This document shows positions 1 to 64,000 of a DNA stretch of 64,000 bases, piece after piece. Source of the DNA: Meghimatium bilineatum. Its lineage: Eukaryota; Mollusca; Gastropoda; Stylommatophora; Philomycidae. The position numbers and the translations under genes are program-made. The stretch covers positions 43,716,094 to 43,780,093 of the forward strand of contig CM067306.1 of assembly GCA_034231615.1 (NCBI GenBank), given 5' to 3'. Every line of letters begins with the position of its first letter. Position 1 is the first letter of the stretch. The notes under the pieces are model-generated. The model saw nothing but the letters and a program-made list of their open reading frames with translations. It searched no databases and had not been told where the DNA came from.

Positions 1-540
1 TTACAAGGAGAGTTATCTAACTTTCTGTTTCGGTCGTCTAATCAGGTTACGTCATATCCGTGTAAAAGGGAACATTTTGTGACAAATAAATGAGTTACAT
101 CCACACTATATTATATATATATATATATTCTTGTTTACAAACAAATGTATAATATACAGACAGATAATGAGACGGACAGACAAACAAACATAATTATATA
201 TATGTATATATTTATAAATAGATAATATACACATATTGATACAATAGCATATAAATAGATAGATACCAAAAATATCGATTAAACAGACAGATAGACAGAT
301 TTATATTTCTAAATTAACTTTCTAACTAGAAGTCATGTTCTGTTTTGCGAACAGAATATTAACTAATCCCCACGTATCTACGGTCTTGCTTGCGCATAAC
401 AAAACTGTATTGTTGACGTCAGCTTTTGTCAAATCTGCCCTTCACTTTATCAAGTACTGTTAAACTATTTCAGACCCCTCTGCCCTCCCTAATTAGTGCA
501 ATTTATGGACAGCCCCTAACGATATGTTTATCAATCGTCA
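1..540. other. No gene seen; simple-sequence DNA
   Basis: AT-rich sequence with a short (TA)n run near 110-128 and degenerate GATA/ACAGA-type stretches around 155-300. I see no coding sequence or splice-bounded exon here. Confidence 0.6.
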
Positions 541-544
541 GTGG

Positions 545-795
545 GGTCGCGTAGTGCAGTGTTAACGCACTGTCTATGCGTAATTGTGGTCCCAGGACTA
601 TTCATTCCCAGGTTCATTCCTCATTTGAGGCGGAAATGCTTTTACACACCGCGACGGTTCTCTGTCCGTCCCAACCTTAATTTGGCACCGAATTAATGGA
701 TGGAAGCCCAAACTGCCAAGTAGAGGAGATGGCTAACCTCATATAGCATAGCCAATGAAATTTAACATTTGAAGATCTAACATTTTACACCCCTA
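545..795 (+). repeat. SINE-like dispersed repeat, copy 1
   Basis: The left part looks tRNA-derived: an A-box-like stretch (GTAGTGCAGTGTTAACGCAC near 552) and a B-box-like GGTTCATTCC near 612. The right part (AATTAATGG, AGTAGAGGAGATGGCTAACC, CTCATATAGCA) matches a second copy at 49724-49918, which carries a target-site duplication. The shared tail and the Pol III-like head support a SINE. The family name is unknown to me and the ends of this copy are approximate. Confidence 0.6.
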
Positions 796-1425
796 CGGAA
801 GCTAAATACTATGGGTTAACTTTACTTCTAACTTGACTATATCAACCGTGTTATGTAACACAGTAAGATAGAAAAACTCTCTCTCTCTCACACACACACA
901 CACGCACGCACGCACGCACGCACATACACACACATGTATATATATATATATAACGTTTCAACACATATGCCTATATATCTTTCTTCGCAATATAAATGTG
1001 CGCGTTTATGATGAGCGACAATCGTTTACTCTTATTGAATGACAAAGAATCATTCAATCTACAAAAGTGGATATAGAACGGTAAAATATACTTCAGATGA
1101 GCATGTGAAATCAATCTAGTCTTTAATGAAATTTGTAAATTAGAGAATAGTAATTGTCGGTTAATGTTATACAGAGAATGTATAAATTATTATATAGTAT
1201 CCTATGTAAATAGAACATATAGTAATCATGTGCCTATTATTGAACGATGAAGTGTGATATTGTGTGCTAATTATCTGCTAGGAGTTGATGTCATTGTATT
1301 ATACGAGATTTACTAAGGATTTCTGGTCAAATAATTGATTGCTGAGCTAGAAAGGAACGGTCTTATGCATAGCTTTAACAATTATAAATAGCAACTATAG
1401 TGTTGTGTTAGTGCTAGGCATCTTT
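796..1425. other. No gene seen; compound microsatellite 877-953
   Basis: Contains a compound microsatellite, (CT)n followed by (CA)n, (CACG)n and (TA)n, at about 877-953. The rest is unremarkable AT-rich sequence. Confidence 0.6.
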
Positions 1426-1429
1426 GAGT

Positions 1430-2215
1430 TGTTCTATCTATCTATTCGCTAAACTCTTTGTTGCCTTTCAGCGTCAGGGGTAGAAGAGTTTTCTAGAGAT
1501 GGCCCTCGTGTGTGCTGAGTATATTGTGAAATGTATTCGCCTCTTTTATATCGGTGGTCCATCGTTTTTATGGTCGGCCTCTAGGTCTGCCTTCACTGTA
1601 TCTATGTAGCATAGCTTGCTGTGGTATGATGGCTGATGGTAGTCTACTGATGTGTGTAAACCATTTGATCGGTTGAATATAGTCCAAGATTGTGGTGGCG
1701 CCGGTTATTTTTTTCTAATGTCCTCAGTCCTATCTCTTAGCGATATTCCTGGGATTCTGCATTAGCATGCCATTTCTGCTGTCACAGGTTTACGTTTGTC
1801 TTGTGTTGTCGTTGTCCATGATTGGCTTTGGTAGCACATCGTTGGCACAGTTATCGTTTTGAATAGTGTTATTTTGGTGTTTAAATCTACATTTTTGTTT
1901 CTGAAGATTGGTGTCATTTGCCATGGGTCTTGGTATGCTTTACTACATATATTGTGTATTTCTTTGCTGCTCTTGCCGTCTGCTATGATATTGCTTCCTA
2001 GATATGTGAATTCTGCCACTTGTTTAAGTCTGTTATTTCCAATATATTGTTTTAGTTTATGTTATTATTATTATTTTCTTCTGTTCTTCCTATCTCATTA
2101 TTTCTGTCTTTTATATGTTTATCTTCAGGTTAAAGGAAGGTTTGGCATGTTTGATGTAATATGTCTATTTGTCTTTGTATTTGTTCTTCCAATAACATAT
2201 TACTTTCTTATATAA
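1430..2215 (-). mobile_element. RTE-like non-LTR retrotransposon 3' fragment (family A)
   Basis: Read on the minus strand, 2019-1762 encodes the post-RT region typical of RTE-type endonuclease/reverse transcriptases: FTYLGSNIIADGKSSKEI, then MTPIFRNKNVDLNTKITLFK and a degenerate form of the usual YGCETWT block (CYQSQSWTT). Coding continues out of frame down to the shared family-A 3' end (CTCTTCTACCCCTGACGCTG on the minus strand near 1470-1490), followed by a (TAGA)n-like tail at about 1436-1448. The copy is 5'-truncated and has several stops. Other family-A copies in the window are near 4.2, 14.4, 15.7, 20.5, 28.6, 40.5 and 58.5 kb. Confidence 0.8.
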
Positions 2216-2487
2216 GAGTACGTGTATTTCGGTTAGTATCTAGCACTGTTTTCATAATTGAAATCCGTGTATCTCTATCGCATCGGGTTCTTACGATATT
2301 TGTAAATTAAAATTGGGGGGGGGGGAAACCAGTATATGTTCCGTTTCATTTACACTATATACCTTTTTGAAAATTTATATATAATGCAAAATAATTATAC
2401 TTTACATACTGCAAAAATCATGTCTGACATATGTTGCGCTTTTTTTACTGTATTTTAAAATATACTGAGCGAAATATTGCTTCTAGA

Positions 2488-4018
2488 AGTTGAAGAAATT
2501 ATGCTGATTTATTCTGTTACCTGTGTTTACAAAATCGTGTTCACAAGAAAAACTTTGCACCATTACTAAAGAAAACATATGAACTTTATTTTGATTCGAA
2601 AGTTGATGATGCAAATAAATACTGGAAGCAAAATGCAGTTTGTTCGACTTGTGCAAATACATTGGCAGGTTGGTTACGAAAATCACTTAACTTTCAGTCG
2701 ATACCTTTTGGAGTTCCAGTAATATGGCGTGAACCGAAAAATCATGCTACTGATTGTTACTTCTGCTTGATAAATATCCATGATCTCACTTTTAAAACAC
2801 GAAAGTCTGTGGTTTACTCAAATATTGAGTCTGTTACGAAAAAAGTGCCTCATGATCCAATCACGTGTCCGATACCGATCGTACCAGAACAATATCAGTC
2901 GTACGTGAGTGAACCATCAGAAAATGATCGTTCATCTGTGCTACAAACTAAATCTGACTCAGATTATATATCGGTGGATGATAGTGTTCGCTTAATTACC
3001 ATTCAGAACTTTCAGATCTAATACGTGATCTCGCTCTTACCAAAGAGCTATTACAAAGATGTCAATGATCTAATGGTGCACCTCAGTCATGAGCACATAT
3101 TCAACGAATTGAGACTTTTCATCGAATGATCCAAAACTAGTCTAAATGCTGTGTTATTGCAAAAAGGAAATTTATTTTCATCAGTTCTAGTCACCTAATA
3201 TGTTCATATGAAAGAAACTTTTGACTATATAACTATACTTTTTGCAAAACTAAAGTACCAATGACGGATTTATGGAGACCTAAATGTCATTGCAATCCTC
3301 ACGGGCGTGCAGACTTGGTATACTAAATATTGTTGCTTCCTATGTAAATGGAACAGCTGAAATAGACAGAAACATTATGAAAGGTATTACATATCAGGGA
3401 TCATGTGCCGCTGATGCACAAAAATGTAATCCACAGGCCGTTAGTTAACACAGACAGCATCATTTTACACTGTTACATATAAAGGTGTGGCTCGTGAAGA
3501 ATTTTGTAGAAGCGTTAGATAAAACGAGCAAAGCTTTCACTTATCTTCGAGAAAAGTTTCCTCAAGTTAGCGATGCAAAGATAAAGGAAGGTATCTTTGT
3601 AGGACCTCAGATTAAGAAAATTATTGCAGATAAACAAATCGAGAAGTGCTTACATGGTTGTGAATTTGGCGCATGGATGGCGTTCAAATCTTGTGTTCCT
3701 AACTTCCTGGGAAATCGTAAATCTTACGACTATGTGCACATTGTCAAGTAGTGTATAGATGCAAGAAGAACTATGGGTAACATATCTCTCAAAATCCATA
3801 TGCTCGATTCGCATCTTGACCTTTTCCCTGACAACCTTGGCGAAGTCAGCGCTAAATATAGAGAACGATTCCATCAAGATATCGCCCTGATTGAGTCACG
3901 TTATCAAGGACGGTGGAGTGTGACCATGCATGCCGATTACTGTTGGATGATTCATTGCGAAGTACCACATGTCATTCACAGACGGAAGTCGACTGCAAAG
4001 AAAATCAAGCCTGCATAA
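2488..4018 (+). pseudogene. Relic of a multi-copy protein family of unknown function
   Basis: Three open blocks on the same strand read as one broken protein. Block 1 (about 2491-3018) starts in a Cys-containing stretch (DLFCYLCLQNRVHKK), then has CSTCANTLAGWLRK, IWREPKNHATDCYFC and a PIPIVPE linker. Between 3019 and 3484 similarity continues with stops and frame changes (HMKETFDYIT, then LTGVQTWYTKYCCFLCKW). Block 2 (3485-3751) reads FVEALDKTSKAFTYLREKFP, and block 3 (3773-4015) reads DSHLDLFPDNLGEVSAKYRE followed by ERFHQD and ADYCW. I recognise this order from a family repeated many times in arthropod and other invertebrate genomes, often near transposons. Its biochemical role is not known to me. 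The Cys pairs suggest zinc binding. At least two frame breaks and several stops mean it is not functional here. Confidence 0.7.
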
Positions 4019-4199
4019 CTGTACTTCTTCTGTTAAGAAAAAAGTTGTAATCCTAAGGTATTGTTAAAAAAAAAAACTTCAATTGCAAGTTCTAGAGATC
4101 CCGACTTGATAGAGAAAAACGGTTAGCAGATTTAAAAACAGCGCATTAAAAGTGACAAGAAAAACATAAAAATATTTGAGAAAGTTAAAAATAACATAA

Positions 4200-4430
4200 T
4201 TTTTATTGGTAAGTGTGATACTACTAGTGCTCGGTCGTCTACAAATAGTAATTCGTTTACGCTATCCTTTAGACTGTTTTTTTAGAAAACTTTCCTTTAT
4301 ACAACCAGCTATTGTGTTCTCACTGACGGTTGCTAATCCTGTCTCACTGTTGCATCAGGAAATACACATAGCTACACCGCGATCTCTAACATGTATAGAA
4401 TGAAACCATCTATTCCATGCGATAGTCCTG
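4200..4430 (-). mobile_element. Family-A retrotransposon fragment (RT region)
   Basis: Nucleotide similarity by eye to 21330-21510, the RT core part of a longer family-A copy: both share the segments around CGATCTCTAAC, CTAATCCTGTCTCA and the Asp-Asp region. Heavily decayed, with no usable reading frame. Confidence 0.6.
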
Positions 4431-5100
4431 AAACATTAAACTGCATTTCCATTTCTGGTCACAAGATATAACACAGCTGTCACTTCATGCCATTTTACAC
4501 TGGAGTTGTTCTTTGTGACGAAATCTTGACTGTGAGCATATTTATTACTACAGAATGTTGTACCTACAAATAGTATTAGTAATACCATGGAGTAGTAGCA
4601 TGTCACGATAACCTGAATATCGACCTGACATATTGTCGAATGATTACATGCCCTGTTATAACAAAATGGACTTAATCAGTGGTTGAAAGAGCCAGCCGTA
4701 CAAAAACAACTCGACAACAGTATGACATATTATATTTATATTTTATTTTCTGGTGACATTCTTGTATTCTATCCAACACTGTGTTTTCTTTATGAACGCT
4801 CTGAACTTGCCATAATTCTTGGCCAGTTGTTAACCTGTTGCAACGTAGGAAATGTCAGAACAAATAATTGTCTCTTCTCCATCGCCGTCTAGGGCGGCAC
4901 GTTTCGGTCTGTTATCATCAACCATTCCTTCCATTACAAACGTTTGTAGATTATATTATGTGGACAAAATCTACACTTTTCCATTATAATATTATGTAAT
5001 AGTCAAGTCTCTTCTACACTTAATGTTCGTAACAAAACTTGATGTTCTTAACACTTTTTGATGTTCGTAACATTTCCAAACACAAAACTCAAGCAAATTC
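4431..5100. other. No gene seen
   Basis: AT-rich with short open frames only. A few imperfect repeats of GATGTTCGTAACA-like words occur at 5025-5075. Nothing else stands out. Confidence 0.5.
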
Positions 5101-5119
5101 GCAGAAAAATCGTTGCTAA

Positions 5120-6299
5120 AAATACACAGAGAGAGGGGTGCAAAGGGAACGCATTGCTCTAGGCGGACCCAGGGTTAGCAGATAACCAAGATCCCAAATG
5201 TACATCCACGCGGTGCACCCTGGAAAAAGAAATATAGCAGCTCAAGCTGATTCTGGCCAAATCATTTGGTGATCGTGTCCGAGAATATGGAGGTAGCTGA
5301 TGGAAAGAGATTTGACTGCAAAAGAGACAGACAATATCTCCGAGACCACCAGCATCACCACATATAGCGACACTGTCGACATACAGTGAAGCTAGTCAGT
5401 CCAGACCGAACATTGGAGGGGCGGCCAATGTAAAATGCGCGTAAAGGTAGATGCATGGCGAGAGACAAATATATTTCATACCGAGTACAATGAAACAATG
5501 AAAGGGCAGAACAGCGCTAGAGGGCAGCGCGAACTGCAAATAGAAAGTGAAAAGTCCCAAGGAAAGGAGAACTACAAGCTCCGTCAGCTCGAGTCGAACT
5601 TCTAGTTACCTGTGTTTCTTACAGGCAGAGACCCAGACCCATTCATTGGCGTTTGGTAAAACAAGAAGACCTAATCCAACTCTAATGTCGAGCCTTCCTA
5701 AACCGGAAATATGCTCGCGAAGAGAAAGGGTTCTGTACCCGATGGGTTTAGGCAAGAAAGGGACAACGATGGTAGTCCTGGCCCAACTCTACTGTCAAGG
5801 TTTCCTATACCGGAAGTACACTTGCAGAGAGAAAGGGTTCCGTACCCGATGGGCTCAGGCACAAAATGGACAATGATTTAGCCCTGGCCCAACTCTACTG
5901 ACAGGTTTTCCTACACCGGAAATACACTTGAAGAGAGAAAGCGTTCAGTATCTGATGGGCTCAGGCGCTATTGGGACAAGGACGCTCAGTTCGAAAACGC
6001 CTTGCTCTCAAACGCGTGGTGTGAGACTCGAACTTGGACAAGGGGTACACGATGTCGGTGAATGACACCTCGGCTAAGAGGGTGAAAGAGCCAGGGTCCA
6101 ACTCCTCTGTTGAGTTCTTCTTCTTAAGGAAAAAGGCTCACGGATGAGAATCGGTTCAGTACCCAATGGGCACAGGCACAGCACGCCCAATTACACGAAG
6201 CAAGTTCATAGACAGTGGAACACCTCGTGCGAGTCAGACGAGAGAAAAAAATCGTCTGGGCGAAGAGTCGCCACTACGCGTGCCTGGAGACAGATATAG
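5120..6299. repeat. GC-richer complex repeat block with ~105-110-bp tandem units
   Basis: This block is visibly richer in G+C than its surroundings. Between about 5690 and 5960 a unit of roughly 105-110 bp recurs imperfectly. Each unit carries a CCTGGCCCAACTCTACTG motif, a CCGGAAATACACTTG-like motif and a GTACCCGATGGGCTCAGGC motif. Open frames here (for example 5547-5876) follow the repeat and resemble no protein I know. Possibly part of a larger unclassified transposon. Confidence 0.5.
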
Positions 6300-6475
6300 A
6301 GGCTGTCACAGGCTAAGGGTAGCCCACCCGAATTGTCAAGGCATGCCGAAATCGGATGTGCTAGGCCTACAAGGCGCATAACGGTGGCACAACGTAATCA
6401 CGCTCCCGGCGGAAACCGCACGGATATCCGTGATGGTTACAATGGAGCGAACGCAAAACAAACAAACAAACACAG
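6300..6475 (+). repeat. Dispersed repeat with (AAAC)n tail, copy 1
   Basis: Shares an ordered set of words with 59955-60120: GGGTAGCCCA, TCAAGG-ATGCC-AAATCGG, GGCGCATAACGGTGGCAC-type sequence, GCGGAAA-CGC, then GAACGCAAAACAAACAAAC. The A-rich tail suggests a SINE or LINE 3' end on the + strand. No protein match is recognised. Confidence 0.6.
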
Positions 6476-7066
6476 AGAGATACTACAAAACGTAGAACAG
6501 TATCAATATCTTGAATACATAGATACACAAATCATGGCAGATGTTAAACAGAAGTTAAAAAGAGAATATAAATGACTAAAATAACTTTCAATGACATAAG
6601 TAAAATATTAACAACTAAACAAATTACAAGCTAAATATGCGAATTATAAAATCTATTCTACATTAATGTATGGCTCATAAACATGGACAATAAACAAACA
6701 ACTAGAAGACATAATTTTTCCCTTTGAGATGTGGATATATAGAAGAACTTCATGGAAAGAGAAGAAAACAGCCAAAGAGGCTCTAACAGCAATTTGAATG
6801 AAGAAATAATTATTAAATGACTTAGATCAAGAAAAATAAATATGTTGGACATATTAAAAGACACTACACCTTGTGAAGACCTACCTTATAGGTAAAGTCG
6901 AGGGCGACGAGCAATAGGTAGGCCAACATACACTTGGGAGAGTATCATCACGAGATGGACAGGTTACAGCCTAGCAGATTGCACCAGCAAAGCAAGAAAC
7001 TGGGAACGTTGGAGGTGTGCTGCAGCCAACTTTCGTTGCGGAGAAGGCGCTGATGATGATGACGAG
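6476..7066 (+). mobile_element. RTE-like retrotransposon 3' fragment (family B2)
   Basis: Broken frames spell the post-RT region of an RTE-like ORF: LQNVEQYQYLEY, then LMYGS-TWTINKQLED, FEMWIYRR and SWKEKKTAKEALT. The AT-rich 3' part ends with GCTGATGATGATGACGAG. Sister copies are at 8590-8830 (minus) and 24640-25065. Multiple stops; a dead copy. Confidence 0.75.
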
Positions 7067-7765
7067 TACCGAATAGAGAGAGAGAGGTTGACGAATAGTC
7101 CAACTTTTCATCACTTTATTCTATGAACAGCGCCGGCTACAGTATGGACACATCTTACAAGTCTGCTGTAGATATCGCATGCGATATTCGGTTATTATTA
7201 TTACATACAAACCTACAGCCATATGACAAATTGAAATACGCACACCTCAAGCTTACACTGCTGAAATTCTTCACATATTAGCCACAGATATACACACACA
7301 TTTCTTACACAACAAACATTCATACACTCCACATAATCACATACAATACACATACCAAAACAAACACACGCACTATGCACATGACATACAGATTACGCTC
7401 ATGATGTGCTCACTATGCTCATGAAGTACATACATCCCAACGAAATCAACACGTCATCTCATTCGACAACACCTCTGTATAACAGGCTATTACCTGTGCT
7501 TCAAATAGAATGAGAACTATAGCCAGTCCTCACAGATCTGACACATAATACTGTCTCTCATATTCTCCAGAGTTTCTGCTTCCAAATTGGTATGACACCT
7601 TGCCGTTCTCGTATAATTATTATTGTATCTCTGAACTGTCTCATGACGGTAGACAGAGAAAAGATAATTCGCTAGTTTAAAAAGAAAAAGAAAAAGATAC
7701 GCTTTCCTGCATGCAAAGATGAACTGTAAAATAACGATAAAATAGTGTAGGTCGCTATGTTTTGT
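7067..7765. other. No gene seen
   Basis: A-rich sequence with ACAC-rich words at 7275-7400 and an imperfect palindrome near TATCGCATGCGATA (7171-7184). No coding evidence. Confidence 0.5.
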
Positions 7766-7767
7766 TT

Positions 7768-7821
7768 ATTTGTTTATGTCCTGATAAAGTCTCGTTCTGA
7801 CGAAAAGAGCGATGCATGTAT
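7768..7821 (+). repeat. Long inverted repeat, left arm
   Basis: About 54 bp that recur almost exactly in reverse complement at 10134-10187. The core reads GTCCTGATAAAGTCTCGTTC followed by TGACGAAAAGAGCGATGCAT. The 2.3 kb between the arms holds unrelated retrotransposon relics and tandem repeats. It may be a DNA-transposon terminus or a dispersed short repeat in opposite orientations. Confidence 0.75.
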
Positions 7822-8200
7822 CAAAACGCGCAGATCATTACATGAATCTACTGTCCAGGTCATGCTGGGGTCATTTGTTGGCTGATAAAGCCTTGATGAA
7901 CGACGCCGAAATGAGAAGACACATAATTGAATTGATTAGAGCAGGCATGGATACCCTACAAAAAAGCGAGGAGGAAGTCGAACGAGACAATGTACATATT
8001 CAGAGAATGGTAGAAATGGGAGTGACTAGATGCGATGGAAGAAAGTGCTCCCTCTCCGGAAAGATCAGAAGAACGCATAATCAGCAACTGATTGGGACAC
8101 TGAGCTTACACACTTTGAGATGACTGACGGAACGGCAAGTATATATGGAAATGCCCCCAGTGATGTGATGCTTGTTCCTAATCAAGAATCATGAATCAAG
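7822..8200 (+). mobile_element. Retrotransposon RNase H C-terminal tail (family E)
   Basis: An open frame to 8123 reads SCWGHLLADKALMNDAEMRR, then a charged stretch and GRKCSLSGKIRRTHNQQLIG ending in GTLSLHTLR. A relative at 32360-32720 starts with a clearer GHAGVRGNE-like RNase H motif (as frame-broken GHAGV..NEKTDE) and shares the following LMKAV.NSL and ENVAK region and the GGGACTCTCAGTTTATATGC-type sequence. I infer the C-terminus of an RNase H-bearing non-LTR ORF2. The 5' part is missing. Confidence 0.6.
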
Positions 8201-8204
8201 ACCT

Positions 8205-8345
8205 CCAACATCCCTTGTCTCTTGTTTTGGTGGTGCACTCTTCTAGACTGTAACCTGTGCATCTTGTAATATTACTCTCCCACTTGCCTACCTCTTGCCT
8301 ACCACTCTGCCTACCTCTTGCTCGCTTCCCTTCAATTTTACCCTC
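8205..8345 (+). repeat. Dispersed repeat (probable 3' region of family E), copy 1
   Basis: Shares CTCCAACATCCC, TTGTTTTGGTGGTGCACTCT, CTAGACTGTAACCTG and CTACCTCTTGCTCGCTTCCC in order with 41987-42112. It lies just after the RNase H tail fragment, so it may be that element's 3' untranslated region. The stretch after it ends in an (AACT)n-like tail at about 8501-8514. Confidence 0.65.
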
Positions 8346-8589
8346 TACTAAGGTCTTCAATAGAACGTAGAACTATTACAAGAAAGCGCTTGACCATCAG
8401 TATCAGAAACAATGAAGACCTAAAACAAATTGCAATGAAACGCGAGACATGAAAATCTATGACATCCGCCCAATGTGCCGTCATTGGCCCTAGATGAATA
8501 ACTAACTAACTAAAGGTTTTCAATACGGTGTAATGTCTTTTAATGTGTCAAAAATAGTTTATTTGCCTGATCTTTGTTTTCCTTAGTAA

Positions 8590-8830
8590 TTCTTTCTTCA
8601 TATTAAGTGTTTTTAAAACCTCTTTGTTGGTTTTCTTCTCTTTCCATGATATTCTCCCTTAGTCTTCTATATACCCACATCTCAAAGGTATCAATTCTGT
8701 CTTCTAATCGTTTGTTTAGTGTCCATTTTTCTGAGCCTTTTATAATTGTCATTTTAAACTTGTTTGTAATTTGTTTAGATGTAACTATTTTCCTCATGTC
8801 ATTGAAGTACTTTTAGCCATCAAATAAGCT
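8590..8830 (-). mobile_element. RTE-like retrotransposon fragment (family B2)
   Basis: On the minus strand 8797-8603 reads TSKQITNKFKMTIIKGSEKW, TLNKRLEDRIDTFEMWVYRR and REENQQRGFKNT. This is the post-RT GSETWTLNK...FEMWVYRR block of RTE-like elements. Truncated at both ends. Confidence 0.8.
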
Positions 8831-9069
8831 TGTTTAATATAGTGGTCATTTATTAACATTCTCTATATGTTTATTGTGTTATTCTTCATCGGTTATCGGA
8901 GGGAGGTGGGGGGGAGAGATACCAATATCTTAATGTTAATGTTCAAGAACAGTAGTAGTAAATATTAAAATTCATGAGATAAGATGCACTTGTTAGATAA
9001 AATTCGAATTCATTAGTTTATCTTATTGTATGAGATTGTTACGGATGATTTTCTGTTCAAAGTATTAAC

Positions 9070-9262
9070 AAGTGTCATGTCTTTGAAGACTGAATATTAT
9101 TTTGTAACAAGTTTCATATGTCATTGACGACTGAATATTATTTTGTAACACGTTTCATATGTCATTGACGACTGAATATTATTTTGTAACAAGTTTCATA
9201 TGTCATTGACGACTGAATATTATTTTGTAACAAGTTTCATATGTCTTTGACGACAGAATAGT
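9070..9262. repeat. 41-bp tandem repeat, about 4.5 copies
   Basis: The unit runs from TCATTGACGACTGAATATTA through TTTTGTAACAAGTTTCATATG. The spacing between successive TCATTGACGA words is 41 bases (9121 and 9162). Copies differ at one to four positions. Confidence 0.9.
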
Positions 9263-9332
9263 AATCGAATATGTAATTATTGATATCACGGACTCAAAAA
9301 CAAGTATAGATATGTCATTGCTGCTTGACATC

Positions 9333-9345
9333 TCTATATATATAT

Positions 9346-9401
<56 letters not shown>

Positions 9402-9405
9402 AATT
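9333..9405. repeat. Compound microsatellite (TA)n-(TC)n-(TG)n
   Basis: Consecutive runs of TA, CT/TC (over 35 bases) and GT. Simple sequence only. Confidence 0.95.
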
Positions 9406-9529
9406 TAAAAAAACAAAAATCAATTATGATTTATTTATAGAGCTTATTTTGCGCTAAAATCGAATACATATTACTATATCCCCCCCCCAACTGTCTATGT
9501 ATTTCCAGGTACATAAACGAGTAAAACGC

Positions 9530-9850
9530 AACCGTAAACACTCATATTTTGTTCTGCATATTTTCTCCCATTTCTGCGTGACCTGGACTTTATTGTTTTG
9601 TTTTCTTTGATTTCTTCATGTTTTCTACATGAAGTTATATTTCATTGATTTCTCCATGTTTTGGATATATTCTTGACAGAATTTCTCTATATTTTCTCTA
9701 TGTTTACTATATATTTTCTATATGCTTTCTTCATGGTGTTATATTTATTGTTTTCTCCATGTTTTAAATATATTTTCTCCACGATTTCTCCATGTTATCT
9801 CCATGCTAAACCCGCGCTTTGTCCATGATTTCGTATTGTTCATTTGAAAC
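9530..9850. repeat. Degenerate TTTCTCCATG-type repeats
   Basis: Words such as TTCTCCATGTTTT, TTTCTTCATG and TATTTTCTCCACG recur many times with variable spacing, so this looks like an old decayed minisatellite. No gene seen. Confidence 0.5.
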
Positions 9851-9954
9851 AGTAGTTCCCATACTTTTCTCACTGACTCATCCCTTGGACTTTTTTACAA
9901 AGGTCGTACGCATGTGTAAAATTTAAAGAAACCATTTCATTCTATCTAAACATG

Positions 9955-10133
9955 CTTCAAAAGAGCAAGGGGTAGACCAAAAGAAACAGAAGAACAATAC
10001 TTAGAGAAAGTAAAACAACCAATATTCATACTATTCAAGAACTGCACAGAATAATTCTGAACAGACAGAATTGGAGAGATCTGACCTCTGCCCTATGCGC
10101 TAACTTCAGCGCAAAAGGAAATACAATGAATGG
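9955..10133 (+). mobile_element. RTE-like retrotransposon 3' end (family C)
   Basis: Reads RGRPKETEEQYLEKVKQPIF, then LHRIILNRQNWRDL-type sequence and PYAL..SAQKE, followed by an ATGAATGG tail. It matches the minus-strand copy at 56990-57774 (RGRPKETLRRTILRESKT, RIALNRQNWRHLPYALIQRK). Only the last ~180 bases remain. It ends against the right arm of the 54-bp inverted repeat. Confidence 0.75.
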
Positions 10134-10187
10134 ATACATGCATCGCTCTTTTCGTCAGAACGAGACTTTATCAGGACATAAACAAAT
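10134..10187 (-). repeat. Long inverted repeat, right arm
   Basis: Near-exact reverse complement of 7768-7821 (ATGCATCGCTCTTTTCGTCA, then GAACGAGACTTTATCAGGAC). Confidence 0.75.
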
Positions 10188-10411
10188 TAATTGTGATTAT
10201 AATAACTATTTTTTAGTGAACAGTAACCATTATTTAATGTTGCTTTCTTCTTAAATATTCTTGTCATACATGCTTATATTTTTAACGGAAAACCAATCAT
10301 TCCCTAACTGCGCTCTAAATTATGAGATTTCTCCGACCACTTTGACATCATCTCAACACCCCCCTCCCCCGGGAACAAATGAATTAGACTGTCTGGGATA
10401 TGTTATTAGTG

Positions 10412-11223
10412 TTACTGACGTCATTATCATACATTAGCCTTCGTCATCATCATACATTGATTTCCGTCATTTTTATATATTAGCCACCCGTCAATATCAT
10501 ACATTAGCGCAGTCATAATCATACATTAGCCCCCCCCCCCCCCCCCCATCATTATCATACACTAGTCCTTGTCATTTTCCTACATTAGCACTCATTATTA
10601 TCATACATTAGCTCCCGTCATTATCATATATTAGTCCTCGTCATTATCATATACTAGCCCTCGTCATTATCATATATTATCCCTCGTCATTATCATATAT
10701 TAGCCCTCGTCATTATCATATATTAGCCATATGGTTAGAACACGTTTCTTAAAACATTGGGGTCCCGCGTTCAGTCGACGTTTGGGACAGGACTTTTTTC
10801 TTTTGGAGGTACAGTCAAAATTATTTTTTTTGTATTTTATTTCCATAGCCCATAGAAAGCATCCCTGTACTTCTTCACAGGAAAACATAATTTAACGAAA
10901 GTTTTAGAAAGTATTCAGTCATCATCATACATTAGCCCTCGTCATCATCATACATTAGTCCTCGTCATTGTCATACATTAGTCCTTGTCATTGTCATACA
11001 TTAGTCCTCGTCATTGTCATACATTAGCCCTCGTCATCATCATACATTAGTCCTCGTCATTGTCATACATTAGTCCTCGTCATTGTCATACATTAGTCCT
11101 CGTCATTGTCATACATTAGTCCTCGTCATTGTCATACATTAGTCCTCGTCATTGTCAGACATTAGTCCTCGTCATTGTCATACATTAGTCCTCGTCATTG
11201 TCATACATTACCCCCTATCATTG
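10412..11223. repeat. 23-bp minisatellite array
   Basis: The unit is CATTAGTCCTCGTCATTGTC plus ATA (23 bp), with variants (GCCC for TCCT, ATTATC for TTGTC). The array is interrupted by a poly-C run at about 10530-10547 and by an unrelated insert at about 10725-10915. The right part (10920-11215) is the more homogeneous. It lies just 5' of the first recognised innexin exon. Confidence 0.9.
10725..10915 (+). repeat. Insert in the 23-bp array, possible tRNA-like SINE fragment
   Basis: Non-repeat DNA inside the minisatellite. It starts GCCATATGGTTAGAACACG and has a GGGTCCCGCGTTCAGTCG stretch that could be a decayed A-box/B-box pair. The evidence for a SINE is weak. Confidence 0.3.
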
Positions 11224-11527
11224 TTAACAACATAAGTGACTGGTAAGCAAATATTGATTCTGTTTCTATTTCTTGACACGAATTCATCTCGCGATTTACT
11301 TCTACATAGTTTTAACAAGAAGAGACAAACAAAGTGGAACAGGTTTTAAAGCAGTTGGCATGTGATAAAGATATCAACCTAGTTTTCGTCTGTAACACAG
11401 TGGTGCCACTCAACAAAAATATGTTACACCTCTTATCGTGTATAAAGAATTATAATAACATTCTAGAGTTCATAATAACATTCTGTTACTCGATAATTAA
11501 CATTTTATCTCTTGTTTCCATTCTCAG

Positions 11528-11720
11528 GCTTGACAGCGTGTTGGGGAGTTTTGCGACATACGCCCGTCTCAAAGGACGTTACGACGATGACTGGATCGAC
11601 CGACTGAATCACCTCTACACCACAATTATCCTCATCATCTTTACCATCGTCGTCAGTACTAAACAGTACGTGGGCGAACCTATACATTGTTGGTGTCCCG
11701 CTCAGTTTGAGGAAAGCCAT
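11528..11720 (+). CDS. Innexin exon 1 of the recognised part (N-terminus, TM1, start of loop 1)
   Basis: 193 bases between acceptor TTCTCAG (ends 11527) and donor GTAAGT (starts 11721). After one leading base it encodes 64 residues: LDSVLGSFATYARLKGRYDD, a short DWIDRLNHLYTT stretch, the TM1 segment IILIIFTIVVS, then TKQYVGEPIHCWCPAQFEES and H. The motifs YVGEPIHCW and RLNHLYT are innexin hallmarks. The leading G leaves phase 1, so an upstream exon ending in AT would give Met-Leu-Asp-Ser. The frame also stays open upstream into the intron, but that stretch is not innexin-like and the acceptor is good. Confidence 0.93.
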
Positions 11721-14700
11721 GTAAGTACTTATGAACATGTCACAACATTTTGTCACCGTCAGTTGTATCAGATGTTCATCACCGTATCTAATTTAAATAT
11801 CACTCTAATCATTTATCTTGGCCTGGAAATCGACAATACAAGAACTCCTTTGTTCTGTAAGCATTCTTATATACAGTCCACGCCTGGTTTTCTCTCTTCT
11901 TGTCACAATCCTTTAATCTTGACACCTTGCATAATATCCTCTTATCTCAATGCTTCAATCTTGGTAGATTGTACAATCTCTTATCTCAATCTTTCAGTCT
12001 TGACAGCGTGTATAGGGCCTAATCGTTTCTTGTCTCAATCCTTCAATATTGACAGTTTTCATATTCTCTTAAATCACGACATGTCAGGGAAAGAGGAAGA
12101 ACATGTTACACACAATGCTGTCGTATTTCTCGCGGAGTTTCTCATTCTTTCTGCATACAATTCATTTAGTTTAATCTGTATAATGATTCGTTACTTTTCA
12201 TCTTTTTATTATATCTGTAAGAATTATGCCCACTTATACTCTTGTATCCTTTTGATATTATGTAAACAAAAAGACAACACAAGTGATTATTATTTCTAAG
12301 AAATACACACCGTCAAGATGCAGTATAAAAATCAACGATGCACACTTAAATCAAGTGCATAAAGTCAAATATCTTGGCACCATTTTAACATCAGATGACC
12401 GGTGCTCTAATGAGATAAAGAGCAAGATAGCACAAGCCAAATCTGCTGATTTTCCTAAATCGAGACAAACTCTATACACTGGAGTACATATACGAATCTT
12501 AGTACTATTATATTGAAGCAATTCATGTGTATGGATGTGAAACATGGACTGTAAACAGATCGGTTCAAGGTGACGGTGAGCTGGAGGTAACTGAGATGTG
12601 GGTTTTGAGAAGAATGATGGAAATTCCATTGGCAGCCAAGAAAATGAATGTAGATATCCTCAGAGATGCTGGTTCTAAATAGAAAAATTATAACACAAAT
12701 TAGAATTAAACAGTCATGATTTTTAGGGAACGTGATGATAGTAGCAATTCTTGACCATTTAGAAGCAACTGGAAAGATCAATGGGAGAAGAGAACAGAGG
12801 ATTTCAAACAGAGAAATGTCTGAATGGGTTGTCACTGCCACACAAAAATATGTCCTCAACGGAACTTATTAGCAACACAAGAGACTGGTTAGTTAGTTAG
12901 TCGTTGAATCTAAGTTGCAAATATTCACCTTTTACTGTATCATCACATATATTCATCTTTCCCTGTCTTGTCACATTTATTCATTTATCACAGTCTTTTC
13001 GCATTCATTCATCTTATATAGGTTGTAGTCGTTTTTTTTGGTCTGTTATCACATATTTCACATTACTCATTCACCTTTCACTGTTGTGTTAATTCATCTC
13101 TCACTGTCTCATGACATGTAATAATTTGTCACTTGTCTCATCGCATACAATTATTAATAGTTGGTTTCATTTCTAGGACAAGTACTTTAATCAATCATGT
13201 CTCCAATATAAATAGTATATTGATATGATGTCTGATACGTGCTAAAACATGTACACAAACATTCATAATCTTACATTCAGACATGTACATTTCCCCTGAT
13301 TTCAGTTCATGCATCACATCATTATATCGACTTTCCTCACTACATCCTTCATGTATCCAGGTGGCTTACACTAACAACGTGTGCTGGGTTTCCAATACAT
13401 ATTATGTTCACTTCAACGAACACCCACCACAAAATTGGATCCTGCCGTACCATTCTGAGATCCAGTACTATCAATGGATTCCCATGATACTCTTGTTCCA
13501 AGCGTTACTGTTCAAGGTACCAGCTAACAGTGTAACACCATAGCGGTCTTCAGTTTGTTCAAATGTTATCTGTGAACAGTGACGTTTTGTTAAATATGTT
13601 CAAAACGGGAGTTGGTGCCAGCAAATTCTATACCAACTTCTCAATAGTGTTCAAAGTATACAGCATTCGCCGCATATATTGCAGTTCAACGCAAGTCTTT
13701 TGTATACACACCCTATATATATTCACGCAACAATTGTATTTTTCTTTTATTGATATTGAATTTGTTTATTATGTCAACCGAATCTCGCCCATACAATGCT
13801 TTCATCTCAACCCCATATTGTTTCAATCCTTCATAACGACCCCAGCCTTTATTAAAAAAGAGACATTTAATTTTTCAGACATTCTCTCTTTTATAATGAT
13901 ACATTTCCTTTTAAAGACACAATTTCTCACATGACATTTCTCACAACAACATCTCTTCCTAAATGATAAATAATATCTCTTATCATTTTCACGTGAAATT
14001 ACCTGTTTAGATGAAATATGTATCTGTTATTTATAATGCCTAAAAGATAGTAAGAGTGCCGCCACATTGGAGACATTAGCACACAAATAGTATATCCGCA
14101 TTCCCCAGAATGACGCAACAGCACGTCTGAAACTGCTGTTATCATCGCCAGCTTTAGACAGTTAGTATTAGTGCACGTAGATATCAGCCCTATCATCCGG
14201 ATGGCTAGTTTTTCAGTGGACATGAGTTTGCTTTGTAGCTTACAAAATCCTCCTAGACTTCCTACATCGGCAAGAAATATAACAATTGTTAACTCGCGCC
14301 AAAAAGCACCAAAAGAGATTGTACACAATACAGAGGTACATCACTTCTAAGCCACACTTGAAATTTTCTCAACGGAATTCTAGAAAGAAGATTCGGAGTA
14401 TTCATCACACCACAGCTTAACAACACTCAAATGTGATTCCGTAAGAACAAGAGCTGTACAGAAATCATTTTTACATTCAGATAACTGGCAGAAAAAACAA
14501 CTGCAAACAACCAAGAATTGTATATCGCATTTGTCGATCAAAAAAGCCTTCGACAGAGTAGACAGACAACAACGAAGAAAAATGCTATCAAAATATAAGG
14601 TTTAACAATACCTAATCAACTTGCGCTGTAGTAAATTATACATGTTGTCAATGTGTAGCTAGAACGAGTATCAGACTTTCAGACAAAATTTCACATACAC

Positions 14701-17700
14701 TCTGGAGTGCGACAAGGTTGTGTTCTATCTCTTTTGATATTCATGACATATCGATTGTATATGTAAAATTGCAAGCACCAATAAAGATGACAACTTAAAC
14801 AACCTCCTAAGTGAACTTATGTCAGACGATCAAGCTTACGATCATCAGGATATATCAACAACAGAAGAACAGCTACAGCAACATATAAATAGACTGTACA
14901 TAACATGACTATAAACACAGAAAAATGAGGTAATGTCAACCGCAAGAGCATAAAAACACCACTATTTTCATTGAATCATAAGCTTCTAAAGAAACCCCAC
15001 ATACATGCATACCAGATCTTAGGGCAGATGTTTACTATTTTAATCACCAAACATGTGCATATGAACAGCAAAATGATGCTATTTAAAGTACATTTTAACA
15101 TCTCTATGTTACCAATGGCAAACGTGAACAGTAACAACAAAAGCCAAATGAAGACCTACCAACTTTCACCATTACCTCTTCAAAGATCAAGATGGAAATA
15201 AAAATACAAATAAAATCGTCAATTTTTATATCAACACTATGCTAACATGGTCTTTAGCAGCCTCGCAGCAGAGGAAAATCGTTACATGTGAAACGAAATA
15301 TCTGAGAAAAGCTGCAATGGTTACCAAACTAGATGTAATAAAAACTGAAGAAATTAGGAAAAGAGTTGGTATAATAACATGCATCGAACATATTGAGAGA
15401 CAGTAAGTAAAATGGTTCGATCATCTTATGAGAATGAAGCCAAACCAAATACCAATAAGAGCATGTAACAAAAGAATATCCGTGTGTAAAGCCAAAGATA
15501 GACCAAGAAAATGGTGGATAGAAAACATCAAGATAGCCTTGAACAAACATGAAATAAATACAACCAAGGCTACACATCTGATCTTGAAACGACAGATTAA
15601 ACTCCCACCCTAGGTTTAACGGCAAGTGTGAAATTGCTCAACCATCCTTCACCTGGCGACAAACAAAAGACAACATATGACTTGTCACAACATAAATGAT
15701 TTGTCTATGTAGCATTCTCGGAGTAACAATAAGAGATAGAATCAGAAATGAAAATATCAGAAGATTAACAAACACAATGCCAATCCTTGATTACATCAGA
15801 AGACAAAAGATTAAGTGGTTTTCACATGCTTCCAGAATATCATCTGACAGTCAAATGGCATTACTATACGGACACAATAGATACAAATACAGGGGCATAT
15901 CATGAATGCGATTAATTACAGAAATAAAATAGTCAACGAAAACAAATATATATGAAGCTTATAAAAAAAGCCATCTTCCGAGAACTCTTCTACCCCTCAC
16001 GCTTCAAAGCGTAAATGATAATAGAGCGAAAAGAAAAGAAAAAATATAGGCCACATGACTGTAATATCAACCAAATATTTATCTATTATCATTCTCTTCT
16101 GATATTATCAACCATATCTATTATGATATCGCGAACATAGTGTATGCCCTTGATGCAATGATGAATTTTTATCCCTAATTTAAACATGTTAACTTTTACT
16201 TAATATAGAATACGTTTGTACCATACTCACGATTATTAATACGCTGGACAAGATTCAGAACGATGACATTCGTATCATCTTCAGATGTACAAAGGATACG
16301 CCCAGTGTAGAGAAAAGATATCTCCTTGATACCCTAGACTGTAGCTAACAGAACCAAGGTGTGATGAGCTCGAGCGCATTTTAAAAGAAAAGTGATTATA
16401 AGAAACTCTTACCCCACTAAGGTGAAAGGCTTCCGTCTTAAAAGAGGCAGATCGTGGTTGTAACAGGCAGAAGATGACATCTTTTAAGTATGATATCATA
16501 ATTACATTAATCCTGAGAGGAGTGGATACTCCTCTTGCATTACATGGTACCTTCTCTGTAGTGATCACACTCGAACGAGGCTGCAGAGGAAAAAATCCGG
16601 TAGTGATGAATGCAGAAGACAGGGCACTCATTGACAATAACACTGCTGAAGCCAGGACATTCATTGACAAAAACATTGCTGAAGCCAGGACATTCATTGA
16701 CAATAACACTGCTGAAGCCAGGACACTCATTGACAATAACACTGCTGAAGCCAGGACACTCATTGACAATAACACTGCTTCTTCTTCTTCTTCTTCTTTC
16801 GTTCACTTGAAACATGTATATATCTGTAATTCCGTCTCCCCAAAAAACTCACTGTCTTTTGCAGATCATACAGTGTCCCATAGAGCTTTGATTCCAGTGT
16901 TGTTTCCTCTGGCTAAATATGTCTGCCTCAGCGTATCATGCTCAGAACACTCTTGAAGTATATGTTTGGCACTCTGTGCTGCCTGTCCACATATACACAT
17001 GACCGTGTTGCCAATCTTGAACTTTGTATACATGTGACTGCGGAGTCGGTTATGTCCTGTTCTGAGACGTAGAAATATAACTTGTTCTGATCTGTTCATA
17101 ATGTGATAGTCATCTTGTGTTGGTGTTTGTGGCTTTCTTATTGACTTGATCATCTGTTTTTTCTGATGGTAGGTGATTGGTATATCTGGTTGGTCTTCGG
17201 CAGCACCTTCCTTAGCCAGTTTGTCTGCTTTTTCATTTCCTGGTATTCCACAGTGAGAGGGTATCCACTGCATGGTTACCCTATACTGGTAAGACAATTC
17301 GCTACGTAGTTTTTGCAATTCTGTTAGTTTTCCAGACTGGAGAGCTTGAAGCACTGACCTTGCATCTGTCAGGAATACCACAGGCTGTAGGCCAGAGTTG
17401 GAGTTCAGCAGTTTTTTAGTTGCCACACTAATTGCCTGGATTTCTGCATCATAATTATTGCAGAATTTTCCTGTCGGTGTTCTGATTGTATCTCTAGGCT
17501 TGTGTCGATATTCTATATATACACCTGCACCTCCATTCCTCACAGCATTCTGTGTTGACCCATTTGTGTACACTCATACCCATATATCTTGTGGATATTC
17601 CTCATCCAGGAAACTGAGGGTGACTGTCATTCGCTGCACACTGTTATGTTCGTCCTCGCTTAGTATCCATTTCACATGGGTCTGAATGTATATTGGCATT

Positions 17701-20700
17701 CCATGGCTTTCACTCCATGGGGTTTGTTCTGGTACAGACCTTACGGGGCTGTCAACTTCAGGTAGGTCTGTAAGTTGTCTACGGAGTCGTTTAGCTTGAT
17801 GGATAAAGCTGCTCCTTTTCAGTCGCCCCATTGCTAGATTTTGGAATCTTTCCTTCATTGGATGACTTGGCATACACTGGAACTTTTCTGCCTGAATTAG
17901 TACTTTTGTGTCTCTGTGTTCGCCAAGTGTTTGCATTCTTCCCATTTTCTGCATCTCTGCTATGGGTGTTGATTTCATTGCTCCCAACATTATTCTAAGT
18001 GCCTGGTTTTGCACTTTATCTAGATCTTGTAATGTGGTGTTTGATGCAGGACACCACGCAGCTGAACCATATTCCAGATGTGGTCTTATGCCTTGCTGGT
18101 AAACTTTACTAAATATATTTGCACTCGCTCCCCATGTGGTTCCACTTAGTTTTCTCAGGATATCTAACTTCCTCCTGGCTTTTGTTGTTGCTTTGTTTAT
18201 GTGCTGCTTCCATGTCTGCTTATCATCAAAAGTAACTCCGAGGTATGTGGGTTGTTTGTCTTCTTTCAAGAGCTCTCCATCTATCTTGATATGACCAGCT
18301 TTTTGTTTTGGTGAGAGAGTAAAGAGTGTAGTGCTGCACTTATCTGTGTTAATGCTGACGCACCATCTATTTGCCCATAAGGTTAGGGCATCGATAGCTC
18401 TTTGTATTTGTTTAGTGGCCACTGTTGCATGTTCTTCCATGCACCAGATCACCTGGTCGTCAGCATATATTGCCACTTTGATTCCGTGTGGTAGTTCAGC
18501 AACTAGGTCATTGATGTAAACCAAGAGAAGTGTGGGTGACAGGACTCCCCCTTGGGGGACTCCGTGACGCAGTAGAACTTTCTTGCTCCTGCGACCATCT
18601 AATTGTACCCTGGCTCTTCTATTATGCAGGTATGCTTTTACCCATTTGTACATTCTTGAGCTAACCCTGCAATTTCGCAATTTCTTTAGGAGCCCTTCTT
18701 TCCAGACCTTATCAAATGCTTTCCTGAGGTCTATCCATGCTGCTAGTACCAGTTTCTTTTCTTGGAAGGCATCCTCAATCTCTTGGGAGAGGTAGGTTGC
18801 CTGATCTTCAGTAGAGTAGCACTGTCTGAAACCTGCTTGCTGTGATACCAGAAGGTTTTCACTTTCAAGGTACCACTGCATCCTAAGATTGATAATGCGC
18901 TTCATTGTTTTACATAGACAGCTTGTGAGGCTGATGGGCCTGTAGTTGGAGACTGTGTTGCCATCTTTTCCTGATTTGAGGAGTGGTATCATTATTGCTT
19001 CTCTCCACGCCTGTGGTACATTACCTGTGGACCAGCTTGTGCATAACACTGCTGAAGCCAGGACACTCATTGACAATAACACTGCTGAAGCCAGGACACT
19101 CATTGACTATAACACTGCTGAAGCCAGGACACTCATTGACAATAACACTGCTTAAGCCAGGACACTCATTGACAACAACACTGCAGAAAGTGTTAATAAT
19201 CTACACTGCATTACTGTGAGCATGAGATTGCTGTAAAGATCGGACCAGCTCGTACACAACTGGAACTGTCATCCTCTACACTGATGGATTTATTGAAACT
19301 GGAATCGGAGCACCTATGAACGTGTGGAATGATAATAACCAGAAATCATAACTATTATTAATTTCACTAATCAAATCGTTCCTACACATCAACAGTTACA
19401 TTTCTGTGGTTAGATTGAGTAAACTGTACTTCCTGCGGTGAAGTACGCTCTTTTCAACCGTGGACGTTAGTGCAATTTGGTTATATCAGAGTTATAAAAA
19501 CATAGAAATAAAGGTGGTCGTGAATTTTTGTAATCCAGTCAGTCTTCTTTCCAAATTGTATAAGGTGTTTCAAGAAGTGACACCTGTCACCGGCTGCAAC
19601 CCATATACCATTTGATGAATTATTTCCAAATTGTATAAGGTGTTTCAAGAAGTGACACCTGTCAACAGGTGTCACTTAAATTTCATGAATCACTAGAACA
19701 TTGATCAAGAAATGAACTAGCAATATGAACGTTTACCAACACATCAATATCATTACAATTGTCATCATACATCACTTACCTTCTGATCATCCTTCATCTT
19801 CTGTAGGTTGACTATACCAATAACGTCTGTTGGGTCTCCAACACACATTACGTTCCTTTTGACGCTCATGTACCGCGTGCACCCGAGAAACCCCTACATG
19901 CAGAGGTCGAGTATTATCAATGGGTTCCCATGATTCTCTTGTTCCAGGCACTTCTCTTCAAGGTAATCATCTACACTTTTATGACAAGTCTGATTATAAA
20001 TATTGGCACTAGATGTCGTACACGCTGTCATGTTAGATACTTCTGTGTGATCAAATCATGTGTCATCAAGCAACTGGTTACTCATATATGTTCATGTTTA
20101 TTCCGCGAGTTAATATAACAATAATCTATTTTGTGTGTATATGATTTCACAGATTGAAGTAACAGATGAAGAGTCATAATACCGGATATGCTCAAACAAA
20201 ATACGTCAGCTCACACTGCAAAGAAATTAACCGAGTTACTACAATAGTGTCTTTCTTCAAATAAATATGCATCAACATTGATTTCCTGAAATAAATAAAC
20301 ATGTCACTGCTTTACTCATTACTTTTTGTTCAACACAGTTTTCCTCAAATAATGATACATCTAAGTTTTGCTTTTCTCAAAAAATGATACATCATAAGTT
20401 GCTTTCCTCAAATAATAATACATCTATATTGCTTGCCTCATATAATGATACATCTAAGTTATTTTCTTAAAAATTAATGAATCTAACTATATCTCTATTC
20501 GCTAAACGATTTGTTGCCTTTCAGCGTCAGGGGTAGAAGAGTTATCTGGAGATGGCCCTAGCGTGTGTTGAGTATATTGTGGAGTTTGGCGCCTCTTTTA
20601 TTTCGGTGGTCCATCGTTTTCGTGGTCGGCGTCTAGGTCTGCCTTCACTATATCTGTATAGCATAGCTTGCTGTGGTATGCTGCCTGATGATAATGACGT

Positions 20701-23700
20701 TTATGAAGAAGTCTCAAGATTATCATCGGAAAATATTTCTAGCGATAAAGGATAAACAATTTTGATCTGATGGTCGTTATCGTCTGCTGATGTGTGCAAA
20801 CTATTTTATCGGTTGTCTCTTAATATATTCCAAGATTGGAATGGTACCGGTTCATTATCTAATATCCTCATTTCTCATTTCTTCACTCTGTCTCTTATCG
20901 ATATTTCTATGATTATGCGTAAGCATGCCATTTCAGCTGTCACAAGTTTACGCACGTCTTATGCTATCTTTGTCCATATTTGGCATTGGCAACACTTCGT
21001 TGGTATAATAATTGTTGTGAATAGTGTTATTTTTATGTTTAAATCTACATTTTTGTTTCTGAAGGTTGGTGTCATTTGTCCTAGTATGCTTTACTACATC
21101 TATTGTGTAATTTCTATGCTGATCATTCCGTCTGTTGTTATATTGCTTCCTAGGTATGTGAATTATGTCACTTGTTTAAGTATGTTGTATCCAATATATA
21201 TGTTTTGGATATGATTCCTATCTTCATCATTTCTGTCTTCTCTATATTTATATTCATGTTAAGCGTTTGGCATGTTTGATGTAATCTATCTATTTGTCTT
21301 TGTAGTTGCTCTTCTGATGATTCTACTAGTACTTGATCGTCTGCAAATAGCAATTCGCTTAAGCTATCCTTCAAATTGTGATTAATATTACTAGTAGTCG
21401 TCTCCAGAATACTCTTTATTTTACTACGAGACATTGTGTTCTCACTGACTAATCCTGTCTCAGTGTTGTATCAGCTAATTCACATGGCTTCACCGCGATC
21501 TCTAACTAACACATACAGAAAGAAACCACATATTCCATGCGAATAGAAACAAATGAATGATACATCTAAATTGTTTTCTTAAATAATGATACATCTACAT
21601 TGCTTTCCTTAAGTAATTATACATCTAAAATGTTTTCCTCAAATAATAAATCTAAATAGTTTTTCTCAAATAAATACATCTCAATTGTTTTCCTTAAATA
21701 AAGATAGACGTAAATTGCTGTCCCAATTTCAAATTGAATTGCTTTCAGTGAAATTATATTTTATCGCATTTCCAATAGAAAGGAATCATTTTTAAAAATA
21801 AATAAATAATTAACATGATTGAATTTGAATATTGCTATCGTGATGCCGTCAAATAAAGCTGTTAACTAAGACATTAGATATATGGGCATGAAAATGCAGT
21901 GTTATTGAGAAAATAACAATATAATAATAAGATGGCACAGCGTATGTGACAAGAGAAAACTATTATTTGCAAACTTGTGGTAAAAATCACTCAAATTGTT
22001 ATTGTACTGCAAATTAAAAAACTCTAGCATTCCGTGCGTATCCACATTTTATGTACACGCTTTTCACTGTATTCAGTTTAATTGTGTGCACTTTGGGAAG
22101 AGACTAGGCGTTTCATTATTATAAATAATACATCAGAATTGACTTACTGTTAATATAATTTCATATATTCTAAAAATACTGCTTGGATTCATACTTGCAT
22201 TTCTAATATTCTAAAAAGAAAAACGTTCATTCACATTTGTATTTCACATTCATGTGGCTGTTAATTTTATATTGCTTTGTTTACACGAAGAATATTGTTT
22301 CTGCACTTAATTTTTCATTACTTGTGACAAGTGTGTATTTCGTAGTTGCCGTGGTATGACAATTAGACGATTTATCACTGTCTCTTATCCAATCTATAAA
22401 GTATAATACACCGTAAATCGTTCATCAAACTACATTGGCTAACCAGCAGTAGTTTGAGAATGAAGTTAGAATTTTTTTTAACATAAGCAACAGCACACAA
22501 AACCTAAATGGCATACGATGCGTAGAAGATATGACAAAATATCTCAGATGAAATAAATCGTTTGCATGGAAAATTAAACAAAGTTTTTGAAGAAGTCCCA
22601 AGATTCTCATCGGAAAATATTTCTAGTGATAAAGGATAAGCAATGTTGATTCCGATGTTGCGGTCTCGTTGACCATGCTATTATCGACACAAGAACCCAA
22701 TATCAATTAGCACAAACAGTGCTTTCTAACATGATTCAGCAACATTATCGACTCACTATTCCCATATTTCTTTTCACTGACTTCAGCAACATTATCCACT
22801 CACTGTTCGCACATTTCTCTGTACTCGAGCGAGAAAATCATCTAATCACTGTTCATACAATCGAGCAACATCATGGACTTCAAACACGTCTCTGACCTGA
22901 CTTCAACAACATTATCGACTCACACTTCCAGCAAGTCTGTGTCCTGTTTTCAGCAACATTATGCAACTTTTGACAAATATCTCTACCACGATACTATTAT
23001 TCATAAATTTCTCTTCAGAAACACTCACTGTTGACACAATTCTCTACCAGGCCACCAGCAGTAATGATAACAATTCACTACATTTATTCACTACTTTGTT
23101 CATATGTTTGAAAAATATATATACTATAGTTATTGTGATGTGTGATCGAGGAACGTTGATCTTTTAAAGTGGATATATTTTAAGTTATATCACAACGAAC
23201 GCGACCGTGAAAGCATTGAAAGCTCTGGTTTTCATAATTCTGTAACTACCAGCTTCGCGTTTGTTCTAATTATAACTGTTCTTAGAACCCTTGTAGGTCG
23301 CACTTAACCAACTCCTGGAGGTCGTGCTGGTTCATATATATCGTGCTGGCACCTAACCCGTTATGTTGTTTTAATGTTTAAGACTGTTGCCATTTTATAA
23401 CGTTATTGTATTGATGTTGTATGTTCCTGTTTATACTTGTTCACTTCTACTAGTGATATAAACTTTGGTGTATGTTCTAGTAATTATAAGTGTGTTCTAT
23501 AATTATATAATTATAATATAACTATTACTATATAATTATAATTATAAGTATGTTAATTATAAGTAGTATTCTAGTAATTATTTGTGTGATAAATTAACTT
23601 TAATGTTGTATTATTCTAAGCACAGGTAAATTGTTTATTGGATAATTTAAATTAGATAATTTGGGCACAATTATAACTTCAGATGGTCACTGAGGTAAAA

Positions 23701-26700
23701 CGTCGAACAGCACAGGCCAAAGCAGCATTCCAGAAGTTGAGGAACATCTTGTAAAATAATTGTAATCAATATAAGTAAGAAAGTACATACTCAAATGTTA
23801 TATAGAGCCCATACTGCTATTTGGTAGTGAAACATGGACAATTTACAATATTGCAAGAAAATATCTGGAGGCCATAGAGATGTGGTTTTATAGAAGAATG
23901 TTGAAAATATCATGGACAGCTAAAAAGAGTAATGCTATAATTTTACAACTGGTCAACTCAAATGGAGAACTTACTATCTGTATTAGAAGACAAAATCGCA
24001 GTTTCTGGCCCAGAAACTGATATTTCGTCTTCTAATACAGATAGTAAGTTCTCCATTTGAGTTGACCAGTTGTACAATTATAGCATAACTCTTTTTAGCT
24101 ATCCATTATATTTTTTGTTAAGTCTTGGTACATCAAACCCCATAACGTGAAAATAACGTGATTTGGATGGCTTGAAAGCCTGGCATGATTCAGAATCATC
24201 AGAAAATATATTTAAATGTATAACAAACAGAGAACTGTGGAGAGACATGATCACCTACGCTGGAAGACATGGTACCAAGGAATGAATGATCTTAGTTGTT
24301 CTATACTTCTAGGAAAAACAGCTTTCGATTGTGTATTTTAAGTCTGTAAACAGTATCAAACATGGTGAATGACAATGATCTGAGAATATCTCCGGTGTTA
24401 CTTTACATTTATTTTACATGTTTTTAATTATTCCGTGCAATTCGTTGGTCGTGTTAGCAAGTGACACCCGAGTGACACATAGCATAGTACAATTGAAAAA
24501 CCAGCAATAAATAAGAACATCACGTAGTAACGTTGATTCTCCTTTGTTTTAATTCTTCCGTTAGGTCTTATTTGGCGATTAATCGCGCTTCAGCAATAAG
24601 AAAAATTGACATCTAAATAAATTATAAATAAGCCAACACTGAGAGTTATAAATTGATACATCTATTATTTATTAATATATGGCTCATAAACATGAACAAT
24701 ACATAAACAACTAGAAGACATAATTGATGCCTTTGAGATGTTATATATGATATAGAAGAATATGGAAAACGTCGTGGAAAGAGAAGAAAACAAACAAAGA
24801 GGTTTTAACAACACTTCATATGAAGAAAGAATTATTAAATGAAATAAAGATCAATCAAATAAAGTATTTTTAAAATATTAAAATACTTGGATGAATACAC
24901 TACGTGAGTGTAAAGTTTTAGGGGAGGCGATCAAGAGGTAGGCTGAGATACAAGTAAGAGATCACGAGATTGCAGCCTAACAGAGTGTACCACCAAGACA
25001 TGGGATGTTGGTGGTCTGCTGTAGCCAATCTTCATTGCGTAGATGGTACTTAGCGATGATTATCGTTGAATCCGTCCATAGAAAACCTTCTAGATGTTAT
25101 CCACAACGCATTGGCTAACTCATTAACGCAATATTAGTCACTAAATATCAGTTCCCTAAACCACAGAAAAAAACAACACAGTTCCATGTTGTCATATCCA
25201 CGTCAAACTGTAATACATAGGGAATTTTTAGTTCTGAGAAATAATCATCATACATTGTTTCAAAGCACATGATTGATTTGAAGCAAGCGTCTCAATGAAC
25301 GAGGGAATCGTTATTAAAAGGTCAGATCCTCAGGAGTCAATGAAAGTTGTTGATATATACGAAATCGCACGCGAATCGTTTCGGCATCAAGGACAGATAT
25401 CTTTGAAAACAAGAATGATCCTTCGATTATCTTTCTGTAATGTTTATATTAAATAACTAAATGTGTGTGCACTATTTAAGCTGTCTAATCATGGGACAGT
25501 ATGCTGAGTGTACCAAAAATGTATAGATTTCTGCAAATGATTAGTGATCTTCGTCTTCTTCTTTCGTTCACTTGAAACATGTCTATATCTGTAATTCTGT
25601 CTCCTTAATAAAACTCACTGTCTTTTGTAGTTCATACAGTGTCCCATAGAGTTTTGATTCCAGTGTTGTTTCCTCTGGCCAATATGTCTGCACCAGCGTT
25701 TCATGCTCAGAACACTCTTGAAGTATATGTTTGGCACTCTGTGCTGCCTGTCCACATGTACACATGGCGATTAGTGATCGAAAATTGATCGACCCCAGAC
25801 GATCGTGAACAAAAATTGTTTTCATTAAGCATTCTTATTCTTCTTCTTCCGTTCACTTGAAACATGTCTATATCTGTAAATCTGTCTCCTTAGTAAAATT
25901 CACTGTCTTTTGTAGTTCATACTTACGAACGTAGCACATTGAGCTTTGATTACAGTGTTGTTTCCTCTGGTCAATATGTCTGCCTCAACGTTTTTAATTA
26001 CACATAAGCACAGTAAAAATGGGTCAGGTTTCAGCTATACAACATATGAAGATTAGCAGATTAGTGGGATTATCTTACAAAATCTGGAAGATATGATGTA
26101 CAAAATCAAACATATATATCTTTTTTTTTACGGAAATCGCACATGAAAACATTAAGACTATACTAACAGTTATTTCTACTGATACCCCAATTTCAATTTT
26201 AGTTTGCTGTTTTACACAATTTTAACACAAAAACCTTAGCCAATAAACACAACATGTAAGCTGTGTAAGAAAATGTAACTTATTTTGGTAAGGATTAAGA
26301 GGTGATTTTTTTGGGTCAAGTCTTGGTACATCTAACCCCTTTCCTAAGCGTACTTCCCTTTAGTAGAAGGTAACTCGTGTGCCATGAGCTCACCGAGCTC
26401 ACGGATGAAACTTACAAAGTTGCGTGTTGTGATTGTACTCTTGGTTTGCGGTATGCTGGTTTCTTTAGAGTGCTGGTCTCTATAAAGTCTATCTACTAAG
26501 ACTTTTGAACGATTTATTTATGTGTTACTGTTGGCTTCAATGCTATTCTAAACTAACATAGCCAGTTACTCTTAAATTTAAAATGATTTTCTATTAATAG
26601 GTATATTTTACTTTCATTCTAGGTGCCGTGTATATTATGGCGAATCTTGACAGCGTCTGCTGGTGTGAATTTGGACAAGATAGTGACTCTAGCAGCGGAA

Positions 26701-27477
26701 ACAGCGTATGTGGCCCCAGACGATCGAGACAGAACCATCAAACACATAGTGCGGTATATGGACAGGTGGATAGAAAACGCCAGGGAGTACCGTTCTGGCT
26801 GTTTTATCCGATTACGGCAACAAATATCCAAATATTGCTGTATCGTTTGGGGAAAACGTTACGGCAACTACCTGGTCACACTCTACATGTTCATCAAACT
26901 ACTTTACCTAGCCAATGCTATTGGTCAACTTTTTATACTAAATGAATTTTTGGGTACTAAGTTTAACGTGTACGGATTTGAGGTTATGGACCATTTGGCT
27001 CGCCGTGAGAGCTGGGCAGAAAGTCCCCGATTCCCAAGAATCACGCATTGTTTCTTTAAAATCCGTCAAATGACCAACGTGCATGACTACACTGTCCAAT
27101 GTGTATTGCCAATCAATCTTTTTAACGAAAAGATATTCATTTTCATCTGGTTCTGGTTGGTCTTTGTAGCCAGCCTCAGCGCCTTCAACTTCCTCATCTG
27201 GCTTTACACAATGATCTTTAGGCAGCATCGCCTCCGCTACCTCAAGAAATTTCTTCGAATCAACGACTGCTACAAATCAGAGTTAGACAAAAAGATGGCC
27301 GTGAAATTTTGCGAGCAGTACCTACGACAGGACGGTATCTTTGTACTCCGACTGGTTGGTAAGAACGCAAATGATGTTCTCGTGTCGGAGCTGATCCTGC
27401 AGCTGTGGAATCATTACAGAAACAAGCCACTCTTCAGGCACGCAAACCAAATTAGCGATGACAACAGTAATGTCTGA
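11528..27477 (+). CDS. Innexin (gap-junction/hemichannel protein), whole gene model
   Basis: Innexins form gap junctions and hemichannels in the plasma membrane of non-vertebrate animals: four membrane segments, two extracellular loops with paired Cys, cytoplasmic ends. The model joins 11528-11720, then 13361-13516 or 19807-19962, then 26623-27477, giving about 400 residues, the usual innexin length. Seen: RLNHLYTTIILIIFTIVVST with TM1, KQYVGEPIHCWCP (loop 1), YYQW.PMILLFQALLF (TM2), FPRITHCFFKIR and YTVQCVLPINLFNEKIF (loop 2 Cys), then TM4. All borders are GT-AG and in phase. The initiator Met is not in the first recognised exon. Its first base, G, could complete an AT-G start from an upstream exon. 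Introns are full of decayed retrotransposons. Paralogue assignment is not attempted. Confidence 0.93.
11721..13360 (+). other. Innexin intron (1640 bases)
   Basis: Begins GTAAGT and ends in a pyrimidine-rich CTTCATGTATCCAG. It contains a region of repeated TCTTATCTCAATC/CTTCAATCTTGACA words at 11880-12060 (a decayed short tandem repeat), a family-B1 retrotransposon fragment (12283-12885), and CATTCATCTTTCACTGTC-like degenerate repeats at 12920-13110. Confidence 0.85.
12283..12885 (+). mobile_element. RTE-like retrotransposon 3' fragment (family B1)
   Basis: Reads IKINDAHLNQVHKVKYLGTI, LTSDDRCSNEIKSKIAQAKS, then in other frames YGCETWTVN and EMWVLRRMMEIPLAAKKMN. This is the YLGT...QAKSAF...YGCETWT...MW.LRRM series of RTE-like ORF2 C-termini. 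It has frameshifts and an early stop, and ends just before a (GTTA)n run at 12890. Sisters: 23640-24300 and 50815-51525. Confidence 0.8.
13361..13516 (+). CDS. Innexin alternative exon 2A (loop 1 / TM2)
   Basis: 156 bases, exactly 52 codons, phase 0 at both ends, between acceptor ATGTATCCAG and donor GTACCA. It encodes VAYTNNVCWVSNTYYVHFNE, HPPQNWILPYHSEIQ and YYQWIPMILLFQALLFK. The CWV Cys is the second loop-1 Cys region, and YYQW-P is the innexin signature at the start of TM2. It has the same length and phase as 19807-19962 and differs mainly in the loop 1 centre. It has Ala where exon 2B has the more usual Asp (VDYTN). Splicing both exons would keep frame but duplicate loop 1 and TM2, so one per transcript is expected. 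The GTACCA donor is weaker than the GTAATC of 2B. Confidence 0.9.
14365..15660 (+). mobile_element. Decayed family-A-like retrotransposon (RT core to 3' end)
   Basis: Collinear remnants on the + strand: FVDQKKAFDRVDRQQRRKML (RT domain A) near 14530, HSGVRQGCVL (domain B) near 14698, SDDQAYD followed by TEEQLQQHINRL (a damaged FADDQ domain C) near 14823, and a C-terminal GRPRKWW-like KDRPRKWWIENIKIALNKHE at 15497. Many stops. The domain order fixes the orientation; RTE-like is an inference from the FADDQ...TEEQLQ resemblance to the copy at 20.5 kb. Confidence 0.8.
15702..16037 (+). mobile_element. Family-A retrotransposon 3' end
   Basis: Reads ILGVTIRDRIRNENIRRLTN, MPILDYIRRQKIKWFSHASR and ISSDSQMALL, then a stop. 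The terminal block is still recognisable (CGAGAACTCTTCTACCCCTC, then ACGCTTCAAAGCG). Adjacent to, but probably separate from, the preceding fragment, since the C-terminal part is represented in both. Confidence 0.8.
16235..16620 (+). mobile_element. Older RNase H-bearing non-LTR element, 5' remnant
   Basis: Reads INTLDKIQNDDIRIIFRCTK and DTPSVEKRYLLDT, matching the LDKVQNQALRII.GA.KSTP block at the end of RT in Jockey/I-like elements. After the minisatellite and the nested insertion, 19215-19340 reads TGTVILYTDGFIETGIGA, the start of an RNase H domain (YTDGS motif). I infer one element on the + strand, split by the intervening repeat and insertion. Confidence 0.65.
16622..16779. repeat. 33-bp minisatellite, left part
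   Basis: About five copies of a 33-bp unit (CATTGACAATAACACTGCTG followed by AAGCCAGGACACT). The array continues at 19043-19185 on the far side of the Jockey/I-like insertion, so it was one array before the insertion. The unit is open in several frames, which produces artefactual ORFs. Confidence 0.95.
16769..16779. repeat. Target-site duplication (left), 11 bp
   Basis: ATAACACTGCT here and at 19043-19053, directly bordering the (TTC)n tail and the truncated 5' end of the inserted element. Part of the minisatellite unit, so chance identity through the repeat is possible. The second insertion at 25550 also has an 11-bp duplication in non-repeat DNA. Confidence 0.75.
16866..17573 (-). CDS. RNase H domain of the Jockey/I-like element
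   Basis: An intact frame of 235 codons. RNase H degrades RNA in RNA-DNA hybrids during retrotransposition. Seen: VYTNGSTQNAVRNGGAGVYI (the usual YTDGS is YTNGS here, so the first catalytic Asp is replaced by Asn), NYDAEIQAI (catalytic Glu), FLTDARSVLQAL (catalytic Asp), WIPSHCGIPGNEKADKLAKE (the H..I.GNE.AD motif), then the C-terminal zinc-knuckle-like CICGQAAQSAKHILQEC. It is in the same reading frame as the RT upstream, separated only by one TGA codon at 17576-17574 that could derive from CGA by C-to-T change. Probably one ORF originally. Confidence 0.9.
   Translation of the reverse strand: MYTNGSTQNAVRNGGAGVYIEYRHKPRDTIRTPTGKFCNNYDAEIQAISVATKKLLNSNSGLQPVVFLTDARSVLQALQSGKLTELQKLRSELSYQYRVTMQWIPSHCGIPGNEKADKLAKEGAAEDQPDIPITYHQKKQMIKSIRKPQTPTQDDYHIMNRSEQVIFLRLRTGHNRLRSHMYTKFKIGNTVMCICGQAAQSAKHILQECSEHDTLRQTYLARGNNTGIKALWDTV
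17574..19042 (-). CDS. Reverse transcriptase of the Jockey/I-like element (N-terminally truncated)
   Basis: Open from the truncation point to a TGA at 17576-17574. RT motifs in order: REAIMIPLLKSGKD and NYRPISLTSCLCKTMKRI, LVLAAWIDLRKAFDKVW (domain A Asp), HGVPQGGVLSPTLLLVYIND (domain B), VAIYADDQVIW (catalytic YADD), then the LGVTFDD and LDKVQNQALRIMLGA blocks after the palm. The first residues of the longer open frame (to 19103) are encoded by the flanking 33-bp repeat and are not part of the protein. It copies the element's RNA at a nicked target; the endonuclease is absent, so this copy cannot move by itself. Confidence 0.92.
19043..19185. repeat. 33-bp minisatellite, right part, with target-site duplication
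   Basis: About four further copies of the 33-bp unit. Its first 11 bases (19043-19053) repeat 16769-16779. Confidence 0.95.
19186..19345 (+). mobile_element. Older element, RNase H start
   Basis: Reads RTSSYTTGTVILYTDGFIET and GIGA, a YTDGS-type start of RNase H, then decays. Companion of the RT remnant at 16235. Confidence 0.55.
19548..19678. repeat. Direct repeat of ~40 bp ending in a perfect palindrome
   Basis: TCCAAATTGTATAAGGTGTT followed by TCAAGAAGTGACACCTGTCA occurs twice, about 75 bases apart. The second copy ends in a perfect hairpin: arms 19650-19662 and 19665-19677 (AAGTGACACCTGT and its complement) with a 2-base loop. It lies about 130 bases upstream of exon 2B. Confidence 0.85.
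19807..19962 (+). CDS. Innexin alternative exon 2B (loop 1 / TM2)
   Basis: 156 bases, exactly 52 codons, phase 0 at both ends, between acceptor CATCTTCTGTAG and donor GTAATC. It encodes VDYTNNVCWVSNTHYVPFDA, HVPRAPEKPLHAEVE and YYQWVPMILLFQALLFK. About 60-65% of residues equal those of exon 2A. Identity is complete at YTNNVCWVSNT and PMILLFQALLFK and low in the loop centre. The VDYTN start and YYQWVP are the commoner innexin forms, so this may be the ancestral version. Its position 6.3 kb after exon 2A, with the same length and phase, indicates exon duplication. Confidence 0.92.
20490..21515 (-). mobile_element. Family-A RTE-like retrotransposon, RT core to 3' end
   Basis: On the minus strand 21434-21168 reads SLSELLFADDQVLVESSEEQ (RT domain C), then DRLHQTCQTLNMNINIEKTE. 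Toward 20500 the post-RT region decays and ends at the shared CTCTTCTACCCCTGACGCTG block and the TTTAGCGAATAGA end. A ~75-base insert at about 20687-20765 interrupts it and recurs at 22576-22650. 5'-truncated. Confidence 0.82.
23640..24300 (+). mobile_element. RTE-like retrotransposon 3' fragment (family B1) rearranged by a fold-back
   Basis: Reads GTIITSDGH, CYIEPILLFGSETWTIYNIA and EAIEMWFYRRMLKISWTAKK before it enters the left arm of an inverted repeat (23914-24104). The tail (RDMITYAGRHGTK) appears near 24240-24275. Stops throughout. Confidence 0.8.
23914..24104. repeat. Fold-back: 83-bp inverted repeat with a self-complementary loop
   Basis: Arms 23914-23996 and 24022-24104 match in reverse complement over 83 bases with about four mismatches. 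The 25-base centre contains a further perfect 10-bp palindrome around one base (CAGTTTCTGG-C-CCAGAAACTG minus one C). The whole 191 bases can therefore fold into one long hairpin. The left arm is retrotransposon ORF2 sequence in its normal orientation. Confidence 0.93.
24640..25065 (+). mobile_element. RTE-like retrotransposon 3' fragment (family B2)
   Basis: Nucleotide similarity to 6650-7066: ATATGGCTCATAAACATG, AAACAACTAGAAGACATAAT, GTGGAAAGAGAAGAAAACAA, ending TTAGCGATGATTATC. Truncated and full of stops. Confidence 0.75.
25550..25768 (-). mobile_element. Jockey/I-like 3' end, 219 bp, with 11-bp target-site duplication
   Basis: Over 90% identical by eye to the 3' end of the 16.8-19.0-kb element: the last RNase H residues (CTCGQAAQSAKHILQECSEH), 3' UTR and (GAA)n-type tail. 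It is flanked by GATTAGTGATC at 25539-25549 and 25769-25779. A dead-on-arrival 5'-truncated insertion. Confidence 0.92.
25839..25991 (-). mobile_element. Second Jockey/I-like 3' end, more decayed
   Basis: The same 3' UTR and tail (TTCTTCTTCCGTTCACTTGA, then AACATGTCTATATCTG) with a small internal replacement near 25922-25938. No clear target-site duplication. Confidence 0.85.
26623..27477 (+). CDS. Innexin last exon (TM2 end, cytoplasmic loop, TM3, loop 2, TM4, C-tail)
   Basis: 285 codons including TGA at 27475-27477, after acceptor TTTCATTCTAG. It starts VPCILWRILTASAGVNLDKI, which continues TM2 from either exon 2. Then the cytoplasmic loop (RTIKHIVRYMDRWIENAREY), TM3 (YLVTLYMFIKLLYLANAIGQ), loop 2 with Cys in RITHCFFKIR and YTVQCVLPINLFNEKIFIFI, TM4 (WFWLVFVASLSAFNFLIW), and a tail with FVLRLVGKNANDVLVSELI and QLWNHYRNKP. 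The frame is intact, with no stop or shift. The stop is in TGA-CTAG context and is followed by an 89-codon in-frame extension. Confidence 0.95.
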   Translation: MPCILWRILTASAGVNLDKIVTLAAETAYVAPDDRDRTIKHIVRYMDRWIENAREYRSGCFIRLRQQISKYCCIVWGKRYGNYLVTLYMFIKLLYLANAIGQLFILNEFLGTKFNVYGFEVMDHLARRESWAESPRFPRITHCFFKIRQMTNVHDYTVQCVLPINLFNEKIFIFIWFWLVFVASLSAFNFLIWLYTMIFRQHRLRYLKKFLRINDCYKSELDKKMAVKFCEQYLRQDGIFVLRLVGKNANDVLVSELILQLWNHYRNKPLFRHANQISDDNSNV

Positions 27478-27747
27478 CTAGCCGTTCAAAAGTGGAAGAC
27501 TGTTCAATCGATGAAGAGTTGGTTAGGAATTAAATCCGTCAATCTAGCGACCCCTGAGGATAACCAAGACACTCGTCACCATAACGGGCACCATAATCAT
27601 AACCACCGCCATCGCGACTACAGTCACCCAGATGTCGGAAGTAATTGTAACCAAGGTGTCGAGCTGGTCGGATTTAACACTCTACCGCGACAAAACAGAT
27701 ATTTAGATACGACGTCACACGCAATGGAGAGTCAGGAGAAGAATTAG
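27478..27747 (+). CDS. Candidate stop-readthrough extension of the innexin C-terminus
   Basis: Directly after the innexin TGA, the same frame stays open for 89 codons to TAG at 27745-27747. The stop and next bases are TGA-CTA-G, the sequence known to promote programmed readthrough of UGA in animal mRNAs. The extension reads LAVQKWKTVQSMKSWLGIKS, VNLATPEDNQDT, a His/Asn-rich stretch RHHNGHHNHNHRHRDY, and GVELVGFNTLPRQNRYLD near the end. Its GC content and codon use resemble the exon more than the AT-rich downstream DNA. The extension alone could also start at ATG 27511. Alternatives: a coding tail lost by a recent nonsense change, or a chance frame. Confidence 0.6.
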   Translation, partial: LAVQKWKTVQSMKSWLGIKSVNLATPEDNQDTRHHNGHHNHNHRHRDYSHPDVGSNCNQGVELVGFNTLPRQNRYLDTTSHAMESQEKN

Positions 27748-28040
27748 GTTCAAACACAGAAATTGCTTACGTGTAAGATAGACTGAAATAACACATTTGT
27801 AAGTTATGCCATTACTGATGTTTTGTTTGATGCATGTCCAGGTTGTACTCCAACAATTGGCCAGGTCCATAATGTTTTAGCTTACACATGTATAAACTTG
27901 TTTGGTAGTAGATTGGTAACCTGGTTCATAAACTTAAATAGGTAGCATTATGATATATCATTGGTTCTGTTTTGTAGTAAAGTATGGTGTATGGTTGTGA
28001 GAGCTCGGAGCTGGGAACTTGCTACAGACGTGAAAAAACT
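27748..28040 (+). other. Downstream of the innexin; probable 3' UTR start
   Basis: AT-rich with no coding evidence. No AATAAA is obvious in this stretch. Confidence 0.4.
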
Positions 28041-28044
28041 AATA

Positions 28045-28375
28045 TAGACCTTTGAATACAAGTATTATATACGAGTACATGTCTTGGAATACAAGTGTTA
28101 CATTTGAATAAGTAAACAAAAATGAGGGTAGAGAGGAGTGAGTAGCGCATAGTTAGTATACTTGCTGCGAAGCAAGTGCTATGTACGAATACAAGTGTTA
28201 TGTACGAATACAAGTGTTATGTATGAATACAAGTGTTATGTATGAATACAAGTGTTATGTATGAATACATGTGTTATGTATGAATACAAGTGTTATGTAC
28301 GAATACAAGTGTTATGTACGAATACAAGTGTTATGTACGAGTCCATATCTTCGAATACTTGTGTTATATACGAAT
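28045..28375. repeat. 19-bp tandem repeat
   Basis: The unit GAATACAAGTGTTATGTAC (19 bp) runs in register from about 28190 to 28340, with more diverged copies at both ends and an insert at 28105-28175. Confidence 0.93.
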
Positions 28376-28505
28376 AGACATTGCATAGACAAAATTAGCG
28401 CAATCCCTTCTTCTTCTTTCCTTCCTCTTTTACCCTATACGGGTGTCAAGGGAGATACAATGTTCTTGTTCACGCTTTTCTGGCAGCTTCAGATAATGTT
28501 ATTTG

Positions 28506-28586
28506 GTGTTCCTGTAATGTCTCTTTGATGGTGTCGATCCAGCGTACTCTTGGATCGATAACATCAAAGATACATTACACGAACAC
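28506..28586. repeat. Fold-back hairpin 1 (36-bp arms)
   Basis: Arms 28506-28541 and 28551-28586 are reverse complements with about four mismatches and a 9-base loop (GCGTACTCT). Confidence 0.93.
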
Positions 28587-28594
28587 TACAATGT

Positions 28595-28649
28595 GCTTTA
28601 CTGCATCTATTGTGAGCAGTAAAGAAATACACAATAGATGTAGTAAAGC
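28595..28649. repeat. Fold-back hairpin 2 (20-bp arms)
   Basis: Arms 28595-28614 and 28630-28649 (GCTTTACTGCATCTATTGTG and its complement, one mismatch). The right arm is the start of the family-A fragment that follows; the left arm is the same element sequence in the opposite orientation. Confidence 0.9.
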
Positions 28650-29132
28650 ATACTAAGCCCTAGGACAAATGACACCAATCTTCAGAAACAAAAATGTAGA
28701 TTTAAACACCAAAATAACACTATTCAAAACGATTACTATGCCTACGCTGTGCTACCAATGCCAAACATGGACAACGACAGAACAAGACAAACGTAAACTA
28801 CCGACAGCTGAAATGACATGCTTACACAGAATCACCCTAGAAATATCGCTAGGAGAAAAAGTGAGAAATGAGAACATTAGACAAAGAACCGGTATCGCCC
28901 CAATCTTGGAATATATTAAGAGCTAACAGATCAAATGGTTTGCACACATCAGCAGACAGCATACCACAGCAAGCTATGCTACACAGAAACAGTGCAGGCA
29001 GACCTAGAGGCCGACCTCAAAAACGATGGACAACCGAAATAAAAGCGTACACGAGGACCATCTCCATAGAACTCTTCTACCATTGACACTGAAAGTCAAT
29101 AAAGGATTTCGCGAATAGATAGATAGATAGAC
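28621..29132 (+). mobile_element. Family-A RTE-like retrotransposon 3' end with (TAGA)n tail
   Basis: Frames from 28669 read MTPIFRNKNVDLNTKITLFK, PTLCYQCQTWTTTEQDKRKL, EMTCLHRITLEISLGEKVRN, then RTGIAPILEYIKS and RPRGRPQKRWTTEIKAYTRT. The element ends CGAATAGATAGATAGATAGA (from about 29111). One stop (28924-28926) and a shift break the ORF. It is among the better-preserved family-A 3' ends. Confidence 0.88.
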
Positions 29133-29134
29133 TT

Positions 29135-29395
29135 CTAAAACCTCGATGGAGGAATGCGAGTAAATAGTTTCAATGAAGTACTTCTGTCACCTCGATGGAG
29201 GAATATGAGTAGATATTTTCAATGAAGTACTTCTGTCACCTCGATGGAGGAATATGAGTAGATATTTTCAATGAAGTACTTCTGTCACCTCGATGGAGGA
29301 ATATGAGTAGATATTTTCAATGACGTACTTCTGTCACCTCGATGGAGGAATGCGAGTAAATAGTTTCAATGAAGTACTTCCACTACCTCGATAGA
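29135..29395. repeat. 50-bp tandem repeat, about 5 copies
   Basis: The unit starts TCAATGAAGTACTTCTGTCA, followed by CCTCGATGGAGGAATATGAG and TAGATATTTT (50 bp). The outer copies are more diverged. It starts within 5 bases of the family-A tail. Confidence 0.95.
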
Positions 29396-29399
29396 TAAC

Positions 29400-31015
29400 A
29401 ATTGTCATGCTTATAGATTATCATACAACAATATACAGTAACTAAATAGTATAGTGATTAAAATTAGACTAAATAACGCACTGATCAATAATGTTATTAA
29501 ATGGTATGTGATTGCACGCATTGAAAATAACAAACGTTCGTGTGATTGTTACTGGTGAATCAGATCTGGCCACGGATAAAACGAAAGTATCACAAAATAA
29601 ACGATTCATGAGTACACAAATTCCTCAGTCAGGAACCAAGTTTCATGAATTATTACATGCCATTATCAGTAGGTCATGTCATTATTAGTATTTCATGTTC
29701 GGGCCGCAGTTACGACTTTATGTGAAGTGAAGTGAGGGAAATACCAAAGACGTAACTGCCTAATTGTACGTATCTACGGAATACTCAGTCACGTGACTGC
29801 GTTTGTAGAGACCATCATTATGAGCACAGAATAGTCTGGCGGGGATAGTTACCGTGATTACTTCAGTGCAAACTCTGCATGCAGTCTATGTAGGAATGAG
29901 GGTTCGTGTGGCTCTCGGTACTTTTAAGTCGCTTAGTACTTTTTAGAGAATTCACAAAACTAGAAAAAATATAAAACTGAATCATTTCTCGAGAAAGATT
30001 TCCAACATTAGATATGCATACAAGTAGTTTAACAGATACATTGAGATATTTCTGTCTTGATATTAGTATTTTTAAAGTTGCAACCGGACTACTGGAGTTA
30101 TGAGTTATGATGATGCCAAAACGCTGCATTCTAGTGGCATTTAGCTTTTCCAAAAATTGTTTGTACCATAATATTGAAATAACCGCTGCTATCACATATT
30201 TTGTTGCTGAACTGGATATTAATGAGTACTCATGATTGACATGTAGTGCACTGAGCTGTTGATTTGTTTTCTGCTCCAGTTTATTATTCAAGTGTACTGG
30301 TCAGTTTGGCTGATGTGAAATTACAATGTGCACGTGATCTTCAGCTCACAAAATAGCAAATCGCAAGCTATTGCATACAAATTATAAACCACGACGTTAA
30401 ACAATGATAAATAGGAAATCATTATGTAAAATTTTTGAAGATGTGCGTGCAATATCTACTACAGTGTTTATGCTTTATATCTAGGACAGCGCATACGTAT
30501 GAGTTCTGGGACCCATTATAAATTTGTAGTTCACTCAGTTGTCATATCTGGTTTCTATTTCGTAAGTTACCCCTCGTAGATAAATAAAATAAAGGAAGCT
30601 CTAAGAACTCAAGTATAGTCATGCATTTCTATATTCCAGCTGCGTCTGTCGAGACACACTTACTGATTCAGATTTACAATTGTTTGAAAAGGTATTGATT
30701 GCTTTGAAGCCATGCAGTTATGAAGATTGTATTGTCAAAAGATCGTCAATATAGAAACATCGTAAATAGTTACAAACTTTGGACTGGATATCTGCATTAG
30801 AAAATTTGGTATAGGTTTTTGAGATAATTCTATACACAGTACAGAATCACTCTTTCGTAAGAGCATTCTTTTTAAAATATCGAATAACCCTGAGATTTAG
30901 ATGTGTTACGAAAGATAACTGTGGAGAAATCTACCTCCACCACTTTATCAAACAGTGCGTAAGAAACGATCGTGTCATAGATAATTATATCGATAATTAT
31001 ATGATGATGATAAAA
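29400..31015. other. No gene seen
   Basis: AT-rich sequence with an antisense frame of 142 codons (30291-29863) that has no features I recognise and poor codon structure. An imperfect inverted pair around GCAGTTACGAC/GACGTAACTGC occurs near 29706-29760. Confidence 0.45.
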
Positions 31016-31334
31016 ACACAAATGTATACTGTTCACAAAAAAGAAACGCAACTTTGTTGGAGTTACTTTTATAAAAGATATTCGCTGATTGTACATCATT
31101 CAATCTATCATTTAACTTCTCGTGGTTACCTGAATTGCACCTATCTCATGATTCGTGAGGTCATGAAAGAAGTCATGGTGAAAACAACATTTTTGACAAT
31201 AACTCATGACAGGATCATGAGAATCCCGTGAAACTTGCTGAACACAAAACGCAGACCATATTATTGAATGCCTATCAAATATTGGCTGTCCTGAAATAAA
31301 TTCAGTTGAAAATTAAACGCGCAAGTAGCGCCCA

Positions 31335-32140
31335 TCTCACTACAGAACAGCGATGCATCATCATTGGATGCTTGCAGACTTGACACTCACATAGTGGCAA
31401 TTTAATGGGGTTCGAAACTCCATTAATCTTCTTTGGACGCGATTTCAACAAACTGGATCAGTGGAAGACCAGGTCACAACTCCTGCCAAAGACCGCTTCA
31501 TACAGCAGCGTCATCTTAGGAAAAGATTTGCAACTGCGCCCTCCATAATCCAGTCAATGCAAGCAGCTTGTCGAATTTCAGATCAAACGGTCACGAACTG
31601 GCTGCACGACGCAGGTCTTTGGGTTGAAGACCCTACAGATGTCCTGCTCTTAAGGACCAATATCACCACAACCGACTTCAATGAGCGAACCAGAATCGTC
31701 AATAGACCGTTGGGAATGGCTGGAAACTGGTTTGATTTAGTAGTAAATCATATTTTTGAGCGACAATAATGCCGAATGATATGTCGCTGAAATTGTTCGT
31801 CCTTGCTTTCTTTCATTTTTGGCTACACGAGAGTCGATTTTTCAGTAGGATAACACTCGACCTCATGTGGTACAACTCACTACACAGTTTCTCACTAACA
31901 ACAAAGTCTGTGTCCATTCCGTGGCCAGCTATGTAATCAGACATGAACGTCATAGAACACGCATGGGATGAACTCGACAGACGACTCTGCCAGAGAGACG
32001 TGGCTCCAGCCAATCCGACAGTTGTTTGCACAGCGGGAAGCGTGGGCATGCATCCCACAACAACATATTATCCAACGGCTAATCGGATCCATGTCACGGA
32101 GATGTCGTTCTTTGATAGAGGCCAGAGGCAGCCATAGACA
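31335..32140 (+). pseudogene. Tc1/mariner-like transposase relic
   Basis: Tc1/mariner transposases cut and paste their element through a DDE catalytic triad. Remnants in order: LTTEQRCIIIGCL near 31340, then 31461-31769 with TTPAKDRFIQQRHLRKRF and ISDQTVTNWLHDAGL (second helix-turn-helix region). A deletion near 31770 removes the first Asp. DNTRPHVVQLTTQFLTNN near 31850 keeps the second catalytic Asp context, and MNVIEHAWDELDRRLCQRDV at 31943 keeps the Glu. Frames change at least twice. A possible left terminus (AAAAAAGAAACGCAACTTTG) is at about 31037-31056. I could not find its matching right inverted repeat. Confidence 0.85.
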
Positions 32141-32354
32141 TTACTGAATCGGAGGCCTCAGTCGCAACGAATAAAGGTCTAAACTAAATTTAATCATCAT
32201 CATTTCATTGTTAAGGTCTGAAAGTTTCTTCATGCCGAGGTTGAAACATTAATTCCGTAAAATAAAATTGTGGTACACGTTTGAAATTTGGTGTCCATTA
32301 ACACTGCATAATGTTGGGTTTCTTTTTTTCAAAATATATATTTATATATTACAT

Positions 32355-32720
32355 GGATATACTATATATAAGGATATGGTCATGCCGGGGTCAGAGGAAA
32401 CGAGAAAAGACGAATTCATGTCAAGCAATGCGGCGATAGATGACACAATGCTGAGAAGAGATAATGCAGACTTGATGAAGGCAGTCATAAATTCATTGAA
32501 AAATGTAGATGAGGTTAAAGAGACTGAGAATGTAGCAAAGAATGTCAGAAATGGGAGTGTCTAGTGGTGCAGGAAGGAAAATTAATTATCATTGGAAAGA
32601 CCTGATGATAGCGTAATCAACATCTGACAGGGACTCTCAGTTTATATGCACTGGCATGGCTGCTGGAAAGGATGGCGGAACGGGACACTTATAGGAGTGT
32701 CTCGCGTGCTGTGATGCTTG
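32355..32720 (+). mobile_element. Retrotransposon RNase H C-terminal tail (family E)
   Basis: Reads GHAGV (one frame) then NEKTDEFMSSNAAIDDTMLR-like sequence, LMKAVINSLKNVDEVKETEN and VAKNVRNGSV. The first part is the G-H-G-V-x-G-N-E-x-A-D motif region of RNase H, and the remainder matches 7822-8200 in layout. Truncated on both sides. Confidence 0.6.
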
Positions 32721-32742
32721 TTTCTAATCAATATTTTTTTTA

Positions 32743-32744
32743 AA

Positions 32745-32835
<91 letters not shown>
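32743..32835. repeat. (TA)n microsatellite, about 46 units
   Basis: An unbroken TA run. It can extrude as a cruciform and gives artefactual Tyr-Ile frames on both strands. Confidence 0.98.
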
Positions 32836-32837
<2 letters not shown>

Positions 32838-32889
32838 TTATATCACATATGCATATAAAAACGAATATAAATTGCTCATAAATTGGTAA

Positions 32890-33465
32890 AGGCTTGACGT
32901 TGTACGAATGTGGGATTGTTGAAGATACTAATATATCGACGTTGTACGAATGTGGGATTGTTGAAGATGCTAATATAAAGCCGTAGAAGATTGACTTCAC
33001 TGTACTCGGTTTCCCATATGTACTCCGTCCCTCTCAACGAAGCGGCACGCCGCCTGCCAAGAGTACCATTCATAGCATGTAACTCCCTAGCTTCAAGTGA
33101 TAATCCACAGGGATCTCCGAAAACAATCCACCTTATAAACAAGACGACACGAGCCGGATTCAAACCCATGACCTCTTGAACACAAGGCGAACAGCTTAAC
33201 CATTACGCCAGGAAGATCCCCTATCGACGTTGTACGAATGTGGGATTGTTGAAGATGCTAATATATCGACGTTGTACGAATGTTGGATTGTTGAAGATGC
33301 TAATATATCGACGTTGTACGAATGTTGGATTGTTGAAGATGCTAATATATCGACGTTGTACGAATGTTGGATTGTTGAAGATGCTAATATATCGACGTTG
33401 TACGAATGTGGGATTGTTGAAGATACTAATATGTCGACGTTGTACGAATGTTGGATTGTTGAACG
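32890..33465. repeat. 42-bp minisatellite, split by a SINE
   Basis: The unit ATATCGACGTTGTACGAATG plus TGGGATTGTTGAAGATGCTA and AT (42 bp). About two copies lie before 32977 and about six after 33222. The unit is open in several frames. Confidence 0.95.
32977..33221 (-). repeat. tRNA-derived SINE inserted in the 42-bp array
   Basis: Minus-strand reading starts near 33221: TGGCGTAATGGTTAAGCTGT (A box, about 33191-33210), then GGTTTGAATCC (B box, 33156-33166), about 45 bases apart as in tRNA genes, followed by a non-tRNA body. This is the clearest Pol III promoter structure in the window. Family name unknown. Confidence 0.82.
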
Positions 33466-33469
33466 TTGT

Positions 33470-36050
33470 TTGATTACGATAACAGCCCATGTAAATGAAT
33501 GGAAACAGAATATATCAATGTGTGCTGAGCTTATTGTCTCCCAGGATATGAAATAAACTGTGTTACGCTCTGAACTGTTTTCCGATCTTGCATAATTTTC
33601 TCATGAAAATTGAATTTAGTCACATGAGCTAGTTTTCATTAATGATTTTGTGTACATCTACATTTTTCTATTTTTTATATAATACATCAGAACATTCTCA
33701 GATGAACTATATTTCATCAGTCTCTCAGTACTTTTATTATCATTGAATTACTTTCATTTATTTTATGTTGTTAATATTTTACAAAATCTTCAATTTAAAG
33801 AACGATACGTAGTGATGGTTACGTCGAAATACAAAGCACACGAACGACATCAACAGATAATATTGTCAATAATATTTGAACTTAGCCTAGATAATAAAGA
33901 TAGGACGAATCTAGAGTGCAGTTTACCATGATAAACACAGGCCAAGCTGCTGGAATTAAAATGATCCAGCTTTCCAATATGATATTAAGCTTCTGAATCA
34001 AATATAAAATCTGTTGTCAGGTTTGTGGTTTGAAAATGGTGACATTCATGGTGGTTGTTATTAAGAAGATTGCTAGGGAAAATTCATGGATTCTACTGTA
34101 AAAGCAAATGTTCGTTCAATGCAATTTGTAAAATTGCTCTCTCTCGCTCTGTCTGTCTCTCTCTCGCTAGCCATGTCTAAACCAGAAACAACTTGTCTCA
34201 ACAACATCTATGTTTTGTTGAGAAACAGAGATTATGACATTGCATGTTTCAAGATAAGATAATAATACTAAAATTTAAGGTTTTAAATAATTCATAATAA
34301 GCCAAAAAAGCAATGCTTAATTAATAAAGGTTTCCCACGTTGACTAAAGTGTCTTGTCTTTTGGTATGTCGATGATTAACAACAAACAATGGTAACTGTC
34401 CAATAGAAAACCAACTATGATTAACACCAAAAAAAAGACAATGGTAACAGTGCAATAGATAAACTCATTTGATGTTTGTTTTGGTATCATTTTCCGTTCT
34501 GTGTAATTTGGGAGCTAATTCTATTATATTTTACAATCAATATTTTCAGTCACAGATATCTAGAAATTTGAACCAAAGACTATGGTTCAGAACAGACAGA
34601 TCGCCATAGATCGTCTCACTTTTAGAGAAAAAGTAAAGTTTTCCACACCATTGAGGTATCATTAAGGTATATTGGTGAATACGGTGTTAGTCCCGTATTT
34701 TTCATTGATCAACGGCATACCTGGAAATGATATGGTCAGTATTAATCCTGCAGCCTTTACTTTCCTAGAGGATCTGATACATATTACCTAAGTTTGGGTT
34801 GATCTAGGAAGCGGTGGTGATTTAAAACTATTTCCAGTTGAACTGTAGTTGTATAGAGTGCAGGTTCTTATCAGTATGTCTTCTATAATATTTCCTCAGA
34901 AATATGTCTGTCTTCTATAGTATTTCCTCTGAAATATGTGCATATTTAGCAACTGTTTTGCTAAATATTCAGAAATTTGTTGCCACTGAACAATTTACAA
35001 ACGCTTACATTAGTACATAAAAGATACATTAGTACCTTATTTGTTTACGTTGACAAATGGTTGTCATCCAAGTCATTCACCATCTTAAGTCATGCTCACA
35101 GATCTCTAACAGCGTCACTTATCGTGGACGTTTATTGGTCATTGTGTGAGTAATAAAGTGTATCACCAGCAATGAAAATTGCACAATCACATTAAAAAAT
35201 CAGATTACACAAGATACGTGACAATGTGACCAGCCTGCATAACTATCCTTCAGATGGTCTTGCGTCATCGGTGTTAGTTTGTAAGTCATCGTTAATCCTT
35301 GTTGGTTTCTATTGCATTGTTACCAATGTATTTTTTTGTTAATCATAGTTGGTTTTCTATTGGACAGTTACCAATTGATGTTGTCATATTCGGTTTTTAC
35401 ACAGTTTGTGTTTGTTCTTCTTGCAAATTTCATTTGACATTTTGGTTGTAAGAGACTCATTCGGTTGGTGTCAACTGTATATGATATTTCTGATTTTGTT
35501 ATTCCCGATTAAAACACATTCTTTCTGTTTCTTGTTGTAAACTCAAGTTGTGTCAATATAATGTACAGCAGTAAAACCTTGCTGGTTTGATGACATTCTC
35601 TATAATATCTTGGGTTTCTCTGTTAGTACAGAAATATACATGTAATTTAGTCTCAGGTTTCCATTTTTTAGTACATGTACACATCTATTGCAATCATTGG
35701 GGTTTAATTCAGTGAAAAATCATAACATAATCCAATGTGCTTTTGAATATCACAGTAAGTGCCCATGATTATTTTTGGAAGGTATAGTATTAATAAATTT
35801 ATCGAGAAATGTATAAGTGTATCGAGAACACGATTAACGTGTACATATACATTAACTCATCGTGAAGCGTTAATTCGTGTAATGACAGTGTTAAAGTTGT
35901 TAATATTCAACAATATTAATTCATTGTACAACATGCAATCCCAAACTAGAAATCAAACATTACGTTGTACATATGTACAGAGCGTAAAATTTATTTCGTG
36001 TACTGGTGAATCCAGATGTTGTTTCATATTTGTCTTTATTTAAATTAAAT
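33470..36050. other. No gene seen
   Basis: AT-rich DNA. A CT-rich run (about 34136-34168) and scattered short frames only; a 94-codon frame at 35759-36043 lacks any recognisable motif. TTGGTTTTCTATTGGACAGTTACCA and its complement occur 0.95 kb apart (35348 and 34389), suggesting an old inverted repeat. Confidence 0.45.
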
Positions 36051-39000
36051 TTGCTATAGTTAACAATTCAACATGTCTATATACACTGTATATATACGTA
36101 TGTTATTGAAGAACAACCAGCGCATTATTGTCATCAGAGGCTAGTCAGATGACAAGCGTATTTTAACACTGATTTGTTATTATTCATGAGACCTAGAAGT
36201 CACGTTTATGACTTTTATTATAATTATGACAATATGTTTTCCTCTGGATTGTTCTATGACAACATGCACTTAGAAGTGAGTTGTAGTATGTCTTGTTATA
36301 AGAGGCAAAAGAACGGCTACATTTTATGCGAAACCTAATGATTAGTCAAATGTTTACAAGGAAATATATCAAGGAGAACACGGACAAAAGGTCAAACATC
36401 TAACTCAAGTTATAAAAGTACGGCAAAAAAAAAAAAAAGCAAAGAACGCACTGCTAAACAAACAATATAATAAGACAAAATTTGAACTGGAATTTATAGT
36501 TGAAGGTGAAGTAAATCATGAACAATAGCATAGGAGAGGGTACCGAGGTGAAACTCGTTAAGACGACTCAGAATAGTGGCAAGTGAAAGTATGTTCTACC
36601 AAGCATCAGAAATTCAGGGTGTCTTTCGCCCTTGTGTTTTCGCCCTTAACCGAGCCTATAATAGCCGCACTGTTATTCATGTAAAAGACCTCTAAAGAGG
36701 TTTTGCGGTAGAGATCATCCCAGAAAAAGTCGAAATGACCCATGTGTATCAGTCCGAAAGGTGCAGAGATCACAGCCAAGCTGTAAACCATGACACAGCA
36801 CATTCCATTATCTAGACTGCATCCTGATGATCAGCGAGAGTTTTATAACGACCACAGCAGAAGAAGATGAAGATGTTGTCTTCAAGTAAGGATAACATGA
36901 TATTTAGTTAGTTTGAAATTCCAGCATGATGGTCATGATGATGCAATTATTGTGTGTGCGAAACAGTTGTCAGAAACCCATGTGTATCCTGTGTGAAATT
37001 CCTGTATACGGCTGGTATGAGTCTGATGTGTAACATGCCCTTGTGTGAAATTACTGTGACGAATGCTTATATGACACATATTTGTGTGATGCTACTGTGA
37101 CACATACTTGTGGGAAAACTACTGTGAAACTCCTGTAACATGTACTTATGTGAAACTCCTATGACATATACCTGTGTGGCACATACCTGTGTGAAACTTG
37201 AATGTGAAACGTGTGTACACAGATAGATTATTGAGTTATTCTGTTAGTATGTGATACTTATAAACAGATGTTGATATCTATTTGCCACATATATGGTATT
37301 ACTATTCATGAAATGTCTACTTGAGTATAGTCTTAAATCGTGAGTAAAAGTAAAAATGCACCATATAGAGGAACGTTCCTTTTAACATAAGAACGTTCTT
37401 TAGTCCAAATGTAAATGTTTTCTCCGTTAATGCACATGCAATCGCAACATTTTAGAGGGTTATTAGGTAAAAGTGAAATATAAGTAACCATTCGTTATAC
37501 CTTGACTGATTGTCACCTTATGAATTCATACATATATGTTTGGTGCATATGTCCACGTTGGTTAAAAACGGAAGTGGTATAAATACTTAATAAACTTCTC
37601 AATGATCACGTTGTATTGGTATTAACGTGGACATTATACATTTATATCAGTAACTAAAGGAACATTGAAGGCTAAAGGTAATGCCTATAATTATACTTGT
37701 ATAATTGTATAATCAAATGTATACAATTAAGTCTGAAAAGTAGTTTTGTATTTCATATGTATATATAGACATGAACACGGTCATTTTTGTTGTTTTCTAC
37801 AGAAATGTATACGGCGACCAATACGAATGAAATTTGGCACGGTTACCCGTGCGGTCATTCATTTCAGGCAGTCAATATAAGAAATCTTAGAAGCTGGTGA
37901 TCACTGTCCTGTAAGTGGACAAAGCTGACCATTCATATGGTTGGCTAATCGTGTACCTCTGACCATTGTACGATGGTCACATAAACAATTGATATGTATA
38001 ATGGTAGAAATAATAGTGTTGCATGTCAATCGATATCGACACTATTTTAACAACTTCACTATTCTTTCTTCTTGTGTTTTGCTAATGTCTTGTATATATC
38101 TCTCGATCAGGGAATCAAAGAATATTTGTTTCCATCTGCCCTGCTTTTATGTTCTTAAAATCATATCGATAGATCGTCAAGTTTTCAAAATAACTATTTT
38201 TGTAATGAAAATACTACACAGTTTAAATACAAGTACAATTTCACGTACTATTTCGTCTGTTCGAAATAACTGAATTCATAAAAGTATAAATTTTCTGGAC
38301 GTGAAAAATATTAATTCATTTAGTCTTAGATCCTACATACTTTTTTTACAGGGTTTTTTTTTCCAAAGATGTACAAACTAAACAGATACAAGTTGTTGCT
38401 ATATAGGAATAAATATAGGAGAAATATTCGCGTCTGATCGTTTATTTTTGGGTATTAACGTATTTCTTTAAATCACATAGACCTCGATAAGTTTGTTATT
38501 CATAATACTAATATATTCCTATATTCAGCCGGGAAACGCCGGGTATAACCTCTAGTTATTAATATTATATGAATATTTGGTTTGACACAATGACATATTC
38601 TTAATTATGTGCCCACCAATTCTTGAACAATTTAGACAAAACTATATTGTTTTCGTGTTATTTATTTAGTGCTGTGCATTTGATGATAACATTTCTCTGA
38701 CGTATGTCAGATACATTTGAACTATATAGAAGAGAGCTCAAGGTGGAGACGAATAATGAAGCACCGTCACTAGTTTTGTTTCATACTAAAAAATGAAATG
38801 ATTATAAATGTGCTAATTACAGATTTGAAAAGGATACGCTTATGGTTTCCTTGCTCTAAATGTGTTGTTATCGAGCGAACTGAGAAATATAACTCAGACT
38901 ATTCTCAAAAGCTCGTACTCTTTCTCTGAAACATGCAAATATGTAAAATTAGAACCTAGTGGTAGCCTTGGGATAGACTACGGCATTGACATTGAATGTC

Positions 39001-40195
39001 CTGTGTTCATGTAAACCTGGAATTTGCCAGGACGCATACATTTTGTTGATGTAATCTTGACATTAAGTAGACACTGCCAACTGTTTAGTTCCAGTTGAAA
39101 GGGATAATAGAGGCTAGGAGGATCAACAGAAGGTCAACAAACCATAACACACCATCAAGTTAAGAAAAAAAAACTGACATATAATCTGTCCACGAATGGT
39201 GCATATATGTGTGGGAGTGGCAGGACCGTGTTATGCTATATAGAGGCGGCCGCAGCAGATGGCACCAATCAAAATGCATTCAAGGGGCGGCATTTCGAAG
39301 AAAAACCTTTTAAGGAGGGTGGCGGCATTTCGAAGACTTGTATCATACTGCACTGTCCTGAGGAGTGGGTGTGGGGGGAAGCCGAAGTGATGACCAGATA
39401 AGTGAAATATAAAAGGACTGACAAACGACAAGTGTCATTAAATGTGATATGTTTATTTTTGAAGTATAATTTTGTTATCTATTTCGTTAATTTCATTGAA
39501 ATGGTGATACAAATATATCCGGTTGTAGACAAGTATAATGCAATTAATATGATAGTTTTGTATCACTGAAATACTTGATGATGTACATACAGTTCCACCA
39601 TTGAATTTCTATCGATTCAGAATGTAATCCATGGTTAGGTAAATTCTCTGTAGTTAATACTACCATTCCAGTACGAAATATTTATGTATCGATTCCAGTT
39701 TTGATTCCAATATATGTCACTGGGTTCGAAAGCAATCTTAAGTTTGTGAAAGATACACGAGAAACCTTATGTGTTTGCACATAAGCATGTTTATCCATAC
39801 AAATATTTATTTATTTATTGCTGTTGTTTATAATATTAACTATTATTACAACCTGTGATTATGTTATTGAAATCAATTTTACTGAAATAGTTTAGATTTT
39901 TTGGTCATGCATTTTACTGTATCTGAATGTTCATGGCCGAATGGATTTTGTTACTATTTTGGTTATGTGAACATCATATTTATTGAGATGACAAAAATGT
40001 GTTTGGACGATGTTTTCGTGATTCTACATCAAGTTGGTTTTTTTTCGTCATGATGTTATAGTGACGGAATCACTTTAAACATTTATAGAACAAACGTTTA
40101 TTTCGTCTTTACGTCCTGCGACTTAAGGCAGAACCACTTTGAAAAATTTATAGAATAAACGTTCATTTTGAGCGTATTGTTTTAAAACATAAATA
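36051..40195. other. No gene seen
   Basis: 4.1 kb without recognisable exons or transposons. It has TGTGAAACT/TGTGACACATA-type degenerate repeats (36980-37220), and a short GC-richer patch (39195-39400) with GGGCGGCATTTCGAAGA-like words repeated twice. Confidence 0.45.
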
Positions 40196-40214
40196 AATCT
40201 AACAAAGAGAGAGT

Positions 40215-40330
40215 TTTCCATTTTAATATAACATTGTAGTATAGTCCCGTTCAGTAGCGGCTGAATCTGTGACGGCCAATGTACCGGGTTCGAATCCCGA
40301 CGCAAGCAATTGTGCAACCGGACCGTACAG
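40215..40330 (+). repeat. tRNA-like SINE fragment
   Basis: TACCGGGTTCGAATCCCGAC (B-box GGTTCGAATCC) lies near 40276 with an A-box-like TTCAGTAGCGGCTGA about 40 bases before it. There is no full cloverleaf, so a SINE head is more likely than a tRNA gene. Confidence 0.45.
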
Positions 40331-40462
40331 AAATAATGGCAAACTACTGAACGTATTTATTTTGCCTAGAAAATCACTGCAGCCAAAATATGCTGACTTG
40401 ATGGCTAAATCCTAAATAGGATATGCTACCAATTTAGTATATTCAATTCATCTTCTTTTTTT

Positions 40463-41640
40463 TCTATTCGCGTTATATCCCTTTATGCCGCAGTGTCAGG
40501 GGTAGAAGAGTACTCTGGTACCCCTTTATACCTTGCAGGGTCGAGGTAGAATATATCTCTGGTACAACAAATTAAGATTTATTCTTTGCAGTGTCATAAG
40601 TAGAATATTTCTCTGGCACCCCTTTATGTCTTGCAGTGTCAGGGGTAGAACAGTTTTCTGGTACCCCATTATGCCTTGCAGTGTCAGGAGTAGAACAGTT
40701 TTCTGGTACCCCATTATGCCTTGCAGTGTCAGGAGTAGAACAGTTTTCTGGTACCCCATTATGTCTTGCAGTGTCAGGGGTAGAACAGTTTTCTGGTACC
40801 CCATTATGTCTTGCAGTGTCAGGGGTAGAACAGTTTTCTGGTACCCCATTATGCCTTGCAGTGTCAGGGGTAGAACAGTTTTCTGGTACCCCATTATGCC
40901 TTGCAGTGTCAGGAGTAGAACAGTTTTCTGGTACCCCATTATGCCTTGCAGTGTCAGGGGTAGAACAGTTTTCTGGTACCCCATTATGCCTTGCAGTGTC
41001 AGGAGTAGAACAGTTTTCTGGTACCCCATTATGCCTTGCAGTGTCAGGGGTAGAACAGTTTTCTGGTACCCCATTATGCCTTGCAGTGTCAGGAGTAGAA
41101 CAGTTTTCTGGTACCCCATTATGCCTTGCAGTGTCAGGGGTAGAACAGTTTTCTGGTACCCCATTATGCCTTGCAGTGTCAGGGGTAGAACAGTTTTCTG
41201 GTACCCCATTATGTCTTGCAGTGTCAGGAGTAGAACAGTTTTCTGGTACCCCATTATGCCTTGCAGTGTCAGGAGTAGAACAGTTTTCTGGTACCCCATT
41301 ATGCCTTGCAGTGTCAGGAGTAGAAGAGTTCTCTGGAGATGACCTTTTTCTGTGCTTCATATTTTTTTTTAATTCTTTTATTTCTGCGATCCATATTTTG
41401 CCTATCGTGTCTAAAGCTTTATTGTCTATAGCAATGCCTTTTTGGGGACACTGTCTGATGGTATTCTGGAAGCATGTGAGAACCACTAAATTGGTTGTCT
41501 TCTGATTGTCATTGTATTTGTTAGTTTTCTGATGTGTTCATTTCTGATTCCAACTCTTATTGTTACTCCGAGAATTCTACGTAGACAAGTCATTTCTGTT
41601 GTAACAATCTTTCTTTTTTTGTCAGTGTCCGCGTTTCGTC
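40463..41640 (-). mobile_element. Family-A retrotransposon 3' end carrying an expanded minisatellite
   Basis: Read on the minus strand from 41640: VTTEMTCLRRILGVTI-like post-RT sequence, then frames to 41320 (KALDTIGKIWIAEIKELKKN), and the shared 3' block (CTCTTCTACTCCTGACACTG at 41311-41330). Instead of ending there, this block is repeated about 16 times down to 40490, where the normal 3' end (CTCTTCTACCCCTGACACTG near 40492-40511) is reached. The repeat thus lies inside the element's terminal region. Confidence 0.8.
40609..41332. repeat. 45-bp minisatellite derived from a retrotransposon 3' end
   Basis: The unit GTGTCAGGGGTAGAACAGTT, TTCTGGTACCCCATTATGCC, TTGCA is 45 bp and exactly in register from 40636 to 41310 (15 units). 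Copies differ almost only at AGGAG/AGGGG and GCC/GTC. Because 45 is divisible by 3 and the unit lacks stops, long frames appear on both strands. They are not genes. Confidence 0.97.
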
Positions 41641-41986
41641 ACAAATATTCAATTCGCTTGAAAGTATTGATATTGTATACATAAGTAATGGTATATTAAA
41701 CAATATAGTAATAATACATATGGTTTAATCTGCTAAAAGTAATACATAAACAAGCTACTTCATCACGGGATTCTAAATATTCTCAATACAGTTTCATTTT
41801 GCAATGCTTACATCCAGATTGTGGCTCTAGGTATGTTTGACCAGGGAGTTTGGGCATGGCCTGTGGAGTCCTATGGGAGGGCACAGAAAAATCAAGACCT
41901 GTTGGGTCTTCCGTGAGCTAGAGATAATTTCCGGCATCATATATCTAGGATTCTCATCAGCATCTCCACAACGAAGGTTGTCTGCA

Positions 41987-42112
41987 ATATATCTCCAACA
42001 TCCCCTGTTTTTTGTTTTGGTGGTGCACTCTGCTAGACTGTAACCTGTCCATCTTGTGATGTTACTCTCCTATGTATAACTCTGACTACCTCTTGCTCGC
42101 TTCCCTAACTCG
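41987..42112 (+). repeat. Dispersed repeat, copy 2 (see 8205-8345)
   Basis: Shares CTCCAACATCCC, TTGTTTTGGTGGTGCACTCT, CTAGACTGTAACCTG and CTACCTCTTGCTCGCTTCCC in order with the copy at 8.2 kb. Confidence 0.65.
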
Positions 42113-42119
42113 TCCTTAA

Positions 42120-44795
42120 ACCAAAGCGATAAAATATTTTTTTTCTTCTAAAACACTGATGCCACCAACACTTCATGTACAATAATAGACTTCCAAGCAT
42201 CATTTATTTTTCTAAACAAGTTACACAATATTTGTGATACGATAACTGTGATGTGAATGTATGAGCTAAATGACACCAGAAACATTCGTACAATACATTT
42301 ATTCAACTGTTGAATCTATCCTGAGACAATTCTTGTAATTATTGATGCCATTCTCCTCATCACTATCATGAGCTGCTACATCACAATTTTTATTATTATA
42401 TCGATGTTGATTACACGTTTTTATATTTTATTTTTATTCAAATGAATATTTGCATAGCATGTTTATTAATCACATTTTAATTTACAATTTCCAATACGAA
42501 ATATATATTTCTATCAATACACAATCACATTGATATGTGTTGGGCGTTAAGCAGAAATTCAGGTCGTTGCACATAAAACCTGATAAATTATTGAAACACT
42601 GGATCACCTATTGAAACACTGGATCAATTACTGAAACATTGGATCAATTACTGAAAACACTGGATAAATTATCTTTTTTGTGTGTCGATTTGAGAAAAGA
42701 AAGTTCTCCAATATACCGTGATAATTTATCTTTTTCGTGAGTCCTTTTTCCGTGAAATTGTGTTTCTGGTGTAAGCTGAAATTCAGTGTCGTTGTACCTA
42801 TAGCTGAGACACAATCATATTATGAGTACAATATGTCTTAGTGCGTAGATCTGAGACACATTCATATTGGGAACTTTGACTTATTCCTTTTCTTGTATGA
42901 GAAGAAGGCGATATACTGACATAAAAAAGTCAGAAAGTGTATCGAAACGAAGAACATGTTCCTATCGTACACACTTGTGTCATTTTTCATATTCATACTT
43001 TAAAAAAACAACAATGTGTCTTTTCTAGTTTTATGTTCAAGAATGATTGTGAGACACAAGCAGGTGTTGCAGACAATGTGCAATATAAATCTGAGAAGTG
43101 TGTACACATGCTGCTATTTTTTTTATATAAATTGCAAAAATACATTGTTTGATCATATATTGATCAATGTACTGATCATATATGTGGTCTTTTTGATTTC
43201 ATTGGCTCTTGTTAATTACAGTTCACCACCAACAGTTTTCTGCCAAACATAATCTATTGTATCCGTATATTATTTTTAGTTCTTGATTGTCTGTCTCAAT
43301 CTCTCAGCAATATTCTCAGTGACCAATTCATTGATTATCAGTTTCAATCACAGCGGTTTTCTCAGTGACTAGTTTCTTCCTTCTCATTCTGCCAGCAATT
43401 TTCTCAGCGACCAGTTTCTTCACTATATGTTTAAATATGTCACTGTTATCTCGGCCAGTGTCAGATTAACTGTCTGAATATGCCAACAGTTCTCTGAGTG
43501 CCAATGTTTTTGATGATTCTTTTTTTCTCAATCTGTTTTCCAGTGACAATTTCCTTGAACAATATAATGTTTAGTTTAACAATTTATTCATACTCTTATA
43601 TTTACAGCAGTGGAAGGATGTGGCTGGGGAGTTATTGGAATACGAGCCAGAATGCGCATGATCGCGTATTATCAGTGTATAAGTCAGCTATAGATGACAC
43701 GTATATCCGATATCAGCAATATATGAGCTCATGCTAGTATATACAATATCATTACAAATGACCACATGCCAATATTTACGATGACCTAATGTTAGACATA
43801 CGACATTAAATGTATATGATCTCATTCTAGAGTGTACGATATCATCTATAGATGACCTTCACACATTAGTGTAAATGATATCACCTAGAAATGACCTACT
43901 ATTATTGTATATAATGTCTATAAATGGCCTACTATTAGTACATATAATGCCACCCTTGTTGTTTCGATTTAAAAAAAAATAATTATCCTAAATGGTTTAC
44001 TCATCAGTTGATCTGCATCCATCAAGTCTACAAGTGTTTTTGACATTAAGTTATACATAAAATGTCATTTTAATCCTTTGTTATCATATCCCCACGAAAA
44101 CCTTCTTGTAATATGACGATGGTCCAGTTACCAGCAGAATGCAATCTATAGAAAGGAGACATGTTGTTCATTTTCATTTGCAGTAATGGTCCATAACATC
44201 CAACTTCTGCATGTATATCAAAATATCATTGGCTAATATGTATACTTATTGTAGAAGAGTAAACATGTCTTTTTCAAGACAGGATTTTTTTTTTCGAATA
44301 TGATACATTAAATAATTGCTGATGGCATGCCTAACTACTGACTTGAACAGTTGGTCTTTCATATTATAAGTGGTACACATTTCTATTGAGAAGTTAGTTT
44401 CTTAATTTTCTAATAATGTATTATTAGAATTGGGATTTAAACAAATAACAGAAGCTAAATTCTAGTCACTTGTCTATGTACATTATGTGTTACGATAGTG
44501 TGGGACCATTCAGTTATATCACAACATTCCCCGAAGCAGCTTGTGGAACATACCATATTGAACATGCCAAATTATTATGGTTCGTATAAAACGTTCAGGT
44601 TTATAAATGTAAATAAAATAAAGGTGTTGTGTACTGAAATACACAACACAAAAAATTCGATGTGGAACAGACGTGTTATCATGTTATTCATTCATCAATA
44701 TTATAGTTATTAACATACATGTTATCAGCTCATTCATCAAGATTATAGATTCTTCAAGATTGATTGGTGTCCATCACAAGTGATGGTGGCCATTT
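42120..44795. other. No gene seen; small degenerate repeats
   Basis: AT-rich. GAAACACTGGATCAATTACT-type repeats (42590-42670), TTTTCTCAGTGACCAGTTTC-type repeats (43300-43420) and TACGATATCA-type repeats (43735-43950) are decayed short arrays. No exon recognised. Confidence 0.45.
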
Positions 44796-44844
44796 TTTGC
44801 ATCCACTTCTGAAAATTCAATTAGAATTATAATCATGCCTAATA

Positions 44845-45050
44845 TGTTCGTAGATGGCTAATGAGCTCTATTTGAGCTGTAAATGTCCTTGGACAGTTTA
44901 GGCATGCAATGACCACTGTAGACAAATGTTGGTCTATCCGTGACTTTCTAGCTACTTTCCGCTGTTGAGCTGCAGCATTTCTCCTCTTTTCGCAAGATGA
45001 TGCGCTCTTTTTGAATGTAGGGCGCCATGTAGAGTTGGTGACAGACATGT
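44845..45050 (-). mobile_element. Retrotransposon ORF C-terminal zinc-finger fragment
   Basis: On the minus strand: TNSTWRPTFKKSASSCEKRR, NAAAQQRKVARKSRIDQH and ACLNCPRTFTAQIELISHLR followed by TY. The C..C...F.A.I.LISHLRT pattern is a C-terminal zinc-finger-like motif I know from invertebrate non-LTR ORF2 proteins. The final His is replaced by Tyr. Confidence 0.65.
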
Positions 45051-45245
45051 TATCAGATAATTCATCAAGATTATAGAGTTGATAACAGATATGATATTAG
45101 ATTATAGATAGTAAAGTTGGTAACAGTCATGTTATCAGATAATTCATCAAGATTATAGAGTTGATAACAGATATGATATTAGATTATAGATAGTAAAGTT
45201 GGTAACAGTCATGTTATCAGATCATTCATCAAGATGATATGAGAT
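45034..45245. repeat. 82-bp tandem repeat, about 2.5 copies
   Basis: The unit starts GTTGGTAACAGTCATGTTAT and contains CATCAAGATTATAGAGTTGA and GATATTAGATTATAGATAGT. The successive starts are about 82 bases apart. Confidence 0.9.
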
Positions 45246-45249
45246 GTTT

Positions 45250-46195
45250 CTTTTGATATCATAGATATGATTTTTTTTTCATTTAAAAATAAACTATGCA
45301 CAGATGCATACACAGATGTGTTCTTGTGTTGTTTTATAACTACTTTATGTGGGCGTTTGTGCAGACTCTGCGGTACGTGTGTTGTATGTATCGCTTGAGG
45401 TTTGAGAGGGTGCCATCTGGCAGCCGCATGTTGTCATGGATGGTTATAAGAGTGAAAGACTTGAATGAATATTTGACACATCTAGGATCCTTCATCAACT
45501 ATACCATCAACTATACCATCTATACCCATGGATCTAGAAATACGCCATATTTGTCAATCTATCAACAACAAGGAACATACTAACAAACATGACTGATGAA
45601 ACAGAAAACTAACAATGAAAACACAGTTTATGGTTTTACATGGCTTGTATCCTTAACACAGTATATACGGTGACGTGACTTTTGGTTAAATAGATTTTAC
45701 GTGATGTATCCATATAGGCGTGAACGGGTGATATAATAACATTCCGCATACCCTAAATAAAATGTTTGACCGTGATGTGTTCGATTAAAATAATAAAGCA
45801 AATTATCATTATAACAGATGTAGTTTAAGTTAAATAAATGTAATACTTTCCAACATCAACAAAGTAGTTGTCATGTAAACGGACATGGTTCAAATTCCGT
45901 TTGATGACGTATAGTGTTTTTTTTCTATATTGATAGTCCGTTAAAAAACTATCCATGTTTGTTCTAGTATTTGATCTCTTAGTGTTAACTGTCTTGTTTG
46001 AGTTTGCTGTCGTGTTTGTTATCTTCTTGGAGCTTAGTTCTATATTTGTTTATCCATATTTGAAGGTATTTCTGTAATACTGCAAGGAGAGTAGACTATT
46101 TAGAACTTATCTAACCTTCCTGAATTTCCTCCTGCTAAATTCTTTTTAGGACTAACTCTAACTGACATCTGAGTTTCTTTTCCAGTACCCTGGAA
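45250..46195. other. No gene seen
   Basis: AT-rich; a 95-codon frame at 45296-45583 contains no motif I recognise. A tRNA-B-box-like GGTTCAAATTCC near 45890 is isolated. Confidence 0.45.
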
Positions 46196-46199
46196 AAGA

Positions 46200-46695
46200 T
46201 AGGACAAAATCATTAACACTGAAATATGTTGCAGGAAAAAGGTCATTAATATTGACATATGTGGCAGAACAAAGTTATCACCATTGACATATGTGTCAGG
46301 ATAAAGTTATCAACATTGACATATGTGGCAGGATAAAGTCATCACCATTATATATGTGGCAGGATAAAGTCATCACCATTGACATATGTGGCAGGATAAA
46401 GTTATCACCATTGACATATGTGGCAGGATAAAGTCATCACCATTGACATATGTGGCAGGACAAAGTCATCAACATTGACATATCTGGCAGAACAAAGTCA
46501 TCAACATTGACATATGTGACAGCACACAGTCATTAACAGAGACACATATGACAGGACACAGTCATTAACACTGACATATGTGGCAGAAGTCATTAACATT
46601 GCCATATGTAGCAGGACAAATTCATTAACAATATCATAAGTCACAGAACAAAGATATTAACATTGACATATGTGGCAGGACACAGTCATCAGCAT
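46200..46695. repeat. 32-bp tandem repeat
   Basis: The unit AAAGTCATCACCATTGACAT plus ATGTGGCAGGAT (32 bp) recurs about 15 times with growing divergence toward the right end. Confidence 0.93.
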
Positions 46696-46809
46696 TTGTC
46701 ACAAGATACTTAACTTAATTTGACTAAATATAACTAGTAATAATAATAACTACAATATAACTAATTTGACTAAATAATGACTAACTTGACTAAATATTTA
46801 ATTTCATTT

Positions 46810-47045
46810 TGAATACTATATTTTGCGGTGTGTATTTCTTTGCATCAACCATTACTTCTGTTTTCTTCTTGCTTAGACTGCCTTTTTTCACCTTCTTGTA
46901 CTGTTTCTAACAGGTCTTGAAGTTCTTGGTCGCTCCGAGCAATCGGAACTGTGTGGTCAGTATATTTAAGATTATTGAGATTGTAACGTCCAACTGTTAT
47001 TCCTGGCTTGCTTTCTATGTTTCCAGGGCGAAAAAATCTGGTCAC
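46810..47045 (-). mobile_element. RTE-like retrotransposon fragment (RT domain C)
   Basis: On the minus strand: GITVGRYNLNNLKYTDHTVP, IARSDQELQDLLETVQEGEK. This is the INNLRYADDTVLIA...ELQ.LL..V region of RTE-like RT, with the catalytic Tyr-Ala-Asp-Asp mutated to Tyr-Thr-Asp-His. Only ~230 bases. Confidence 0.82.
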
Positions 47046-47227
47046 ATTACACATATTTGTCTGATGCTTATTTCTATTTTTTTAATAGACTACTATCAAC
47101 AGCCATTGCGGTTGTGTGTTTCCAATACATATTGCTTACTATCTTTAGATCTTTCCCATCACCATTGATTTTTTCTAACATTTTATCATTTCTGAATGCT
47201 CCACCTTCTCAAATGCTTTACTTTTCC

Positions 47228-47412
47228 TCTTCTTCTTCAGCGTTCATTCTCAAACTCCCGCTGGATCTCCCTTTCAGCAGGACAATGGTTCTACTACATT
47301 TTGCAGCAGGATATAGTGCAGATAATGGAAATGCTTTATGTCACCGCTTTATTTGTCATAATGACCGAACCAATCCATCTTCGGCGGATTTACTATATTA
47401 TGAAGCACAAGG
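47228..47412 (+). repeat. MITE-like repeat (family M1), copy with one end
   Basis: Starts TCTTCTTCAGCGTTCATTCT then CAAACTCC-GCTGGATCTCCC, AGATAATGGAAATGC and CATCTTCGGCGGA. It matches 62318-62517, where the same end sequence also appears in reverse at the right end. The right terminus is lost here. Confidence 0.8.
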
Positions 47413-47429
47413 TTATTTCATGTAGGTGT

Positions 47430-48880
47430 TTTGTAACGTGTATATGTTAGAAATATTCCTTAAATACATCCTTAAAAATAAAACAAGCGCGCTATTTTGG
47501 GAACATGATACACTTATTAAATAGAGATAACTGTATGTTTGTTTAAAACTGTGCTCATTCTGCACGCTAAAATAGCTATTTCATTAAACGGGGATAATTG
47601 GAGGTGAGTAGCCACAGCCTCCTCGTGTCACGATCTCATCATCTCATCAACTTCCTAATGAGTGGCCCTCTCGTGATCATAGATTTGAGGACTGTGCAAG
47701 CTGTTGTTTTCTCACAATTAAAAGCGGAGCTGATTAAAAAAAATAAGCCAACGTGCTGTTGGAAACAAACATGGACATAGGAGAAATGTTCCTGAGGACA
47801 AAGATCCATGTGTTGTTCAAGATGTGGGGATGTGGTACACAGTATATATATTCTATAATATATATTGTCCATAGTATATATATTCTATAGACGTTGTTTT
47901 ACCTTCGGGGATTGATCTTTTCTGTTTTGTCAATAATATCACTCCAGTAAACTTAAAATATCACTTAAGAAGAATTACTCTTTCTAACATTTCACCGGAT
48001 TATGAATATAGAAAAAAAAATATACGTCATCAAAAGGAATTTGAACCAGATGACACCTATTCGCCACCCAAACTGAGTTATTATGTTTTTCGTATTCGAC
48101 AACACTACAAAAAACTGACTACCAATATATTTTGTATGTATAAATTATTGCGTATCAACAATGTGTATTTATTTTTTATATTTTAGCGTGTACTTGGATA
48201 TTTCACAAAATAATTTTTGTTATATTGTATATCAGCGTGAATCAATCAGCAATCCCTTCATATTTTTATCTAAAGATAAAAATCTAAAGATGCCAGAGTC
48301 AGGAATATATATAAATAGTATATCAATAAGTTAGTTGTAAATAAATAATGTTATTTGTTGCCATGTCCCTCAGGATGATTCATACCAAGAAATAGTGTAT
48401 CAATAAGCTATCGTTATAAACAATGCTATTTGTTGCCATATTCTTCAAGACTATGCATACATCTGTCGGACTTTAGTGCTTACAGCTGACGGGAATTGAA
48501 CCAGGTTTGTTCTAGCGGCACCGAATCGCCTTGCAACTCAAGATAACAGGATTTTCGTACTTGACAAACGACATCCCCATAAAAGTATGTGATCTTGTCA
48601 ACACATTCAACCTATATACTCAAGTTTCTGAGAATGTACCAATCGAAACAAGGCAATTGCAACAACAACGAACTGTAACGTACAAGTATTGAAGAATTGT
48701 CATGAGCACAAAGAATCGTATATAACATATATATATTTATATATTAATACTACAAGGAGCTAATGGCATTCTTGTGAATATAAATAACATACAGACAGAA
48801 CAATGTTGCTTCAAAAAATAGCTTATACATGTAAATTCAAGTAGGAAGCATGAGGATAAATGAAAATAATTGTCTCTATG
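47430..48880. other. No gene seen; tRNA-like patches
   Basis: AT-rich. Minus-strand B-box-like sequences GGTTCAAATTCC (48039-48050) and GGTTCAATTCC (48494-48504) could be SINE remnants, with no clear element around them. Confidence 0.4.
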
Positions 48881-49094
48881 TTATTTATTACCGACAAACA
48901 TGACAGAATAATGATGACGTTGTTGGCCCAGAAATGTGTGTAGGACCTGGTAATCATGAGATACTGTCGCCCTGGAATGCCTTTCTTCGGTGACTAAACA
49001 TGCATCCTTAAGCATGTCTTTGAGGCAACCTTATATATTACTTCAGTTACACAACTGAATGTAACCTGTGTTTGTGTCTGAAATATGAGTGTCA

Positions 49095-49640
49095 AGAGGT
49101 AACTGTTCACAATGCGTGTACTCTGTCTCACAATGTATGTTCACTTTCTCAAAATGTGTGTTCTCTGTTTCACAATGCTTCACTTTCACTTTCTGTCTCA
49201 TCGTGATTTCTCTGTCTCAACATTGTGTGTTTCCATTTTCAGAATGTGTGTTCTCTATCTCACAATGTTTGTTCTCTTTCTAATAATGTGCACTCACTGT
49301 CTCACCTGTAACACAATGTTAGTTCCCTATTTCACAATGTGTATTCTCTTTCTCAAAATGTATGTTCTCACTCTCACAATGTGTGTTCTCTTTCTGAAAA
49401 TGTGTGTTCTCTATCTCAAAATGTGTGTTCTCAGTCTCACATTTTGAGTTCCCTGTCTCACCTGTAACGCAATACGAGTCTCCTGTCGTACAATGTGTGT
49501 TCCCAGTCTAACAATTTGTGGTGCAGTCTAACAATGTGTGTTCCGGTCACACAATGTGTTTCCTTGTCTCACACTATGTATTGCCTGTTTCAGAATGTGT
49601 GGTACCTGTCTCATAATGTTTTTCCTGCGTCAGAAGGTGC
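49095..49640. repeat. 21-bp degenerate tandem repeat
   Basis: The unit CTCACAATGTGTGTTCTCTGT (21 bp) with many variants. Open frames here (for example 49112-49447) are repeat artefacts. Confidence 0.88.
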
Positions 49641-49723
49641 TTTCTCTAAGTAAACCCATTGTTTAACCCATCGCTTTCGTGAGTAGAGTGTTTAATGCCT
49701 TTCTGTTGTGAGTACAGTATTTA

Positions 49724-49918
49724 CTTGGGGGCCTGGATGCATTCCCCAGTTGAGACAGAAATATTTTTTAAGATTGCAACGGCTCCCGAGTCGACCAAGC
49801 CTTAAATGGGTACCGTATTAATCCGAGAAGTAAAGACTGCGAAGGAGAGGAGATGACTACCGCCCTCATATAGCAGAGCTACTGAAATGTGATATCGCTA
49901 ACATCTCATCCTTTTCTA
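49724..49918 (+). repeat. SINE-like repeat, copy 2, with 10-bp target-site duplication
   Basis: A 195-base insert in the ~29-bp repeat zone, flanked by ACAGTATTTA at 49714-49723 and 49919-49928. The body (GGCTCCCGAGTCGACCAAGC, then AGTAAAGACTGCGAAGGAGA and CCTCATATAGCAGAGC) matches the right part of 545-795. The tRNA-like head is missing or degenerate here. Confidence 0.8.
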
Positions 49919-50814
49919 ACAGTATTTAATGCATCTCTATCTTGAGTAAATTGTTCCGTTCCTGGTGAGGGAGAAAGAATATTGACACACTTCTTTTCAT
50001 GCATGTCGTAGGAGAAGACTGAGGAAATTTGCGATATGATGACCTGTGACAAAAGCATTGCGACATCTTGTTTAATTTCTTACCCTTGTAATATGTCCAT
50101 GAAAATCCCCATGGATTACGAAGAGATACAGACTAGTGGGCATTACACCTTTAGCTTTTTGTTGTAGACTTTCTATTTGACGGGAAAGTGTCTTCACTGC
50201 GGTTTGGTCAACAGATATGACTGAAGAATTATAAAGTTGTTGGCCCAGAATTGTGCGCTATGCAGAGCGTGGCAATCATGCGATTCTGGTATACTGGAAT
50301 GCGTTCCTTCGGTGACTAAACGTGCATCCTTAAACCTCCTTTCCACAAACATGCCATAAGAGACTACCTTACATGTTACCTCAATTTACACAACTGAATG
50401 GAACCTGTATTTTTGTCTGAAGTATGGTTGTCAAGAGCTACCTGCTTACAATGAGTGTTCTTTGTCTCATTATGTGTGTTTTGTCTAACAATGTGTGTTC
50501 TCTGTCTCACAATGCGTGTTCTCTGTCTCACAATGTGTGTTCTCTGAGTAGAATGTTTAATGCATCATTGTCTTGAACATTTTATTTGAGTATATATATA
50601 TATAATTTGAGTATTCTTGAGTATACTTTTTAAGGCATTTCTGTTTTAAATATTGTGTTTAACGCATCTCTGTGTTGAGTAGAGTGTTTATTGCCTCTCC
50701 GTCGAGTATTTTGTTTACTACATCTCTGTCTTGAGTGGAGTGTTTACTAAACTTTGTCTTCAGCATTTTGTTTAATATCTCTCTGCCTTGAGTCAAACAA
50801 GCCCTGTTAGATAA

Positions 50815-51525
50815 AGTAGCGAAAGAAAATGAAAACAAAGGCCTCAGTTTAAACAAGAAAAAACATAAATAATGGTTGTCTGGAAGAGACATACACCACC
50901 AAGATGCAACATAATAATTAACGACACAAAATTAACACAAGCTGAAAAAATGAAATATATTGGCACCCTGTTAACATCAGAAGGTAGATGCTCAAGTGAG
51001 ATTAAGAGCCCAACAGCACAAGCCAAATCAGCATTCCAAAAAATGAAAACTATTGTGTGCAATGGAAGTATATCAATGCAGACTCGAATTCGAGTGATCA
51101 GATGTTATATCGAACCAATTCTTTTTTATTGATGTGAAGTATGGACTGCAAACAAAAAATTAAAAGTGAATTAGATGCTACAGAGATTTGGTTTCTGAGA
51201 AGAATGATGAAAATACCATGGACAGCTAAGAAAAATAATGCAGAGGTAAAATTGATGCTGGCGTAAAAAGATCAATCATATCAACATTAGGGGCAGACAG
51301 TCAAGATTTCTAGATCATGTGCTGAGAAGAACACAGCTTGAACACTTAATAACCACTGGAAAGATCAAGGGGAGAAGAGATAGGGGACGACACAGAGAAA
51401 CGTTGGTATTATGGACTAGTATTGTGGCACGGTAGAAGTTCACCAACGGAGCTTATTGACAACACAAGAGATAGAGAGTCGTGAAGAAACATGATCTCCT
51501 ACGCCACTCGGCATGGTACTTATTG
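50815..51525 (+). mobile_element. RTE-like retrotransposon 3' fragment (family B1)
   Basis: The best-preserved B1 copy: HTPPRCNIIINDTKLTQAEK, MKYIGTLLTSEGRCSSEIKS, QAKSAFQKMKTIVCNGSISM, TRIRVIRCYIEPILFY, then a stop and, after shifts, ATEIWFLRRMMKIPWTAKKN and the ITTGKIKGRR-like tail. It ends at about 51525, where the ~29-bp repeat resumes. Confidence 0.85.
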
Positions 51526-51720
51526 ATTGCCTTAAGTAGATTGTTTAATGTCTTTTTCTCTCTTGAGCATATTGTTTAATGCCTCTCTATTTTGAGTACA
51601 GTTTTTAATGCACCGATGTGTTGAGTAGAGCGTTTAATGCAACGATGTGTTGAGAAGAGTGTTTAATGCACCGCTGTGTTGAGAAGGGTGTTTAATATGT
51701 GTTCTCCGTACATAAGTATC
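51526..51720. repeat. Degenerate ~29-bp repeat (GTTTAATGC type)
   Basis: Words like GTTTAATGCACCGATGTGTT and GAGTAGAGC repeat several times here and also at 49670-49720, 49921-49960 and 50540-50800. Confidence 0.75.
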
Positions 51721-52359
51721 CACAAAGCAGAATGTCTGAATTTCTTTGCTTTAAAAAAAAAAAAGCTCTGATAAACAGCTTGTCCCATCGTACTATCTTC
51801 CCCCATTCACGAAATTTCACAAATAAATACAAATATGTCGTTTTGTAGTATCTGGACATTCACACAATAAAAAGCCTAAAAGAGCAATGCATAAAAGGGA
51901 AGCATCCCTTCCAGTCTCATGAAACCGTTTGTATATTTGAGCTTATTTCCCTTGCATGGTCTGTGTGGAAACCTGTGCTTGGACATCTAGCTCAGTGAGC
52001 AAAAATAATAGAGACTCTTGTTTATAGCCATGTCGTAGAAGATTACTGACACAATTTGGGGGATCATTGTCACATCTTGTCTACATTTCTGAATTTTCTT
52101 CTCTATTAAATAATCCCAACGAATGACGAAGAGATGCGGGCCAGTGTATATTGTATCTTTGTCCTTTTGCGGTTAATTTTCTAGGTCATGGGGAATGTTA
52201 GATCTGCCATCTTTGCGGTTGAGTCAAATCTGACTGAAGAATTATAAAGCTGTTGGCCCAGAAGTGTGTGCTATGCTCCTTGCATGACGTGGTAATCATG
52301 GGACACTGGCGAACCAGAATACATTCCTTCAGTGACAAAACATGCTTCCTTAAAAATCA

Positions 52360-53445
52360 CTTACACACAAACATGTCTATGAGACAACCTTACAGGTTAC
52401 TTCACTTACACACAAACATGCCTATGAGACAACCTTACATGTTACTTCAATTACACACAAACATGCCTATGAGACATCCTTACTTGTTACTTCAGTTACA
52501 CACAAACATGCCTATGAGACAACCTTACATGTTACTTCAGTTACACACAAACATGCCTATGAGACAACCTTACATGTTACTTCAGTTACACACAAACATT
52601 CCTATGAGACAACCTTACATGTTACTTCACTAACACACAAAGATGCCTATGAGACAACCTTACATGTTACTTCACTTACACACAAACATGCCTAACAGAC
52701 AAACTTACATGTTACTTCAGTTACACACAAACATTCCTATGAGACAACCTTACATGTTACTTCCCTTACACACAAAGATGCCTATGAGACAACCTTACAT
52801 GTTACTTCACTTACACACAAACATGCCTATGAGACAACCGTACACGTTACTTCACTTACACACAAACATGCCTATGAGACAAACTTACACGTTACTTCAC
52901 TTACACACAAACATGCCTATGAGACAAACTTACACGTTACTTCACTTACACACAAACATGCCTATGAGACAAACTTACACGTTACTTCACTTACACACAA
53001 ACATGCCTATGAGACAAACTTACACGTTACTTCACTTACACACAAACATGCCTATGAGACAAACTTACACGTTACTTCACTTACACACAAACATGCCTAT
53101 GAGACAAACTTACACGTTACTTCACTTACACACAAACATGCCTATGAGACAACCGTACACGTTACTTCACTTACACACAAACATGCCTATGAGACAACCG
53201 TACACGTTACTTCACTTACACACAAACATGCCTATGAGACAACCGTACACGTTACTTCACTTACACACAAACATGCCTATGAGACAACCTTACATGTTAC
53301 TTCACTTACACACAAACATGCCTATGAGACAACCGTACACGTTACTTCACTTACACACAAACATGCCTATGAGACAACCGTACACGTTACTTCACTTACA
53401 CACAAACATGCCTATGAGACAACCTTACATGTTACATCAGTTACA
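52360..53445. repeat. 45-bp minisatellite, about 24 copies
   Basis: The unit CTTACACACAAACATGCCTA, TGAGACAACCTTACATGTTA, CTTCA (45 bp) is in register from about 52370. Two blocks of variants (ACCTTACATG versus ACTTACACG or ACCGTACACG) show local homogenisation. The two long frames here are repeat artefacts. Confidence 0.97.
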
Positions 53446-53499
53446 CAACTGAATGGAACCTGTGCTTTTATTTGAAACATTGATATCAAGAGGCATGCG

Positions 53500-53632
53500 T
53501 GTTTTCTGTCTCACAATGTGTATTCTCTGTCTCACAATTTGTATTCTCTGTCTCACAATGTGTATTGTCTGTCTCACAATGTGTATTGTCTGTCTCACAA
53601 TGTGTATTGTCTGTCTCACAATGTGTCACAAA
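53500..53632. repeat. 21-bp tandem repeat
   Basis: About six homogeneous copies of GTCTCACAATGTGTATTGTCT-type units, the third occurrence of the 21-bp family. Confidence 0.93.
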
Positions 53633-53644
53633 GTCTGTAACTTG

Positions 53645-55555
53645 GAATTATATTAACATCAATATTGATCGATATGGTCTTGGGAAGTCTAAATTGGAAG
53701 CTAATTTCTGTTAGAATAAAATTTAGCATAAAAAAAAACTTGTAGTTATAAAAACAGTTTCTATTGAATATGCAGTGCTCGAGTACGCGAGGGTTGCTTC
53801 ATCGACAAGTGCATCTGTACACCAACTATATTAACCAGCATTTCTGCTATGTTTACTCACGTCTTCCTATCCCTAACTACTTTTTCTTTTATTTAGACCT
53901 GATATTTTCTTCAGATTTTGCAAGATATTGATTATATTTTTACATTTTTTCCTGAAATCTTATTAATATTTCCATCGCATCACGGCACAACAAACTCAAC
54001 GCTAACAAGTCGCGTGACTGATACACGTGACATTGTGCCATCTAGCACACTAATGATTACTACGTTTGTAAGATGATTTGGTTCAAGGAAAGAATTTCAG
54101 CTATTACGAATGAACTATTTGTCTGGTGTCTCTTAAAATAGCAAACAAAAGTCGGTTGTGCATCCTCCTATTCAGGAAATCATGATTATCCAAATCCTTC
54201 TCTGGAAGAGTCCTACGCGCAGGTCACAAACAGCACCAATTAACTTGTGTGATCCAGTTTTTTTCTCACGTTTTTGTAAATGATTGATGGCATAAATGTG
54301 CATGACAAGTAGCTAATAATAATTTGCTTCAGCCAAGATAAATGACTGTATGCGATTGGTGTGCAGGATATATTCTGATGAATGACATAAATGTATGTAT
54401 ATATGTATGCGTGTGTATATATGGAATGAAGAGTGACATGTTATAAACATGTATTTGATAATACTTGCCTCGGTATGTATAAGTGGAAGCTTTGTTACTA
54501 TAGTCAGGCCTGATACAGCAAATTAAGAGAACATACATTTTCTTGGTACAGAAAAAAAACACACAAAACACTAGATAATAGTTGGAAGATTCATGTCGGT
54601 GAACATTTTGTTACTACATGGTAAAAAGTAAGGTAAAAATTAAGGTGTATATTTTTACTATGCAATTAAAGTACTCTAATTGCATTCATGTATAGAAAAA
54701 GCTCTCAAAATGACATGAAAACTACAAATAAAATAACAATAACATATAGGCCTTATTTGTCATTGCAAAATAATGAATGTGAATTATTGGAGAGTGGTAA
54801 TAAAATTTATAGAAAAGTAACATTCTTGGGAAGCCAACAAGATTTTACAATTTTATAAACAATACAAATCGCTATTTTTGGTCAATATTTTACCAATAAT
54901 TTGGCTACATAATACTCCAACCATATGGCAACCCAGTGCTGGGTAGGCGAGTAACAGTTGTTCGGCTGTCGTAAGGCTGGTAACACAAGTATTGTAAAAT
55001 GTACTAATCTTGTTTATGTAATATCGTTGGGGACACAAGATGTTGAAAAACTAAAATTGTGTCATGTTTAGAGTAGGCCTACTGGTGACAGACATTTTGT
55101 TTTGCATTGTGTGGTGACTTTCACCATTTGATTGAGTGACTTTAATCGATGTTATGATCACCTCATTGTGACCTCATCTACGGTTCCTGGTCGTGTTGTA
55201 GTGTCTACCTAATTACGTAATGCACTGTAAACCATCTATACTTTAATAGAGACCGACTGAGGTATAGAAGACCTAGCTGCAGATAGCAAGCCTCTCTACT
55301 GGATCCCAGTTGTGCGTGAATACAGTTTGCAACACTGAGTTATAATGTCTTATTTCTCTTGGCAGACGGTATGAAGCAAGCCTGTGTTGGATGCAGAGGT
55401 ATAATATATTATTCCTCTGTTGGCAGACGGTCTGAAGCAAGCCTATGTCGGAGTGGTTTCAAACACCACATTTCAAACCAAATTCCTTTATTCTAGTCAT
55501 TGAACTTGGAGTCATCGTCATTTATACAGTCATTTGTTTGTGAGTTTTCAGGTAG
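53645..55555. other. No gene seen
   Basis: AT-rich. A (TATG)n-rich patch at 54390-54425 and a two-copy repeat of GGCAGACGGTNTGAAGCAAG at 55364 and 55424. No exons recognised. Confidence 0.45.
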
Positions 55556-55885
55556 CGCGTTCAAAATGTCTGCTCGATCCATCGCTCCACCAAAAGCCGT
55601 AGTAGCAGCGTGTGCAGCCACCTATCTGCTCTCTCATTACTCCGGACTTCCGCATGTCCCGGCACAAAAATGAAAGTCACTTAACGCATACAGAAATTCT
55701 TCACTGCATCCAGCCACTGTTCCCGAATGCACCCTGCCTGAACTTTCACAATTATGCTCATTGAGTCACTGAGTATGCATGCATGCTCGCATATAGTCTG
55801 CGAGCAGACCCATTGTACAGATTTGGATACTGCCAAAAATCTCTATTCTCATGCTGATTGTCGTCTGAGCGAATGCACCACTTTC
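55555..55885 (-). mobile_element. Retrotransposon RNase H fragment (family E)
   Basis: On the minus strand: DSMSIIVKVQAGCIREQWLD, then FIFVPGHAEVRSNERADRWL. VPGHAEVRSNERAD is the H.G..GNE.AD motif that ends the RNase H fold. Downstream, another frame reads AATTAFGGAMDRADILNAL. Degraded, with frameshifts. Confidence 0.8.
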
Positions 55886-56110
55886 CTCTCTGATGTTCTC
55901 CCATCAGACTATATATCGCCTACATAGGAAGGTCCGAGCATAGCAGTTCACAAGCTCACTAGCTTAGGTTAATTCCTACATATGAAGATGCCAGCAGTAG
56001 TTCACAAGCACCCTAGCTCTGGAACAATTTTTGATTTTCTTGTTTGTTTTCACCATAATCTGACTCCAGTAAGATATGTGTACAGAAAGTAAACATGAAT
56101 TGAAAGGCTC

Positions 56111-56256
56111 ATTTTTAATTATTTTCCTACATTTCGTTGGTCGGCCTTAGTTGGGTTTCTTTTGTGGGTATGAGACTCCAAGTATATACATAGTGACCAA
56201 CGAAAATCACGACAGTAATCAAAAACGTCACGAATGAAGTCATGTTTGCTGCAGAG
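56111..56256 (-). repeat. Hairpin MITE-like repeat (family M2), copy 1
   Basis: Read on the minus strand: ACTTCATTC, TTTTTGATTACTGTCGTGAT, TTTCGTTGGTCACTATGTAT, ATACTTGGAGTC, then the partly complementary GGCCGACCAACGAAAT and AAAATAATTA. Three other copies lie at 59.28, 62.74 and 63.31 kb. Each has GATTATT...TTGGTC and GACCAA...AATAATC as inverted halves. Confidence 0.8.
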
Positions 56257-56496
56257 ATTTATACTTCAGACAGTCTCGTTTTAACCCTGTGGAGATCGAG
56301 AATCTGATTGGATTAATAGTCACTCTATTTGCATTATATTCTCGAGGTCGTGGGTTCGGCCACTAGTCTTGATATCTTCTCCAAGTCGCGGGTTCGGCTA
56401 CTATTCAGGATATATTCTCCAAGTTTCTCTTTCGGCCACTAGTCGGAAACTGTTTTTCTTAGAATACGCCTCGGAATATAACTACTTTTTTTCTAT

Positions 56497-56582
56497 AATA
56501 CACATGTAGCTACAATAACTTTATTCTATAATACACATGTAGCTACAATAACTTTATTCTATAATACACATGTAGCTACAAC
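56497..56582. repeat. 33-bp tandem repeat, about 2.6 copies
   Basis: ATAATACACATGTAGCTACA plus ATAACTTTATTCT repeated. Confidence 0.95.
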
Positions 56583-56649
56583 AAGATGACGTAGGAAATT
56601 AATGTGTTTTTGTGCGCTATTCGCTAAACGGATTTATCCTGAAAGCAAC

Positions 56650-56990
56650 GACAAACTACTGAGGTAATGTGCTTAGAGTCATGCTTCAAGACAACACAGA
56701 CCGCAATTCGATCGCCAAAAATAAAATCAACATAGCAACATGCAATGTAAGATCTCTTGACAGATTTAGAAAAATTAGAAAACATCGAACAGGAAATGAG
56801 GAGAATGAATGTCAATATACTTGATGCGATGGTTGGGGGCAAGCTGTATAGTATCGAGAAGACTTCTAAAAAATATACTCGGGAGGAGACCAACATAGAA
56901 ATGGAGTAGGCGTAATTGTAGACAACAAAGGAGAGCAAGATCTGTAAAGATCTGTTCTGGAGTCTATCAGACAGAGTCCTATCAAAAACA
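56650..56990 (+). mobile_element. RTE-like endonuclease start, fragment
   Basis: Reads NKINIATCNVRSLDRF (the N-terminal block of an apurinic-type endonuclease, normally with W-N-V-R-S-L), then in other frames SGGDQHRNGVGVIVDNKGEQ (the HRNGVG block). This is the 5' part of an RTE-like ORF2, which nicks target DNA. Frameshifts throughout. It abuts the 3' end of an oppositely oriented element. Confidence 0.8.
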
Positions 56991-57774
56991 GCATTCATTC
57001 ATTTTCCTTTTGCGCTGAATTAGCGCATAGGGCAGATGTCTCCAATTCTGTCTGTTCAAAGCTATTCTGTGCACTTCTTGAATAGTATGAATATTTGTTG
57101 TTTTACTTTCTCTAAGTATTGTTCTTCTAAGTGTTTCTTTTGGTCTACCCCTTTCTCTTTTGCCTGTAGGCAATCATTCAAAAGATTGGTGGTGTATTTT
57201 GTTGGTGTCTGCGCGTAGGACATGCCCGATGTAGGACCAACAGCGTTTTCTGATAAAATCTGTGATGAAACTTTGATGTGCCTCTTCTCTGATTTTATCT
57301 TTCGATTTGAATTCACTCCAATGAGTGTTAGTTATCCTACGAAGACATTTGTTCTCGAAACTCAGTAATTTATTTTCTAAAGATAAAGAGCTTGTCCAGC
57401 TCTCACATTCATTTGATAGCACCGGAATAACGCAGGAATTAAATAAGCGCATTTTCGTGCGTGTGCTGATGGACTTTGACGTCCAGATATCAGACAGTGT
57501 TAAATGCACTTGATGCTAGTGATATGCGAGTTGTAATTTCTGTCATGACATCACCGTCGAGTATTAATTTGCTACATTGATAGGAAAATCTGCGTTTAAT
57601 ACCTTCATTGATGGTTTCGCATTGTTCCTCTAGCCACACTTCTTGTGCTTGTTTCTTTTTTCTTCTGATGTTTTTATTGATGATTAGAACATATGCCACG
57701 TTGAAAGGGCAAGCAATCCCATTATGTGAAAATATTTCATAATCTGACATCGTGGCATGGTAAAGGGTCAACAA
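56990..57774 (-). mobile_element. RTE-like retrotransposon RT C-terminus and 3' end (family C)
   Basis: Minus-strand frames: CPFNVAYVLIINKNIRRKKK, then SYQCSKLILDGDVMTEITTR and ISLASSAFN (57774-57490); then SDIWTSKSISTRTKMRLFNS, CVIPVLSNECESWTSSLSLE, ENKCLRRITNTHWSEFKSKD (57509-57174); then GRPKETLRRTILRESKTTNI and LNRQNWRHLPYALIQRKRKM (57173-56982). Together this is a nearly complete post-RT region, broken by two frame changes, ending in an (ATGA)n tail at 56990-57001. Confidence 0.88.
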
Positions 57775-57779
57775 TGATC

Positions 57780-58325
57780 CTGATAAAAAGATACTGTAAA
57801 TAGAGAATTGTAGAGATTCATGATGTCACGCACGTAGGCATGACACCTAATGATGATGATTATGAATGATTCAATAGTTGAATTATCATATAATGATGTA
57901 TCTGAGATAAAAATGAAGGGCTGACATTGAAACCATTTTGTAGGTCACAAGATCAGTCATAAATAAACTAGCGATAGCCGATTATAAGACATTAATATTG
58001 TCATATCAAGAATGTTTGTTGATGTTGACATTGACAAAAGTGTTTACAGTTATCTGTTCTTGTAGTTGGTTGTCTAGGCTAGTAGTTCTCATCGTGGATT
58101 ATATGGACCTCTAGGGGACGCATCGTTTTGTTGATAGGCCCTGAAGAGAAAAGGGACAATTTGGAAGCCATCAATTTCAACTGTCAAAAATATGTCACCA
58201 GTATTTTATATTTTGTAGACCAATTTTTAGTCCGCTAAAAAATGGCGTAGAAAATGAATGTGATTTCTTTGTGTGCTATTCGATAAACGGATTTCTTCTT
58301 GAAAGCAATGGCAAACTTTAAGAGT
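57780..58325. other. No gene seen
   Basis: AT-rich. 58235-58300 repeats sequence found at 56590-56645 (GTGTGCTATTCGATAAACGG, then GAAAGCAATG), so both sites hold a copy of an unnamed short repeat. Confidence 0.5.
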
Positions 58326-58329
58326 AATG

Positions 58330-58530
58330 TGCCTAGTAATTATATTTTGGATATTCTAGCTAATGGCAACAGTGGAAGAGGGCATCCAAAACGACGATGA
58401 TACAGTGATATATCAGATTGCTTAAACATGTCTCTAGTTGCGGCAGGTCGATTCGCCCAGAATCGCGAAGTGTTCAGAGAATCCATAAGGAAGACCACTT
58501 TCTGGAAGGAATATATCACATGATGATGAC
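58330..58530 (+). mobile_element. Retrotransposon ORF2 C-terminal fragment
   Basis: Reads ILANGNSGRGHPKRR-stop-YSDISDCLNM and SLVAAGRFAQNREVFRESIR. This is the common G..GRP..RW.D.......A.DR..WR ending of RTE-like and Jockey-like ORF2. It contains one stop (TGA). Confidence 0.7.
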
Positions 58531-58539
58531 TCCAATTGA

Positions 58540-58990
58540 TAGTCATCGCATCTGATGTGTACGGATCTAATTATGTATTCACTGCTCAGATAACAGCACA
58601 AGACAAACGTAAATATTGGACAACGTATATGGCATGCTTACGCAGAGCCCTAGGAATATTGCTAAGAGACAGAATGAGGAATGAGGACATTAGACAAAGA
58701 ACCGGCGCCACCCCAGTCTTGAAATATATTAAGAGGCAACAGATAGAAAGGTCTGCACACATCAGCAGACTACCATCAGACAACATACCACAGAAAGCTA
58801 TGCTACACAGATACAGTGAAGGCAGACCTAGAGGCAGACTACGAAAACGATAGACCACCGAAATAAAAGAGGTGACAAATTCCACAATATAATCAGTACA
58901 CAAGAGGGCGGTCTCCGGAGAACTCTTCTACCCCTGGTGCTGAAAGGCAACAAAGGGTTTAGCAAATAGACAGATAGATAGATAGACTAT
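58540..58990 (+). mobile_element. Family-A RTE-like retrotransposon 3' end with (TAGA)n tail
   Basis: Reads MACLRRALGILLRDRMRNED, RQRTGATPVLKYIKRQQIER, SAHISRLPSDNIPQKAMLHR, then YSEGRPRGRLRKR and a stop at 58851-58853. The 3' block GAGAACTCTTCTACCCCTGG and tail CAGATAGATAGATAGA follow. It is the longest uninterrupted family-A C-terminus here (about 105 codons). Confidence 0.88.
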
Positions 58991-59280
58991 GCAAATTGAA
59001 CAAATGTTGTAACAATACATTTTCTATATTTAACTCCGGAAGTGAAACATTTTAATAAAATCTGAAAAATTAAGGTAGTTTGTGTTCCATACCGATAAAC
59101 ACCTTTTTTCTTGGTTGAAAAAGGACGAGGGGATTAGTTTGTGGACATAATTAGGCTGGTTAGGGAGGGGGTGTCCCTGAATTCTTACGAAGAGAGTAGG
59201 TACCGTCTGAGCATTCAAATCCTCGTAAGCTGCCTCACGACCTTCTGTAGTATAGAAGATCAAATTACAGGAAGTAAACA

Positions 59281-59432
59281 AGCCTTCATTCTTGAGGTTT
59301 CTGATTATTGTCTTGGTATTCATTGGTCACTATTTATATACTCGGAGTCGCCCGCCAAAAATAGCCAAGGCAGACCAATAAAACTCACAGAAATAATCAA
59401 AATACCGGAAAACCAGCCTTCTTGGTCATGAG
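59281..59432 (+). repeat. Hairpin MITE-like repeat (family M2), copy 2
   Basis: CCTTCATTCTTGAGGTTTCT, GATTATTGTC, TTCATTGGTCACTATTTATA, TACTCGGAGTCGCCCGCC, then AAAATAGCCAAGGCAGACCA and ATAAAACTCACAGAAATAAT. The inverted halves pair over about 25 bases. Confidence 0.82.
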
Positions 59433-59954
59433 AGCATGTGTCTGTATCATTACCGACGGTCTCGTCACAACTATAAATTCTCAACCAATTTACCGGAAGA
59501 GAAAGCATGCGTGACAAACTTGTAATCCCCCTGTGAGACATTAATACACAAAAGTCTCTCCCCCCCCCAAAAAAAAAAAATACTTATATCCTCTGCCATT
59601 CGGACTAGTGTAGAGTAGTCATGACCAGACCCTTCCTTGACTTTGTCAATCCAGTTTAGTTTCTACCGCCTCTTCTCCTTCTTCCCTCGATTGTTCCTTG
59701 CAATATAGTTCTGGTAATTTAAGAATACTATTTATTCCGATACTCCAGTGTAGCATTGTGCCCAACTCTGGCGCCCAACTTCTCTCCCAAACTTACTTTA
59801 TTGACAAGCAGAAAACCACCCTCCTTATACGTATTTTTGGTACCCAATTTCCATGTGTCTCTCCGTCTCCCCCTTCTGAGAATAGTAAACAAGAAGGAAA
59901 AAACTGTCTACCACATGGTAAATAAATAACAAAACATTTGCGACAGGTAGGAAG

Positions 59955-60120
59955 GTTTTCACAGACCAGGGTAGCCCAACAGAAATATCAAGGTATGCCA
60001 AAATCGGCTGTGATGTGCTTACAATGTGCATAATGGAGGCACATCATAACTACGCACCCAGCGGAAATCGCGCGAATATATGTGCTCATTATTATGGAAT
60101 GGACGCAAAACAAACAAAAC
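59955..60120 (+). repeat. Dispersed repeat with (AAAC)n tail, copy 2
   Basis: Collinear with 6300-6475 (GGGTAGCCCAACAGAAATAT, then GCGGAAATCGCGCG, GGACGCAAAACAAACAAAAC). Its copy number beyond these two is unknown. Confidence 0.6.
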
Positions 60121-60239
60121 ATAACAAACAAAAATGGTTCAATGTCATTTTTAAAAATATGACTAATACACAGGTTCAACTTTTCGATCACTAGGTCGTT
60201 GTCAAAATGAGGACCACAACACAGACTGAAATAGAATAG

Positions 60240-60720
60240 ATGGTTGGTTGATTGCTGATCAATGGGCTCCTTCCCTTTGACCTACTGCCATTAAATGGCA
60301 TTATATTGCTGGGAAGTTGTGGATTTTCGGCCCAACCCGGGACAGAACCAGAGAATAACTATCACACCTCCAGGAAGGTAGGTTTCAACATATGTCCTGC
60401 TCCTAGCCACTGTAGCCAAGATATGGTTCACTGTGCTATTCCCCGCCACCAATTGACTATTGGTTATGCCAAACTTCTCTATTGCTCCAGGCATGCAACC
60501 AAATGTTCAAGTCAAAAGGATTGTCACGTCCTGAGTGACTGTGCCTCTATCATGGGTTTCAGCCATAGGAAAAAACAGTGCTGTCAGTTTCCTCCTCCCA
60601 GTGCTGCACGGTATATCTCTGGCTCCCTCCCAACCACACATGGTATACAACCATACATATATATTCAGGTAAACATGAAACACATTTCAACAACAAAATA
60701 AAAGCATAATTGTATAGATA
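60240..60720. other. Unassigned sequence with a 149-codon open frame
   Basis: The + strand is open from 60252 to 60701, but no motif, splice border or known family is evident. The sequence is less AT-rich than its surroundings. It may be a fragment of an unrecognised repeat. I do not call a gene. Confidence 0.3.
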
Positions 60721-60869
60721 ACGTGCCATGAAGCTTCTCTAAGAAGATAACCTCAATATAACGGCATGTCATCCACTAAGGTTTTCTGTTGCATGGGTGG
60801 TATGTCTAGTGGGCAATTGGTGAGACCCACAGACGCAACCACATGCGTAAAATAGAATAGATGAAAAAA

Positions 60870-60958
60870 AATACTTTGAAGTTCTGTAAAAAGTTATGGT
60901 CCTCTAGAGTACCATTGAAGTTCTGTAAATAGTTATGGTCCTCTAGAGTACCATAAAG
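60870..60958. repeat. 39-bp repeat, two copies
   Basis: TTGAAGTTCTGTAAAAAGTT, ATGGTCCTCTAGAGTACCA in two adjacent copies, differing by one or two bases. Confidence 0.93.
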
Positions 60959-61797
60959 CCCACTGTGAGAACCAGTACTGTAAAAAAACACAAGTTATAT
61001 AACTATATTTTTTTTTATCTATCTTTCAGATGGCTGCCATATTTTCTCCTTACCAGTGACTAAATTTCAATCAGGAATGGATGTGGCTTCTGTGGAAGGG
61101 ACTCGTCATTCTTCAGCTTGACTTTTCCGAGATTTGAAATTGAAACGGAAACGAATTCAAGACATTTTAACTGAATCAGATACTATGATGAGTGGTCAGT
61201 TAGTTTTTAGTAAGCCGTCAGAATGTGAAAAACAGAGTGACGTTAGCAGCGGTAGCGCTGACAGTGCTTACGTGTCATATAGGACTTCAGACCTGGACAC
61301 CACCCCACCTTCAAAGTAAAGATCAACCAAAGAAGAAGCAGAAGAAGAGAACAAAGATAGTTTTGAAGGTGGAGAACCAAGTCCAGGAGAGTCTTCAGAA
61401 GTCGAATCTTTAATTCCATCATTGCCATCTTCAGCACCGTTTTCCTCGTCGTTATCATTTACGTCCTGTTCATCCACTTCTAATTCCGCTGTTACTTCGC
61501 TGTCTCCAACCAACTCCGAGGATGTTAAGACGATTTCGTCCCCGTCATCGCCACAAACTCAAACTTCAAGATCATCTTCGGCAATAGAAAGCCCTGCTGT
61601 TCTCAGTTGCCCGCAAGGATATCACATGCAGCTATCGGGTGGATTCTCAGCACATCGAGATGGAGGATGAAGCTAATTCCAATGATGTCAATCACAACAT
61701 CTGGCGTTTTCCAGTCAGTCCAGACACCAGTGTTCATTGCAACAAGTGCAGAAGGCTATTTAGTGTCCAGTTCCTACTATATTACATTCACTCATAG

Positions 61798-62041
61798 TCC
61801 AGCAATTATAACTTACCCTACTCTAGATGGTGCCAAATGAATCAGTTCTGAAGATGTATTAAAACTAGACAAACCTCAAATAGCTATTTTTAACGGCAAT
61901 GGATTCATGACTCTGAACACACAGCAATTATAACTTACCCTACTCTAGATGGTGCCAAAGGAATCAGTTCTGAAGATTTATTAAAACTAGACAAACCTCA
62001 AATAGCTATTTCTAACGGCAATGGATTCATAACTATGAACA
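61798..62041 (+). repeat. 122-bp tandem duplication within the receptor exon
   Basis: 61798-61919 and 61920-62041 match with about five or six differences (for example AAATGAATC versus AAAGGAATC). 122 is not a multiple of 3, so the duplication shifts the frame, and the first copy also has a TGA. Confidence 0.93.
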
Positions 62042-62306
62042 CACCAAACCAAAAATGTAAACAGCCAAATAAAGAAGAAACACGACATGAGAAAGATTCT
62101 GAATTCATATCTCATTACACAAATAACATGTTTGTGTACAAGGGCCATCTAGCGAAGAATCCCCATAATATGAAGCCTCGACACGGTGACAACGAGACTT
62201 ATTTGGACATGCTAAGGGCAGAAGATTCAGATGGAGAGAAGCATCTTTGCGCTATCTGCAGCGATAAAGCAACCGGTCTTCATTATGGCATCATCACTTG
62301 TGAAGG
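61921..62306 (+). CDS. Intact coding part of the NR6A/HR4-like exon
   Basis: Open in one frame, with codons consistent with a protein: AIITYPTLDGAKGISSEDLL, KLDKPQIAISNGNGFITMNT, then ATG 62035 is the ORF's first Met, TYLDMLRAEDSDGEKHLCAI and the Cys-Ala-Ile-Cys zinc ligands. The donor after GAAGG matches the common intron site between Cys-Glu-Gly and Cys-Lys-Gly in nuclear receptors. If transcription starts in or splices into this part, a functional receptor is still possible. Confidence 0.72.
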
Positions 62307-62317
62307 GTAAGTGTGTT

Positions 62318-62517
62318 TCTTCTTCATCTTCAGTATGCATTCTCAAACTCCGGCTGGATCTCCCTTGTAACAGGACCATGGTCCTACTAGATTTCCAGCA
62401 GGATATGTAGTCCAGATAATGGAAATGCGTTGTGTCGTCGTTTTATTTGGACCAATGGTCTGACAAATACGTCTTCGGCGGACAGTAGGAGTTTGAGAAT
62501 GAACGCTAAAGAAGAAT
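62318..62517 (+). repeat. MITE-like repeat (family M1) with ~28-bp terminal inverted repeats
   Basis: The left end (CATTCTCAAACTCC preceded by TTCTTCTTCATCTTCAGTATG) and the right end (GGAGTTTGAGAATGAACGCT plus AAAGAAGAA) are inverted copies. The body matches 47228-47412. It lies only about 11 bases after the receptor exon's donor site. Confidence 0.85.
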
Positions 62518-62734
62518 AGAAATCATCTCTATTTAGGCATGTGTTATCTTTGTGTAATTTCCCTTGTCATTTTCAATCTTTAGAGGCTGTCTGATTATGC
62601 GCCTTCTGATCATTGTTGCAATTTGTGTTCTTGCCGTAAACAATTTTTGTCCCATAAACCTTGTATTCCATCACCCAGACTCTTGGTTATCTATTCCATG
62701 GCTTACTACTGTACAGGCCTTTGAACTGAAATAA

Positions 62735-62886
62735 TGAAGCCTTCATTCGGTGCGTTTTTTAAATTATTTCACGATTTTTATTGGTTACTATGCATATACT
62801 TGGAGTAGCCTTGGATTCCAAGTATATAAATATTGACCATCGGAAAACACGGGAATAATCAAGAAAAAGAATGAATGAAGACCTCA
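62735..62886 (+). repeat. Hairpin MITE-like repeat (family M2), copy 3
   Basis: CCTTCATTCGGTGCG, ATTATTTCACGATTTTTATT, GGTTACTATGCATATACTTG, GAGTAGCC, then CCAAGTATATAAATATTGAC and AATAATCAAG, ending GAATGAATGAAG, which is complementary to the CTTCATTC start. The most symmetrical copy. Confidence 0.85.
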
Positions 62887-63078
62887 TTAATTCAGCTAGA
62901 AGGTCTGTACTGTCATGCGCCACCAAATTCTTACCCTTACAGCCTATTGTACTTCCAAAAAGTAACCTCAGTGGTTAGTCCTGCTGGAGGGGACCAGTTG
63001 GCCTCCATCCCTCACCATGGTCATAGCTGCAAGCGCGTTCTTGGTGTTCCAGCTGTGAACGTGTGTCACATGTGATCT

Positions 63079-63240
63079 AGTAAAAAGCAACTTTACAAAA
63101 CGTAACAATACATTGGGAGAGCCCAGATTTAGTAAAAAGCAGCTTCACAGAACGTGACATTATCCTGGGAGAGCCCAGATTTAGTAAAAAGCAACTTCAC
63201 AGAACGTGACATTATCCTGGGAGAGCCAAGATTTAGTAAA
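63079..63240. repeat. ~52-bp tandem repeat, three copies
   Basis: AGTAAAAAGCAACTTCACAG, AACGTGACATTATCCTGGGA, GAGCCCAGATTT repeated three times. The first copy is more diverged. Confidence 0.95.
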
Positions 63241-63307
63241 ATATGTTAGCAAGGCGTAATTTTAAGAGCCTTCAAGCGAGACCGTCGACAGTAAAGAACT
63301 CACTACA

Positions 63308-63461
63308 GAAAGTAAACAAAATTTGATTATTTCGTTTTTGATTATTGCCTCGATGTTCATTGATCACTATTTATATACTTAAAGTCGTGTGCTACAAAAA
63401 GCCAAGATCTACCAACAAAATACACGGAAATAATCAATAAATCAGCCGTCCATGTCATGTA
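63308..63461 (+). repeat. Hairpin MITE-like repeat (family M2), copy 4
   Basis: TGATTATTTCGTTTTTGATT, ATTGCCTCGATGTTCATTGA, TCACTATTTATATACTTAAA, GTCGTGTGC, then AAAAAGCCAAGATCTACCAA, CAAAATACACGGAAATAATC. Confidence 0.82.
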
Positions 63462-63464
63462 TAC

Positions 63465-64000
63465 TTTTTTTAACTCAAGTTTTTACTGGACCCAGGCATG
63501 TATCAAGGATTTCAGGGAATACATTGCTGGCTGATAGGGTCGTTAATACGTCTTCAGTTAATAGGGGTGGGGGGTACTTTAAAAAGGTCATCTCCGTATG
63601 TAGGGTAGCCGGGGGCAATGATGCGCGTTTTTCACTTTTTTCCGTATTCTGACAAATAGACTTAACTATGAGAGACCAAACTAGCAGCAGTGTGTAGCTT
63701 ATCCATCCATCTAACAATCGTCAGGGTATTTACAACATACAATCACGTTTAGTCCGTAGAATGAGATTTTATGAACATGAGTATAATCCCACCTTTGCCC
63801 CAATTTCTGGGGCAAACACGCGCAGGCAAAAACAATTACAAAATCATGGGAAAATTGACAAAACCAGCAATATAACAACGTCACTTCCTATCTAAACATA
63901 GTCAGTCACATTGTGGGAAGATAATAGAGCACAAAGACTAGGCATATGTATCTTTATGTAACTTTAATACGAAAAAAAATGAAAAAACGTAAATATGAAA
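63465..64000. other. No gene seen
   Basis: Moderately AT-rich. A GGGGTGGGGGG run near 63562 is the only feature. No second zinc-finger exon of the receptor is visible before the window ends. Confidence 0.5.

Follow-up and report, generated by a model that had tools for sequence, protein, structure and literature searches.

The stop codon of an innexin gene in Meghimatium bilineatum is probably a programmed UGA-CUAG readthrough site. This is the best explanation: UGA-CUAG is common to two sister genes near saturation at silent sites, the frame downstream has been selected as protein, and other molluscs conserve the canonical end. The gene lies on the forward (+) strand of the window, the 64,000-nucleotide stretch of DNA analysed here, to which all positions refer. 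A first-pass annotation had proposed readthrough at this stop, and both the comparison with the sister gene and the conserved canonical end (14 of 16 close orthologous proteins) support that interpretation.

The most N-terminal coding exon located, at 11528-11720 (LDSVLGSFATY...CWCPAQFEESH), was placed by tblastn with exon peptides, its AG/GT borders being read by eye. Two alternative exons follow, 2a at 13361-13516 (VAYTNNVCWVSNTYYVHF...FQALLFK; tblastn, reading by eye) and 2b at 19807-19962 (VDYTNNVCWVSNTHYVPF...FQALLFK; tblastn). The last coding exon, 26623-27477, includes the UGA stop and gives the canonical C-terminus ...ISDDNSNV, as sequence, Pfam and orthologous proteins indicate. Pfam identifies this exon upstream of the extension as innexin (PF00876, E 2.2e-62, 211.6 bits vs a gathering score of 25). 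A solved innexin, Innexin-6 of C. elegans (5h1q), matches residues 42-263 of the last-exon product, a match that ends before the UGA, and none of the sequences that phmmer found in the PDB spans the extension.

The stop reads GTC-TGA-CTA-GCC. The first-pass coordinates are exact, with TGA at 27475-27477 followed by CTAG, 89 open codons at 27478-27744 and a closing TAG at 27745-27747. The context at 27475-27481 is the one described in the available text of PMC4132726. Substitution tests against the sister gene reveal a coding signature for codons 1-76 of the extension (27478-27705). Within it, a His/Asn-rich low-complexity stretch (RHHNGHHNHNHRHRDY, 27574-27621) holds the 12-nt indel by which the sister genes differ in length, and a block conserved between them, VELxxFxTxPRQNxxx, occupies 27658-27705. 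When the bases of the extension are shuffled, an open frame of 89 codons arises in 0.6% of 20000 trials, and random sequence with the base composition of the following DNA gives one in 0.05% of 20000 draws; GC content is 46% in the extension vs 36% in the next 300 nt. An AlphaFold model (mean pLDDT 63.3) has a helix at residues 282-300 spanning the stop at about 54-65, and no fold is claimed for the extension because residues 304-374 fall below 50. The first-pass idea that the His-rich stretch might sense metal or pH found no support, and the length of the stretch differs between the sister genes. A stable RNA stem downstream of the stop likewise gained no support (z 0.16 and -0.79). Independent initiation of the extension was rejected because codon 12, Met in the window copy, is Val in the sister gene.

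The sister gene (L005, on contig C8 of the same genome) reads AGTAACGTC-TGA-CTAGCCGTT and keeps 104 in-frame codons. Its UGA-CUAG, at 2374-2380, is identical to that of the window. The comparative check proposed at first pass was run on this same-genome gene, and it found TGA-CTAG kept, no sense codon at the stop, codon-like substitution and, as far as 27707, two indels (12 and 3 nt) that both preserve the frame. In a frame-blind DNA alignment up to the same point, mismatches at codon positions 1/2/3 number 23/21/45 of 77/77/76 (P=4e-5). The two extensions keep 35 of 76 residues (P=2e-4, 5000 simulations), and the lack of a stop in the partner extension has P 0.026. Over 76 codons omega is 0.109 (P=1.1e-7), a value to be read with silent sites near saturation in mind, other estimators giving about 0.18-0.33. 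The other two frames give omega 1.39 and 1.78, with stop-containing codons at 7/76 and 14/76; the first 30 extension codons alone give 0.256 (P=0.008), and the innexin core gives 0.013. Beyond the extension the coding signal is gone (mismatches 23/25/18 of 44/43/43; omega 1.98). Silent sites of the core are near-saturated between the genes (dS 1.1-2.8 by three methods), and identity in LAVQK begins at the first codon past the stop. This substitution pattern shows that purifying selection has acted on the extension frame as protein since the sister genes diverged.

The window copy has lost the last ~18 codons of the extension through a 1-nt frameshift relative to the sister gene. A remnant of the distal part lies at 27720-27776, where another frame reads RNGESGEELGSNTEIAYV* and resembles the sister end, GGISGPEMGSDRDLSVV*. 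The DNA after the TAG, described earlier as plain and AT-rich, is thus not all plain 3' UTR. The distinct end noted at first pass is partly a product of this frameshift, since the frame from 27720 still resembles the sister end and the last residues (about SHAMESQEKN) result from the 1-nt shift; the long form survives in the sister gene.

Decayed copies of the gene, with loci given for 30 of 105 matches, carry TGA in 22/22 and CTAG in 20/22 among the matches listed. These counts omit the window itself and a duplicate of L005 (loci L006, L009 and L010), and L002, L007, L017 and L034 match the window gene only outside the extension. Pooled mismatches against the window at positions 1/2/3, omitting L005, number 77/98/140 across the extension; for the core they are 303/225/382. 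The copies were dropped as a neutral yardstick, and no test is drawn from them, because their common ancestry makes them non-independent. Against a consensus of 22 copies (those below 90% identity, L005 and its duplicate excluded), the window extension has four changed codons, all four non-synonymous and none silent; the core has changed at third positions only. Given these changes and the distal frameshift, the window copy's own extension may be relaxing. The few recent changes in the window copy lack the coding signature that the sister genes show between first and second stop. Six other innexin loci read in the genome stop at TAA or TAG, with TGA-CTAG in 0/6.

Among the 16 closest orthologous proteins, from gastropods and bivalves, 14 end DDNSNV, one ends DTIV and one continues as W. 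The canonical product is thus conserved up to the stop, and 14 of 16 lack a sense codon there, the feature that would have pointed to a recent nonsense mutation. Because these proteins end at the same residue, the stop is old and predates the sister genes. Two database proteins, P0122 (W-LAVVK...) and P0008 (W-LTAHK...), continue beyond NSNV and have W in the very position of the stop. P0122 shares LAVxK directly after the stop (stop-anchored test, P=1.5e-4), its alignment to the snail extensions being non-significant locally (P 0.43, 0.13) and weak globally (0.042, 0.006). The P0008 extension was rejected as a homologue of the snail ones because its similarity to them is non-significant (local P 0.58 and 0.14; stop-anchored P 0.13-0.51), and since it starts LT, the bases after its stop cannot be CUAG and are at best CUA-A. 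Homology between the P0008 and P0122 extensions is not claimed (global P=0.001, local 0.53, C-terminus-anchored 0.005-0.03). CTAG was read as DNA in one genome, in the two sister genes and decayed copies; the W-LAVVK and W-LTAHK records would allow TGA at this position in other animals. An extension-only protein search (alignment A1) returned six candidates, none at E<=10, and relatives sought with A4 gave 22 pattern matches in genome_contigs and 183 in viral_contigs, none confirmed.

Other explanations account for parts of this evidence. The extension could be translated from a minor splice form, in which the UGA is removed with an intron or exitron that spans the stop, making readthrough needless; the AG of CTAG offers a possible acceptor and GTAATG lies just upstream. 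For this pair, the only one considered, the intron would measure 15 nt, and no pyrimidine tract is visible by eye ahead of CTAG. Identity in LAVQK from the first codon past the stop, LAVVK after W in P0122 and constraint on the first 30 codons alone also argue against splicing, as do the NCBI-annotated proteins among the 16 closest, six of seven ending NSNV and one DTIV, so this account is unlikely. Slightly more doubtful is an ancestral coding tail with a stop further on, cut off when UGA arose by mutation and now decaying as 3' UTR. The frameshifted distal part and the wholly non-synonymous recent changes in the window would suit such decay, but the shared end of 14/16 orthologous proteins places the stop before the sister genes, and constraint has persisted to near saturation with no stop in either extension.

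UGA is also the selenocysteine codon, and some molluscs edit RNA heavily, so the stop might be recoded as selenocysteine or edited A-to-I to UGG (Trp). The W in P0008 and P0122 could equally reflect editing, a TGG codon or a gene call with TGA=W. Yet an A preceded by G, as in UGA, is a poor ADAR site, and a SECIS search found no match at E<=1 in window positions 26000-32000 or in L005, so that this mark of a selenoprotein is lacking there. Innexins P0039 and P0125 also have W after the apparent usual C-terminus, as table-4 calls of ordinary TGA stops would, and recoding of these kinds is very improbable. The least credible account is a chance open 3' UTR frame beside a chance CTAG. The shuffles allow such a frame, and a given 4-mer has a probability of ~1/256, but frame-specific purifying selection between the sister genes, absent in other frames and downstream, speaks strongly against it.

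Under programmed readthrough, most ribosomes would terminate at UGA and yield an innexin ending ...DDNSNV. In a minority, a near-cognate tRNA would decode the UGA owing to the CUAG downstream, adding 89 residues in the window gene and 104 in the sister gene. We infer actual ribosomal readthrough, its frequency and its consequences from sequence. The likeliest consequence would be a change of C-terminal ligand, a reading added by the present analysis. Class I PDZ ligands follow the rule [ST]-x-[VIL] at the C-terminus. The canonical end NSNV (27463-27474), known from the orthologous proteins, fits through S-N-V, and so do the extension ends SVV (L005), TEV (P0008) and TAV (P0122); the window's EKN does not. 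The short form would expose S-N-V. In the long form it would lie buried behind a basic segment (a low-confidence predicted helix), a His/Asn-rich linker and the VELxxFxTxPRQN block, and in three of the four extensions readthrough would supply a new PDZ-type ligand. Channels of both forms could then differ in anchoring or sorting, as AQP4 and AQP4ex do.

UGA followed by CUAG gives efficient readthrough in four mammalian genes, according to the available text of PMC4132726. One of them, AQP4/AQP4ex (AQP4x), encodes a membrane channel with UGA-CUAG, as the innexin does, and an AQP4 guide RNA reads TCTTCCGTATGACTAGAGG (PMC6444679, available text). AQP4 differs in channel family and phylum, and its readthrough was shown by experiment, whereas the innexin case is drawn from sequence. 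Its extension, reportedly 29 residues, is shorter than the innexin's 89-104. The SSV-UGA-CUAG end of AQP4 also fits a class I PDZ ligand, like NSNV. In the source text available, the AQP4 extension alters anchoring and the long form binds syntrophin better, so the direction of any innexin effect is not transferable from AQP4. The other three genes, OPRL1, OPRK1 and MAPK10, share UGA-CUAG and a conserved extension frame (PMC4132726, available text), but their proteins are unrelated to innexin and their readthrough was measured by reporters. Readthrough candidates from comparative genomics of Drosophila and Anopheles are likewise defined by a coding signature beyond a conserved stop, and many of their longer extensions hold low-complexity, length-variable regions between conserved ones, like the innexin extension (PMC4528330, available text); the innexin case differs in coming from a mollusc. 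The same text holds that abundant readthrough among animals is perhaps limited to insects and crustaceans. The main texts of PMC5100048, PMC3840789 and PMC4528330 contain neither innexin nor inx (0 occurrences), and literature searches found no report of readthrough for an innexin or a mollusc. The innexin would thus join the known UGA-CUAG recoding class, its gene family and phylum being new to that class so far as the literature was searched.

A broader reading, offered tentatively, has one UGA acting as a switch between two C-terminal ligands of a gap-junction channel, the conserved SNV PDZ ligand of the short form and another PDZ-type ligand (TxV/SxV) at the end of the long tail. On this reading the switch would predate the divergence of gastropods and bivalves and would have evolved separately from that of mammalian AQP4, on the same UGA-CUAG signal. 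A gap-junction channel that combines strong frame-specific selection with the stop signal of AQP4 and a similar C-terminal ligand would suggest that UGA-CUAG ahead of a PDZ-type end is a recurrent way to set the anchored share of a membrane channel.

The innexin gene of the window, on contig C9 of the 1.6 Gb assembly, encodes a protein 91% identical to that of Babylonia and 89% identical to that of Haliotis, which suggests a source among molluscs near the gastropods. Its last exon (26623-27477) matches PF00876. As the first-pass annotation described, the sequence at its end is GTC-TGA-CTA-GCC, with 89 open codons in the same frame past the TGA. Upstream lie a coding exon at about 11528-11720 and two alternative exons, 13361-13516 and 19807-19962, which share phase and place in the innexin (the first extracellular loop), have good splice borders and encode peptides that are 69% identical. 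They look like mutually exclusive exons, which could change docking specificity; in the sister gene on contig C8, the 20 kb fetched contained a single counterpart (L040, 744-899). Tandem repeats adjoin the gene at 29131-29395 (unit about 49 nt) and about 28190-28350 (unit about 19 nt, read by eye).

This sister gene, L005 (C8:38371353-38375168), encodes a last-exon protein 95% identical to that of the window, keeping the residue at 271 of 284 codons. Third codon positions differ at 129 of the 284, and such divergence at this protein identity marks the two genes as old duplicates. Another innexin pair, L003 and L004, with near-identical tails, is likewise split between C8 and C9, which suggests duplication of a chromosome or of the genome. 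The stop region of L005 reads AGTAACGTC-TGA-CTAGCCGTT, followed by 104 open codons, and GTC-TGA-CTAGCCGTTCAAAA is identical in both genes.

A nucleotide alignment of the two extensions, blind to reading frame, reveals a coding signature. As far as 27707, the first, second and third codon positions mismatch at 23/77, 21/77 and 45/76 sites (P=4e-5), and the indels measure 12 and 3 nt; the full 89 codons have 30, 29 and 52 mismatches, each out of 89 (P=4e-4), and one more indel of 1 nt. Residues are kept at 35 of 76 aligned codons; when these substitutions were placed at random 5000 times, the mean was 25.2, and 35 was reached at a frequency of 0.0002. The randomised partner has a mean of 3.3 stops (zero in 2.6%), the real one zero. 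Pairwise codon likelihood gives the extension an omega of 0.109 (P=1.1e-7 versus omega 1), a value that is imprecise because silent sites are near saturation; the canonical core has omega 0.013. Other estimators put dN/dS of the extension at about 0.18 (LWL85) and 0.33 (YN00), and NG86 yields no estimate. The other two frames have omega 1.39 and 1.78, with stop codons in one or both sequences at 7/76 and 14/76 codons, and the sequence beyond the extension has omega 1.98 and stops at 8 of 32. Codons 1-30 alone have omega 0.256 (P=0.008), so constraint starts near the stop.

L005 is a better example than the window copy. Between 27708 and 27720 the window shifts one base out of frame relative to L005; from 27720 the shifted frame reads RNGESGEELGSNTEIAYV and then a stop, resembling the L005 end GGISGPEMGSDRDLSVV and stop. 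This shifted frame shows constraint of its own (18 codons, omega 0.084, P=0.023). The window gene has therefore lost its distal end, and the residues around SHAMESQEKN, part of what was earlier taken as a distinct end, result from the frameshift. The loci fetched include 22 decayed copies of the window gene that reach the extension, with TGA in 22/22 and CTAG in 20/22; their extensions contain stops in 15, a 20-nt gap in 6 and a break-off in 1. Their consensus has the window's frame across 27708-27776, so the frameshift is older than these copies. Against this consensus the window extension changes 4 codons, all residue-altering, and the core only third positions (2 sites; 2 more unassignable), small numbers on which the window's own extension may now be relaxing.

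The decayed copies are dispersed (at least 22 among L011-L038, 92-95% identical to the window) over contigs C1, C7, C8, C9, C15, C16, C22, C23, C24 and C25. Those with flanks fetched also share intron sequence. Many have the same 2-nt gap within the core, at about residue 371 of the Babylonia protein P0003, as though a single broken copy had multiplied. The gene-adjoining tandem repeats are greatly expanded next to some copies (L044, L046).

The stop context, the open frame, selection between the sister genes and the old age of the stop are shown by the sequences; that ribosomes read through UGA-CUAG, and at what rate, we infer from them. In four mammalian genes efficient readthrough requires CUAG after UGA, and 12 nt downstream are seemingly enough, according to PMC4132726. 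No stable RNA stem is predicted at the window or L005 stop, which fits the UGA-CUAG class, and no SECIS element was found in window 26000-32000 or L005. Splicing across the stop would also account for a long form, but it is very improbable: by eye, its acceptor would be CTAG, lacking a pyrimidine tract, and the intron formed with the nearest GT partner would span 15 nt. Judged from sequence, the extension is real and selected, clearest in L005 and in part eroded in the window copy, and it is probably translated by readthrough.

Among the 16 closest proteins of other animals (P0002-P0017), 14 end in DDNSNV, and P0016 from Mya ends in DTIV. P0008 continues as NSNV-W-LTAHK...ETEV, with 48 residues past W. 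A further search outside these 16 gave P0122, which continues as NSNV-W-LAVVK...ETAV, with 72. A tryptophan exactly at the stop fits gene callers reading TGA as Trp, and W likewise follows the apparent usual end in P0039 and P0125, which belong to different branches of the innexins; the source species of P0008 and P0122 may instead have a TGG sense codon there. The extension of P0008 starts LT, so CUAG is absent, and its similarity to the snail extensions is not significant. LAVxK directly past the stop is common to the snail genes and P0122, for which an anchored test gives P=1.5e-4 and 2e-4 over 5 positions and 0.004 and 0.0008 over 16. Global alignment of these extensions is weak (P 0.042 and 0.006), and local alignment is not significant (P 0.43 and 0.13).

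In the open-licence literature (titles and starts of abstracts), no report was found of innexin readthrough, of mollusc, gastropod or oyster readthrough, or of readthrough with gap junction and PDZ, nor did CUAG literature contain one. The passages of PMC5009743 that deal with oysters, molluscs and readthrough describe no such case. None appeared among the best 12 of 19 matches for PhyloCSF readthrough or the best 15 of 62 for innexin and PDZ, and innexin or inx occurs nowhere in the main texts of PMC5100048, PMC3840789 and PMC4528330.

AlphaFold places a low-confidence helix (residues 282-300) across the stop and no structure beyond it. The proposed metal or pH sensing by the His-rich part finds no support, since its length and sequence vary from one sister gene to the other. 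His-rich N-termini in the orthologues P0003 and P0017 (Pomacea), HHVHHGHGHGHGHGG and HHRHDNHNY, are an odd parallel to it. The canonical end S-N-V conforms to the class I PDZ ligand rule. New ends at the tip of the extension are SVV in L005, TEV in P0008 and TAV in P0122; the window extension ends in EKN, without such a PDZ-type ligand. AQP4 similarly ends in S-S-V ahead of UGA-CUAG, and anchoring is under the control of its longer form together with alpha-syntrophin, according to PMC4132726, PMC6444679 and PMC10701521. The window innexin and L005 join the UGA-CUAG class as putative readthrough genes, and readthrough in the snail innexin would bury SNV.
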